Translations under genes and position numbers: made by a program
Shown: piece by piece, positions 1 through 41,809 of the stretch
Numbering within the stretch: the first letter of the stretch is position 1
Layout: every line of letters begins with the position of its first letter
The notes under the pieces: model-generated
Databases searched by the model: none
Told to the model about the DNA's origin: nothing
The model's input: only the letters and a program-made list of their open reading frames with translations
Virus record (IMG/VR): IMGVR_UViG_3300035704_000013
Coordinates: 1-41,809 of that record
Direction: 5' to 3' (one strand)
Length of the DNA stretch: 41,809 bases
Source of the DNA: a virus

Positions 1-1
1 C

Positions 2-127
2 GATGCGGGAACACCAACCGGGTTCGGCCTCGTCCGTGGAAACCCCTCCGGTGGTGGCCAGGTGAACGGAGTCGAGCAGGGCATCGGCATCCGCCGCGTC
101 TCGCTCGGAGCGAAGATCATCTTCTAA
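2..127 (+). CDS. C-terminus of a TonB-dependent receptor / Oar-like outer-membrane protein (partial)
   Basis: The window opens inside this host gene and only the last 41 codons are present. The readable tail is Gly/Asn-rich and ends in RRVSLGAKIIF followed by TAA. A final Phe preceded by alternating hydrophobic residues is the signature of the last beta strand of outer-membrane barrels, which the BAM complex recognises. TonB-dependent or Oar-like receptors with such ends are abundant in Acidobacteriota (family knowledge). The call is inferred from the tail only; any large outer-membrane barrel would fit. A strong terminator lies 24 nt after the stop, so this is the last gene of its unit. It lies outside the prophage. 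Confidence 0.5.
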   Translation, partial: DAGTPTGFGLVRGNPSGGGQVNGVEQGIGIRRVSLGAKIIF

Positions 128-151
128 CCCAGGTCGAAAACAAAACCTGAA

Positions 152-183
152 CGGGGGGCGCGCAAGCGCTCCCCGATTTTTTG
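152..183 (+). terminator. Intrinsic terminator of the host receptor gene
   Basis: A 10-bp stem (152-161 with 166-175, one G-U pair), loop GCAA, is followed by a run of six T. It lies just after the stop at 127. The rest of 184-373 holds no gene I can support. Confidence 0.9.
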
Positions 184-373
184 TTGCGCATGGAGCATGG
201 GAAAGGCTATTCGGTGCCGCGTAGGCGGGTCGAGCAGAGAAGTGAAGAAGCGAATGCAAGCGCTCAGGATAACCCGCGCAAAGAAGGGGTTTTGCAGGCG
301 GGCAGCATAACCGTCACTAACTAAGCAAGCAAGAAGGAGCAGCGGGCGTCGCAAATGGGGTGTAAAGAAGGTA

Positions 374-419
374 TGGCAGGCGCGGCAGGATTCGAACCTG
401 CGACCCTCTGCTTAGAAGG
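374..419 (-). repeat. attL core: displaced 3' end of tRNA-Arg
   Basis: This 46-bp stretch is identical to 40507-40552. On the minus strand it reads from the anticodon arm through the T arm and acceptor to the CCA end of tRNA-Arg(UCU). Identity stops at 420 (G here, C at 40553), so the 5' half is missing and this is a remnant, not a working tRNA. It marks the left end of the prophage. The bases after it (420-555) hold a 39-bp palindrome and no convincing gene. Confidence 0.95.
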
Positions 420-466
420 GAGAGGGCCGGAAGCAGGAACGGAGATTTCCGCAGAACTTTCCACAT

Positions 467-505
467 GGATTAAACCCCCTGCCTGATAGGCAGAGGGCTT
501 AATCC
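467..505. repeat. 39-bp near-perfect palindrome beside attL
   Basis: Two 17-nt arms (467-483 and 489-505) pair at 15 of 17 positions around the loop TGATA. The outer part is GGATTAA/TTAATCC and the inner part CTGCC/GGCAG. It lies 47 nt inside the att core. It could be an integrase or excisionase arm site, an RNA hairpin that stops host transcription entering the prophage, or an operator for the early genes. No U-run follows, so a plain terminator is less likely. Confidence 0.6.
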
Positions 506-555
506 AGGCTTTTGCACAGACGCAATTGGGCTGCCGGATTTTGGGAGAAAATCCA

Positions 556-963
556 GTGGCACCAGAAAACCAGCGATCAGCTGTCAACGTTCAGCGTTCA
601 GCTGAACTCCGAAACCCCACCTCTAACGTCTCCAACACTTGCACCTTCCCCGACCCGGGCGAAGGGCTGCTCTGGCGCCAGGCACGCAAAGCGATTGCGG
701 CCGGTGGCCTGGTGGAAGCGCGCGCGGCCGAGAACCTGACCCGCGGGCCCCAGCAGGAACCGGTGATCACCGTCGGTGACTGGTTCGCCGTCATCGCGAT
801 CGAGCGCGACGGCTTCCGGCGTCTCGGGAAATCGCTGGCTCACGGCATCTACGTGCGGATCGCAGCGATCCGGATCGGCGCGATCGAGTGCGGCGAAGAC
901 GATGCCAGCTGTGATTGCAGCTGGCACGAGAACATGCGCTCGGCAAGGGCAGGTGAAGCATGA
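556..963 (+). CDS. Hypothetical first early protein
   Basis: I do not recognise this protein (135 aa from the GTG at 556). I chose this start because GGGAG lies 8 nt upstream; an in-frame TTG at 526 is the alternative. The middle holds a hydrophobic-charged segment around PVITVGDWFAVIAIERDGF, and the C-terminal part has a CDCSWH cluster. Its stop overlaps the next start (ATGA at 960), so it looks like the head of the early operon. The N-terminal 40 residues are low in structure-forming residues and could be non-coding leader. Confidence 0.45.
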   Translation: MAPENQRSAVNVQRSAELRNPTSNVSNTCTFPDPGEGLLWRQARKAIAAGGLVEARAAENLTRGPQQEPVITVGDWFAVIAIERDGFRRLGKSLAHGIYVRIAAIRIGAIECGEDDASCDCSWHENMRSARAGEA

Positions 964-1325
964 GCGCGTCACCTGCCGTCAGCCCATCTTCCAAAGACAA
1001 CAACTACCTGGTCGTCGATATGAACGAGATGACGACGTCGGCCGGCGACCACGCTCAGCCGATTTATAAGCTGCCGGTCCGCGCGCGCGACGGAGACGTG
1101 TTCGCGATCGCGTTGGGTGCGACCAGCGTTGAGTGCCTGGCGCGCGCGCAGAAGATTGCCGCGGTGGAGGCGATGATTTCGGAGCTTGAGCCGACATGCA
1201 CCGTGCTGAAGACTGTCGCGACGGTGCTCGCGCAGACCGGCAAGATGCGCGCGGCGATGGCGATCGATGACACGTTCACGCGCGTCCTCCGCGTTCTCGG
1301 CCGAGCCAGAGGCGGTGCCGCATGA
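960..1325 (+). CDS. Hypothetical early protein
   Basis: An unrecognised 121-aa protein. A Ser/Pro-rich N-terminus is followed by a mixed alpha/beta part (YKLPVRARDGDVFAIALG) and a helical Ala-rich C-terminus. It overlaps the genes on both sides by four nucleotides (ATGA), which implies translational coupling. Strong G/C at third codon positions supports coding. Confidence 0.7.
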   Translation: MSASPAVSPSSKDNNYLVVDMNEMTTSAGDHAQPIYKLPVRARDGDVFAIALGATSVECLARAQKIAAVEAMISELEPTCTVLKTVATVLAQTGKMRAAMAIDDTFTRVLRVLGRARGGAA

Positions 1326-1609
1326 ACGAGCTCGCTTTCGCCGAAAAGCTGCTGCAGATGGTGCGCAACTATGAGTCCGCGTGCGGCGTGATCTACAAGC
1401 GCGTGCGCGAAGAGACCGGGCCGTTCTCGGTCGCAACGCTGGTGATGGATGCGCGCGTGGACACGGCCTGGACGCTCGGCAATGAGATCGAGAGCGAAAT
1501 CGCGCTGTATCGGATGGAAGTGCCGCCAGCGCCGGCCGAGATCGCCGAGCACGCGATGCCTACGATCGTGACGAAGATGATGTGGCCCGGACCGGGAGGC
1601 GCGCTGTGA
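1322..1609 (+). CDS. Hypothetical early protein
   Basis: An unrecognised 95-aa, mostly helical and acidic protein that starts MNELAFAEKLLQMVRNYES. It overlaps the upstream gene by ATGA and the downstream GTG start at 1606. No Cys motif, signal peptide or membrane segment is seen. Confidence 0.7.
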   Translation: MNELAFAEKLLQMVRNYESACGVIYKRVREETGPFSVATLVMDARVDTAWTLGNEIESEIALYRMEVPPAPAEIAEHAMPTIVTKMMWPGPGGAL

Positions 1610-2130
1610 GCCTGTTCTGTGTGGAGTGCCGTCACCTGGAGTGCACGCCGCGGACGAGCGAGCCCCCGCTGCTGTGCGCGCACTGCGAAGACGGTGTTCC
1701 TTGTCCTGTGACCGCCCGCGAAGCCTTGAGGGCGAACGCGGCTAAACCGAGAGTAACCAATGGGAGAGATTCCGCGGCGGAGGTTGAGAGCATGCCGATC
1801 CAGAAACAACCGTGCGCCACGCCGGGCTGCCCGAATGAATGCCGGGTGGGCAACAAGTATCCGTACTGCACGCCGTGCCAGCAGGCGGGCAAACACAAAA
1901 CGACCGCGCCGGCGGAGACGCTGGCGCGACTAGAGCACGCGAACGGACGCAAGCTGAAAGAAGTACCGGTGCGCATGAAGAAGGCGGCGAAGAGCAACGG
2001 CAACGGCCACGCGAAAGCGAACGGCAATGGGAATGGGCGCAAGGAGGTGCCCCCCCCCCAGCAACGGTTTCGCCACTGTGCGGCTGAGCGAAGAACATAT
2101 CGACCGATTTCTGAGCGCTTTGCCGCTTAA
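1606..2130 (+). CDS. Cys-rich zinc-finger-like protein, frame changes near its end
   Basis: GTG start overlapping the previous stop. Two Cys clusters are visible: FCVECRHLECT...CAHCEDGVPC near the N-terminus and CATPGCPNECRVG...YCTPCQQAG in the middle, both like small zinc-binding modules. A second start at 1792 (ATG with GGAGG 8 nt upstream) could make only the second module. A Lys/Asn/Gly-rich linker follows, then a run of ten C at 2050-2059. The in-frame reading stops at 2130 with an unconvincing Arg-rich tail. The +1 frame after the C run gives a natural-looking tail (TVRLSEEHIDRFLSALPL...) that ends at 2176, overlapping the next gene. The full product is therefore probably made by a frameshift, or the C run is mis-sized. 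Confidence 0.65.
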   Translation: MSLFCVECRHLECTPRTSEPPLLCAHCEDGVPCPVTAREALRANAAKPRVTNGRDSAAEVESMPIQKQPCATPGCPNECRVGNKYPYCTPCQQAGKHKTTAPAETLARLEHANGRKLKEVPVRMKKAAKSNGNGHAKANGNGNGRKEVPPPQQRFRHCAAERRTYRPISERFAA

Positions 2131-2176
2131 CGACAAAGCGCAGCTGATGACCGATTACCTGGGAAGGACGCAGTGA
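2041..2176 (+). other. Candidate +1 ribosomal frameshift site and alternative C-terminus
   Basis: AAGGAGGTG (2041-2049) matches the anti-Shine-Dalgarno consensus perfectly, and ten C follow directly (2050-2059). No start codon lies at usable spacing after it. The +1 frame stays open from the C run to TGA 2174-2176 and encodes about 38 residues of well-behaved sequence whose stop overlaps the GTG of the next gene. Internal Shine-Dalgarno sequences next to slippery runs stimulate frameshifting (prfB +1, dnaX -1), and CCC-C is a known +1 slip site. A homopolymer length error would look the same. Confidence 0.45.
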
Positions 2177-2499
2177 GCGACGACTACACCGAGAAGCCTT
2201 TTGCGCCCTACAAGCTCGACATTGGAAAACTTGTGGGCGCCGAGCGAAGCTTCGAAGTCACGGTGGTGCCGCAGGAGACGATCGCGCGACAGAAGCCGCT
2301 GACCGTCTGCGCCGGCATCGCCGAATCGATGTTCAATTTCGCCGAAGTCATTCCTGGATCGGTGAAGGCGATCGCGTCCGAGTGCGGTCACGAAGTGTGG
2401 ATCGCGCCGAGTGGACAGATGAAGGTCGCCATGGGCTGTCCGACGATTTGCACCGGATGTTTCGTGAACAAGCTCGCCGGCGAGAGCCGGCAGAGGTAA
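2173..2499 (+). CDS. Hypothetical protein with C-terminal Cys/His cluster
   Basis: 108 aa from a GTG that overlaps the end of the shifted upstream frame. The C-terminal half has CGHEVWIAPSGQ...CPTICTGCF, a spacing that could bind one zinc ion. The N-terminal half is a mixed alpha/beta fold I do not recognise. It belongs to the overlapping early operon. Confidence 0.7.
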   Translation: MSDDYTEKPFAPYKLDIGKLVGAERSFEVTVVPQETIARQKPLTVCAGIAESMFNFAEVIPGSVKAIASECGHEVWIAPSGQMKVAMGCPTICTGCFVNKLAGESRQR

Positions 2500-2506
2500 G
2501 TCGCCG

Positions 2507-2653
2507 ATGCGATTTACGAATTCGGTGAGGAAAGGAGGTCGGGAAGATTCGCCAGAGCCATTGAACGGGCCGCGCGCTTCTACGAAGAGGGTCGAGGCGC
2601 GCGTCCCGGCCAATGTTCTTCCTCGCCGGCAACGACAACCTTCGGACCAATGA
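2507..2653 (+). CDS. Micro-ORF 1, 48 aa, Arg/Pro-rich
   Basis: ATG with GAGGT upstream; the reading runs MRFTNSVRKGGREDSPEP... and is strongly basic. It ends with TGA inside ATGA at 2650-2653, where the next micro-ORF starts. Not a recognised family. The main argument is the unbroken chain of ATGA junctions that links it to 2786. Confidence 0.35.
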   Translation: MRFTNSVRKGGREDSPEPLNGPRASTKRVEARVPANVLPRRQRQPSDQ

Positions 2654-2748
2654 AAGGAGGTACCTGTACCGAACACAAAAACAGCATTGAGTCAGTTGAA
2701 CAGCGTGCGTTCGTAGGGGGACTGCGGGCGCACGCAACCCAAGTATGA
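2650..2748 (+). CDS. Micro-ORF 2, 32 aa
   Basis: Starts MKGGTCTEHKNSIESVEQ and ends at 2748, again inside an ATGA junction (2745-2748). The DNA AAAGGAGGT lies at its own start codon, so it may also serve as a ribosome-binding element. No family recognised. Confidence 0.3.
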   Translation: MKGGTCTEHKNSIESVEQRAFVGGLRAHATQV

Positions 2749-2789
2749 CGGAAGCCACACAGCGAGAGACGGGAGATTTTCGGCGATGA
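2745..2789 (+). CDS. Micro-ORF 3, 14-aa leader-like peptide
   Basis: Fourteen codons (MTEATQRETGDFRR) that end in the ATGA at 2786-2789, the start of the next full gene. It may act only to carry ribosomes to that gene by coupled termination and re-initiation. Confidence 0.25.
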   Translation: MTEATQRETGDFRR

Positions 2790-3223
2790 AAGCGACAGAG
2801 ATACCGGCGCGCTACATGAACCTGGGCGCGACGGGCAGTTTGCGAGTGGTGCAGGTGTTCGGCAGCTGGGACGTGCCGTGCGTGCGACATCAGCCGTGGG
2901 CCCGGCACACGGCGAGGGCGATGCTGATCGACGATCGCACCGGCAAAAGCTTTGAGCTGTGCCAGGCGTGCCTGCGAACAGATATCGGCTTCGTTCCTGG
3001 GCCGATCGGCAACGCGACGTACTTCGGCCGAGACCCGGAGCAGTTGCAGAGTGTGGACGCGCTCCGCGCTGTCGAAGAGATCTCGCTTGAGGGGATGCGC
3101 GCCGAGCTGGGCAGTGTGGCGATGATCGCCGCGATGCGCAGGCCTTCGAAGCGACCGGCGATCGGACACGTGACACCGCGCAAGGCGGTGATCGGCAAGA
3201 TCGTGAAGCGGAGGAAGCGGTGA
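2786..3223 (+). CDS. Hypothetical early protein
   Basis: 145 aa, unrecognised. It has scattered Cys (VPCVRHQPWARH; ELCQACLRTDIGF) that could form a zinc site, and a very basic C-terminal tail (KIVKRRKR) that suggests nucleic-acid contact. The start is fixed by the ATGA overlap, and GGGAG lies upstream. The next gene overlaps its stop. Confidence 0.7.
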   Translation: MKATEIPARYMNLGATGSLRVVQVFGSWDVPCVRHQPWARHTARAMLIDDRTGKSFELCQACLRTDIGFVPGPIGNATYFGRDPEQLQSVDALRAVEEISLEGMRAELGSVAMIAAMRRPSKRPAIGHVTPRKAVIGKIVKRRKR

Positions 3224-3480
3224 TCCGCATGCAGACCGGCGGCGCCGTGCTCTGCATTGTGGAGCGCGGCAACATCGATCGACTCCGCGAGGGGAAGCCG
3301 ATGACGATCGATCTCACAGCGCATCCCGGCGCAAAGGAAGTACTGATCTTCTACACGCCGGACCTCCCGTTCGTGCAGCAAGCGCTGACGTCGCTGATGA
3401 GCGCGAGCGGACGTATCTCGGCCGAGCAGTTGGGCCGCGTGATTGAGGAAGCGAGCAAACGAAGCGAGGTGGTCCGATGA
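3220..3480 (+). CDS. Hypothetical early protein
   Basis: 86 aa from GTG; a second start lies at ATG 3229. Beta-rich N-terminal half (GAVLCIVERGNIDRLREGKPMTIDL) and helical C-terminal half. No known motif. Overlaps both neighbours by four nucleotides. Confidence 0.65.
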   Translation: MIRMQTGGAVLCIVERGNIDRLREGKPMTIDLTAHPGAKEVLIFYTPDLPFVQQALTSLMSASGRISAEQLGRVIEEASKRSEVVR

Positions 3481-3662
3481 AGATCTTGGAGTGGCTCTAC
3501 GACCTGATTTTCGGCTGCCGGCATCCGCACGCGGCGCGCTCGCGCGTGTGGACCGAGCACGACAACGACGGCACCGCGCACGACTATCAGACGTGTCTCG
3601 ACTGCGGCAAGCGGCTGGAGTACTCGCTGATCCGGTTTCGGCAGCAGGAAGAACAAGCGTGA
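3477..3662 (+). CDS. Small zinc-ribbon-like protein
   Basis: 61 aa. CRHPH near residue 14 and CLDCGKRLEYS near residue 40 form a CxH...CxxC pattern typical of one-zinc modules found in many phage and acidobacterial small proteins. The N-terminus (MKILEWLYDLIFG) is hydrophobic and amphipathic. The GTG of the HerA-like gene overlaps its stop. Confidence 0.65.
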   Translation: MKILEWLYDLIFGCRHPHAARSRVWTEHDNDGTAHDYQTCLDCGKRLEYSLIRFRQQEEQA

Positions 3663-5416
3663 AGATTACGATCGGCACCAGCACGGACGGTAAGCCCGTC
3701 AGTTTCGACTTGGACAAGTTGCTGCTCACGCGACTGCTGATCCAGGCCAATTCCGGCGCTGGGAAATCGTGGGTGCTGCGCGTGCTCATCGAGCAGCTCT
3801 TCGGACACGTACAGGTCATCGTCATCGATCCCGAGGGCGAGTTCGCCACGCTGCGAGAAAAGTTCGACTTCGTGCTGGTGGGCAAAGAAGGCGCCGATAC
3901 GCCCGCGGACGTCCGCTCGGCCGAACTCCTCGCGCACAAGCTTCTGGAGATCCGCGCCTCGGCCGTTTGCGACCTGTATGAGATGCGGCCCTCCGACCGC
4001 CACAAATGGGTGCACCTGTTTCTGGAAGCAATGATCGACGCGCCCAAGAAGCTGTGGCACCCCGTTGTGGTTGTCGTGGACGAAGCGCAGTTGTTCTGCC
4101 CGGAGAAGGGCGCCGGCGAATCCGAAGCGTCGGAGGCGATGGTGTCACTCACGACGCGCGGCCGTAAGCGCGGCTATTGTGCAGTGTGGGCCACGCAACG
4201 TCTCGCTAACCTGAAGAAGGACGCGACCTCGATGCTGCTCAATCGTCTGGTTGGCGGAACGTTCGAGGATGTCGACATCAAGCGCGCGCTCGATCTGCTG
4301 AGCGTACCCACGGAGAAAAAAGAACGGAGCGCCTTCGCGCTTCAATTGCGCACGCTGGAGCCGGGAATGTTCTATGCGCTCGGGCGCGCGATCGCGAAAG
4401 AGCGGCTGCTATTCAAGTCGGGGAAGGTGCAGACGAGTCACCCGCAGCCAGGCTCTTCAAAGCATGCCGCCGCTCCTCCACCAACGCCTGAAAAGATCCG
4501 CGATCTTCTGCCCAAACTGGCGGACCTGCCACAAACGGCAGAGGAGAAGGCGCGCACCGTCGCCGAGCTGCAGCGCGAACTTCGCGAAGTGAAGACGCAA
4601 TTGCGGGTCGCGGAGAAGGCAAAGCCGGCGGCGCCACAGATCGATCAAGCCGCGACCGCGCGCGAAGTAGAAAAAGCGGTCCGCACGGCACTGGGCGAGC
4701 GCGATAAAAACTGGCTGCGTGCAGTGCGGGACTACCAGCGCGCACTCAATGCTGGTTTCGCCGTAGCTGTGGCGCAAGTCGGTGAAGCGATCGACCAGGT
4801 GAAGTTCGAAACGCCGGCGGAAGCGAACGTCACCGTTTCCGTCGAGAAATTGCAGCGCGCTGCAATTCGTCCCACCACTCGCCGACCGATACAACATCGA
4901 GAGCGTGCGGCGCCGGTAGTCAATAACTCGAACGGCAGTGGCAGCGAGAGCCACGATCTCGGGAAAGGCGAACGCAAGATGCTGGTCGCGATCGCGCAGC
5001 ACGAGGATGGTGCAACGCGGGCGCAGCTCACACAATTAACCGGCTTCAAGCGATCGACGCGCAACGCATACATCCAGCGTCTTTGCGCGGCGGGCCTGGC
5101 GCGGACTGAAGGCACGAATAGTCCAGTGTTCGCCACCGACGAAGGCATCGCCGCTCTCGGTTCGGACTATGAGCCTTTGCCCACCGGCGATGAATTGCGC
5201 GAGTACTGGCTGCGAAAGCTTCCCGACGGCGAACGAAAGACGCTGGAAGTTCTGGCCCAGTGCTATCCCGCTCCATTGCAGCGTGAGGCGGTGAGTGAGT
5301 GCACGGGGTTCGCGCGGTCGACGCGCAACGCGTATATCCAGCGGCTGGTGGCGCGCCGCCTGGTGACGTTGCCGACGAAGGACGAGGTGAAGGTAGCGGA
5401 CGAGTTGTTTGGATAG
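3659..5416 (+). CDS. HerA/DUF87-type P-loop ATPase with two C-terminal winged-helix repeats
   Basis: 585 aa from the GTG at 3659 that overlaps the previous stop. Walker A is ANSGAGKS at about residues 30-37 and Walker B VVVVVDEAQLF with D141-E142. This is the FtsK/HerA superfamily, which forms hexameric rings that move DNA or protein. An arginine-rich segment (TTRGRKRG) and a WATQR sensor-like motif follow. After a Pro-rich linker and a coiled coil come two copies of a roughly 65-aa winged helix, each with the string STRNAYIQRL, at about 445-510 and 525-580. Possible roles are DNA handling in replication or recombination, or packaging support. It lies in the early operon rather than beside the terminase. 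The ATPase call is firm and the role is inferred. Confidence 0.85.
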   Translation: MKITIGTSTDGKPVSFDLDKLLLTRLLIQANSGAGKSWVLRVLIEQLFGHVQVIVIDPEGEFATLREKFDFVLVGKEGADTPADVRSAELLAHKLLEIRASAVCDLYEMRPSDRHKWVHLFLEAMIDAPKKLWHPVVVVVDEAQLFCPEKGAGESEASEAMVSLTTRGRKRGYCAVWATQRLANLKKDATSMLLNRLVGGTFEDVDIKRALDLLSVPTEKKERSAFALQLRTLEPGMFYALGRAIAKERLLFKSGKVQTSHPQPGSSKHAAAPPPTPEKIRDLLPKLADLPQTAEEKARTVAELQRELREVKTQLRVAEKAKPAAPQIDQAATAREVEKAVRTALGERDKNWLRAVRDYQRALNAGFAVAVAQVGEAIDQVKFETPAEANVTVSVEKLQRAAIRPTTRRPIQHRERAAPVVNNSNGSGSESHDLGKGERKMLVAIAQHEDGATRAQLTQLTGFKRSTRNAYIQRLCAAGLARTEGTNSPVFATDEGIAALGSDYEPLPTGDELREYWLRKLPDGERKTLEVLAQCYPAPLQREAVSECTGFARSTRNAYIQRLVARRLVTLPTKDEVKVADELFG

Positions 5417-5428
5417 GAGCGCAGATAG

Positions 5429-5641
5429 ATGGCGTATTCGCGGTTCACAACAGCGGCTCCCAAGCACACGACTCCGCGGCAGGTGCGCACGGTACGCGGA
5501 GCGAAGCAGGTGTGGTTCTACATGAACGACGAGAGTATCGATGTCTATGTTCGGCCGGAAGAAACCGGCCACAACGGCCCAGGCGCTGCTTCGATCTGGT
5601 TTCGGATCTGGCTGCGTGACCTGGTGCGGAGGGTGAAGTGA
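5429..5641 (+). CDS. Hypothetical small protein
   Basis: 70 aa, starts MAYSRFTTAAPKHTTPRQ. The central KQVWFYMNDESIDVYVRPE looks beta-stranded and the C-terminus is amphipathic (FRIWLRDLVRRVK). AGGAG lies about 10 nt upstream of the ATG. The next GTG overlaps its stop. Unrecognised. Confidence 0.6.
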   Translation: MAYSRFTTAAPKHTTPRQVRTVRGAKQVWFYMNDESIDVYVRPEETGHNGPGAASIWFRIWLRDLVRRVK

Positions 5642-5955
5642 AGAAGCAGCGCGTTTCTTATCGCCAGGGCGACGTACTGATTCGGCGTATCGACAGCCTG
5701 CCGAAGCAAAAGGCTGTGAAGCGCACCAGCGGTGTGCTGGTGGAAGGTGAGAGCACGGGACATGCACATCGCGTTGCCGAGCTCGAGAAGGCGGAGGTGC
5801 TCGAAATCCAAAACGGCCTATATCTCCACGTCGGCGAAGAAGGCGTGCGGATCGTCCACGAAGAACACGGCGACATCACCCTTCCACCCGGCGACTACGA
5901 GGTCATTCGCCAACGCGAGTACTCCCCGGAGGCGATCCGCAATGTTGCCGACTAG
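5638..5955 (+). CDS. Conserved phage-type protein with GHAHR and HGDITLPPGDYEV motifs
   Basis: 105 aa from GTG. YRQGDVLIRRID, GESTGHAHRVAE, EEGVRIVHEEHGDITLPPGDY and VIRQREYSPEAI form a compact beta-barrel-like pattern with conserved His residues, reminiscent of small cupin-like proteins. From memory, this family often sits beside DUF6745 proteins, as here; the biochemical role is unknown to me. It overlaps the next gene by 14 nt. Confidence 0.75.
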   Translation: MKKQRVSYRQGDVLIRRIDSLPKQKAVKRTSGVLVEGESTGHAHRVAELEKAEVLEIQNGLYLHVGEEGVRIVHEEHGDITLPPGDYEVIRQREYSPEAIRNVAD

Positions 5956-7372
5956 CACGGTGCTGCTCCAGCGGTACACCGAGGCCTGCAATTATCCAGG
6001 CTCGTTGGACGAGGCGAGAGTCGAGGAGGCTCTCGCCCGTTACCTGGCCGTGTTCGGCATCAAGCGCCAGATCCGAAGATTGCGCGCCGGCTGGACGATT
6101 GACAGCGAGCCGTCATTGCGCAAGTACGTCGACGACGTACTCAATGAGTTCGCGAAACGCAATCCATCGGACGCGAGGGACGCGATGGCCGCGAGGGACG
6201 CGAGGGACGCGATGGCCGCGAGGGACGCGAGGGACGCGAGGGACGCGATGGCCGCGATGGCCGCGATGGCCGCGAGGGACGCGATGGCCGCGAGGGACGC
6301 GATGGCCGCGAGGGACGCGATGGCCGCGAGGGACGCGATGGCCGCGAGGGACGCGATGGCCGCGATGGCCGCGAGGGACGCGATGGCCGCGAGGGACGCG
6401 ATGGCCGCGAGGGACGCGATGGCCGCGAGGGACGCGATGGCCGCGATGGACGCGATGGACGCGATGGCCGCGATGGACGCGAGGGACGCGAGGGACGCGA
6501 TGGCCGCGAGGGACGCGATGGCCGCGATGGCCGCGAGGGACGCGAGGGACGCGAGGGACGCGATGGACGCGATGGCCGCGATGGACGCGAGGGCCGCGAT
6601 GGACGCGACGGACGCGATGGACGCGAGGGCCGCGAGGGACGCGATGGCCGCGATGGACGCGACGGACGCGATGGCCGCGATTAGTTCCCTACACCGATTC
6701 GCGCAATGGTGTTTGCAGAGCACCGGCTATTGGGGCTGGTACTGGCGCTTCGAAATGTCGGTGATGGCCGCGTTTCACATCGGCGCCGTGCAGCTGGGAC
6801 GCGAGGAAGTGAAGAAGTGGGCGCTGCCTTGTTACGAAGCTTTCCTGGCCGGCTGCTGGTTCCTGCATTGGACCGAAGACACGCTCTATTGGGTCGCCAA
6901 GCCTACCGTGCACGTGGAGCGGCTTGAGAACGGACGGCGCCTCCACAATGACAAGGGCGCCGCGGTCGAATCTGACGTCGAGAACCTCTACTTCTGGCAC
7001 GGGGTGCTGGTGCCGGCATACGCCGTTGTCCGGCCCGATTGGATCACGGTGAAAGAGATCCAGGCTGAGGAGAACGTCGAAGTCCGCCGCGTGCTGATGG
7101 AGCGATACGGTCTCGGTCGGTACCTGGAGGACAGCGGCGCGAAAAAGATCCACGCCGACGAGCTCGGCGAACTTTACCGCACCGACATCCCCGGCGACGA
7201 ACCGCTGGTGATGGTGAAGGTGATGAACTCCACGCCGGAACCGGACGGATCGTTTAAGCCGTACTTCCTGCGAGTGCCTCCAGCAATCGCACGAGCGCGC
7301 GACGCCGTGGCCTGGACGTTCGGCTACACGGATTCACGGGCCTACATGAAGGGCCTCGAGCAGCAGACGTAA
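5942..7372 (+). CDS. DUF6745-like protein with a 57-unit tripeptide repeat
   Basis: 476 aa from the ATG at 5942. Residues 1-76 form a helical N-terminal domain. Residues 77-247 are 57 tandem [D/A]-A-[M/R] tripeptides. The C-terminal part (FAQWCLQSTGYWGWYWRFE..., LYFWHGVLVPAYAV, AEENVEVRRVLMERYG, PGDEPLVMVKVMNSTPEPDGS) matches what I know of DUF6745, a family of unknown function in which the C-terminal block is preceded by variable repeats. The repeat could be a long helix or a phase-variable length spacer. A perfect terminator follows, so this is the last gene of the early operon. Confidence 0.75.
   Translation: MLPTSTVLLQRYTEACNYPGSLDEARVEEALARYLAVFGIKRQIRRLRAGWTIDSEPSLRKYVDDVLNEFAKRNPSDARDAMAARDARDAMAARDARDARDAMAAMAAMAARDAMAARDAMAARDAMAARDAMAARDAMAAMAARDAMAARDAMAARDAMAARDAMAAMDAMDAMAAMDARDARDAMAARDAMAAMAARDARDARDAMDAMAAMDARAAMDATDAMDARAARDAMAAMDATDAMAAISSLHRFAQWCLQSTGYWGWYWRFEMSVMAAFHIGAVQLGREEVKKWALPCYEAFLAGCWFLHWTEDTLYWVAKPTVHVERLENGRRLHNDKGAAVESDVENLYFWHGVLVPAYAVVRPDWITVKEIQAEENVEVRRVLMERYGLGRYLEDSGAKKIHADELGELYRTDIPGDEPLVMVKVMNSTPEPDGSFKPYFLRVPPAIARARDAVAWTFGYTDSRAYMKGLEQQT
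6170..6682 (+). repeat. 57 tandem copies of a 9-bp unit, G(A/C)CGCGA(G/T)G
   Basis: 513 bp with no interruption and no length change, all in frame. The unit varies at essentially two positions: A/C in codon 1 (Asp or Ala) and G/T in codon 3 (Arg or Met). There are two ACG (Thr) variants, and the last unit ends ATT. A common higher-order pattern is the 18-bp alternation DAM-AAR. Confidence 0.97.
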
Positions 7373-7377
7373 ACATG

Positions 7378-7408
7378 AAGGCCGGGAGCGGCAACTCCCG
7401 GCCTTTTC
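7378..7408 (+). terminator. Intrinsic terminator closing the early operon
   Basis: Perfect 10-bp stem (7379-7388 with 7395-7404), extended by one A-T pair, six-base loop, then TTTT. Lies 6 nt after the stop of the DUF6745-like gene. Confidence 0.92.
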
Positions 7409-7448
7409 AACAACCACGCCACACGCTTAACAAGGGAGAACGGCGGCA

Positions 7449-7526
7449 ATGGGTCATTGGCTTTTAGATGACACACTTTTCGCGCCTGCACAAGTGGCGA
7501 TGCGGCGCGCGGAGCACCAATCATGA
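7449..7526 (+). CDS. 25-aa leader peptide before the replication gene
   Basis: MGHWLLDDTLFAPAQVAMRR... with AAGGGAG about 11 nt upstream. Its stop overlaps the ATG of the replication gene (ATGA at 7523-7526). The main gene has no clear ribosome site of its own, so this peptide may drive its translation by coupling. Confidence 0.45.
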   Translation: MGHWLLDDTLFAPAQVAMRRAEHQS

Positions 7527-8740
7527 GCGCCGGCGTGGTGCCGGTACGAACGGCGGCGGCAACCCAGAGGCTCTCTCGCTTCGCAGCGGTCCCGGTGGAG
7601 GTGATCAAACGATTCGGCCCGCTGATTGGCTCGCACGGGCTGACACTGCTTCTGCTGCTCAGCGCAGAAGCGAACAACGACACTGACATCGTGGTGTTTC
7701 GCTCGGCCGATATCGGCGCGCCGATGGGCATGGGCAAACGCAATGTAAACAAAACCCTGTTGCAGTGGGAGCGGAACGCCGAGATCCACGGAAAGATGTA
7801 CCAGGTAGTGGCGCTGCCCCGCGGCTACAGCCAAGCAGATGGCTGGCGAGCCTACCGGCTGCTGATGCGCCGAGATCCGGCGGCAGAAAAACTCCCGCCC
7901 CAGCCCGTGACAAGTGGGAACCGCAGTTCCCACCTTACCGGGAACTATAGTTCCCACCAAACAGCGCAGGCGAGCACTGCAGTTCCCAGACATGGGAACC
8001 AGAGTGCCCGCACAATAAGGAACTCTAGACTCAATCTAGACTCAGAAGCACCTATCCCCCCTTCCCCCCTTCCAAACCCAGCGAGCCAGACTCCGGGCGA
8101 GATCCGAAAACCCGGTGGACTGGCCCCCCCACCCCCAGAGGCGGTGCCCTGCGAAGACTCGCGACATGCGCGGCTGGAGCGCTGGATCGTGTTCCGCTGG
8201 GAGGAGGCGAATGCGCCGGAAAAAATGCCCTGGGCGGACAAGCAGGACATGCGCGTGCAGCTCGGCCATTCGCTGAAGGGTGCCTTCGCCGACCGGCGGG
8301 TGTGGGACGAGGACACGCTGAAACGCTGCGTGGAGAACCGTTTTGCCAGCGATCTCGGGCCGAAGCGCCGCGAGCCGCCGGCGCGCTGGATCTCGCGGCT
8401 GTGGGAATACCGCGACGGTCCCCTCGATGAGTACCGCAAGCTGAAATCGATCGGAGGTGAACGTGGCGACACAACCGAACGACGCACGGGCGAACGAACG
8501 GCTGGAACTGGAGCACTGCGAAACAACGCAACTGTCGCAAGAACAGTTAGCAATTTCCATCAGACCGCAGCAGCGCTTCAATTCCTTGCAAACGAGAGAG
8601 CAAACGCAGGACGCAGTGACCGGGGCGATGTTTCGCCTGGCGAACCTGGTGAACGCCACGATCGAAACCGGCCGCATGGTGGCAACGGCACAAGCGCTCG
8701 AGGACATGCCGGCGCGCGCGCTGGAGTTGGGGTTCCTTGA
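7523..8740 (+). CDS. Phage replication-initiator-like protein
   Basis: Open frame of 405 codons. Residues 20-115 resemble a winged-helix DNA-binding domain (VPVEVIKRFGPLIGSHGLTLLLLL, RSADIGAPMGMGKRNVNKTLLQWERN), a layout shared with lambda O and other initiators. A low-complexity linker (GNRSSHLTGNYSSH) follows, and its DNA holds the candidate origin. A second helical domain (ERWIVFRWEEANAPEKMPWADKQDM...WISRLWEYRDGPLDEYRK) comes next. From about 8460 the frame overlaps the next gene by 278 nt and the tail becomes Arg/Gly-rich and unnatural, so the true stop may have been lost. No helicase motif is seen. The initiator role is inferred from architecture and context. Confidence 0.65.
   Translation: MSAGVVPVRTAAATQRLSRFAAVPVEVIKRFGPLIGSHGLTLLLLLSAEANNDTDIVVFRSADIGAPMGMGKRNVNKTLLQWERNAEIHGKMYQVVALPRGYSQADGWRAYRLLMRRDPAAEKLPPQPVTSGNRSSHLTGNYSSHQTAQASTAVPRHGNQSARTIRNSRLNLDSEAPIPPSPLPNPASQTPGEIRKPGGLAPPPPEAVPCEDSRHARLERWIVFRWEEANAPEKMPWADKQDMRVQLGHSLKGAFADRRVWDEDTLKRCVENRFASDLGPKRREPPARWISRLWEYRDGPLDEYRKLKSIGGERGDTTERRTGERTAGTGALRNNATVARTVSNFHQTAAALQFLANERANAGRSDRGDVSPGEPGERHDRNRPHGGNGTSARGHAGARAGVGVP
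7914..8044. other. Candidate replication origin: three GGGAAC/GTTCCC palindromes and a direct repeat
   Basis: Palindrome 1: GTGGGAAC-CGCA-GTTCCCAC (7914-7933). Palindrome 2: GGGAAC-TATA-GTTCCC (7940-7955). Palindrome 3, opposite order: GTTCCCA-GACA-TGGGAAC (7982-7999), nested within GCACT...AGTGC. Each has a 4-nt spacer. An AT-richer stretch follows with TCTAGACTCA repeated at 8024-8033 and 8035-8044. The lambda origin likewise lies within gene O as repeated initiator sites beside an AT-rich element. An autoregulatory operator is the alternative. Confidence 0.55.
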
Positions 8741-9269
8741 GCTGGAGCGGACCTGGGCAATGGCCGCGCTGCCGTCGCCGGGCGAGATCCGCGAATTGGG
8801 CCTGCGGCTGCTGGCCGACGAGCAGCAGCACCAGCGCTCGCTCAAAAACTGGCGCGAGCGGGATGAACTTGAGCGGCGCCGGAGGGAACACCCGGAGGAG
8901 TTTATGGGCCTCGGCGACCTGGCGTCGATTGCGCGCAACCGCGGTGTGACGCTTTCGGCCGATGCGGACCCTCCGCCAAGCTCGCCGGCCGAGCAACGCC
9001 AGGACGAGCGAGAGCGCGTGGCGAAGCTCGGGCGACAGAGCCGGTATTTGCGGGAAGTGGCGGGAAAACCACTGGTGCCGGAAATCACGATCGACCCTGA
9101 CACCAACCACTTCCGAGCGAAATTCGAGTTCAGCGCGATCGGGAATTCACGGGAAGAAGCCTGCGAGGAGCTGGCCGAGTTGGTCCGCGCGGCAGGCCTG
9201 GCGAAGTTTGTGCCGTCGAGTCTGACGGTGAGCGAGGACGAACCCAAACTGGAGGGCAACAATGGCTGA
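8463..9269 (+). CDS. Hypothetical protein of the replication block
   Basis: 268 aa from the GTG at 8463, with GGAGG 5 nt upstream; GTG 8457 is an alternative but sits on that site. Largely helical: ALEDMPARALELGFLELERTWAMAALPSPGEI, then a coiled-coil-like Arg/Glu-rich part (RERDELERRRREHPEE), then an alpha/beta C-terminus (FRAKFEFSAIGNSREEACEELAELV). Not recognised. Given its place after an initiator-like gene it could be a helicase loader or accessory factor, but no Walker motif is seen. It overlaps the previous frame by 278 nt and the next gene by 8. Confidence 0.65.
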   Translation: MATQPNDARANERLELEHCETTQLSQEQLAISIRPQQRFNSLQTREQTQDAVTGAMFRLANLVNATIETGRMVATAQALEDMPARALELGFLELERTWAMAALPSPGEIRELGLRLLADEQQHQRSLKNWRERDELERRRREHPEEFMGLGDLASIARNRGVTLSADADPPPSSPAEQRQDERERVAKLGRQSRYLREVAGKPLVPEITIDPDTNHFRAKFEFSAIGNSREEACEELAELVRAAGLAKFVPSSLTVSEDEPKLEGNNG

Positions 9270-9585
9270 CGACAATCGATACCTGGAGGTCGGGCGCGAT
9301 CTCCGCGATTTGGCGGAGATCCTGTTGGACGCGAACTTCACGGCGGATGAAGCATGGCAACACTTCCAGCGCGCGTACCTGGAGAAGGCTCTCGAGCGCG
9401 CGGGCGGCAATATGTGCCGCGCAGCGCAGCTGGTCAAGCTGCATCGCAACACCTTCGCCAGGCACGTGCCGTTTGAAGCGGCGAACCAGGTGCGTGAGCG
9501 GGTGCGCCAGCATCGGGCGAAGATGCGAGGCAGGAAACCGATCGCCAGTGTGCGCGAGGTAACCGCGCAAAGGCGTGCGGCGTGA
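9262..9585 (+). CDS. Fis-type helix-turn-helix DNA-binding protein
   Basis: 107 aa. Residues about 30-75 read AYLEKALERAGGNMCRAAQLVKLHRNTFARHV, the Fis/HTH_8 pattern in which the second helix follows AA-LVxxHRNTF. The C-terminal tail is very basic (RERVRQHRAKMRGRKP). Such a protein would bend or bind DNA as a regulator or nucleoid-type factor. ATG overlaps the end of the preceding gene. Confidence 0.85.
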   Translation: MADDNRYLEVGRDLRDLAEILLDANFTADEAWQHFQRAYLEKALERAGGNMCRAAQLVKLHRNTFARHVPFEAANQVRERVRQHRAKMRGRKPIASVREVTAQRRAA

Positions 9586-9890
9586 CGCATTTCACGTCAC
9601 CGTATCGAGCGCGGGCGCACGAGGTGATTTCGCGCGTGCTCGAGCAGATGCGGGGCAAGCCGGAGAAGGAAATCCGCAAAGCGGTGAGTGCGGCGTATCC
9701 GTTCGGCGATCGGCACTACTGGCCTTACAAGATGTGGTGCGACGAAGTGAAGCGGCTGCTGGGCACGAAGCAAAAGCCGGCGGCAAAAGGCGCATATCAA
9801 AAGTTGCGTGAGTGGGAAGAACTCTATGGCGGCAAACGAGAGGAGGAGCATGACGTATCGGAGACTGCGCAAAAAAGTGAAGGTGGTTGA
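9582..9890 (+). CDS. Conserved phage protein of unknown function (HYWPYKMW family)
   Basis: 102 aa from a GTG overlapping the previous stop. KPEKEIRKAVSAAYPFG and HYWPYKMWCDEVKRLLG are a motif pair I associate with small uncharacterised proteins in many phages. The last 14 codons overlap the Tad2-fusion gene, which starts at 9850. Confidence 0.75.
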   Translation: MTHFTSPYRARAHEVISRVLEQMRGKPEKEIRKAVSAAYPFGDRHYWPYKMWCDEVKRLLGTKQKPAAKGAYQKLREWEELYGGKREEEHDVSETAQKSEGG

Positions 9891-10398
9891 AGCGGTCCAG
9901 TGGATCGGCGACAACCTGAACGAAGTGATGGAATTTGGCGGGAAGTATGTCCACGTTCACGGCCACAAAGAATTGGCAGTAACAACACCGTCCGGCCCGG
10001 TGGACGTTCCGCTCGGCCACTGGATCGTGAAAGGCGCGCCTGAGGATTTCTACCCCGTGCCGCACGAAAACATCGTTGAACTCTTCGAGCCCGCAGATAT
10101 CGGCGGCAGCGAAGGCTTGGATTTCGGTGGCGCCCTGGCTGCGCTGAAGGAAGGCAGGCGAGTGGCGCGGTCCGGATGGAACGGCAAGGGTATGTGGATC
10201 GCACTGTCGCCCGGTTCGACAGATCTGCCGGCGGAGAAGTTCTGGGCCGGTCCGAATCGCGAGTATGCGAAGTCTCAGGGGGGATGTGCGACCGTGCTGC
10301 CGTGTATCACGATGAAAACCGTGAACGGCCCGATCCTGATGGGCTGGCTTGCGTCGCAGACCGACATGCTGGCCGAGGACTGGGAGGTTGTCGACTGA
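9850..10398 (+). CDS. tad2-like: Tad2 (DUF2829) anti-Thoeris domain fused to an N-terminal phage domain
   Basis: 182 aa from ATG 9850, preceded by GAGGAGG. Residues about 90-182 (LDFGGALAALKEGRRVARSGWNGKGMW...MGWLASQTDMLAEDWEVV) match DUF2829, the Thoeris anti-defence 2 family, which binds the cyclic ADP-ribose-type signal made by ThsB and stops ThsA activation. Key family features seen are the SGWNGKGM turn and the C-terminal WLASQTDMLAEDW block. Residues 1-82 (VEAVQWIGDN...LGHWIVKGAPEDFYPVPHENIVELFEP) resemble another common small phage domain with the GDWIVKG...FYP pattern. Having both in one chain is unusual, and the N-terminal domain may add a second ligand or help oligomerise. It heads a set of genes that ends with an Acb2-type gene. 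Activity is inferred from family. Confidence 0.85.
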   Translation: MTYRRLRKKVKVVEAVQWIGDNLNEVMEFGGKYVHVHGHKELAVTTPSGPVDVPLGHWIVKGAPEDFYPVPHENIVELFEPADIGGSEGLDFGGALAALKEGRRVARSGWNGKGMWIALSPGSTDLPAEKFWAGPNREYAKSQGGCATVLPCITMKTVNGPILMGWLASQTDMLAEDWEVVD

Positions 10399-10787
10399 TG
10401 GCGACACGAATCACGAAGCTGGACAAGGACGCACGCAAAGGCGCGAAGCTGCTGAAAGGACAGAAGCAGCTGACGAACGCTGAGATCAACAAGGCGATGA
10501 AGGAAGCCGCCTCGGCGATCGATGCGCTCGAGGCCGACAACAATCAGCTGAAGCGAATGATGGTGTGGGAGCGTGCGCAGCTGATCTACTTCACCAACCT
10601 GGTCATGGAATACACCCGCGGGCAGCGCGTGGTGGGAACTCCGATCCGCGCATTCAACGAGCTGCCCGAACCGGAACAGCAGAAGTTGGTGGCGCGAGCG
10701 GTGGCCGAGTTGAAAGATCCGCGCGTGAACGTGCCGGTGGAAGAAGCGCTGGTGGAACGACCGCCGGCGAAAAAGCTGATCACGTAA
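10398..10787 (+). CDS. Hypothetical protein in the anti-defence cluster
   Basis: 129 aa starting MATRITKLDKDARKGAKLL. Helical, with a predicted coiled coil (INKAMKEAASAIDALEADNNQLKRMMVWER) and a short C-terminal domain (LPEPEQQKLVARAVAELKDPRV). TGATG junction with the Tad2 fusion. Not recognised. Its position between Tad2- and Acb2-type genes makes another counter-defence or regulatory role possible. Confidence 0.65.
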   Translation: MATRITKLDKDARKGAKLLKGQKQLTNAEINKAMKEAASAIDALEADNNQLKRMMVWERAQLIYFTNLVMEYTRGQRVVGTPIRAFNELPEPEQQKLVARAVAELKDPRVNVPVEEALVERPPAKKLIT

Positions 10788-10795
10788 GCGGGTTT

Positions 10796-11035
10796 ATGAG
10801 CGATGGCTCAAGTAGATGGCGCAAGACGAAACGCGGCCGCGAACCGAAAGATGCGCGCATGCAGCAGATTTGCGCGCGACTGCGGCAGGGCGCCACCTAC
10901 AAAGAGATCGCCGCGGAGTTCTCGATCTCGATCGGCCGCGTGGCGCAGATCAGGGAGTACGCCGGCATCGAGCGACGCCACAAAGCGCGCGTCGATGAGA
11001 CTTCCACCACCGAAACCCAGAATCACGGAGGATGA
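10796..11035 (+). CDS. Small helix-turn-helix protein
   Basis: 79 aa from ATG 10796. Basic N-terminus (RWRKTKRGREPK), then ICARLRQGATYKEIAAEFSISIGRVAQIREYAG, a clear HTH of the sigma-70 region 4 or resolvase type. It could regulate the anti-defence genes, in the manner of Aca proteins that accompany anti-CRISPRs; that comparison is inference. It ends 3 nt before the Acb2-type gene. Confidence 0.75.
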   Translation: MSDGSSRWRKTKRGREPKDARMQQICARLRQGATYKEIAAEFSISIGRVAQIREYAGIERRHKARVDETSTTETQNHGG

Positions 11036-11038
11036 TGA

Positions 11039-11254
11039 ATGCCGCACTTCAACCTGGACGAGATCTTCAGCTATCACGCGCCTGAACCGGGCGACCCGGA
11101 GAAGTACGAGGCAATCCGTAGAGCAGCGAAAGACCTGGCACGCGCGATCATCGACAACACGCCCGGATCGGCGGACCAGACGGCGGCGATCCGCAAAGTG
11201 CGTGAAGCGGTGATGGCGGCAAACGCGTCGATCGCAGTTAAAGGCAAGTACTGA
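11039..11254 (+). CDS. acb2-like: Acb2/Tad1-hairpin-domain protein, anti-CBASS or anti-Thoeris sponge
   Basis: 71 aa. IFSYHAPEPGDPEKYEAIRRAAKDLARAII, NTPGSADQTAAIRKVREAVMAANASIA is the two-helix hairpin signature of the Acb2/Tad1 family (T4 Vs.4, phage PaMx33 Acb2). Family members form hexamers that sequester cyclic di- and trinucleotides and so block CBASS; Tad1 members bind gcADPR signals. The length is usual for the minimal domain. GGAGGATGATG lies at its start. The end overlaps a convergent minus-strand gene by 17 nt. The family call is strong; the ligand cannot be told from sequence. Confidence 0.88.
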   Translation: MPHFNLDEIFSYHAPEPGDPEKYEAIRRAAKDLARAIIDNTPGSADQTAAIRKVREAVMAANASIAVKGKY

Positions 11255-11495
11255 CCAGCTGCGCGGCGCGCTTCGCCGCCATGCAGAGCGCGAGATGGAT
11301 CCGCAGCCACATCTGGACGAGTTCGTGGCGCGGCGATGCGGCGCAGCGCATGCAGTAGTCGCAGGTGATGACGTGCAGGTGGTGCATCTGGTTGCGGGCA
11401 GCGTAGCACCAAATGACCTTCGTGTGACGCGGGCTACGTGGTTCCAAACGCCGGCTATAAGGCGTTTTGTTGAGCTCGAGCCGCGACGGACGCAT
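11238..11495 (-). CDS. Small Cys/His-containing protein on the minus strand
   Basis: 85 aa from the minus-strand ATG at 11495, with GGAG 11 nt upstream; a shorter form would start at 11387. The centre reads MHHLHVITCDYCMRC and then a helical MWLRIHLALCMAAKRAA. Third codon positions are nearly all G or C in this frame from about 11400 down, better than in the competing plus-strand frame 11295-11552. It is one of very few genes opposite to the phage operons, so it may be expressed in the lysogen. It converges on the Acb2-type gene. No family recognised. Confidence 0.45.
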   Translation of the reverse strand: MRPSRLELNKTPYSRRLEPRSPRHTKVIWCYAARNQMHHLHVITCDYCMRCAASPRHELVQMWLRIHLALCMAAKRAAQLVSTCL

Positions 11496-11762
11496 TTAAC
11501 TCTAAACTCCAGCAATAAAGCCCTTGCTCTGCTTCTACTCCGGTTGAGATAGTCGGAAGGCTTTCTCACCTACATATCTTTCGGCATTCCTGCACGAGCC
11601 GACGCGGACCTAACCAAGTCCCAGCTGAGCGAATCCGGCGTTGTAAGCCCCAGCAGCGGCCATGCGGTCCGGCAAAGCTAGCGCGAGGCACGCAGGAGAC
11701 GTGTTTCTGATTTAGCAATCGGCAATCGAGGCAGCGGCTGTGGCTCACACCATGGGGGGCCA
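11496..11762. other. Gap with no gene recognised
   Basis: Between the minus-strand small gene and the next plus-strand gene. I see no ORF with good codon use, no strong hairpin with a T-run and no confident promoter. As a divergent intergenic space it is the likeliest place in the early half for a control region. Confidence 0.4.
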
Positions 11763-12266
11763 TTGGCACGACATGCAAGCCGCACGACCAAACTTGAATC
11801 CGTGAACGGCGCGGTGATCCGCTCGATCGGCTCGACTGAAGCGCGCGAGCTGGTCGCCTCCGGGATCGCCGACGATCTGGGATGCAAATGCAGGAACTGC
11901 CGGCAGAAGCCGCCTGAGAAGATCAGACTGCGCGGACCGCGCACGAAGAACTACAAGCCACAAGCCAACATCACCCTGCGCGAGCTCGAGGGCAATGCCC
12001 AGGGACATCGGCGCGCCATGCGCAAAGTGAAAGCCTGGCCGAAGACGCACGACATGCACGCTGTCACGGTGCACGCCGGGCCCCATGGATCAAAGATCTG
12101 GGTGCCGAGCGAGAAGGCCGCGGCCGAGCGGGCGAAAGAAGTGGCCGAGGTGCGCAAGCCGAACCCCTACTGTGCGCCCACGGTTGGCGGCGGCTGGCTG
12201 ACGGCGAAGGATGTGAAGAAGATCGCCGAGGCCGAGCTGGCCCGCGCCGAACAGGCGAGGAACTAG
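11763..12266 (+). CDS. Hypothetical protein
   Basis: 167 aa from TTG 11763, with a G-run (GGGGGG) just upstream; GTG 11802 is a possible later start. CKCRNCRQKPPEKIRLRGPRTKNYKPQ suggests a basic nucleic-acid-binding or zinc module. The middle has LRELEGNAQGHRRAMRKVKAWPKTH and the end is a charged helix. Not recognised. It precedes the second recombinase. Confidence 0.6.
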   Translation: MARHASRTTKLESVNGAVIRSIGSTEARELVASGIADDLGCKCRNCRQKPPEKIRLRGPRTKNYKPQANITLRELEGNAQGHRRAMRKVKAWPKTHDMHAVTVHAGPHGSKIWVPSEKAAAERAKEVAEVRKPNPYCAPTVGGGWLTAKDVKKIAEAELARAEQARN

Positions 12267-12277
12267 GCCGGCGGACA

Positions 12278-12302
12278 GGTAACAAAATGCTGTTTTGTTA
12301 CC
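12278..12302. repeat. Perfect 10-bp inverted repeat GGTAACAAAA/TTTTGTTACC
   Basis: Arms 12278-12287 and 12293-12302 around TGCTG, 11 nt before the start of the short recombinase. Candidate binding or crossover site for that recombinase, an operator, or a hairpin in its leader. It has no T-run after it. The 10-mer CGTTTGATTT also occurs on both sides of the gene (12304 and 12862). Confidence 0.7.
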
Positions 12303-12313
12303 CCGTTTGATTT

Positions 12314-12856
12314 ATGGAGCACCTTTCAAGTGAGCAGGTTCTGGCACTTTTAGCCGCTGCTCGAGCCGAGCGCGAGCGCGACTGGCTGATGATCCTGGTG
12401 GGCTTCTGGCACGGCCTGAGAGCCTCGGAAGTGGTTGGGTTGATAGCCAGTTCGATCGCCGACGGCCAGATCACGGTACAGCGGCTGAAGGGCTCGATGA
12501 AGACGTCGCAGGACGTCGTGGTAGATGCGGATCCGCTGCTGAATTGTCGCGCGGCGCTGTTTGATTTCATTCGGGGCATGCACCCGAATCAAAGAGTTTT
12601 CCCGGTGTCCAGAGTTCACTTCTGGCGCCTGGTTCGGAAGTACGGCTTGCGCGCGGGAATCCCGAAACGGCTGGCTCACCCGCACATCCTGAAGCACTCG
12701 ATCGCAATGCAAAGCATTCACACGGCAGGGATTGAGAACGTGCGTCAGCACCTGGGACACAAGTCGATGAGCTCCACAGGTCGTTATCTAAAAGTCGACG
12801 ACAAGAGAGCGATGGCGGCGGTGGTGGGAGCGGTAAAGGCTGCGAAGGACGTCTGA
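12314..12856 (+). CDS. Short tyrosine recombinase (catalytic domain only)
   Basis: 180 aa, roughly half the usual integrase length, without the N-terminal arm- and core-binding domains. Catalytic motifs seen: FWHGLRASEVVGL (Arg I), HPHILKHSIAMQ where the usual HxLRH is HILKH (Lys in place of Arg II), LGHKSMSS (His) and GRYLKV (Tyr nucleophile). Short phage recombinases with LKH in this position are known to me, so the change need not kill activity. No obvious Shine-Dalgarno; the gene starts just after an inverted repeat. It could resolve genome multimers or invert a segment; its substrate is unknown. Confidence 0.85.
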   Translation: MEHLSSEQVLALLAAARAERERDWLMILVGFWHGLRASEVVGLIASSIADGQITVQRLKGSMKTSQDVVVDADPLLNCRAALFDFIRGMHPNQRVFPVSRVHFWRLVRKYGLRAGIPKRLAHPHILKHSIAMQSIHTAGIENVRQHLGHKSMSSTGRYLKVDDKRAMAAVVGAVKAAKDV

Positions 12857-12957
12857 AATCGTTTGATTTCGATCCTGATTCAAACAAGTCACTGAATTCA
12901 AACGGCGAGTTGACGCCCCCCTCCCCCGGGGTGGACTTGAGCTGTGGGGAGCGACCA

Positions 12958-13461
12958 ATGCCTCGAGGGGGCAAACGGGACGGTGCAGGCCGCCCGCGCG
13001 AGATCAAGCCTGACGACAAGAAGAAGGGCGTCTCGTTCGAAGAGCTGAGCCTGCGAAAGCAGAAGTATCTGGAAGGCCGGGCGAGCGGCAAGACGAAGTA
13101 TCAGGCCGCGCTCGATGCCGGCTATGCGGAGACGACGGCGCGGACCGCCAAGCAGCACATCGAGACCGATGATGTGCGCGAGGCCTTCGCCAGGCTGATC
13201 CAGTCGGTGATCCCCGCGGAGAAGGTCGTGGCGCGGATCGCCGAGGGCATGGACGCGATCGAGACGAAGTTCTACGCGTTCCAGGGCATGGTATTCGACC
13301 GTGAAGACTGCGTGGCCTGGACCGAGCGCAGGGAATACACAAAGCTGGCTGCTGAATATGGTCAGTACTTCGTTCCGACGGCGAAGACCGAGGGCGAGGT
13401 CGACCACAAGCACAGCGGCAACGTGAGCGTGACGGTGGAGTTCATCGGTGCAGAGGCCTAG
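12958..13461 (+). CDS. terS: Terminase small subunit
   Basis: 167 aa from ATG 12958 with GGGGAG upstream. RGGKRDGAGRPREIKP at the start is a common TerS N-terminus; KQKYLEGRASGKTKYQAALDAGYAETTARTAKQHIE is the helix-turn-helix that binds the packaging site; a helical oligomerisation part follows. It overlaps the large subunit by 14 nt. Together they recognise and cut the phage genome and feed it into the prohead. Confidence 0.9.
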   Translation: MPRGGKRDGAGRPREIKPDDKKKGVSFEELSLRKQKYLEGRASGKTKYQAALDAGYAETTARTAKQHIETDDVREAFARLIQSVIPAEKVVARIAEGMDAIETKFYAFQGMVFDREDCVAWTERREYTKLAAEYGQYFVPTAKTEGEVDHKHSGNVSVTVEFIGAEA

Positions 13462-14989
13462 CGCCGGCCCGATCGACCTGCGGATCCGCTTTCAGCCGAA
13501 GCAAAGCCAGTTCTGGAGATACGTAAGCGACTCCAGGCGTGGCTGCCCGACGAAGATCGGCTATGGTGGCGCCCGCGGCGGCGGCAAGAGTAAAGCCGGC
13601 CGCGACGTGATGATCCTGCTGTGCCTGACGTTTGCAGGCATCGACGCGATCATCATCCGGCGCAAGTGGAAGGATGTTTATCGGAATCACGTGGTTCCGA
13701 TGTTCCGCGAGTTCCCTGCTCTCAGGCAGTGGTGGAACGAGTCGAAGAAGACGCTGCAGTTTCCAAACGGCAGCAAGCTGGTCTTCGGCTACGCGGAGCA
13801 CAAGGATGACGTCTACGACTTCCAGGGTCAGGAATATGCATTCATCCTGGTCGAGGAAGCGACGCACTTCTGTGAAGAGGAGCTCAGGTTTCTCGAGACG
13901 TGCAACCGGTGGACGCAGAACCCGGTGATCGTGCCGAAGATGCTGTACACGACCAACCCCGGCAACGTTGGTCATGACTTCATCAAGCGCGTATTCGTGC
14001 TGAGGGACTTCACGCTGAACGAAGACCCTGATGACTACGTCTTTATCCAGGCGTACGGCTGGGACAACGTCGAGTGGGCGATCTCGGCGTTCCTGCAGGA
14101 CCTGAACGTTACCGCCGAGCAGTGGATCACGCTGACGGCAGAGCAACGGCGGCTGATGCTGGCCGCATCGATCGCTGAGTACTACGCGTCGACGGATGAA
14201 GAGCGCTTTCAGTTCTTCGTCACGCGCACCGATTACGGCAAGAAGCTGAACGCGCTGCCCGGGCAGGAGCGCGATGCCCATTTGTTCGGATCGTGGGACA
14301 GCTTTGTTGGCCAGTTCTTCTCTGAGTTCAACCGGAAGATCCACGTGGTGAAGCCGTTCCCGATCCCCAGTTATTGGGAGCGCTTCTCGAGCTTCGACTG
14401 GGGCTTCACGTCGCCGGCATGCACGCTCTGGTTTGCGGTAAGCCCGCAGAAGCAGGTGTTCGCCTATCGTGAGGCGTACGTCACGAAGCGCGATTCGACC
14501 TGGCTGGCGAAGAACAACGTGCGCATGACCGGCACCGAGAAGCTTCGCTACAACGTGTGCGATCCGGCGTGTTCGAACCCGAATCACGGTCCGTCGACGA
14601 CGGAGGTGATGGGACTAGCTGGCTGGCACATGATCGATGGCGACAACGAGCGCGTGAATGGCTGGGCTCGTGTCCGCGAATACCTGGCGTGGGAGATTGA
14701 CCCGAAGACGGGCATTCTCACGCGGCCGCCAGCGTTGCAGATCTTCGACGTGGATTCGTCGATGCCTGGCTACGGATGCCCGCACCTGATCCGCACGTTG
14801 CCAGCGCAGATCCACGACGAGTATGACCCGGAAGATATCGACACGAACGGCGAGGACCACGCGCCGGATACGTTGCGCTACGGGCTGATGACCAGACCGA
14901 GAGTTTCAGTGGTGCCGATCGAAGTGATGCCGGATGAGTATGCGGAAGCGACCCGGCGCGCCGATCACCATGAGAGAGGGCGAGCATGA
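13448..14989 (+). CDS. terL: Terminase large subunit
   Basis: 513 aa from GTG 13448. Walker A GGARGGGKS at about residues 40-48, Walker B FILVEEATHF near 133-142 and coupling motif YTTNPGN give the packaging ATPase. The C-terminal RNase H-like nuclease begins FSSFDWGFTSPACTLWF (first catalytic Asp), with a later NGEDHAPDTLRYGLM motif carrying the last acidic residues. Complete length for the family. The motor docks on the portal encoded at 21664. Confidence 0.95.
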   Translation: MQRPSAGPIDLRIRFQPKQSQFWRYVSDSRRGCPTKIGYGGARGGGKSKAGRDVMILLCLTFAGIDAIIIRRKWKDVYRNHVVPMFREFPALRQWWNESKKTLQFPNGSKLVFGYAEHKDDVYDFQGQEYAFILVEEATHFCEEELRFLETCNRWTQNPVIVPKMLYTTNPGNVGHDFIKRVFVLRDFTLNEDPDDYVFIQAYGWDNVEWAISAFLQDLNVTAEQWITLTAEQRRLMLAASIAEYYASTDEERFQFFVTRTDYGKKLNALPGQERDAHLFGSWDSFVGQFFSEFNRKIHVVKPFPIPSYWERFSSFDWGFTSPACTLWFAVSPQKQVFAYREAYVTKRDSTWLAKNNVRMTGTEKLRYNVCDPACSNPNHGPSTTEVMGLAGWHMIDGDNERVNGWARVREYLAWEIDPKTGILTRPPALQIFDVDSSMPGYGCPHLIRTLPAQIHDEYDPEDIDTNGEDHAPDTLRYGLMTRPRVSVVPIEVMPDEYAEATRRADHHERGRA

Positions 14990-15246
14990 CAAAACGTGAA
15001 GAGAAACGAATCGCGCGCAAGATGCTGAAGCTGCTGGCTGCGAAAGACGCCGGCAAACAGGCTTATGCCGAGGCCGACAAGTTGCTGGACGAGCTGGCGA
15101 ATGAAGTGGCGCTCGATCTCGCAGTGAAGCTGGACGATAGCGGCCGAGTGGCCAAGCTGGTCGATCAGTTCGCCGTGAAGACGATCGTCTGGAAGCCATG
15201 CGGCGTGCGTCGATTCGACGTCAAAGTGGAGCAGGGTGCGCGGTGA
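14986..15246 (+). CDS. Hypothetical small helical protein
   Basis: 86 aa, ATGA overlap with terL. Charged helical N-terminus (TKREEKRIARKMLKLLAAKDAGKQ), then an acidic mid-part and a short beta C-terminus (KTIVWKPCGVRRFDVKVE). Unrecognised. Downstream gene overlaps by four nucleotides. Confidence 0.65.
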   Translation: MTKREEKRIARKMLKLLAAKDAGKQAYAEADKLLDELANEVALDLAVKLDDSGRVAKLVDQFAVKTIVWKPCGVRRFDVKVEQGAR

Positions 15247-15419
15247 AGTACCTGCAGAGTACGCCGTTCCAGATCGCTGTCGTGGACCAGAGTGAACCAC
15301 GGCCGCAGATCGTGGAAGTGGGTGGACCGGCTACGCAGATCCCGGACGACGCGAAGTGTCCGAGCGGCAGGCACAACCGGCGACTCACTGAGTGCTGGTG
15401 CGAGCCGCCGGCTGAATAG
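15243..15419 (+). CDS. Hypothetical small protein with Cys-rich C-terminus
   Basis: 58 aa from GTG 15243 overlapping the previous stop. Starts VKYLQSTPFQIAVVDQSE and ends DAKCPSGRHNRRLTECWCEPP, a three-Cys/one-His set that may bind zinc. Last gene before a hairpin and a minus-strand small gene. Confidence 0.6.
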   Translation: MKYLQSTPFQIAVVDQSEPRPQIVEVGGPATQIPDDAKCPSGRHNRRLTECWCEPPAE

Positions 15420-15503
15420 TTATTTCGATTTGCGCGCTGTACCGCCGGCGCGCTGAGTCTTACGTTTCGTAGTCTTAGCGGGCTTTTTGTTGGCTGTTGC
15501 CAT
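15420..15503 (-). CDS. 27-aa Lys-rich histone H1-like peptide on the minus strand
   Basis: ATG at 15503 on the minus strand, preceded by AAGGAG at 10 nt and AGGA at 3 nt. The product begins MATANKKPAKTTKRK and ends GGTARKSK: about 11 of 27 residues are Lys or Arg, with Ala/Thr/Gly, like the AK-rich tails of bacterial H1-like proteins. It may bind nucleic acid. It converges on the terL operon and its DNA also forms the plus-strand hairpin below, so the reading could be accidental. Confidence 0.45.
   Translation of the reverse strand: MATANKKPAKTTKRKTQRAGGTARKSK
15451..15488 (+). terminator. Imperfect hairpin with T-run after the terminase operon
   Basis: Arms 15451-15464 and 15468-15480 pair with one G-U, one mismatch and one bulge around TTT; CTTTTTG follows at 15483-15489. 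On the plus strand it fits an intrinsic terminator. It lies inside the small minus-strand gene. Confidence 0.6.
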
Positions 15504-15532
15504 CGTTCCTATTCTCCTTCGCGCAGGTGCGC

Positions 15533-15721
15533 ATGCTGCCTAGCTTAAATGCAATCACGTTCTACGACGTGGCGCTGTTGGCGGCAATGCACATCAGCTG
15601 GCCGGAGTTGAACGACGCGGTTGCTCGAGTGGAAGCGGCGGAACGAGCGATGGAGCAGCGCAAGCAGAGATTTCCAGTGATTGATCCCGGCATGTTTCGG
15701 CCGGGTAACTGCCTCGAGTAG
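15533..15721 (+). CDS. Hypothetical small protein
   Basis: 62 aa from ATG 15533 (MLPSLNAITFYDVALLAAMHISWPEL...). A hydrophobic N-terminal third is followed by a charged helix (DAVARVEAAERAMEQRKQRF). Not a clear membrane segment. Unrecognised; one of several small genes between terminase and the fibre-like gene. Confidence 0.5.
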   Translation: MLPSLNAITFYDVALLAAMHISWPELNDAVARVEAAERAMEQRKQRFPVIDPGMFRPGNCLE

Positions 15722-15730
15722 GAACTCCCC

Positions 15731-15925
15731 GTGACAGTACCTGAATTCGACGCCGCTGCGTGGCGCAACGGCATGCGCCGAAGTGTGGAAAAGATGCGGG
15801 TCCGCCGCGGGCTGATGGATTACCTGATCGCGCGCACTAACGAGATCTGCGATGCATACGACATTCCGGTGCTCGGTGGGATCGCTGGAACCAAAGCTGA
15901 TGGTGATTCGGTTGGCCAGGCATAA
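15731..15925 (+). CDS. Hypothetical small protein
   Basis: 64 aa from GTG, with AGGAA 7 nt upstream. Helical (FDAAAWRNGMRRSVEKMRVRRGLMDYLIARTNEICDAYDI) and then a Gly-rich end. Unrecognised. Confidence 0.5.
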   Translation: MTVPEFDAAAWRNGMRRSVEKMRVRRGLMDYLIARTNEICDAYDIPVLGGIAGTKADGDSVGQA

Positions 15926-15930
15926 GCGAC

Positions 15931-16254
15931 ATGGCGCGCGAGTTCAAGCTCTGCGAATTCTGTCCTCGGACGTTCGCGCATGAACGCGGAGACGGGCGCA
16001 AATACTGCGGGTACTGCGATCCCTCAGGCGAGCTCGAGCGGCCATCGCCTCGATCCGACGCGCACCAGCCTATCCGGACGTTCGACGCCGGCGCCGCGGG
16101 TGGAAGCAGTAGCGCCTACCGTCAGACGGTGCGCGCAATGCGGGAGCGAGGACCGGGTGGTCCTGGTCGAAGGCGAACTGGACGCGATGGGGCGGCAGAA
16201 GTACGACCACAGCGTGACCGTCGATCTTCGATATCTGACCGGCGTCTCGACTGA
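15931..16254 (+). CDS. Zinc-finger N-terminus, probably continued in another frame
   Basis: ATG 15931 gives MAREFKLCEFCPRTFAHERGD followed by KYCGYCDPSG, a convincing CxxC...CxxC finger. After about residue 45 the frame becomes Arg/Gly-rich and unnatural and stops at 16254. The +1 frame from there on is natural and has another CxxC. Either two genes overlap by about 275 nt, or one zinc-ribbon protein spans 15931-16459 with a frame change near 16040-16110. Confidence 0.5.
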   Translation: MAREFKLCEFCPRTFAHERGDGRKYCGYCDPSGELERPSPRSDAHQPIRTFDAGAAGGSSSAYRQTVRAMRERGPGGPGRRRTGRDGAAEVRPQRDRRSSISDRRLD

Positions 16255-16459
16255 AGCCGAGGCGCTGAACAAGATGACGCCTTATCTGAAGTCGAAGGGC
16301 TGGGCCTACAAGTTCTGGCAGCGCCGCCATGCGATGGAACGGATGATCTGCCGGCCATGCATGCGGGAAGTGGAATTGATGGAGCGCGACTGGCGCACCA
16401 AACGCGACGGCGAGCGCCGCGCGAACACTGAGTCATTTTACGGAGAGTTATGCAGCTAG
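15980..16459 (+). CDS. Protein with two CxxC motifs, C-terminal part of a probable split gene
   Basis: Open from ATG 15980. The convincing part starts near 16095: VEAVAPTVRRCAQCGSEDRVVLVEGELDAMGRQKYDHSVTVDLRYL, then KMTPYLKSKGWAYKFWQRRHAMERMICRPCMREVEL. The two CxxC pairs would bind one zinc. Third positions are G/C-rich. The first 35 residues are less natural and may not be the true N-terminus. The end overlaps the fibre-like gene by 10 nt. Confidence 0.6.
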   Translation: MNAETGANTAGTAIPQASSSGHRLDPTRTSLSGRSTPAPRVEAVAPTVRRCAQCGSEDRVVLVEGELDAMGRQKYDHSVTVDLRYLTGVSTEAEALNKMTPYLKSKGWAYKFWQRRHAMERMICRPCMREVELMERDWRTKRDGERRANTESFYGELCS

Positions 16460-18975
16460 TTCGGAGGATCATCACGGTCTTCATTCTCGCGGTGTGCGCG
16501 TTGATGTGTTTTTCGCTTTACGCACAGGCGACGGTGACGATCACGGTGCATCCACAGGATTTGAGCTCGAGCGCGGCGCCGGATGCTTCGACCAGCGTTG
16601 TGGCCACGCTGCGCGGTTGCGGTTCGAACCCGCCGATCGTGGTGGGCACATCGATGCTGGCGCCGACCTCGAAGACATTCACGCCGGTAATTGGCGTGGT
16701 GACGATGCCGCTCTACTCGTCGAGTGAAATCTCGTGCGGCGGACAGACGGGCGTGACCTGGTACGACATCACCATGCAGTCGGACGGATCCGACGTGTGG
16801 AAGGCATCGTATACCTTCACCGCGGGTGGCGATCTCTCGACGATGGCGCCGAACACGAGCGCGCCGGTGGTGGCAGCACCGACTGGCGATAGCACGTACG
16901 CGCGACTTGATAATGCCAACACCGGTTCATGGTTGCCGCTGTTGGGCGGAGACCCGACTCTCCCTCTGGGTGGCGCGACGAAGCAGTACGTCGACAACCT
17001 GCCGACACGAAATCTGGGGTTCACCGGTTCGAACACGCACAGCGGAACAGAAACGTTCACGGGCTCCGGCAACAAGTTCACTTTCCTTAGTGGTCGGGTT
17101 GATGCCTCCATGCCGCAGTTCGCGGGCGTGGACATGTGCGCGAGCATCAACAATGCCCGCGCTTACGTCGTGAGCCTGGGTTACGGCTTCGGCGAGATCG
17201 ATGCGACTGGCTTTCATGGGCGGCAGGACGTAATCACGAATTGCTTTGCCAACTCGCCGGCGAACGCCACGACGCCGCAGCCTTGGCTTGAGATGCTGAA
17301 GCTGGCGCCCGACGTGAAGATTCCTACCTCCGTCGCGCAGAATCCTTCAACCGGCACTTTCATTGACGGCGGCTCACCGTGGGTCTGGCCGGTGCAGGGA
17401 TCAGCGCAGTTCGCCTCGCAGATGGGTGCGCAATTCATCGCAGCGGACGGCTTCAATTACACGACGCAAAAGGCCGTGCTCGTGCTCGGCTACAACGCCG
17501 GCACCACGAACCCGCGTGCCGTGTGGCTCCAGAATCTCGGTGTAAATTGCATCTCGCCCAGTGGTACTTATACCTCCGGCTCGATCGGCATTTATAACGA
17601 CCAGTCGCAGGAGAACACGGGCGGTGAAGGCGTATTCGTCAACGGCTGCACGACGGACATCAAGATCGAGAACACCGGGTCCTTTTCCGGAGCGCAGAAC
17701 TCGGGGCCTTGGAAGCGGCTGGTGCTCCAGTCTGTTGGCGTCCCGACGAGTGAAACCAACTGGGTAGCATTCGATTACTGCTCGACTTCCGGTTTCTGCA
17801 AAACGAATCGCGGCATTGACGGCGCGACCATTTCCGGGCCGACTGGCGGCGCCGCTGGATCGGTGGGAGTTGCGGTCAACTCCAGCGACATCGCGGTTCG
17901 CAACGTCTCGTGTGAGGAAGTGCAGTTCTGCGTAGAACTGGCAAAGACCCACGCCGCGAAGGGCGTGACGATCGATAACATCACCGGCCAGGGTCACCCT
18001 GACTTCAATATGCAGGCCGTGCTGCATGTGGTACCTGGTTCGATCACCGCATTCACCGCCTTCAACATCTCATCGGCAGAAGGCCAGCGCAGTGACTACG
18101 TGATTCAGGACGAGGGCACTGGCGGTCTGACGCTATGTGGACAGGCCTCTATCACGGCTGGCAGTCCATGCTTCGGCGCAACCAAGACAACACCGGTTGT
18201 GACCTTCTACTCATGCAGCACGCAGAGCGGCTATGGCGTGCCTCGAAAGTGCATCTGGAACACTCCAGCACAGCAGGGTTTCGGCACTGATGGCGGCGCC
18301 ACGAGCACCAGCGCGAACCTGACGCTCGATGCCACCAGTTTCGCCCAGACCCTCGTGATCACACCATCAAGTTCAGCCGGTTTGACCGCCATGCTGCCGG
18401 CAACGCCGCCGAACAAGAACTGGTACGCGACCATCATCAACGGCTCGCTCGGATTCCCACTGTTCATCTCACCGAACGGCGTGAACCTCATGGGTTCGAC
18501 TGCCACCTGGACAGTGGCGCCGCAGACGAGTTGCATGGTCTACACCAACGGCACTAGCTACTACGCGGCGTGCAGCGCGGCGCAGACCTCGCTGATCGCG
18601 CTGCCCAACGCGCTCTCCATCACGACATCGAGCGGCGACCAGAACATCACGTGTCGCGTGGCCGGCGGCGCCTGCCCTGCCGGAATGTATCGCATCACCG
18701 TTCACGCCACAGTGACCGCAGCCGGCACGGCTGGGACGTTCCAGCCCTATTGCGGATATACCGACCAGTCCGGCACCGCCCACAACCCTGTGAACGCCAC
18801 TGCCCTGGGGCTTAATTCCACCAGCCTGACGGCCATCGGCAACACCTATGCAGGTGAATGTGTGGTGGAGAGCAAGGGTACCGGCAACATCAAGTACGGC
18901 GTGAGCTTCGCTGGTGCCACCGGAACGCCAACCGTGCGCGTGAACGCCGCGGCGGAGCGTATCTCGATTCAATAG
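16450..18975 (+). CDS. Fibre/tailspike-like protein with a Sec signal peptide
   Basis: 841 aa from ATG with GGAGAG upstream. Residues 1-27 form a textbook signal peptide: basic MQLVRR, a hydrophobic core (IITVFILAVCALMCFSL) and AQA before TVTITV. The rest is Ser/Thr/Gly-rich with many Cys. GGATKQYVDNLP near residue 180 is a motif typical of phage tail fibres; the centre (VDMCASINNARAYVVSLGYGFGEIDATGF..., IGIYNDQSQ, NCISPSG) looks like a right-handed beta-helix with pectate-lyase-like turns; the C-terminal part is beta-rich. Virion fibres normally lack signal peptides, so this may be displayed on the host surface or secreted. It sits just before the lysis genes. Confidence 0.75.
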   Translation: MQLVRRIITVFILAVCALMCFSLYAQATVTITVHPQDLSSSAAPDASTSVVATLRGCGSNPPIVVGTSMLAPTSKTFTPVIGVVTMPLYSSSEISCGGQTGVTWYDITMQSDGSDVWKASYTFTAGGDLSTMAPNTSAPVVAAPTGDSTYARLDNANTGSWLPLLGGDPTLPLGGATKQYVDNLPTRNLGFTGSNTHSGTETFTGSGNKFTFLSGRVDASMPQFAGVDMCASINNARAYVVSLGYGFGEIDATGFHGRQDVITNCFANSPANATTPQPWLEMLKLAPDVKIPTSVAQNPSTGTFIDGGSPWVWPVQGSAQFASQMGAQFIAADGFNYTTQKAVLVLGYNAGTTNPRAVWLQNLGVNCISPSGTYTSGSIGIYNDQSQENTGGEGVFVNGCTTDIKIENTGSFSGAQNSGPWKRLVLQSVGVPTSETNWVAFDYCSTSGFCKTNRGIDGATISGPTGGAAGSVGVAVNSSDIAVRNVSCEEVQFCVELAKTHAAKGVTIDNITGQGHPDFNMQAVLHVVPGSITAFTAFNISSAEGQRSDYVIQDEGTGGLTLCGQASITAGSPCFGATKTTPVVTFYSCSTQSGYGVPRKCIWNTPAQQGFGTDGGATSTSANLTLDATSFAQTLVITPSSSAGLTAMLPATPPNKNWYATIINGSLGFPLFISPNGVNLMGSTATWTVAPQTSCMVYTNGTSYYAACSAAQTSLIALPNALSITTSSGDQNITCRVAGGACPAGMYRITVHATVTAAGTAGTFQPYCGYTDQSGTAHNPVNATALGLNSTSLTAIGNTYAGECVVESKGTGNIKYGVSFAGATGTPTVRVNAAAERISIQ

Positions 18976-18985
18976 TTTTGCGTTT

Positions 18986-19060
18986 CGCAGGCCAACCAGC
19001 CTGCGATTCGGGCGAGTGTGTGCGTGTAAATCTCTGGGGGAGCAGGCACGCCGCACTCGC
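18986..19060 (+). terminator. Two stem-loops after the fibre-like gene
   Basis: A perfect 7-bp stem CGCAGGC/GCCTGCG (18986-18992 with 18999-19005) is followed by a larger hairpin: GCGAGTG (19012-19018) with CACTCGC (19054-19060) and an inner GCGTG/CACGC. CTCTGATTTT follows. Likely 3'-end processing or termination; the T-run is weak. Confidence 0.45.
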
Positions 19061-19090
19061 CTCTGATTTTGCTGGGGGAACAAATCAACC

Positions 19091-19405
19091 ATGACGCCAC
19101 TAGCGGCGACTGCGCCGACGCCCGACGTCGTCTTCATGCTCGGCCAACTGATGGAACGGACTGAGGGACTTCCTCAGCTGAAGAAGGACCTGGCCGGCGT
19201 GATCATCGCGCTTGCGGCTCTGCAGGAAGACTTTGAGACGCACCGGATTGAGACCAACGACGAGCTGAGGCGGATCCGCAATGGCGCGGCGCGCACCAGG
19301 ACCTGGCTCACGAACCTGCGTACCGAATGGAAAGTAGCGATCGCGCTGACGGCGTTGTTTAGCAAGGAACTGCTCGAGCAGGCGTGGAAAAGGCTGGCGC
19401 ACTGA
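19091..19405 (+). CDS. Small coiled-coil protein of the lysis region
   Basis: 104 aa. LMERTEGLPQLKKDLAGVIIALAALQEDFETHRIETNDELRRIRNG is coiled-coil-like, followed by WKVAIALTALFSKELLEQAWKRL, a weak hydrophobic helix. It joins the endolysin gene at TGATG. Its position suggests a lysis accessory, but it has no clear membrane span. Confidence 0.6.
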   Translation: MTPLAATAPTPDVVFMLGQLMERTEGLPQLKKDLAGVIIALAALQEDFETHRIETNDELRRIRNGAARTRTWLTNLRTEWKVAIALTALFSKELLEQAWKRLAH

Positions 19406-19896
19406 TGGACACCTCGAAGGTGGCAGCGGCGGTCCGCTGTCCGCAACACAACATCGAGGCGAACTGGCCCGCGATCGATATCTGCCTGAAGGACCTGGGC
19501 TGCTACTCGCGCGAGGTGACGATCGCCGCGCTTGCGACGATTGCGGTGGAGACGGCGTACAAGTTCGAGCCGATCAAGGAATTCGGCTCTGAAGCATATC
19601 TCCGCGCGAAGAAGTACTTCCCGTTCTTCGGCCGCGGATACGTGCAGATCACCTGGGAAGAAAACTATCGGCATTACGGCCAGCTGCTGGCGATCGACCT
19701 GGTTGGCGAACCGGATCGTGCGCTGAACCCGAACGTAGCGGCCTCGATCCTGGCGGCGTACTTCCGTGAGCACCACATCCAGGTCGCGGCCGGGGCGAAG
19801 AACTGGACCCGCGTGCGCGAGCTGGTGAACGGCGGCCACAACAACCTGGCTGAATTTCTCGCGATCGTAGCGAAGCTTGAAGAGGTGATGCAGTGA
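19405..19896 (+). CDS. GH19-type endolysin
   Basis: 163 aa from ATG 19405. ATIAVETAYKFEPIKEFGSEAYL carries the catalytic Glu pair expected for GH19 (about E49 and E59), and YFPFFGRGYVQITWEENYRHYG is the conserved GRGxxQITxxxNY substrate site. Such enzymes cut the glycan strands of peptidoglycan. No signal peptide, so release needs the holin encoded next, which overlaps by four nucleotides. Confidence 0.9.
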   Translation: MDTSKVAAAVRCPQHNIEANWPAIDICLKDLGCYSREVTIAALATIAVETAYKFEPIKEFGSEAYLRAKKYFPFFGRGYVQITWEENYRHYGQLLAIDLVGEPDRALNPNVAASILAAYFREHHIQVAAGAKNWTRVRELVNGGHNNLAEFLAIVAKLEEVMQ

Positions 19897-20435
19897 AGGA
19901 TTTTCTGAAGAAAGCATTTCCCTACCTGACGATCGCGGCCTCGGCCGTGCCAGGCGGGGACCTGGCAATGTCGACACTCGGGCAGATCCTGAAGGTTCAG
20001 CCGGCGCCAGGCGCGAAGGACGTGACCTGGGAAGACATGGGTAATGCACTGATCAACGCCACGCCTGAACAGCGACTGGCGCTCCAGCAGGAAGAGAACC
20101 GCCACACGGAAGTGATGCAGCAGATGGGCATCAACAGCGCGGAAGAGTTCGAGCGCGTTTCCGCCGGCGATCGAGATTCAGCGCGTAAACGCGAGATGTC
20201 GGTGAAGGATAAGGTTCCTGCGATCCTCGCGATCGTAGTTACGGTGGGCTTCTTCGCGTCGCTGTGGTGGGTGTTTATTCACGGCGTGAAGCCGGAGTCG
20301 CACGATCTGGCGATCCTGGAGCTGCAAACGCTGGCGACCGCGTGGGTTGGCATCATCGCGTACTACTTCGGCTCTTCGGCCGGAAGCGCGCGCAAAACGG
20401 AACTGCTGGCCGCGGCGCCGCCAGTCACGAAGTAA
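19893..20435 (+). CDS. Holin with two predicted transmembrane helices
   Basis: 180 aa from GTG. An N-terminal soluble part (TPEQRLALQQEENRHTEVM...AGDRDSARKREM) precedes two hydrophobic segments at about 108-130 (VPAILAIVVTVGFFASLWWVF) and 143-160 (LQTLATAWVGIIAYYFG). GSSAGSARK at the end is typical of the holin group with this layout. It forms membrane holes that let the endolysin reach the wall. Confidence 0.8.
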   Translation: MKDFLKKAFPYLTIAASAVPGGDLAMSTLGQILKVQPAPGAKDVTWEDMGNALINATPEQRLALQQEENRHTEVMQQMGINSAEEFERVSAGDRDSARKREMSVKDKVPAILAIVVTVGFFASLWWVFIHGVKPESHDLAILELQTLATAWVGIIAYYFGSSAGSARKTELLAAAPPVTK

Positions 20436-20465
20436 ATCGCAATATCACAATATCGAGGTTCTCAG

Positions 20466-20921
20466 ATGGCCAAGACGAAGACAAACGACGCGTTCTCCAG
20501 CGGGATGCGCGGCAAAGAAAAGGGCGGCGGCACCAAACAGCACGCCGGCGGCACAGTCGGCAACCCGAAGGGCGAGAAGCCCACGGCACATTCCAGCGGG
20601 ATGCGCGGCAGCGAAAAGCCGAAGCAGGCGCCCGACTCGGCGAACCTGACCACTAGCGACACGTCGCGTGCGGGCGGTGAAAACGCACGCATTCCGAACA
20701 CGCACATTGGTGATCCCGGGGCTGAGAACAGCGCGAACGTTCAGAAAGTGGCGCCGGCGATGAACGATGGCACGCTGCAACAGCACACCTCCGACGCGTA
20801 CGGCATGGACGGCAACTCGCTCGAGCGCGCTGCACTCGGGATGCAGCCGGATGTCCAGGAAGACGACACACACCTGAACATTCGCATCCCGAAGGCCTCG
20901 ATCAAGCGCAGCGGGAAGTAG
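20466..20921 (+). CDS. Hypothetical low-complexity protein
   Basis: 151 aa, Gly/Lys/Ser/Asn-rich and probably disordered. SSGMRGxEK occurs twice (near residues 11 and 41). Ends with a more ordered segment (HLNIRIPKASIKRSGK). GAGG lies upstream of the ATG. Similar in style to the gene at 24112. Role unknown; possibly a minor virion or decoration component. Confidence 0.6.
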   Translation: MAKTKTNDAFSSGMRGKEKGGGTKQHAGGTVGNPKGEKPTAHSSGMRGSEKPKQAPDSANLTTSDTSRAGGENARIPNTHIGDPGAENSANVQKVAPAMNDGTLQQHTSDAYGMDGNSLERAALGMQPDVQEDDTHLNIRIPKASIKRSGK

Positions 20922-21188
20922 ATGCCGCGCCAGTATCGGTGCCGGTCCTGCGGCCGGCAACACACGGGTGACGGCAACCTGCATTGCTCCAAAGGTTGCG
21001 CGAACGATTACGCGCAGGCCTCAGAGCAGGCGGTGAAAGCGCTCACGGCAGAAGGTTTTTCGCGCGACACGTCGACGCCGAACCTCTTTTGGAGGGACGG
21101 CGCCGCGGTGAGTCTCGAACAGGTGATCCATGAAGGTATTAAGCAGGCTGTGGCAGCGCATTCGCGCGCTGTTTCAGCACGAAGCTAA
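20922..21188 (+). CDS. Small zinc-finger-like protein
   Basis: 88 aa. MPRQYRCRSCGRQHTGDGNLHCSKGCANDYAQ has CxxC...CxxxC, a one-zinc finger. The remainder is helical. Its last 59 nt overlap the next gene. Confidence 0.6.
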   Translation: MPRQYRCRSCGRQHTGDGNLHCSKGCANDYAQASEQAVKALTAEGFSRDTSTPNLFWRDGAAVSLEQVIHEGIKQAVAAHSRAVSARS

Positions 21189-21588
21189 GCAGGCCGGCGT
21201 CAAGGCCGACACCCAAATCTATTCGGCCGAGGCGAAGCTGCGCGATTTGGAGCAGTTGCTGCGTACGAAAGGTGATCAGCATCTCGCCGATCTGCGTGTG
21301 CTGCTCGATCACGCGCATGATCGCGAACGCGAGCTGTCGGCGATGGTGAAGATGGTGGTGGAAGAGCGCTTCTATCGCCCGGTGGTCACCGGCGCGCGCA
21401 AAGCGGAAGCTTCCGTCGCCGCATTGCCCGCCGAAGTGCTGAACGATGTGACCACCTTCGACGAAGAGGCCGACGCCGCAGTTCGCACGAAGGAACATCA
21501 GGTCATGCAGGAGCTCGAGCACGGGTTCGAGCAGGTCCTCCACGAAGAAAACGAATTCCGCGCGAGTCGCGGAAAGGATGTTGTCTAG
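21130..21588 (+). CDS. Hypothetical coiled-coil protein
   Basis: 152 aa. Amphipathic basic N-terminus (MKVLSRLWQRIRALFQHEAKQ) then long charged helices (AKLRDLEQLLRTKGDQHLADLRVLLDHAHDRERELSAMVKMVVEE). No family recognised. Last gene before a strong terminator and the portal. Confidence 0.65.
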   Translation: MKVLSRLWQRIRALFQHEAKQAGVKADTQIYSAEAKLRDLEQLLRTKGDQHLADLRVLLDHAHDRERELSAMVKMVVEERFYRPVVTGARKAEASVAALPAEVLNDVTTFDEEADAAVRTKEHQVMQELEHGFEQVLHEENEFRASRGKDVV

Positions 21589-21610
21589 CAGAGAAGCCCT
21601 CTCTGGACCC

Positions 21611-21655
21611 CGTCAGGCGCCCCCTCCCAACCCAGGGTGGCGCCTGACGCTTTTT
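21611..21655 (+). terminator. Intrinsic terminator before the portal gene
   Basis: Perfect 11-bp stem (21611-21621 with 21639-21649), then C and TTTTT. It ends 9 nt before the portal start. Confidence 0.93.
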
Positions 21656-21663
21656 AGGCTCAA

Positions 21664-24084
21664 ATGAACACTGAATTCCAGGCAATGAAGACCGACGGCG
21701 CCGCCAGCGCGAGTTTCTCTGGCACAGCGAGCCTGGAGAAGCTGCTGCTCTCCTACTCGGACCTGCTGCACAAGGACCTCTCGCGCGATCGCTTTGCCGA
21801 AGAGCGCGAATGGTACGAAGCGGGCCTGTTCTATCAGCGCCGGCAGTGGCTGAAGTGGGACTCGTCGAACAAGCGCTGGTCGCTGCTGAAGCAGGACCCG
21901 GCGAAGCCGCGGCCGATGCCGGTGACCAACCACTTCGCGCGCACGATCAACGCGAACGCGAACCAGTTGGGGTCAGGCAAACTGCGCGCGATGGCGATTC
22001 CCAATGACGACAGCGACCGGAACCGCCGTGCGGCCGAATTTGCCGAGAATGCGATCGACGCGATCGACGAAGAGAGCGGACTGAGGATCCAGATGCCGCT
22101 GCTCGCCAAGCACACGGCATTGTGGGGCCTGGGCGTGACCGTCGATATCTGGGATACGTCGAAATCGAATGGCGTGATCAAGGTGCCGCAGATCGAAGTG
22201 CAATCGACCCCGATGCTCGGCTGTCTCGATTGTGGCAACGTCAGTGATCTTTCGCCCGAACGGGCTCAGAACCCGGGTGCGCCGATGCCGCAACAGCAGC
22301 AGGCGCCATGTCCGTACTGTGGCAGCACCAATACCGCAGGCTGGACGAACGACACGCCGGTTACCACCGAGGTGAAGCAGTTCTCCAAGGGCAAGATCAC
22401 GACGGAAGTGCGCCCGATCTTCGAGCTCTTCATTCCGCGCGATTGTCAGAGCCCGAACCTGGCGCCGAAACTGCAGTGGAAGTTCCGCAAGCCGCTGAGC
22501 GTTGCCAAGCAGCTGTGGCCCGACGCCGCACAGGATCTGAAGTCCGACGAGAAGCAGGAAACCAACGAGATCTACCTCGAGGCGCTGCGCTCACTCGTCA
22601 ATTACAACTTCATGCACGAGCAGGCCGGCGAGACGGTGACGATTGTCATCACCTGGGCCGATTTCGATCAGCTGCCGGACGAGCTGCAGCAGGCTTTAGA
22701 GGAAGCAGTACAGAATGGCGACAAAGGTATTGCCGTTTCCGGAGATGACGACGATCAGGCCGATGAGCCGGGTGAACGAGACTCGGCCGAAGGCGACGAA
22801 GCTGATGATCTGGTCCCGGACTCTGACCTTGACCCGATCGAGCAGCTGCACCAGTGGGGAATCTTCCTCATTTGCGCCGGCGGCAAGGTCCTCGACTGGG
22901 GAATCAGCCAGCTGGAGGGTCAAAAGCCGCCCACGTTCTACCAGTGGGAAGCCGATCCCGCGAACATTTACAACAAGGGCCTGGGCAGCGACCTGATTCC
23001 GCTGCAGAAGCGGCTCAATCGCCTGGACTCACTGATCGAGCTGGCGATGATGTCGAACGCGGCCGGCAAGTGGGTGTGGCCGACCACGCAGACGACGAAA
23101 CCACCGAGCGGATCGCCCAGCGACGTGGTCGAGTTCGATCCGATCGGTGACGGCAAGATTGCACCCACTTTTGTGCAGCCTTCCCCGTTCCACGGCTCGG
23201 TGTGGCAGCTGAGAGCGGCGATCAAGCAGGACTTTCTCGAGATCGGCATGACCGAAGGCATCCAGGCGGGCATGAACCCGCAGGGTGTGACCGCATTCCG
23301 CGGACTCGCTTACCTGGGCGCGAAGGCGGCCGAGCAGATCTCGACGCAACGCGCGCTGTGGGAGACTTCGCACGGGCTGCGCCACGGGAAGTGCCTGATC
23401 CTGGCGAAGAGATACTGGAGCGAGCAGCGCAAGGTGAAAGTCGCCGGCTACAACGGCCGCTACGGGATGAAAGCCTTCTGCGGCGATGATCTGAAGGGCG
23501 ATTACACCCTCACCATTGTTGAGAATTCATCGCGCCCGCGCACCGACGACGAGAAGCAGGCCGATTTCGCAATGCTGGTCCAAGGCGGCATGATCAACCC
23601 GATGGACCAGGCGACGCGCGACTACATCATCAACCAGGCGAACCTCAACAGCGTGAACCTGGTGGACCACAACCAATTTATGAAGGCCGAGCGCGATCTC
23701 GACCTGGTCATCGCTGGCCAATCGCCGGTGATCACGCCTTACATGAAGCTGGACATCTTCATCCAGATCTTCGGCGAGTTCACGCTGGCGGAAGAGTTCG
23801 AACAACTGCCACCCGACGCACAACAGCGCGTATTGACGGCGCTCGAAATGATGCAGCAGCAGCAGGCCGCCGCGCAGGCGCAAGCAGCCATGGCCGCTGC
23901 TGCGTCTGCCGGTCCGACACCGGGACAGAAGCTGGGCGGAGCGATGGCGCAGCGTCACGGCGCAGCTGGTGGTGGTGCGAAGAAACCGGGCCTCGAAGGA
24001 GTTCCCGGACAAACCGTGAGCCCCGAGGCGAGCTCAGCCGGCGCCGCGAGCGAAGCGTCGCAGGTAGCATCCCAACTTCCATAG
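21664..24084 (+). CDS. Portal protein, P22-like, with an inserted zinc-ribbon motif
   Basis: 806 aa. The core fold is seen in EREWYEAGLFYQRRQWLKWD near the start, PVTNHFARTINANANQL, WGLGVTVDIWD, and LNRLDSLIELAMMSNAAGKW plus EIGMTEGIQAGMNPQGVTAFRG in the clip/stem region. The C-terminal tail is Gln/Ala-rich and coiled-coil-like (LEMMQQQQAAAQAQ), as in the barrel of P22 portals. Unusual: at about residues 184-217 CLDCGN...CPYCGS forms a CxxC...CxxC pair, probably a zinc ribbon placed in a wing loop. An acidic stretch near 365-390 (GDDDDQADEPGERDSAEGDE) may be disordered. The dodecamer forms the DNA channel and binds terminase. Confidence 0.9.
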   Translation: MNTEFQAMKTDGAASASFSGTASLEKLLLSYSDLLHKDLSRDRFAEEREWYEAGLFYQRRQWLKWDSSNKRWSLLKQDPAKPRPMPVTNHFARTINANANQLGSGKLRAMAIPNDDSDRNRRAAEFAENAIDAIDEESGLRIQMPLLAKHTALWGLGVTVDIWDTSKSNGVIKVPQIEVQSTPMLGCLDCGNVSDLSPERAQNPGAPMPQQQQAPCPYCGSTNTAGWTNDTPVTTEVKQFSKGKITTEVRPIFELFIPRDCQSPNLAPKLQWKFRKPLSVAKQLWPDAAQDLKSDEKQETNEIYLEALRSLVNYNFMHEQAGETVTIVITWADFDQLPDELQQALEEAVQNGDKGIAVSGDDDDQADEPGERDSAEGDEADDLVPDSDLDPIEQLHQWGIFLICAGGKVLDWGISQLEGQKPPTFYQWEADPANIYNKGLGSDLIPLQKRLNRLDSLIELAMMSNAAGKWVWPTTQTTKPPSGSPSDVVEFDPIGDGKIAPTFVQPSPFHGSVWQLRAAIKQDFLEIGMTEGIQAGMNPQGVTAFRGLAYLGAKAAEQISTQRALWETSHGLRHGKCLILAKRYWSEQRKVKVAGYNGRYGMKAFCGDDLKGDYTLTIVENSSRPRTDDEKQADFAMLVQGGMINPMDQATRDYIINQANLNSVNLVDHNQFMKAERDLDLVIAGQSPVITPYMKLDIFIQIFGEFTLAEEFEQLPPDAQQRVLTALEMMQQQQAAAQAQAAMAAAASAGPTPGQKLGGAMAQRHGAAGGGAKKPGLEGVPGQTVSPEASSAGAASEASQVASQLP

Positions 24085-24111
24085 GGTTGAATTCAGCAAA
24101 GGAGAGGGCAG

Positions 24112-24576
24112 ATGGCAGAAGACACAACAACCACCAGCACACCAAAATCTGGATCAGCCGACACCACGCCGGCGTCGCAGGAACCCGAGCCGATCAAGAA
24201 GCCGGTACCAATCGAAGGCACCGGTGACCAGCGCGACACGTCGAAGGTGGACACGCTCGGCAACGAGAAGATCCACATCGACGAGGTCGGTCCACGCGGC
24301 TCGAATGCTCCGCAGGATATGCTGACCGATGCTGATCGCAAGCGAATGGCCGAAGAAGCGGACCGGCGCGCGCACCAGAACATGGCGTCGACCGACAAAG
24401 TGGATTCCGTCGGCAACCCGCAGGGCCACTTTGAGACCTCGCCAGGCGGGAAGGACGAGCACGGCGCGAAGAAGCCGGACACCGTCCACTACGATCGGCC
24501 GATCGAGGAACAGCCGGCGCACCTCGGTCCGCGCGGCAAGGACGCACCGAAAGAGACTTTTCACCGGAGTAAATAA
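24112..24576 (+). CDS. Hypothetical disordered protein
   Basis: 154 aa, Thr/Pro/Asp/Lys-rich. Two related blocks are visible: DTSKVDTLGNEKIHIDEVGPRG and STDKVDSVGNPQGHFETSPGG, then HLGPRGKDAPKETFHRSK. AAAGGAGAGG precedes the ATG. LGPRG also appears at the start of the next gene. Unknown role between portal and scaffold. Confidence 0.65.
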   Translation: MAEDTTTTSTPKSGSADTTPASQEPEPIKKPVPIEGTGDQRDTSKVDTLGNEKIHIDEVGPRGSNAPQDMLTDADRKRMAEEADRRAHQNMASTDKVDSVGNPQGHFETSPGGKDEHGAKKPDTVHYDRPIEEQPAHLGPRGKDAPKETFHRSK

Positions 24577-24579
24577 ACC

Positions 24580-24771
24580 ATGGCGACTGGCCTTGGTCCA
24601 CGCGGCATTCACCGCTCGCGGGACACCTACAACACGGACCTACCGCAGGCGCCGACTGGCCCGAGCGGGTTCCTGATCACGCCGCCGAAGCAGATCAACG
24701 CCGGCGACAAAAAGACCGGTTCACCGAAGACGGCTGCTGGCCGCATCAACCCGGATACGTTCAACGAATAA
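24580..24771 (+). CDS. Hypothetical small protein
   Basis: 63 aa starting MATGLGPRGIHRSRDTYNTD. Gly/Pro/Lys-rich, no clear domain. It shares GLGPRG with its upstream neighbour. Ends with NPDTFNE just before a perfect inverted repeat. Confidence 0.55.
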   Translation: MATGLGPRGIHRSRDTYNTDLPQAPTGPSGFLITPPKQINAGDKKTGSPKTAAGRINPDTFNE

Positions 24772-24790
24772 CTTAAAGCTGAGCTTTAAG
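24772..24790 (+). repeat. Perfect 9-bp inverted repeat CTTAAAGCT/AGCTTTAAG
   Basis: Arms 24772-24780 and 24782-24790 with one base between. It starts at the stop codon region of the small gene and precedes the terminator at 24813. A single-base loop cannot fold tightly in RNA, so a protein-binding dyad is more likely. Confidence 0.6.
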
Positions 24791-24812
24791 AACTGATTTC
24801 GTAAGCCCAGAT

Positions 24813-24837
24813 GCGCCGCCACCGTGCGGCGCTTTTT
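24813..24837 (+). terminator. Intrinsic terminator before the scaffold gene
   Basis: Perfect 7-bp GC stem (24813-24819 with 24826-24832), then TTTTTCATGGG. The tail resembles those at 26085 and 33771. Confidence 0.88.
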
Positions 24838-24862
24838 CATGGGCGCGAGGAGAAAAGAAGCG

Positions 24863-26005
24863 ATGAAGCGAATTCTGATGATTCAACCCGATGCCTTCAC
24901 CCGGCGCGTGCTCGCGCGACTGATGGCGCTCTCGATCGAGGACGCCGGCGGCGACTCCGCAGGTGGTGGCGCGACCGATGGCGGCGCTGGCGACACTGCC
25001 GGTGGTACTACCGAGCGAGATCTCACCGATCGTGACGACCGGCTAGACGCGGCTATGGAGTTCTTCTCCAAAGGCGATGGCGAGGGCGATGAAAAACAGC
25101 CCGGCGGCAATCTCGGGAGCGGCGAAGCAGAGGGCGGCAACCAGGGCGCAGGCGAACAGGGCAAAGATCAGCAGGCCGGTGATGAACATGGCCAGGTCTC
25201 CGAGGAAGCGCTGAAGGCCGACCCACGATATCAGGAACTCGATACGTTCCGCTCGGAAGTTCAGCCACTGATGGAGCGCTACGGCATTCCCGACGCGAAG
25301 GAGATGGACGCGCAGTTGCAGGACGCGCAGATTCTCTACGCGATTGCCCAGGGCACGGACGTGAACGGCCAGCCGGCAACTGCATCGCGGCTGATGGACA
25401 CGTTCACGCAGGTGTGGCCGAAGGAGACGATCGATCGCGTAGCCGGCGACCTGGCGAACTGGCTGTCGGCGAAGGGTTACCTGCAGGGCGGCGCCGCTGC
25501 TGGCAGGAAAGAAGGCGGCGAGCAGGCCGGTTTCAAGGATCCGCTCGAGACGCGCGTGGAAACGATGGAGCGCGAACGCGAGCAGGCGCGTCAAGCCGAA
25601 CAATCGCGCCAGGCGACCGAGCGTGTTGAGAAGGTCCGCGGTGAGGTGAAGAGCGCGGTCGCAAAGTTCGCCGACACCAACAAGGTCGCCAAAGAAGATG
25701 TCGACATGTACATGCGCGAAGCGCTGTCGCTGATCCCCGACAACCAGCGCTCGGCCGCATGGGCACGTTTTGAGAAGGGCAATCTCGTGGACCTGCAGAA
25801 AGCACTGAGCCAGGTTCACAACCGCGAAGTGGCGCGGCTGAAGCGCCAATCGCAGCAGCAAGTGACAGATGCAACCCGACGCGCACAGGGCGCGCCGCGG
25901 ATTCCTGCTGGCGGAGCACCGCCGGCCCCTGCCGGACAGCAAAAGCGTGACCTTCGCTCTCGCGATGGGCGCCTCGCGGCGGCACAGGCCGAGTGGGACA
26001 AATAA
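24863..26005 (+). CDS. Capsid scaffolding protein (inferred)
   Basis: 380 aa from ATG 24863 with GAGGAG 10 nt upstream. A Gly/Asp/Glu-rich disordered N-terminal part, then helices (ELDTFRSEVQPLMERYGIPDAKEMDAQLQDAQILYAIAQGTDVNG), a long coiled coil (RVETMEREREQARQAEQSRQ...) and a basic C-terminus (VARLKRQSQQQVTDATRRAQG). This acidic-helical-basic layout and the place between portal and capsid are typical of scaffolds, which guide prohead assembly and leave before or during packaging. No sequence family was recognised. Confidence 0.7.
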   Translation: MKRILMIQPDAFTRRVLARLMALSIEDAGGDSAGGGATDGGAGDTAGGTTERDLTDRDDRLDAAMEFFSKGDGEGDEKQPGGNLGSGEAEGGNQGAGEQGKDQQAGDEHGQVSEEALKADPRYQELDTFRSEVQPLMERYGIPDAKEMDAQLQDAQILYAIAQGTDVNGQPATASRLMDTFTQVWPKETIDRVAGDLANWLSAKGYLQGGAAAGRKEGGEQAGFKDPLETRVETMEREREQARQAEQSRQATERVEKVRGEVKSAVAKFADTNKVAKEDVDMYMREALSLIPDNQRSAAWARFEKGNLVDLQKALSQVHNREVARLKRQSQQQVTDATRRAQGAPRIPAGGAPPAPAGQQKRDLRSRDGRLAAAQAEWDK

Positions 26006-26062
26006 AGTTCTAAGCCCGTACGATTGAACATTTGCGGTCCACCGCGGCCGCGTAACAAGCCC

Positions 26063-26089
26063 AGCCACCTGCTGACCAGGTGGCTTTTT
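26063..26089 (+). terminator. Intrinsic terminator between scaffold and capsid
   Basis: Perfect 9-bp stem AGCCACCTG/CAGGTGGCT (26063-26071 with 26077-26085), then T-run and CATTGGG. Confidence 0.9.
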
Positions 26090-26113
26090 CATTGGGCACG
26101 AAAGGTAACGACC

Positions 26114-27340
26114 TTGGCCGATCAGAATACGATCAACCGCATTGGCGGACTACTGAAGAACGTCTACTCCGATGCGATCGTTGAGCAACAGAACCTGGCC
26201 GCGGTGGCGCGAAAGCTGTTCACCAAAGCTAAAGGCACCCGCATGGGCGGTGACCACCTGGAAGTCTCCATCCGCATCGGCGGCAACCGCGCCGGTGTAG
26301 GCGCCCGCAACTCTGACGACGCGCTGCCCACGCCGCTGCGTCAGCAGGAGAAGAAGTTCCAGATCTTCGACCGTGGCGTTTTCGGCGTGATCCGCGTCTT
26401 CGACAAGGACATCCAGAACACCAAGGACGGCAAGCAGGCCTTCATCAACCACCTCGACGACGAAGTCACCCAGGTCGCCAAGGACGTGATGAAGCACATG
26501 AACGTCATGACCTACGGCGATGGCACCGGCACGCTCGCGGTCGTGAATGCGAACACTGCCGCTTCCACCACGTTCGTCGGCAAGACCGGCACCGCCTTCG
26601 GCAGCTTCGGTACCCGGTACCTGCAGCTGAACGACCAGGTCGACATCTGGGATCCGACGTTCACCACGCAGCGCACTCCTGCCGGCGGCGTCTCGATCAC
26701 CAACATCGACCCGACCACGCAGACCGTGACCGTGAGCCAGGCGCTGACGCTCACTGCCCTCGACGTCCTCGTGCGCGCGAACTCGCAGAACAAGGAATAC
26801 GTCGGTCTGCGCCTCGCCACCGACAACAGCTCGAGCGTGACCTTCCAGGCGCTCTCGCGCGGTTCCTTCGCGATCCTGCGCGGCAACGTGATCTCGGCCG
26901 GCGGCGCCGCGCTCAACGAGACCCACCTGCAGCAGATCATCTCGGCGATCGAGATCTCCTCGGGCGAGACCCCGGACCGCTTCCTCACCGGCAACGCCCA
27001 GTGGGATGCGTACGTGGCGCTCGGCCAGAGCCTGAAGCGCTACGTCAACACGCAGAAGCTGGACCGCGGCTTCCAGGAGCTGGATTACAACGGCATCCCG
27101 TTCCTCAAGGACGTGGACTGCACGCCGGCGGACATCTACGTCATCAACAGCGAGTATGTCCAGAACGGCGTCGTGACCCCGCTCAGCTGGTCCGAAGAGG
27201 ACGGCTCGATCCTGAAGTGGGACGCCGGCTACGCGGCCTACAAGGGGTTCATGCGCGAATACGGCAACTATGTCTATCCGCGCCCGAACGCGATCGGCCG
27301 CATCGACACGCTCGCCGTGCCGGCTGCGTACGTCCGCTAA
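26114..27340 (+). CDS. Major capsid protein
   Basis: 408 aa from TTG 26114; AAAGG lies upstream. The sequence starts LADQNTINRIGGLLKNVYSDAIVEQQNLAAVARKLF and has features of HK97-fold coats of short-tailed phages: an N-terminal arm, FDRGVFGVIRVFDKDIQ, KDVMKHMNVMTYGDGTGTLA, then a beta-rich domain (VTVSQALTLTALDVLVRANS) and a C-terminal GYAAYKGFMREYGNYVYPRPNAIGRID. Terminators lie on both sides. The codons are very biased to C-ending triplets, as expected for a highly expressed gene. An upstream reading from 26024 runs through the terminator and is not part of the protein. Confidence 0.88.
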   Translation: MADQNTINRIGGLLKNVYSDAIVEQQNLAAVARKLFTKAKGTRMGGDHLEVSIRIGGNRAGVGARNSDDALPTPLRQQEKKFQIFDRGVFGVIRVFDKDIQNTKDGKQAFINHLDDEVTQVAKDVMKHMNVMTYGDGTGTLAVVNANTAASTTFVGKTGTAFGSFGTRYLQLNDQVDIWDPTFTTQRTPAGGVSITNIDPTTQTVTVSQALTLTALDVLVRANSQNKEYVGLRLATDNSSSVTFQALSRGSFAILRGNVISAGGAALNETHLQQIISAIEISSGETPDRFLTGNAQWDAYVALGQSLKRYVNTQKLDRGFQELDYNGIPFLKDVDCTPADIYVINSEYVQNGVVTPLSWSEEDGSILKWDAGYAAYKGFMREYGNYVYPRPNAIGRIDTLAVPAAYVR

Positions 27341-27372
27341 TAGCAGACTGCGAAAAGCAGCGAAACAAAAGA

Positions 27373-27408
27373 AGCCCACGACGCGCGCTTGTGCGTCGTG
27401 GGCTTTCT
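27373..27408 (+). terminator. Intrinsic terminator after the capsid gene
   Basis: Perfect 12-bp stem (27373-27384 with 27393-27404), eight-base loop, then TTTCT. Confidence 0.92.
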
Positions 27409-27434
27409 CCATCACCGGATAGAGAGGGCAAAAC

Positions 27435-27941
27435 GTGGCAATCATTTTAGTCGGCGATCAGACGCCGACGCACCCGGCAGAATTCGAGCGCAAGCTGCAG
27501 GCCTTCGACCAGGACCTGGCGATCGTGTGGCACAAGCCGCCGCACTGGCGACAGTCGCGCTCGGGCGTTTGGAAGATCGAGCAGTGCGTCGGCCATTTGA
27601 GCGGAGAGTTTCACGCCGACGGCCGTCCGAAGCACACGCACCTGTGCATGCGCGCTTACGTGACGTGCGTTCAGGACGAAGACGGCACCCCGATGCCACT
27701 GGGCGATCACGTGTTCGAGAAGCTGCGCATGATGCGCGCCAACTCCGAGAGCTTTGGCGGCGAGACCGAGCGTGGGCTGTCTAACTGGATCCGCAAGTCG
27801 CGCGCGATCGACGACGAGCTGGAGTCGAAGCGAGCTCGTGAGCGTGAAGACGTGATGGCCTACAACCAGAAGTTCAATGCTCGGCAGATCGCCAATGCCG
27901 TCACGCTGATCCAGCGCCACGACATGAGGCCAAACCGATGA
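27435..27941 (+). CDS. Hypothetical structural-region protein
   Basis: 168 aa from GTG with GAGAGGG upstream. Starts VAIILVGDQTPTHPAEFERKLQAFDQDLAIVWHKPPHWRQS, a beta-rich part, and ends with charged helices (KSRAIDDELESKRAREREDVMAYNQKF). Position between capsid and adaptor genes suggests a head-completion or minor capsid role; no family recognised. Confidence 0.7.
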   Translation: MAIILVGDQTPTHPAEFERKLQAFDQDLAIVWHKPPHWRQSRSGVWKIEQCVGHLSGEFHADGRPKHTHLCMRAYVTCVQDEDGTPMPLGDHVFEKLRMMRANSESFGGETERGLSNWIRKSRAIDDELESKRAREREDVMAYNQKFNARQIANAVTLIQRHDMRPNR

Positions 27942-28156
27942 AGTATCGCGTTTATTACAACCGCTCTGAAGACGCGCCGCTGGTGTGGAGCGTCGACGAA
28001 GGTTCGCACGCATCGGAGATCAACGTGCAGAACGTCGTGCTGGTCGCGGCGGCGACCACGCGCTTCAATCCGGACGCACAGCTTCCGGAGCCCAAGGCAT
28101 GGCTGGAGATCTCCGGCCAACTGAGAATTCAGGGCGGAAAAGCCTACATCGAGTAG
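27938..28156 (+). CDS. Hypothetical small beta-rich protein
   Basis: 72 aa, ATGA overlap with the previous gene. MKYRVYYNRSEDAPLVWSVDEG...EINVQNVVLVAA...AWLEISGQLRIQGGKAYIE suggests a small beta sandwich or barrel. Possible decoration or accessory protein; unknown. Confidence 0.65.
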   Translation: MKYRVYYNRSEDAPLVWSVDEGSHASEINVQNVVLVAAATTRFNPDAQLPEPKAWLEISGQLRIQGGKAYIE

Positions 28157-28233
28157 GCTCCGCCTCAAAGTTTCCCCCGACAAACCAACCTTAAGCCGCG
28201 GGCACACAGCCTGAGCGGCGGGAGCTAACAGAA

Positions 28234-29025
28234 GTGGAAGGACACATACTTTTCTACAACGCCGGCGACAAGATCGAAGAGGTTCTGCTTTATTCGGTAC
28301 CGACCGGGCACGACATTCACTGCACCTCACGCTGGACGCTGACGGCGCCGCGCGAGGACTTCTTCGAAGTGCCGACGCACATGGAACTGCAGACCGGCGA
28401 AACGATTTCTGTGCAGTTCGCCCAGGACATCTTCCGCAAGTTCGGATATCGCGGCGTGGTCCGCATCGATGCGCACTACAAGCCGGAGAACGAAGACCCG
28501 GACAAGCCGGTGGTGGCCAAAGCGGCGAACCGCCAGGCCGCGGTCGCCCGCGGCAACGAGCTCTGGGAAGCCTACCTGAAGACGGTCGTCGAGTCGCACC
28601 TGCGCGATTGCGAGAGCGCACGCGTCTCGGGCGGCGCGCCACGCTCCGCTTCCGGCTTCACCAAGCGCGCGATGAAGCTGCTGAATGTTCAGGATCCCGG
28701 CGAGCAGTACTTCAAAAGCCTGCAGCACGGCGGCGCCGGCGAGACGCCGAAGCAGGACGGAACGCTGGCAGCACTCCAGGCGCAAATGAACGTGTTCACG
28801 CAGCTGCTGATGGCAGTGGCCGCCGGAAAGGCGATCGACCCGACGCAACTGGCCGCGGTGGCAACGCCGGCAGTGGCTGTCAGCAGTGATGGCGCGCCGG
28901 TGACCTCGGGAATCGCCACGGGCGAGATCAGAAAGCCGCTCGGTGAAACCGGCAGCTATACAACCGCACACAGCGCGGGTCGCACAAAGAGCGATCGCGC
29001 CAAAGAAGCGGCAAAGGAACTGTAA
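28234..29025 (+). CDS. Hypothetical structural-region protein
   Basis: 263 aa from GTG; CGGGAG lies 10 nt upstream. Beta-rich N-terminal half (HILFYNAGDKIEEVLLYSVPTGHDIHC...MELQTGETISVQFAQDI) and helical middle (GNELWEAYLKTVVESHLRDCESA). The C-terminal end is Ser/Gly-rich. Four nt before the adaptor gene. Role unknown. Confidence 0.7.
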   Translation: MEGHILFYNAGDKIEEVLLYSVPTGHDIHCTSRWTLTAPREDFFEVPTHMELQTGETISVQFAQDIFRKFGYRGVVRIDAHYKPENEDPDKPVVAKAANRQAAVARGNELWEAYLKTVVESHLRDCESARVSGGAPRSASGFTKRAMKLLNVQDPGEQYFKSLQHGGAGETPKQDGTLAALQAQMNVFTQLLMAVAAGKAIDPTQLAAVATPAVAVSSDGAPVTSGIATGEIRKPLGETGSYTTAHSAGRTKSDRAKEAAKEL

Positions 29026-29028
29026 TCG

Positions 29029-29721
29029 ATGGACCTGCAGACGATGTTCAACCTGGTGAGCGCGAAGAGTTATTACTCGCGCTCCGACGTCGAGGTGTGG
29101 CACGCGATCTCGAACGCGTCGTCCACGCTGTTCCAGAAGATTGTCACGGAGAACCGCGGCTTCTTCATCAGCTGGAACACATCGCTGCAGCTCGTCGCCA
29201 ACACTGAGGAATACGCGCTCCCGGCCGACTGCTCGCAGCTGATCCGGATGCGGGAGCGCTCCTCTTCTTCCGAGCCATGGCGAATCATGGACCCGGCCGA
29301 GGACCTGAACGATCCGACGTTTGCCGACGCTCAGTTCTCTTCCCTGCTCAACTGCGGCGGTCCGGTGAGCCCGTTCGAATACTACGGGCCGTATCTGACG
29401 ATGACCGACGCGAAGACCACGGCCCAGCTGGAGCGGTTCCGTGTCGCGCCGGTCCCGGCGGATGTGCGCTCGCTCGAGCTGGTGTACGTGGCGCGGTTCA
29501 TCGAGATCACCTCGGCCGATTCAACCAAGTCGCTGCCGACTGAAGCCGACGATTGCGTGATCTTCTCGGCCGTGGGCCAGCTGCTGGACGACAACGGCGA
29601 CGACGGATCCAAAGCCGCGGCGCAGGCAGCGATCAACGAACGTGAATTTCTGAAGTGGGTGCGCAACCGCCAATTCCAGGCGCAGCGCACGGTCACACCC
29701 TACCTGGACGACCTCGACTAA
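29029..29721 (+). CDS. Head-to-tail adaptor, P22 gp4-like (inferred)
   Basis: 230 aa. Helical start (MDLQTMFNLVSAKSYYSRSDVEVWHAISNASSTLFQKIV), TNTEEYALPADCSQLIRMRE-type motif typical of tail adaptor proteins, and an acidic C-terminus (RTVTPYLDDLD). Lies between head genes and the tail hub, the position of gp4 in P22-like phages. It would bind under the portal after packaging. One-base overlap of stop and next start (TAATG). Confidence 0.7.
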   Translation: MDLQTMFNLVSAKSYYSRSDVEVWHAISNASSTLFQKIVTENRGFFISWNTSLQLVANTEEYALPADCSQLIRMRERSSSSEPWRIMDPAEDLNDPTFADAQFSSLLNCGGPVSPFEYYGPYLTMTDAKTTAQLERFRVAPVPADVRSLELVYVARFIEITSADSTKSLPTEADDCVIFSAVGQLLDDNGDDGSKAAAQAAINEREFLKWVRNRQFQAQRTVTPYLDDLD

Positions 29722-31631
29722 TGGGCCTGGTACTCGAACAAAAAACCTGGAACGCCTTCAAGGGCCGCATGACCAAGACGAATCTGGCGGCGGCGCCGGC
29801 GGACCATCTCCAGGTTGCGACCAACGTGCTGTTCGTGGGCGATGACATCATGCGCAAGCGCCCGGGCTACACGCTGGTCAAGAACGTGGGCTTTCAGCCT
29901 TCGCGCATCTTCGACTTCCGCCGGCAGAGCGACCAGGCTCAGTTCGTCTTCACCCAGGGCGCGGGCAAGATCTCGACGATGCCGTCCGATGGCTCGTCGC
30001 TGAATGCGCTTTCGACAACCGAAGACGTGAATGCAGTCTTCGATTTCGCGACGGACCTGTTCAGCTGCTACGGATCGAATGGAGTGAAGTCCTATCGCTT
30101 CGTCGACGTCGCCGGCGTGATGACGAAGTGGAGCTGGGGCATCGCTGCTCCGGGCACGGCGCCGACGATCGCAACTGGCGCTGGTTCGCTGACGCTGGTC
30201 CAGGGCAGGCAGTACGCGTGTTCTTATGTTTCAAAGTGGACCGACTCGCAAGGATCGACGCGGATCCACGTGGGACCGCCTTCGCCGCTTTCGGCACACA
30301 CCGGTCCGCAGACAAACGCGGTGATCACGGTGGGGGCGCTGGTGGCGTCGACGGATCCGCAGGTGACGCACATCTGGGTGTGGTCGACCAACGACGTTCC
30401 GGAGAACGCGACGTCTACGCTGGAATTCGCGGCCGAGATAACGAACGGCACCACCAGCTGGGGCGACACACTCTCCGACGATCTGCTCGATGACACGCGC
30501 CTCGCTCCGTACGACAACAACCCGGCGCCGGCCGGCACGATCGTGCTCGAGTATCAGGGCCGCATCGTGATCGCCGGCATTCCCGGCAAGCCGAATTTGG
30601 TGCAGGCCTCGGGGCTTGAGGAAGTGACCGTCGGAATTCCGCAGATGTCGTTCCCGGCGAGTGTGTTCTTCAACGTGCCCGGCGGAACAAAAGCAATCAA
30701 TGCAGGACTGGTTTTCAACCAGTCGTTGATGCTGTGCACGCCAGAGTACTGGTTCAACGTGAGTGGCTTCGATGCCTCGACGTTCCGTGAGCAGGACAAA
30801 ATCTTCTCGCCTGGCGCCGTCGGCAAAAAGGCCGTGTGCAGCTACGGCGGTTGGATGGCGTTCCTCGGTACCGACAAGAAGATCTGGGCGTGGGACAGCG
30901 TGAATCAACCGATCGAAGTGAGCTGGAAGATCGCCAGCACGCTGGGAAGCGCGCAGCTTTCGATGGAGTCGCTAAGTGATGCGTCTCTGGCGAATGCGGA
31001 GCTTCGCTTCCACAGCTTCGGCCGCTACAACGTGCTGATCATGCTGGCGTCGACGACGGCGAACCCTGACCACTTCGACTGGTGCGCGATGTGGGACGTG
31101 ACCGGCCTGCTGACCGGGCAGGGCGCGGACCAGACGCCGGCGGAAGCCGACGAGGTGTTCTCGCATGCGATCGTCGCCAGCGGCAACGTGGGCGTGGGCA
31201 ACACGCGCTACATCTTCCTGGGCGACAAACTGGGGAACGTCTATCGCTGGCCCGATGGATTCACCGATGCGGGGGTGAACTACACGCCCCTGGTAAGCGG
31301 GCACACGAGCGACCTGGACGCGCCTGAGACGGGCAAGCGCATGCGCTTCCTGGACCTGACGACTTCGCGCGCGGACGCGCTGCACTGCTTCAACCTGCAG
31401 GCCGCGGCGATGGATGGTGTGAACCCCGATGCCAAATCGACGGTGGTGAAAAAGATCGCAGTTCCCAACCCGAAGGGCGTGGACCCGACGCTGCTGCGCG
31501 GAATGCTCGAGCAGCAGAAGGGCACCTCCTTCGGAAAGATGCTGCGCTGGTGGATCACTTTCCCGACCGACGACAAGGACGCGGCGGTCGAGAAGATCGT
31601 AGCCAAGTACACGGCGGTAAACCAGCGATGA
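29721..31631 (+). CDS. Tail hub / DNA-stabilisation protein, P22 gp10-like (inferred)
   Basis: 636 aa from ATG 29721. Near-repeating beta motifs (DDIMRKRPGYTLVKNVG, RIFDFRRQSDQAQFVFTQGAGKI, GTIVLEYQGRIVIAG, SFGRYNVLIMLAS, RYIFLGDKLGNVYRWPDG) look like blades of a beta-propeller, as in the gp10 packaged-DNA stabilisation protein. The N-terminal MRKRPGY element is common in such tail hubs. It would seal the channel and carry the tail needle or fibres. Confidence 0.72.
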   Translation: MGLVLEQKTWNAFKGRMTKTNLAAAPADHLQVATNVLFVGDDIMRKRPGYTLVKNVGFQPSRIFDFRRQSDQAQFVFTQGAGKISTMPSDGSSLNALSTTEDVNAVFDFATDLFSCYGSNGVKSYRFVDVAGVMTKWSWGIAAPGTAPTIATGAGSLTLVQGRQYACSYVSKWTDSQGSTRIHVGPPSPLSAHTGPQTNAVITVGALVASTDPQVTHIWVWSTNDVPENATSTLEFAAEITNGTTSWGDTLSDDLLDDTRLAPYDNNPAPAGTIVLEYQGRIVIAGIPGKPNLVQASGLEEVTVGIPQMSFPASVFFNVPGGTKAINAGLVFNQSLMLCTPEYWFNVSGFDASTFREQDKIFSPGAVGKKAVCSYGGWMAFLGTDKKIWAWDSVNQPIEVSWKIASTLGSAQLSMESLSDASLANAELRFHSFGRYNVLIMLASTTANPDHFDWCAMWDVTGLLTGQGADQTPAEADEVFSHAIVASGNVGVGNTRYIFLGDKLGNVYRWPDGFTDAGVNYTPLVSGHTSDLDAPETGKRMRFLDLTTSRADALHCFNLQAAAMDGVNPDAKSTVVKKIAVPNPKGVDPTLLRGMLEQQKGTSFGKMLRWWITFPTDDKDAAVEKIVAKYTAVNQR

Positions 31632-33016
31632 GTCCGATCTTCGGCGGCAATGTCGCCATCAACCGCACATTGAACGAGATGTATCCGAACGCGCGGCGCG
31701 TGGCTTCGCGTTTCCTGAACCGCGCCGTGCGTGACCTGGTAGCGGAGTCGCTGCCGGACAACAGCGGCGTGCAGATCTCGCTCAAGGTGAACGACGACAC
31801 GCAACTCGGGTCGCTCGCCCTGGTCCGCAACACTTCGCCCGACCTTGGGACGGCGAAGGTGATCTCATCGTACGACGATGCTTCACTCAGCATCGGCTCC
31901 GAGCTGACGTACACGGACTCGGATCCGGCGATCGCCGGCCAGCGAGTGTTCTACTGGGCGCGCGCACTGTCCGCGGATGGTTCGGCCGAAGCGCATTTCG
32001 GACCCGCGATCGCGGGACTTTCACCCGATGCGGCGCCGAAGAACGATCCCCCGGCTGACTGGTCGGTGTGGAAAAGCGCTGCCGCCGCCAACGTCGTGAC
32101 GATCGGCGTGGAGATCCGCCCTGAGACTGGGACACAGCCGGACGTGATCCGCGTGTATGCCTCGGGATACCTGGGCGTGAGCGATTTCGTCGCAGTGGCC
32201 GACGGCGCGAACTGGCCCTTCAAGTTCACGATGATCGCAACCGGCGAGACGGTGACGCTCAAACTGGTAGCGATCTATGGCACGACACAATCGGCGTTCA
32301 CGTCGGCGCTGACGGTGACGCTGAACGCGGCGGCTACGGTGCCGGCGCGGATCCTGATCGCGGATGCCGAGGAGCTGACAACAGGTGTGCAGATCGGCTG
32401 GAGCGGCGGCGTCGAAGCGGACCTGACAACGTTCCAGATATGGCGTGCTGCGCGCGGCGCAGGCTTCGGCGCGGCGTCGAATATCGGCTCGGCGTCGGTG
32501 AGCGGGAACCAGCGCTACACGTTCTTGGATGCTTCCGGATTGACGGCCGCGTTCGAGTGGTACGTGGTGGCAGTGAACGCCGCCGGTTCCTCAGCTGCGA
32601 GTGATGCACTGGTGCCCGGGCAGATCATCTCGAGCGCGAACCTGCCGCCGAATGTGCCGAGCAACAACACCAACACAGCAACCGTCGATTCGATCGACGA
32701 TGGCGCCGGCCACGCGACGGTGCGTGTCTACGGCGCGGGCGGCGTGGGCTCGAGCTGGACCAGGCCGACCGGCTACGGCACTGAGACGTATCCGGCGCAC
32801 ACCTTCACCGGTAAGAGTTTTACAACGACGTACTTCGTGACCGTGAACCGCGCGAGCGGCAACTGGACAATCACGACCAGCTACCCCGACACCTTGCCTG
32901 ACGGCGAAGTATGGGCAGGAGCGGTGACGACGATCGATTCCGGCGGCACGGGCGGCACCAGTGGCGGCGGCGGAGGGGTCGGCGGCGTTGGCGGCATCCG
33001 CGGACCGCAGAATTAG
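31628..33016 (+). CDS. Tail protein with fibronectin-III-like domain
   Basis: 462 aa from ATG 31628 (ATGA overlap). The N-terminal part starts MSPIFGGNVAINRTLNEMYPNARRVASRFLNRA. The middle has beta-sandwich repeats; AAATVPARILIADAEELTTGVQIGWSGGVEADLTTFQIWRA...FEWYVVAVNAAGSSAAS is FnIII-like. The C-terminal end is a Gly-only linker (GGGGGVGGVGGIRG). Probably a tail appendage or fibre part lacking a signal peptide, in contrast to the gene at 16450. Confidence 0.7.
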   Translation: MSPIFGGNVAINRTLNEMYPNARRVASRFLNRAVRDLVAESLPDNSGVQISLKVNDDTQLGSLALVRNTSPDLGTAKVISSYDDASLSIGSELTYTDSDPAIAGQRVFYWARALSADGSAEAHFGPAIAGLSPDAAPKNDPPADWSVWKSAAAANVVTIGVEIRPETGTQPDVIRVYASGYLGVSDFVAVADGANWPFKFTMIATGETVTLKLVAIYGTTQSAFTSALTVTLNAAATVPARILIADAEELTTGVQIGWSGGVEADLTTFQIWRAARGAGFGAASNIGSASVSGNQRYTFLDASGLTAAFEWYVVAVNAAGSSAASDALVPGQIISSANLPPNVPSNNTNTATVDSIDDGAGHATVRVYGAGGVGSSWTRPTGYGTETYPAHTFTGKSFTTTYFVTVNRASGNWTITTSYPDTLPDGEVWAGAVTTIDSGGTGGTSGGGGGVGGVGGIRGPQN

Positions 33017-33024
33017 GACTGACG

Positions 33025-33324
33025 ATGGCAAAAGAGATCAGCAGAAGCTTCGACTCGCAGCAGCGCCGGATCATTGTGACCGTGGAAGACGCTTTCGGAC
33101 ATCAGTCCCAGGTCTCGATCTTCGTGACCAAGGACAAGTGTCCCAGCTGTGGCGGCGGGTACGCGATGAAGACGCAGACCGTGCAGACCGCGCAAATGGC
33201 GAGCCCGACAAGTGTGAGCGTGCCCGACGTCGACACCATCGTCCAGGGCGTGATCGCACAACTGGACGAGGATACAGCTACAGCACAGGCTGCTTTCGCC
33301 GCGGCGGGACAGGCGCAGTCGTGA
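33025..33324 (+). CDS. Small protein with one CxxC
   Basis: 99 aa from ATG 33025. SFDSQQRRIIVTVEDAFGHQSQVSIFV is a beta hairpin pair and DKCPSCGGGYAM a single CxxC. C-terminal Gln/Ala-rich helix (AQLDEDTATAQAAFAAAGQ). Role unknown; stop overlaps the next GTG. Confidence 0.65.
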   Translation: MAKEISRSFDSQQRRIIVTVEDAFGHQSQVSIFVTKDKCPSCGGGYAMKTQTVQTAQMASPTSVSVPDVDTIVQGVIAQLDEDTATAQAAFAAAGQAQS

Positions 33325-33725
33325 AGGTCACCTATCGCAAGGCGAGGCGCGAAGAGCTGACGCATTTGCAGCGGCGACTCGCCGAGAAGCGCGACGTCAC
33401 CGAGATCGTGCCGCTGGGCGAAGGCATCGTGTTCGTCGCCGAATACGAGAACAAGATCGTCGGCTTCGGCGCCGCACAGATGTACTGGAAGATCGAGCCG
33501 GTGATGCTCTTCGACGAATTCAAAAAGAAGGCACCACGCTCGGCGCGGCAACGCGCGACATATCTGCTGGCACGCGCACTTGATCACTGGATCAAAGAAT
33601 CGCCGGAGAACACCAGTGGCGTGCGGCGCTACTACTGCTTCATTCGCGATCGCGTGATGCAGAAGCTGGCACAGAGCTTTGGCATGTTTCGCATTTATAC
33701 GGGCGGCAAGTTCTTCGGCCGCTGA
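33321..33725 (+). CDS. GNAT-fold-like protein of the virion gene block
   Basis: 134 aa from GTG. VTYRKARREELTHLQRRLAEKRD, GIVFVAEYENKIVGFGAAQMYWKIEPVM and LARALDHWIKES...YCFIRDRVMQKLAQSFGMFRIYTGGKFFGR follow the strand-helix order of GNAT acetyltransferases, with the IVGFG strand and the distal aromatic end. The acetyl-CoA loop (Q/RxxGxG/A) is not clear, so it may be non-catalytic. GNAT-like proteins are known among internal proteins of T7-type phages. Moderate certainty. Confidence 0.65.
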   Translation: MKVTYRKARREELTHLQRRLAEKRDVTEIVPLGEGIVFVAEYENKIVGFGAAQMYWKIEPVMLFDEFKKKAPRSARQRATYLLARALDHWIKESPENTSGVRRYYCFIRDRVMQKLAQSFGMFRIYTGGKFFGR

Positions 33726-33751
33726 CAACCGATTTCAGCACTGATTCTCTG

Positions 33752-33775
33752 AGGCGCACTACGGTGCGCCTTTTT
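33752..33775 (+). terminator. Intrinsic terminator before the internal virion genes
   Basis: Perfect 8-bp stem AGGCGCAC/GTGCGCCT (33752-33759 with 33764-33771), loop TACG, then TTTTT-type run and CATTGGGAGCGAC, which supplies the next ribosome site. Confidence 0.9.
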
Positions 33776-33788
33776 CATTGGGAGCGAC

Positions 33789-34424
33789 ATGGGCGGCAAA
33801 CCTCAACAAGTGAACAGCGCGCAGGCCTCGCAGGCGAACGCCGGCGCACAAGCGGCATCGCAGGCGGAAGCGAACCTGTCGAACCAGAACGCGTCCGAAC
33901 AGAAGCTGATGTTCAACAACCTGTTCGGCGCCGACGGCAAGAGCGGATCGATGGGCCAGTTCATGGACCCGAAGTCGATGAACGTGACCCAGCCGACTGG
34001 TGCTTACGCGACCGAGTATAAGAACGCGACGAACCAGGCGGCGCAGGGCTACGCGAACCAGCGCGGTGCACTCTCGCGTGCATGGGGCGGGACCAGCGGG
34101 TCGATGCTTCCCAACGGCTTCCAGGCGCAGCAGCAGAACCAGTTGTCGCGATCGCAGGCCGACAACAAGGGCGCGATGTTCTCCGATTACACGGACCGCG
34201 CCCACCAGGACGCAGTCCAGAACTTCTGGAACGCGAACAACATTGCCAGCGGCCAGGCAGCGAGCAGCGGACAGACTGCGCAGGCCGCCGGCGCCTCGGC
34301 CGGCAACATCGAGGACGGCATTTACGGTACCGCCGGAAAACAGGCGCAGGGATCCGGCTTCTTCAATTCACTGCTCGGCGCCGCCGGCATGGTCGGCAAC
34401 GGCGCGATGCAGCGCAAGTGGTAG
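33789..34424 (+). CDS. Internal virion (ejection) protein, small
   Basis: 211 aa, rich in Gln, Ala, Asn and Ser (VNSAQASQANAGAQAASQAEANLSNQN; GQAASSGQTAQAAGASAGNIEDG), with GYANQRGALSRAWGGTSG in the middle. Such Ala/Gln-rich, low-Cys proteins upstream of two larger ones fit the gp7/gp14-type ejection proteins of short-tailed phages, which form a channel through the host envelope. GGGAG lies 5 nt before the ATG. Confidence 0.7.
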   Translation: MGGKPQQVNSAQASQANAGAQAASQAEANLSNQNASEQKLMFNNLFGADGKSGSMGQFMDPKSMNVTQPTGAYATEYKNATNQAAQGYANQRGALSRAWGGTSGSMLPNGFQAQQQNQLSRSQADNKGAMFSDYTDRAHQDAVQNFWNANNIASGQAASSGQTAQAAGASAGNIEDGIYGTAGKQAQGSGFFNSLLGAAGMVGNGAMQRKW

Positions 34425-34435
34425 CGGAGGACTAG

Positions 34436-36238
34436 ATGGCACTGCAAAGCATGATTCAGAAGTTCTTTGATCCGAACGATCCCTCGACGTGGGGCGTGGA
34501 CCAGGGGAACGCACCACAGTCTTCGGCTCAGGTGCCTGATGCGCCAGCGGCGCAGGGCGGCTTCTATAACGCGCAACCGGAAACGCCCGCGCCGGGCTCG
34601 ATTGCTGCAGCCTATTCGGGCCCAGCTCAGCCACAACAGACGCCGAGCTTTGATGACTTCAAGGCGCAGAATCCGAACGCCGCCAATGCTTACATGCCGC
34701 CGCGGCCGGTGACGCCGTTCGATCGTCCGACGGATGCAGCAACAGGAAAGCCGATGACCGCGGACCAGGTGCGCGCGTCTTCTGATCCGAACGTGAACAC
34801 GTGGTCCAACCGGCACACTGGTTTGCGCCGCGGACTGGCGGACGTGTTCGCGGGACTGACGGAATACGCCGGCGATCGCTCCGGGCATCCTGGCCAGGGC
34901 GTGGCAATGGTCGAGAACATGAACGCCGAGGACCAGGCGCAGCGCCAGTACGACGCGAATGCTCCGAAGCTGCGCGCCGCGGCCGACCAGCAGGCGTATA
35001 GCGCAAACCTCGGCAATCAGCAGCGCGCGGGCGACATTGCGCGCAACACGGCCGACACCAATCTTACGAATCAGCAGACGGAAAACCTGAAGCTGAACCC
35101 GCCTGGAAAGGCGCAATTCCTGAAGGAGTTCGCGGACCGCGTCGGCGCCGGCGAAGATGACCCCAAGGCGCTCTTTGGAGAATATGCAGCGCGGGCGCCG
35201 TATGCCCACGTCACGCGTGAGGACCTGATCAATGTCCTGAACACCACGCCGATTCATCCGCCAGCTGCAAAGATCGGGCCGCAAGGCATCGCCGAGCCCC
35301 TCAAGTATGGCGGCAGGATCTGGAACGGCACCGAACCCGATGCACCGGAAGAGGTGAAGCGCGCCTTCACGACGGCGAAGCCGGTTGAAGCCACGATCCA
35401 CCAGAACAAGCTTCAGGAGCAGGCCGCCTCGCGATCGAACATCGTGCTGAAGAACGATCTTCAGAACGGCCCACTCGGCAAGATCGACATTCCGCAGGGT
35501 GTGAGCGGCGAGGCAGCGCTCCAGAATCTGGATCCGGGAACCGCAGCAGCGGTGCGCATGATCGGCGATGGCAAAGCCGATTTCTCGACGTTCACGAGCC
35601 GCATGCAGCCGCAGGCGAAGACCAACCTCGCCGCGCTGGTGCATGCCTACAACCCTGACTTCGACCAGGCGACGTTCGCGGTCCGCAAGGGAGTACAGGA
35701 AGACCTGACGAGCGGTGGAAAATCGAACACCATCCTGGCCTACAACACTTCGCTGAAGCACCTCGATTCGTTCCTGAAGGTTGCCGCCAAGCTGGGGAAC
35801 GGTGACTTTACTCCGATGAACGAGTTGAGCCAGGCGATCGGCTTGAAGTTCGGCAGTGACGCTTCCACCAACTTCGCTCTGGCCCGCGATTTCTTCTCTG
35901 GTGAAGTAGGCAAGGCTGCGGCCGGGACAACGGCGACACAAGCCGAACGCCAGGAGATCTCGGACAAGATCAGCCGCGCGAGTTCATGGACTCAGCTACA
36001 AGGCGCCGCGGCGACCGCAAAGGACTTCCTCGAGGGCAAGCGCAGCGCGATGCAGCACCAGGCCGAGCAGGGCCTTAAAGGAAAAGCCGACTTCGGCGAC
36101 GCAAACAATTCACCGAACGCTCCGGCGCCACAGACGCACGTCTTCAGCTTGGGCGCGTGGAAGAAAGCGAACCCGAACGGGGATGTGAACGCCGCGAAAG
36201 TCGCGGCCCAAGCTCAGGGCTATCAGGTAGCACAGTAA
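34436..36238 (+). CDS. Internal virion (ejection) protein, medium
   Basis: 600 aa. N-terminal Pro/Ala/Gln-rich part (MALQSMIQKFFDPNDPSTWG), then helices (GLRRGLADVFAGLTEYAGDRSGHPGQGVAMVENMNAEDQAQRQYD), and a long helical C-terminal domain (LKHLDSFLKVAAKLGNGDFTPMNELSQAIGLKFG). Consistent with the gp20/gp15-type ejection proteins; direct similarity cannot be checked here. TAATG junction with the next gene. Confidence 0.65.
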   Translation: MALQSMIQKFFDPNDPSTWGVDQGNAPQSSAQVPDAPAAQGGFYNAQPETPAPGSIAAAYSGPAQPQQTPSFDDFKAQNPNAANAYMPPRPVTPFDRPTDAATGKPMTADQVRASSDPNVNTWSNRHTGLRRGLADVFAGLTEYAGDRSGHPGQGVAMVENMNAEDQAQRQYDANAPKLRAAADQQAYSANLGNQQRAGDIARNTADTNLTNQQTENLKLNPPGKAQFLKEFADRVGAGEDDPKALFGEYAARAPYAHVTREDLINVLNTTPIHPPAAKIGPQGIAEPLKYGGRIWNGTEPDAPEEVKRAFTTAKPVEATIHQNKLQEQAASRSNIVLKNDLQNGPLGKIDIPQGVSGEAALQNLDPGTAAAVRMIGDGKADFSTFTSRMQPQAKTNLAALVHAYNPDFDQATFAVRKGVQEDLTSGGKSNTILAYNTSLKHLDSFLKVAAKLGNGDFTPMNELSQAIGLKFGSDASTNFALARDFFSGEVGKAAAGTTATQAERQEISDKISRASSWTQLQGAAATAKDFLEGKRSAMQHQAEQGLKGKADFGDANNSPNAPAPQTHVFSLGAWKKANPNGDVNAAKVAAQAQGYQVAQ

Positions 36239-38259
36239 TGCCTCCACAAAAGCAGCAGATCGACATCTCCGCAGGCCTGGTGCCGGCGCCATCGGCGAGC
36301 ACGACTCCGAATTCCGGAGTCGACATCTCGGCGGGACTTGTCCCGGCGAACTCACAGCCGCCGGCGACAAACGCGAATCCCCCACAGAAAGGCATGCTCG
36401 CACGTGCGTGGGAATGGGCGACAACGCCGCATCCGGAATACACGGCGCCGGACGCTTCGGCGACGTCGCGCGCGGTGAACAGCTTTGGGCAAAACTTTGG
36501 CGTGCCGAATCGCATGGCTGATTACGTGGAAGGACCGGCGGACCTGATCTCGCACCCCATCGATTCGACCAAGCTTCTGCTCCAGTCGGTGGGCGATGCG
36601 CAGCAGCAGACATTCAACAAGGCGAAGGAAGCGTACGCAAAGCCGGGCGTGATGAACAAACTCGATGCGCTCGGGTACGGCATTGAGTCGCTGATCCCCG
36701 TGGCCGGACCGGCCGCGGCAAGTAATGGCGAGAAGTGGGCGAGCGGGGATCTCGCCGGCGCGTTTGGTGGGACCGCCGGACTCACGGCCGGAATGTTGGC
36801 ACCTTCGCACGAACAAGTACGTGCGAACGTGGTCGATGCTGCATCGGGCGCCGCGAACAAGGTGAACCCGCGCGGCATGTTAGCGAAAAGGATGGCCGAA
36901 GTGCCGCCTGGCGAGCAGTTCTCGCGAGGCGAGGTATATGACGCCGCCACGAAAAACGGGATCAACCTAGATCTGGCCGATGCGACCGATGCAGGACCAA
37001 TAGAGGCTGCGAAGAAAGCGAACAGTGTTTCGACATTCGGAAAGGGCGTGATCAAGGGCAATGCGAAGAACAACGCAGTTGCCCTCGACCAGTGGGGCAG
37101 CAAGCTCCTGAACGAAATTCACCCCGAGGCGATGACCGAGGAGCAGCTCGGCAATCTGGCTATCCAGAAGCTGAAGGCACAACAGCAGGAGATGTACGAC
37201 TCCGCCGGCGAGGCGATTCAACAGGCCGATAAGACGGTGGGTGGCGCGCGCCCCGATAAAACCACAATTCAAAAGGCAGCGAAAGCGATAGTCGACGAGT
37301 GGGAGCCAACGGTAAACGACTTCCCGGAAGTCGTGCCGAAAGACGTGTGGCGACTGATGAAATCTCTCGCTGCGCCTGAGGGCGGCACCACTCCTGATGG
37401 CTTGACCTGGAAAGAGTTCGTCGACGCGAAAAAGCCAGCCGCACTGCAGGCTGTCGGCAGCGAGGCAAAGGCCATGCGGCTCTTGCAGCAGCAGTGGCAG
37501 GACCTGGGCGGCGGCGACACTGTGCCCCTGCGTAAGCCACTCACGTGGACCAAGGCCGACAAGCTGAGCTCCTACATGATGCGAGAAGCCCAGACCCCGA
37601 ACATCGTGGGCACTCCTGGCGAGGGCATGATGAAGACGATGTCGGGGACGATCCGCAAGGCGATGGCCGATTCCGCAGGAAAGCTCTCGCCACTTGATCA
37701 GGCGAGCTTTGAGAAGGGAACGCGGATTTGGGGCCTGATGAAAGACACGTTCGACAATCCGCAGCACCCGTTCTATTCCATCGTGCGCGCGAAAGACGGA
37801 ACCACTGCCGCGAACACACTGGCAAGCCTGAAGCCGGAATACGTACGTCAGCTTCAGCAGGCAATGGGGCCGGACTTTCCTGCTTATCAGCGGCTGGTTG
37901 CGCGTCGATTCCTGGATCCGAAAAACACGGGGATGTTCGATTTCAAGAACCTGGATACGCGGATGTCGCGCGCGAACCAGGAGCGCACTGCTGTTGCGTT
38001 GACGCAGGAGCAATCGCGCGAGTTGGGACTGATGGGCAAGGTCGCTTCGAAGGTGACGTCCGACGTAAACCCGTCGGGTACCGCGAAAGCCGGAGGGCCA
38101 CTCATTGAAGGCGGATTGCTCTTTACTCACCCGCCTGCAGGAGCTGCGCTGATCGGGGGCAACTACGCCTCCGCGAAGGCAATCACCAGCCCGCGAGTCG
38201 TGCGGTACTTGACGCAGCCGAAGCGCGGTTCGATCGGGCAGGCATTCTCGAAGAAGTAG
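36238..38259 (+). CDS. Internal virion (ejection) protein, large
   Basis: 673 aa from ATG 36238. Two short direct repeats open it (IDISAGLVPAPS and VDISAGLVPANS). It continues with helices and Gly/Ala-rich stretches (GYGIESLIPVAGPAAASNG, FGGTAGLTAGMLAP, IEGGLLFTHPPAGAALIGGNYASAKAI) that could insert in membranes. Last gene of the rightward structural block and the third of the set, matching the gp16-type of P22-like phages by place and composition. No transglycosylase motif recognised. Confidence 0.65.
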   Translation: MPPQKQQIDISAGLVPAPSASTTPNSGVDISAGLVPANSQPPATNANPPQKGMLARAWEWATTPHPEYTAPDASATSRAVNSFGQNFGVPNRMADYVEGPADLISHPIDSTKLLLQSVGDAQQQTFNKAKEAYAKPGVMNKLDALGYGIESLIPVAGPAAASNGEKWASGDLAGAFGGTAGLTAGMLAPSHEQVRANVVDAASGAANKVNPRGMLAKRMAEVPPGEQFSRGEVYDAATKNGINLDLADATDAGPIEAAKKANSVSTFGKGVIKGNAKNNAVALDQWGSKLLNEIHPEAMTEEQLGNLAIQKLKAQQQEMYDSAGEAIQQADKTVGGARPDKTTIQKAAKAIVDEWEPTVNDFPEVVPKDVWRLMKSLAAPEGGTTPDGLTWKEFVDAKKPAALQAVGSEAKAMRLLQQQWQDLGGGDTVPLRKPLTWTKADKLSSYMMREAQTPNIVGTPGEGMMKTMSGTIRKAMADSAGKLSPLDQASFEKGTRIWGLMKDTFDNPQHPFYSIVRAKDGTTAANTLASLKPEYVRQLQQAMGPDFPAYQRLVARRFLDPKNTGMFDFKNLDTRMSRANQERTAVALTQEQSRELGLMGKVASKVTSDVNPSGTAKAGGPLIEGGLLFTHPPAGAALIGGNYASAKAITSPRVVRYLTQPKRGSIGQAFSKK

Positions 38260-38261
38260 CT

Positions 38262-38372
38262 CTACTTCCTGCGATCGATTCGCTCGTCACGGAACTCCGA
38301 GATGAGCAGCATTAGAAACGCTACAGCGATAGCGCCGATCGTGATCGTCATAGCCCGGAAAATCCCCCGCAC
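38262..38372 (-). CDS. Small single-span membrane peptide on the minus strand
   Basis: GTG at 38372 gives 36 aa and ATG at 38351 gives 29 aa. MTITIGAIAVAFLMLLISEF is one clear transmembrane helix and is followed by a charged tail (RDERIDRRK). It converges on the last virion gene, with stops 3 nt apart. No strong Shine-Dalgarno. It could be a lysogenic membrane factor (superinfection exclusion or toxin-like) or a chance frame. The space 38373-38423 upstream holds a GTAAAA/TTTTAC dyad. Confidence 0.45.
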   Translation of the reverse strand: MRGIFRAMTITIGAIAVAFLMLLISEFRDERIDRRK

Positions 38373-38423
38373 GAATTGTGGCCTGCTACTCACGCCAAGT
38401 CCAGTAAAAATGCGGGTTTTACG

Positions 38424-38451
38424 ATGACAAAGTTTGTCACTCGGCTACAAT
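38424..38451 (+). promoter_or_regulatory. Promoter with an overlapping palindromic operator
   Basis: -35 ATGACA (38424-38429), 16-bp spacer, -10 TACAAT (38446-38451). The perfect 15-bp dyad TGACAAA-G-TTTGTCA (38425-38439) covers the -35 box. Transcription would start at about 38457-38458, on the ATG of the next gene. Confidence 0.65.
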
Positions 38452-38457
38452 CCAGGC

Positions 38458-38748
38458 ATGACGCGGGAGATTAGGACCTACCTGGAGATCGCCGACATTC
38501 TCGGCCTCGATCTCGAATGCCAGCAGTGTCACACGCACATCACCGTCTCGATCAGCGAAGCCGCACAGCTGCCAACCCACTGTCCCAACTGCCGGCGGCT
38601 GATGCTCGATCGTGAGCATTCCCCTGACAACAAGAACGTGAGTGATCTGCTGGAGCAGGTTCGACACATGCTGTCGTGGGAGCGCGAGGAATCGTCGCGG
38701 AGTCGCGCCAAGATTCGCCTGCTGGTCAGCACACCCGAAGAGAAATAA
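38458..38748 (+). CDS. Zinc-ribbon protein, candidate lysogeny regulator, possibly leaderless
   Basis: 96 aa from ATG 38458. Helical start (MTREIRTYLEIADILGLDLECQQCHTHITVS), then HCPNCRRLML: two CxxC pairs that would hold one zinc. C-terminal coiled-coil-like tail (VSDLLEQVRHMLSWEREESSRSRAK). No Shine-Dalgarno upstream, and the -10 box ends 6 nt before the ATG, so the mRNA may be leaderless, as for lambda cI from PRM. The dyad over its promoter suggests autoregulation. Its place between virion genes and integrase fits a lysogenically expressed gene; no standard CI-like HTH is present. Confidence 0.65.
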   Translation: MTREIRTYLEIADILGLDLECQQCHTHITVSISEAAQLPTHCPNCRRLMLDREHSPDNKNVSDLLEQVRHMLSWEREESSRSRAKIRLLVSTPEEK

Positions 38749-38753
38749 AAACG

Positions 38754-38804
38754 GCGGGCCGATAGTGCGTCCTTCGAGGCCCGCGCTTACCCCAGCCGCG
38801 GGCC
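38754..38804 (+). promoter_or_regulatory. Mutually exclusive hairpins (attenuator-like)
   Basis: Segment A GCGGGCC (38754-38760) can pair with B GGCCCGC (38778-38784), while B GGCCCGCG (38778-38785) can pair with C CGCGGGCC (38797-38804). The two folds exclude each other. C is followed by a weak U-rich stretch. It begins 5 nt after the stop of the zinc-ribbon gene. Confidence 0.4.
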
Positions 38805-38933
38805 TTGGTTTCTTGGTTCTGCCCCGACCCGCGAACTCCCCCTTACAAAATGCGTGATTCCGGCCAAAACACCTGATACTCTCATCGCAGGTTGATCTGG
38901 ATGCCGATTTGGCAGACTGGAAAAATCTCCCAA

Positions 38934-38964
38934 CCCGCCGGCGCCACCGGCGGGCCTATTTTTT
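38934..38964 (+). terminator. Intrinsic terminator upstream of the integrase
   Basis: Perfect 8-bp stem CCCGCCGG/CCGGCGGG (38934-38941 with 38947-38954), then CCTATTTTTT. It separates the zinc-ribbon unit from the integrase unit. 38749-39108 holds no gene, only this terminator, the hairpins at 38754 and the integrase promoter. Confidence 0.9.
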
Positions 38965-39029
38965 GGTATAAAGGCACGCCCCGCTTTTAGGCCCGCAGAC
39001 GGGCTCCTGCCGTGACCTGGGGAACGAAG

Positions 39030-39073
39030 TGACAATCTGTTGCATTGACAACGGTGCATTCAGCCGCTGAAAT
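39030..39073 (+). promoter_or_regulatory. Integrase promoter with two TGACAA half-sites
   Basis: -35 TTGACA (39045-39050), 17-bp spacer, -10 TGAAAT (39068-39073). TGACAA occurs at 39030-39035 and 39046-39051, in direct orientation 16 bp apart, and is the half-site of the dyad at 38425. This suggests shared control. Confidence 0.65.
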
Positions 39074-39108
39074 GCTTGCCCCGCTTTTCTGGGAGACGGG
39101 CGGGAACT

Positions 39109-40236
39109 ATGGTTCCAGATCAACCACAAGGGCCACCGGTCCAACTGCAACACTCACTCGGGCACATCGATTGCCCGGCCTGCAACGCCGCGCGCGATCG
39201 CATCCTTGCGCCCACCGCGTTCGCCAAGTTGAAATTCAAACAAGCCGCGCCCACCTGGTTGGCCGAACACGGGCGCGAGATCTCCGCGAAGACTTATCGC
39301 GATTACGAGTACTACCTGCGCGGCCTGACCCGGTGGTTCGGCGAGCTCACGCTCGATGGCATCCATATCGGGCACATCGAGAGCTATCAGGAGTGGCGCC
39401 AGCATCCGCACCCGGAATTCAAACTCAAGGGCGCGAAGGCCTCGTGCATTAATCACGAGATCAGCACGCTCGCCCAGGTGCTGGCACGCTCGGGACTCTG
39501 GGCCGAACTGAAGAAGCTCTACAAGCCTTTGACACTGGCGAAGGCGCGCGTGGGCAAGGCCCTCGAGATGAACGAGGAGGAGCGGCTATGGAAGGTGGCC
39601 GAGATGTCGCCGCGGTGGAAGGTGGCCTACTGGGCTTCCCTGCTCTCGGCGAAGACGACGACGGACGCGAGCGAGATCCGCCACCTGCACGTCAACGAGG
39701 TGGACCTGCTGCGCAACACGATCTCGATCCGCGAGGGCACGAAGAACAACTTCCGCATGCGCGAAGTGCCGCTGAATGCCAAAGCGCGCTGGGCAATGAT
39801 GCAGATCGTGGAGCGATACTATCGCGAATGCCGCCGGCACAAAGTGGAACCCAGCGATGAGCACTACCTGCTGTTCGCGCGCGCCAAAGCCGGTTCGGGA
39901 CGCAGGAAGGGACCGCCGCAGTTCGACAAGCCGATGAGTTCATGGCGCACCGCCTGGCGCTCGATCCGCAAGAAGGCCGGCCTGCCGAAGTTCCGCTTCA
40001 AGGACCTGCGCCACCACGCGATCACCACCATGCTGGAGAACCCGGAGATCAGCGAGGAGACGGTGAAGAAAGTCGCCGGGCAGGTGTCGCAGAAGATCCT
40101 CGATACGTACTCACACATCCGCATCGAGGCGAAGCGTGAAGCCGTGGCCACACTCGAAAAGAAGCGGCGGAAACCTGTGGAGACGGATGAGCAAAACGGC
40201 GGCGAAACTCCAACTTCGGTGAAGTGGAAGCAATAG
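39109..40236 (+). CDS. int: Phage integrase (tyrosine recombinase) with an altered Arg-I motif
   Basis: 375 aa from ATG 39109, about 29 nt after the predicted transcription start; a TTG at 39076 would precede that start. N-terminal CPACNAARDRIL and the helical arm/core-binding part (LAEHGREISAKTYRDYEYYLRGLTRWFGELTL) lead to the catalytic domain. Motifs: KTTTDASEIRHLHVNEVDL where the usual GxRxxE has Asp at the Arg-I position; KNNFRMREVPL (beta-strand Lys); FKDLRHHAITTMLENP (Arg II); AGQVSQKILDTYSHI, where GH is GQ; and Tyr in DTYSHI as nucleophile. It is next to attR, so it is the likely integrase for tRNA-Arg. From memory, related acidobacterial recombinases also lack the usual Arg-I context. 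Confidence 0.9.
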   Translation: MVPDQPQGPPVQLQHSLGHIDCPACNAARDRILAPTAFAKLKFKQAAPTWLAEHGREISAKTYRDYEYYLRGLTRWFGELTLDGIHIGHIESYQEWRQHPHPEFKLKGAKASCINHEISTLAQVLARSGLWAELKKLYKPLTLAKARVGKALEMNEEERLWKVAEMSPRWKVAYWASLLSAKTTTDASEIRHLHVNEVDLLRNTISIREGTKNNFRMREVPLNAKARWAMMQIVERYYRECRRHKVEPSDEHYLLFARAKAGSGRRKGPPQFDKPMSSWRTAWRSIRKKAGLPKFRFKDLRHHAITTMLENPEISEETVKKVAGQVSQKILDTYSHIRIEAKREAVATLEKKRRKPVETDEQNGGETPTSVKWKQ

Positions 40237-40302
40237 GTAGTGGCAACGTTGGAGCGAGTGCCACATTTTGTCATTGACGTTGTGTGTTATGAGGGGGGTA
40301 TA

Positions 40303-40500
40303 GTGGCGACGGTGATGATGACGATTCAACTACCGGTGCTCACTTGTAACAGGTGCCAGTACTCCTGGAACCCGAGAACCAACTCGCTTCCGAAGAAGTG
40401 CCCTGGCTGCAAGTCACCGTACTGGAACCGTCCTCGCAAATTGAAGACCGCCGGCGCGCCCATGCGTCGTGCAGCGAGGAAAGTTCATCTGCCGGCGTAG
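40303..40500 (+). CDS. Small zinc-ribbon protein next to attR
   Basis: 65 aa from GTG 40303, preceded by GAGGGGGG; ATG 40315 or 40318 are later options. LTCNRCQYSWNPRTNSLPKKCPGCKSPYWNRPRK is a classic CxxC...CxxC zinc ribbon with the SPYW-xxPR ending found in many small bacterial proteins linked to mobile elements. Just upstream, TTTGTCA (40267-40273) abuts a TTGACG -35-like box. It is the last gene inside the prophage. Confidence 0.7.
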   Translation: MATVMMTIQLPVLTCNRCQYSWNPRTNSLPKKCPGCKSPYWNRPRKLKTAGAPMRRAARKVHLPA

Positions 40501-40506
40501 TGAAGC

Positions 40507-40552
40507 TGGCAGGCGCGGCAGGATTCGAACCTGCGACCCTCTGCTTAGAAGG
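40507..40552 (-). repeat. attR core within tRNA-Arg
   Basis: Identical over 46 bp to 374-419; differs at the bases on both sides. It covers the tRNA from the anticodon arm to the encoded CCA. Confidence 0.95.
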
Positions 40553-40584
40553 CAGATGCTCTAGTCCAACTGAGCTACGCGCCC
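40507..40584 (-). tRNA. tRNA-Arg(UCU)
   Basis: 78 nt on the minus strand. Acceptor GGGCGCG/CGCGCCT, D arm GCTC/GAGC, anticodon loop CTTCTAA with TCT, T arm GCAGG-TTCGAAT-CCTGC and encoded CCA. A -10-like TACAAT lies upstream at 40601-40596. The 3' 46 bases belong to the att core and came from the phage, which restores a complete gene after integration. Confidence 0.97.
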
Positions 40585-40802
40585 GTGCTACTCCCATTGT
40601 AAGGCAGGTCGACGTAAGCAGTGGCGCGGCCCAGGTGGACAGATGGCCAGGCGTGCCCAGGTTGAAGGCGCCCTCCGAGGTGCGATTTTCCAGCCGCAAT
40701 CGGCGGTTGCGGGCCTCTTCCCCTTGCCAAACTCCTTGAAATCTGCGAAGTTAACGAGGTTCACCCCAAAAATTGGGCTTCATCATATCTCCGGGAGCGA
40801 TC

Positions 40803-41153
40803 ATGACGAAGGCGGATCTGATTGACGAGGTATCCCGCATCGCGGAGCTGACGCGCAAGGACAGCGAAGTGATCGTGGAGAGCATATTCGACAGCGTGGT
40901 GCGCTCGTTGCGCACCGGAGACAAGATTGAGATCCGCGGCTTCGGCAGCTTTCGCACGCGGCAACGCAAACCGCGTGTCGGGCGCAACCCCAAGACCGGC
41001 GATCGCGTGGAAGTGCCGGCCAAAAAGATTCCGTACTTCAAGCCGAGCAAGGAACTGAAGGACATCGTCAACACCGAACATGGGGTTGGTCAGGCGCCCG
41101 CGCCGCCGCAGACGCATCCCGAAGCCGCCGCAGCGGAACCACAGACGGAATAA
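40803..41153 (+). CDS. HU-family nucleoid protein
   Basis: 116 aa from ATG 40803 with GGGAG 5 nt upstream; a GTG- or ATG-like start further up (40773) is less likely. MTKADLIDEVSRIAEL, KIEIRGFGSFRTRQRKPRVGRNPKTGDRVEVPAKKIPYFKPSKELKD is the full HU/IHF fold with the DNA-binding beta arm (RxxRxGRNPxTG). It bends and compacts DNA as a dimer. A Pro/Ala/Gln tail of about 25 residues (QAPAPPQTHPEAAAAEPQ) extends past the usual 90 aa. Host gene; a 13-bp dyad CCCAA-AAA-TTGGG lies at 40765-40777 in its leader. Confidence 0.95.
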   Translation: MTKADLIDEVSRIAELTRKDSEVIVESIFDSVVRSLRTGDKIEIRGFGSFRTRQRKPRVGRNPKTGDRVEVPAKKIPYFKPSKELKDIVNTEHGVGQAPAPPQTHPEAAAAEPQTE

Positions 41154-41189
41154 ATCCATTTTCGATCGTCGGTTTTTGATTGTCGATTG

Positions 41190-41215
41190 AAAGGCCCGGG
41201 CCAACTGGGCTTTTT
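41190..41215 (+). terminator. Intrinsic terminator after the HU gene
   Basis: 8-bp stem AAAGGCCC/GGGCTTTT (41190-41197 with 41207-41214, one G-U) and a short T-run. The rest of the gap, 41216-41510, shows nothing I can support. Confidence 0.75.
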
Positions 41216-41510
41216 CCGACTTCAAGATGCTCTGGACGACGATCTCCAGGTGCGATGTGGTGAGGGCTACCGCATCCTCATGCGCGGGCTCTGCTGACCT
41301 CAATTGGACCGCGAGTTGCTTCCCATCCATAGCTGATCGTGTGGTTCGCGACCCGGGCTCTCGCCGGTTCAGCTCGGTCACGAAATCACCATTCACCAGA
41401 TCACTACCTCTTTCCTGATTTCGCTTGCCGCTGCTGCTTGCCGTACAACTTGATGCGATTCCGCCTGTTCCAACGTCTGTTACCCCAAAACAATCGAGGA
41501 GAGAGAGATT

Positions 41511-41809
41511 ATGGAACTGGCATCGCTACGGGAATTATTCGTCGAACAGTTGCAGGACCTTTATTCCGCTGAGAACCAGATCCTGAAGGCGCTGCCCAAG
41601 ATGATCAAGGCGGCGAATTCAGAGCAGCTGAAAGCTGGCTTCCAGGAGCATCTGCGGCAGACTGAGGAGCAGGTGAACCGACTGGATCAGATCTTCGACG
41701 GGCTCGACGAGGATGCGGAAGGCAAGAAGTGCAAGGGCATGGAAGGTCTGTTGAAAGAGGGCGAGGAGCTGATGAAGGAAGACGCCGCGCCCGAGGTGCT
41801 GGACGCGGG
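41511..41809 (+). CDS. DUF892 ferritin-like protein (YciE/YciF family), partial
   Basis: ATG 41511 with GAGGAGAGAGAG upstream; the window ends after 99 codons. MELASLRELFVEQLQDLYSAENQILKALPKMIKAAN, LKAGFQEHLRQTEEQVNRLDQIFDGL and KCKGMEGLLKEGEELM match the DUF892 ferritin-like four-helix family; the ExxL...EHLxQTxxQ residues are the usual metal-site region. These are stress-related proteins of uncertain activity. Host gene, outside the prophage. Confidence 0.92.
   Translation, partial: MELASLRELFVEQLQDLYSAENQILKALPKMIKAANSEQLKAGFQEHLRQTEEQVNRLDQIFDGLDEDAEGKKCKGMEGLLKEGEELMKEDAAPEVLDA

Follow-up and report, generated by a model that had tools for sequence, protein, structure and literature searches.

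The window, the whole stretch of DNA analysed here, spans the 41,809 bases of a virus record and carries a prophage. The prophage is bounded by a tRNA-Arg (TCT) on the minus strand (40507-40584) and by a partial repeat of this tRNA at 374-423, the left attachment-site copy, which is identical to 40507-40556 at 49 of 50 positions; from the tRNA and the repeat comparison, the tRNA-Arg is the probable integration target. An ORF at 39076-40236 is integrase-like (a name given by sequence and position, not by family search). The host probably belongs to the Acidobacteria, as the sole genome relative found for the prophage's HerA-like ATPase (DUF87) sits in an Acidobacteria MAG (53% identity). The ORF 5732-7372 contains an 18-bp tandem repeat of about 29 copies (6169-6680) that encodes runs of an RDAMAA-like unit; a similar-looking repeat, read as RGLRWMRG, is present in the related viral locus L008 (1-735).

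Close to the left end of the prophage, positions 1606-2176 of the plus strand hold one gene whose frame changes at a run of C. Its 5' part (1606-2049) starts with GTG at 1606 in the zero frame and encodes a Cys-rich N-terminal motif (CVEC...LCAHCEDGVPCP), a second motif CATPGC...CTPC and an NG-rich linker that ends in GRKEV. The last three of these residues, K-E-V, are encoded by the SD-like 9-mer AAGGAGGTG (2041-2049), and this is followed directly by exactly ten C (2050-2059), so that the arrangement given in the sequence-only reading, a perfect Shine-Dalgarno sequence before ten C at a frame change, is indeed there. Past the C run the zero frame continues for 23 codons to a stop at 2130 (tail QQRFRHCAAERRTYRPISERFAA plus stop, 2059-2130), and the +1 frame is open for 38 codons to a stop at 2176 (tail SNGFATVRLSEEHIDRFLSALPLNDKAQLMTDYLGRTQ plus stop, 2060-2176). 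The +1-frame stop shares the four bases GTGA with the GTG start of the next gene (2173-2499, plus strand), which encodes 108 amino acids and has no family match. No start codon is present in the +1 frame at normal SD spacing, and a separate internal start behind the SD was therefore rejected.

The joined product is rich in Cys and has a zinc-finger-like look, with a linker of NG and proline and, at its C-terminus, a short module. Neither this gene nor its neighbours at 960, 1322 and 2173 gave a useful Pfam or PHROGs score; judging from the Cys motifs, the product may bind zinc and act as a small accessory or regulatory factor in the left-end gene cluster. Further downstream, AAAGGAGGT occurs twice (AGGAGG at 2533 and 2655) in a stretch without clear genes (2500-2785).

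The two possible tails differ clearly in codon usage. With a score that had 21 ORFs of the window as its training set, the mean per codon is +0.49 for the zero frame immediately before the C run; past the run it is +0.25 in the +1 frame but -0.44 in the zero frame. For comparison, reference windows of 38 codons have a 5-95% range of 0.01 to 0.71 in the true frame and a 95% point of at most -0.16 off frame. The junctions agree with this: the stop of the +1 frame gives a GTGA overlap with the next gene that matches the xTGA four-base overlaps found at 7 of 10 other junctions between ORFs judged real (526 to 5955), whereas the zero-frame stop leaves 42 nt.

Homology points in the same direction. 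A phylum search of 396 genomes with the joined protein as query returned 13 matches in 12 genomes (L037 to L049, E <= 0.01); L039 was inspected, L040, L041, L042 and L046 were looked at by motif script and L037, L038, L043, L044, L045, L048 and L049 were left unread. L047 (E 0.009) alone was kept, because of its layout: it has the same order of parts as 1606-2176, in a single open frame of 309 amino acids, namely an N-terminal motif ending in CVWCADGLPCP, CATPGC...CREC, an NG-rich linker and a C-terminus that ends in ...ESRVDLLLAAIPAEDKAKMLSAWLAGTL at the stop. Its linker contains neither a C run nor an SD. As an E value of 0.009 is weak on its own, the parts were compared separately. The +1 tail aligns to the C-terminus of L047 with a score of 57, which was matched by none of 20,000 shuffles, whereas the zero-frame tail reaches a score of 10, matched by 19,328 of 20,000. 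For the N-terminal motif, which falls outside the stretch of the query that had retrieved L047 (residues 65-187), 3 of 20,000 shuffles were as good against L047 and none of 20,000 against L008. In a single pair comparison, BLASTP of the joined protein against L047 gave an E value of 2e-8. All these similarity figures for L047 are somewhat generous, because L047 was chosen post hoc and the joined protein was the search query.

L047 lies about 460 bases past an integrase-like ORF and has phage-like genes nearby (names from sequence reading), and for this reason it appears to lie in a prophage remnant; it is a distant relative, from an Acidobacteria-phylum genome. We also noticed that a Cys motif (CVxC...LCxxCEDGxPC or near) opens otherwise different proteins in L008 (1452-1571), in L047 (1099-1230) and in the window (1618-1707); the window copy has no Pfam or PHROGs match at cut-off.

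Codon usage and homology thus uphold two statements of the sequence-only reading: that the zero frame soon stops after a poor tail, with its stop at 2130 and no match to the tail of L047, and that the +1 frame provides the natural tail, which overlaps the next start in operon style.

Other searches for relatives added little. The joined protein had no direct relative in viral contigs or genome contigs; among the 33 viral records from which the first loci came, there was one weak match only, to the N-terminal part, in the record of L008, and no relative was found among six terminase relatives. For the tail, a scripted scan of the related loci found none. The neighbour gene at 2173 gave two short Cys-motif matches only, and no DNA match came from the phages collection. 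Of the genomes searched with the profile, 9 of 399 matched at the level of class, 3 of 397 at that of order, 2 of 300 at that of family and 1 of 396 at that of phylum (overlapping samples; the class search was run at E 0.01, the other three at 0.001): the genome of L047 was matched every time and no second relative with the full layout was found. Besides L047, the inspected matches did not share the layout; L079 has one Cys motif in common only and L078 has none. The L047 protein and the profile found nothing in viral contigs.

The C tract itself is unusual. It is the only run of at least 8 identical bases in the 41,809 bases of the window, the second longest being a C7 at 8124. Runs of C3 to C7 occur 274, 49, 10, 3 and 1 times, a drop of about 3- to 5-fold per added base; extrapolating this trend gives an expectation of well under one C10. 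In the related viral loci (n=59; 737,019 bases, some overlapping) there are no C runs and three G runs of at least 8; a G9 run (L053:10249) and a G11 run (L057:8819) from related viral contigs lie inside or between open frames. Among the proline codons of this phage, CCC is a minor one (84 of 469), and three CCC in a row therefore point to tract expansion, not codon choice. The SD is less striking: under the phage's codon usage, K-E-V would be written as AAGGAGGTG with a probability of about 0.25, so that codon preference partly explains it. About 0.8% of the coding positions (65 of 8,406) have an SD match of at least 6 bases within 15 nt upstream, a figure to be read with the SD having been singled out post hoc; the 9-mer within 15 nt is found at none of 8,406 other coding positions.

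The sequence-only reading had proposed programmed +1 frameshifting at this site, with an internal SD as in prfB and a slip on CCC-C. In such a mechanism the internal SD would pair with 16S rRNA, the ribosome would pause on Pro-Pro-Pro and the tRNA-Pro would leave its CCC for the CCC that overlaps it in the +1 frame, resulting in a short and a long product. A perfect 9-mer SD ahead of a proline-CCC run suits the mechanics of +1 slippage. Its AGGAGG (2042-2047) ends two bases ahead of the first CCC, near the three bases that are given for prfB (PMC12421855). CCC-C is slippery in E. coli, with up to 1% +1 shifts beside a start codon (PMC4519876), and +1 shifts on CCC are used by Listeria phages (PMC5009743). 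The likeness to prfB is partial, however: both have an internal SD that adjoins a +1-slippery pyrimidine site, but prfB has CTTT and a TGA in the A site, and here there is a CCC run with no stop codon in the A site and no conservation in the single relative. The zero frame continues with CCC, CCC, CAG and the first stop is the TAA at 2128-2130, 26 codons on. The cps and tsh genes of Listeria phage PSA would be another parallel, since there too a phage gene shifts to the +1 frame on proline CCC (here a candidate shift); in PSA, however, a stop codon or a pseudoknot follows the site (PMC5009743), whereas the site at 2050-2059 has no following stop and no standout fold, and the 1606-2176 gene has no structural-protein match. 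Folds of the downstream RNA were not clearly better than chance in comparison with shuffles (z -1.18 and -0.73, for folds free of pseudoknots), and the zero-frame tail, which would terminate the short product, does not look like coding sequence. The motif of SD plus nine C did not recur in viral contigs, in a scan from which near-identical records may be absent. The sequence-only reading had suggested comparing homologous phages for conservation of the SD, the C run and both frames, and had named homologues with one open frame and no C run as an outcome that would refute it; L047, the only relative found with the full layout, is of this kind and has no SD at the equivalent place either. Taken together, these data speak against the proposal, and we consider programmed +1 frameshifting at the C10 unlikely.

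A long C tract within a reading frame could also be a contingency locus, where replication slippage shifts the tract length, so that within the population the full-length prophage protein is switched between on and off. The C10 resembles such loci: it is well above background, longer than the seven identical bases that we used as the lower limit for a candidate tract, and it lies inside a reading frame right at the frame change; phase variation is known to make use of poly-C and poly-G tracts that lie in reading frames (PMC3711429). Phase-variable genes of this type vary in tract length, but here there is a single prophage with one known length: no tract-length variants were seen, and a second copy of the C-run motif was not found in viral contigs (near-identical records may be absent from those scans as well). 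The tract is not conserved in L047, and the protein lacks a match to a surface or modification-type family, which leaves poly-C phase variation distinctly unlikely. Transcriptional slippage, in which RNA polymerase would produce mRNAs of mixed length on the C run, is very improbable: runs of at least 8 are typical slippage sites, but the usual ones described in the same source (PMC3711429) are runs of A or T, and L047 again lacks the run.

The frame break at the C10 is best explained by an ordinary one-base slip in a homopolymeric C tract, either in vitro or in the cell; we put the probability of this reading at roughly three in four. The 1606-2176 gene would then have been thrown out of frame by one base in this contig, and a C tract of another length would give a single open frame. 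The indel could have arisen in vitro (PCR, sequencing or assembly) or could be an allele that slipped in vivo on a hypermutable tract; the chances of an artefact and of a real slipped allele are about even. Slippage as the cause is what we infer from the features that are present, a break at a homopolymer and an intact single-frame relative; these are shared with known slippage indels, whether from sequencing and PCR errors or from slipped-strand mutation. No other homopolymer in the window is as long, with a single run of ten in 41.8 kb, and a break at this place is readily explained in this way. If the C10 allele is real, +1 slippage on CCC-C may still yield full-length protein at a low level, and such rescue can be likened to the 'compensatory' frameshifting described in PMC5009743.

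As a baseline, genes of the window were compared with related viral loci, and the 80 homologous hits, which cover 30,574 amino acids, contained one frame break. This is a terminase relative in L056 (10019-11517) that lies in two frames with the break at about 10660; it has no long homopolymer, and frame breaks in such contigs are therefore not all of the homopolymer kind. Within the window, the ORF 7523-8740 loses its coding look at about 8456 (score -0.23 in the part that follows, up to 8740, within 8401-8740) and the frame from GTG 8457 is coding-like (0.27); there is no homopolymer at this position, and the possible frame change has no relatives among the related loci.

That the C10 is both real and functional is in our view rather doubtful. 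It would then determine how much of the Cys-rich protein, encoded close to the prophage's left end, is made in short and how much in long form, either through +1 slippage on CCC-C that is stimulated by the SD and needs no stop codon, or as a poly-C on/off switch. If the C run is an ordinary slip, automatic annotation shortens this prophage gene and its C-terminal module goes unseen. A functional C run would instead be either a homopolymer switch in a prophage or a +1 site that consists of an SD plus a proline run and lacks a stop codon.

Follow-up and report, generated by a model that had tools for sequence, protein, structure and literature searches.

Prophage setting of the tad2-like and acb2-like genes

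The sequence studied is a 41.8-kb IMG/VR virus record, which is referred to here, over its whole length, as the window. It contains a tad2-like gene and an acb2-like gene with two further small genes between them, and the features on which the analysis depends are listed below.

374-419, no strand: attL, the left one of two 46-bp direct repeats, a tRNA-Arg fragment identical to 40507-40552; left prophage end
9850-10398, + strand: tad2-like gene, 182 aa, two domains, PF11195 on residues 91-181
9850-10101, + strand: N-terminal PGDYG-like phage domain, degenerate, residues 1-84; its 20-letter consensus stretch reads GHWIVKGAPEDFYPVPHENIV in the window
10120-10392, + strand: Tad2-like domain (DUF2829, PF11195), with the R-x-GWNGKGM and GWLASQTDMLAEDW motifs intact
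10398-10787, + strand: gene of about 130 aa, resident in this lineage, with its start overlapping the stop of tad2; homologues in L378-L382 (E 1e-11 to 1e-17)
10796-11035, + strand: small HTH gene, 79 aa, Sigma70_r4 at E 1.8e-5, just over the cut-off; homologues in L380 and L381
11039-11254, + strand: acb2-like gene, 71 aa, hairpin domain only (PF24729), no Tad1 N-terminal domain
39076-40236, + strand: tyrosine integrase, PF00589, E 1.5e-13
40507-40552, no strand: attR, the right one of the 46-bp repeats, lying within tRNA-Arg(TCT) at 40507-40584 (- strand)

Since the 46-bp att repeats in tRNA-Arg(TCT) adjoin the tyrosine integrase, the window holds a whole integrated prophage of about 40.1 kb, bordered by short stretches of host DNA, as the preliminary description of this DNA had proposed. 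The right flank, outside the prophage, holds an IHF/HU-like bacterial gene (40803-41153), and an open ORF at 41511-41807, possibly ferritin-like by eye, runs off the right end of the window. When the terminase was used to search bacterial genomes for the host, a single distant match was obtained (31%, a Patescibacteria MAG); the nearest cultured-phage match of the Acb2-like protein is Acidobacteria phage Tunturi_1 (59%).

Rightward genes are densely packed from about 7.5 to 11.25 kb, and both the tad2-like and the acb2-like gene lie in this run, from which they may be co-transcribed. Elsewhere in the window, 3443-5416 encodes a HerA/DUF87-type ATPase whose C-terminus carries a MarR-like winged helix, an unusual gene for a prophage. 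The ORF at 5732-7372, with DUF6745 at its C-terminus (PF20530, E 2e-41), contains an 18-bp tandem repeat array (6169-6680, 28.9 copies, unit GGACGCGATGGACGCGAG), and the repeat region is open in several frames. A second, short tyrosine recombinase (12314-12856, 180 aa, PF00589) is located just upstream of the terminase genes and is conserved in the relatives L378 (E 6e-81) and L383 (E 6e-83).

Characterization of the Tad2-like protein

A GGAGGAG sequence just 5' of the ORF makes 9850 the likely start of the tad2-like gene. The DUF2829 motifs SGWNGKGM and WLASQTDMLAEDW, both present in this ORF, had led the preliminary description to a Tad2 domain, and the profile search bore this out: PF11195 “Tad2-like” covers residues 91-181 with 84.1 bits (cut-off 25; E 1e-23; profile positions 2-73 of 73). 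PHROG 872/1048 matches the C-terminal half of the protein and PHROG 1810/419 the N-terminal half, while searches of NCBIfam and PADLOC-DB with the tad2-like and acb2-like genes gave no informative match. Comparison with solved chains took in seven distinct Tad2/AcrIIA7 chains with E values from 7e-19 to 4e-12, among them SptTad2 (7e-19), HgmTad2 (6e-16), ModTad2 (2e-13) and SPO1 Tad2 (4e-12). The domain aligns over its full length with SptTad2, HgmTad2 and ModTad2, and in a 32-member alignment it keeps all 12 invariant columns, including R21, GWNG, W80, S83, D86, L88 and DW.

In a poorly resolved tree, the window Tad2 falls among environmental phage proteins, in a group without a characterised member, with the SptTad2/HgmTad2 pair and ModTad2 outside it. 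This position does not allow its ligand to be predicted from related proteins. The ligand also varies between characterised proteins: SPO1 Tad2 binds gcADPR and not 3'3'-cGAMP (PMC11722364), ModTad2 binds His-ADPR (PMC13299392), and CBASS dinucleotides are bound by Tad2 as well, as reviewed in PMC12043709. Thus, “Tad2 means anti-Thoeris” is an assumption. The preliminary description had set Tad2 against Thoeris and Acb2 against CBASS; it named both families correctly, but the neat division is uncertain, since published Tad2 proteins bind both classes of signal.

The same domain also carries anti-CRISPR labels. HgmTad2 bears the deposition title “Inhibitor of Type II CRISPR-Cas system”, a 158-aa fused homologue that matches the window domain by sequence similarity (9kzr, E 5e-15) was deposited as AcrIIA7, and several phage homologues in GenBank are labelled “anti-CRISPR protein”. 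Yet this domain is a nucleotide sponge in SPO1, HgmTad2 and ModTad2 (PMC12043709, PMC13299392), and the labels on the phage homologues were probably carried over by homology. On balance, we consider an anti-CRISPR role for the Tad2-like protein very unlikely.

The N-terminal PGDYG-like domain

The preliminary description had missed the domain fused in front of Tad2. Residues 1-84 align with 60 phage domains, free-standing or fused, whose consensus starts FRKKPVVIEA, and the conserved CKPDIF motif of these domains is absent from the window copy. AlphaFold gave a confident small mixed fold, predicted to be beta-rich (pLDDT 90). In the viral structure library, matches begin at E 9e-7, and the top ones include a “PGDYG protein” (E 1.6e-6) as well as uncharacterised phage proteins; a search for a known fold in the PDB returned no significant match, and matches were found only among viral predicted structures. 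Identity with Acb4 was considered and set aside on description only, because the Acb4 fold is reported to be dsRNA-binding-domain-like (PMC11722364), as against the predicted beta-rich domain of the window.

PGDYG-like/Tad2 fusions occur in at least three separate Tad2 clades (the window, L071 and L087), and the PGDYG-like domain is sometimes encoded beside Tad2 or an Acb2 hairpin. A linkage between PGDYG-like domains and Tad2 appeared in 10 of the 80 loci of the first Tad2 set, always within about 400 bp. Since that set had been queried with the fused protein, and an unbiased Tad2-only scan found a PGDYG-like domain within 1 kb in just 1 of 78 loci, the association is mostly query bias. Starting from PGDYG loci (n=80), Tad2 was within 1 kb in one and a hairpin in two. 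The fusion is still the most interesting loose end of the locus, although the apparent linkage was largely lost once the query bias was removed. It is conceivable, at long odds, that the PGDYG-like domain is itself a counter-defence module, as a second ligand-binding or assembly domain, and that the fused protein would sequester two kinds of signal.

By far the commonest fusion partner of Tad2 in the unbiased scan was a GYVSWSP-type N-terminal domain, found in about 33 of 78 loci. This domain is about 75 aa long with the conserved pattern YIGTK...LVEY.DGG...GYVSWSPKEVFD.AY (for example in L056, L060, L063, L064, L067 and L121), and it adjoins Acb2 in L340 and L368. A profile comparison of the PGDYG-like and SWSP-type domains as a single family found nothing (probability 0.7%).

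Characterization of the Acb2-like protein

The preliminary description had reported a complete Acb2/Tad1 hairpin protein at 11039-11254, three genes on from Tad2, and both the assignment and the gene count, with 10398-10787 and 10796-11035 intervening, proved correct. PF24729 “Acb2_Tad1_hairpin” matches residues 11-66 with 47.6 bits (cut-off 27; E 2e-12; profile positions 1-57 of 58), and PHROGs match at E 7.5e-16 and 5e-15. Further, a profile built from the 43-member Acb2 family retrieved solved Acb2 proteins (9ptq, E 2.5e-5; T4 Vs.4, E 0.0034) and, weakly, Tad1 (E 0.11). Among these 43 relatives, Y12 is at least 90% conserved and R27, 15 residues away, is invariant. The two residues align with Y9/K24 of T4 Acb2 (Vs.4, 7uq2) and are equivalent to Y11/K26 of PaMx33 Acb2, which are pocket residues. 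At the otherwise near-invariant T60 column, the window protein has A.

The structure prediction that the preliminary description had suggested gave a two-helix hairpin (helices 19-40 and 45-66, pLDDT 92.9), but its comparison with known folds was less telling. Foldseek against the PDB yielded no significant match for this model, with all E values above 1, and in a structural second look T4 Acb2 ranked first (Z 6.6) and PaP2 Acb2 fourth (Z 6.2), while unrelated helical proteins reached 6.1-6.4. Because a two-helix hairpin is too simple a shape, fold comparison does not discriminate here and no Foldseek match was to be expected.

A clade of soil phages with the signature SADQTAAIRK takes in both this protein and that of Tunturi_1 and has no characterised member; members of this clade were sought among solved structures and not found. 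Judging from their sequences, both genes are ordinary members, from uncharacterised clades, of known sponge families, and both proteins are expected to be immune-signal sponges, neither of them close to a characterised relative. One or both could instead be relics or serve another role, such as sequestering a housekeeping nucleotide, with Tad2 altered by its degenerate PGDYG-like partner. The substitution at T60, the loss of the best-conserved motif from the fused N-terminal domain and the want of a characterised member in either clade would fit such a history. The Tad2 and hairpin domains, however, are both full length and in frame and keep the invariant residues of their families, which makes this alternative unlikely.

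Comparison within the virus lineage

Relatives were picked by their terminase, with 67-72% identity in L378, L379 and L383 and 51-55% in L380-L382. The gene at 10398-10787, which has no assigned protein family, persists in this position in five of the six (L378-L382), all of which share a conserved ERAQ(V/L)IYYT motif in its product. Next to it in L380 and L381 comes the HTH gene (E 1e-9 and 5e-10), ahead of the terminase genes, and neither tad2 nor acb2 is present there. Tad2 was found in none of the 14 relative contigs, some of which are fragments in which absence is not proof; Acb2 was found in two, elsewhere in the genome (at 35.6 kb and on the opposite strand in that of L378, and in that of L384). 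In L379 and L381, different small ORFs fill the slot upstream of the about-130-aa gene; L381 has nothing in the slot that follows the HTH gene. The tad2-like and acb2-like genes thus appear to occupy separate variable slots that flank two resident genes, and the best reading of their proximity is that genes have accumulated in an accessory region, rather than that a cassette was assembled.

The preliminary description had seen here a dedicated cassette against cyclic-nucleotide immunity, possibly regulated by the HTH gene in the manner of Aca. In such a cassette, Tad2 would act against Thoeris and Acb2 against CBASS, and the genes would have been selected as a unit. The shared strand, the tight spacing and the HTH gene between the two genes all suit this proposal, and the HTH gene itself is real, if just over the Sigma70_r4 cut-off. 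Given that the HTH gene and the about-130-aa gene persist in relatives without either putative sponge gene, the HTH gene is a resident lineage gene and probably not an Aca-type regulator of the two. Moreover, no homologue of it was found among 212 other Tad2, Acb2 or PGDYG loci, and neither an operator-like palindrome nor a sigma-70-type promoter on the coding strand was found in the few intergenic stretches scanned.

Tad2-Acb2 pairing across phages

Pairing of Tad2 with Acb2 is rare among phages. A hairpin was carried by 2 of 50 Tad2 records, and Tad2 by 1 of 50 Acb2 records, about 11 kb away. In the unbiased Tad2-only scan, none of 78 loci had an Acb2 hairpin within 1 kb, and none of 132 Acb2 loci had Tad2. 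Directly adjacent Tad2 and hairpin genes were nevertheless seen in three unrelated phages (L121, 8432-9165; L133, 9863-10662; L126, 9998-10443, where the hairpin frame holds an internal TGA stop); the cases of L089 and of L097, which looks more like Tad1, are weaker. Where a hairpin lies near Tad2, it is mostly less than 500 bp away, above the expectation for uniform placement. This spacing and the adjacent pairs could be taken in favour of a unit under selection, but clustering of small accessory genes explains the close spacing as well as functional pairing does. With the two families so seldom together and the resident genes kept where Tad2 or an adjacent Acb2 is missing, we regard the dedicated cassette as quite improbable.

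Proposed function of the locus

The explanation that we hold to be probable is that two counter-defence accessory genes, encoding a Tad2 and an Acb2 sponge, were acquired independently by an integrated prophage and do not form a built cassette. The Tad2-family domain would oligomerise and bind, without cutting it, a TIR-derived ADP-ribose signal of the gcADPR or His-ADPR type, cyclic dinucleotides, or both. The Acb2-family helical hairpin is predicted to assemble into a multimer that binds CBASS cyclic di- and trinucleotides. If expressed during infection, both proteins would keep the signal from the suicide effectors of the host and so block Thoeris-type defence, CBASS-type defence, or both. 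With or without co-regulation of their genes, two binders would cover a wider range of signals.

With this locus, two known sponge families each gain a putative counter-defence gene from an uncharacterised clade, carried by a soil prophage. It also illustrates that neighbouring sponge genes do not have to be a cassette under joint selection, and that an HTH gene lying between two such genes is not necessarily an Aca; comparison within the same lineage is a cheap control for other claims of an “anti-defence cassette”. The PGDYG-Tad2 fusion points to an abundant and structurally unsolved phage domain with a possible counter-defence role.

Comparison with known systems

The locus resembles acr-aca operons in that small anti-defence genes and an HTH gene stand in one gene run. 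It differs from them in that the HTH gene of the window is conserved without the anti-defence genes, and in that no operator was found in the stretches scanned.

The N-terminal domain of the Tad2-like protein is similar in sequence profile and predicted fold to PGDYG-like phage proteins (PF14083 region; PHROG 1810/419). Unlike them, the window copy lacks the conserved 14-letter motif, and the domain, usually a free-standing gene, is fused here. Compared with the Tad2 family (SPO1 Tad2, HgmTad2, SptTad2 and ModTad2), the window Tad2 is likewise a full-length domain with intact motifs, at 93 aa against 88-104 aa in the solved proteins, whereas here a PGDYG-like domain precedes it in the same polypeptide, of which it makes up the C-terminal half.

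The Acb2-like protein shares with its family (PF24729; T4 Vs.4, PaP2 and PaMx33 Acb2, and Acb2 homolog 43) a small hairpin-only architecture and a Tyr and an Arg/Lys 15 residues apart, and may share the two-helix fold predicted for it. The window clade reads SADQTAAIRK where classical members read like SREKSxAxTK.

One phage with two sponge families is already known, namely Bacillus phage SPO1, which carries Tad2 and Acb4 (PMC11722364). The window is like SPO1 in combining putative sponges of two families in one phage, and differs in the second of them, which is Acb4 with a dsRNA-binding-domain-like fold in SPO1 (PMC11722364) and an Acb2-family protein in the window.
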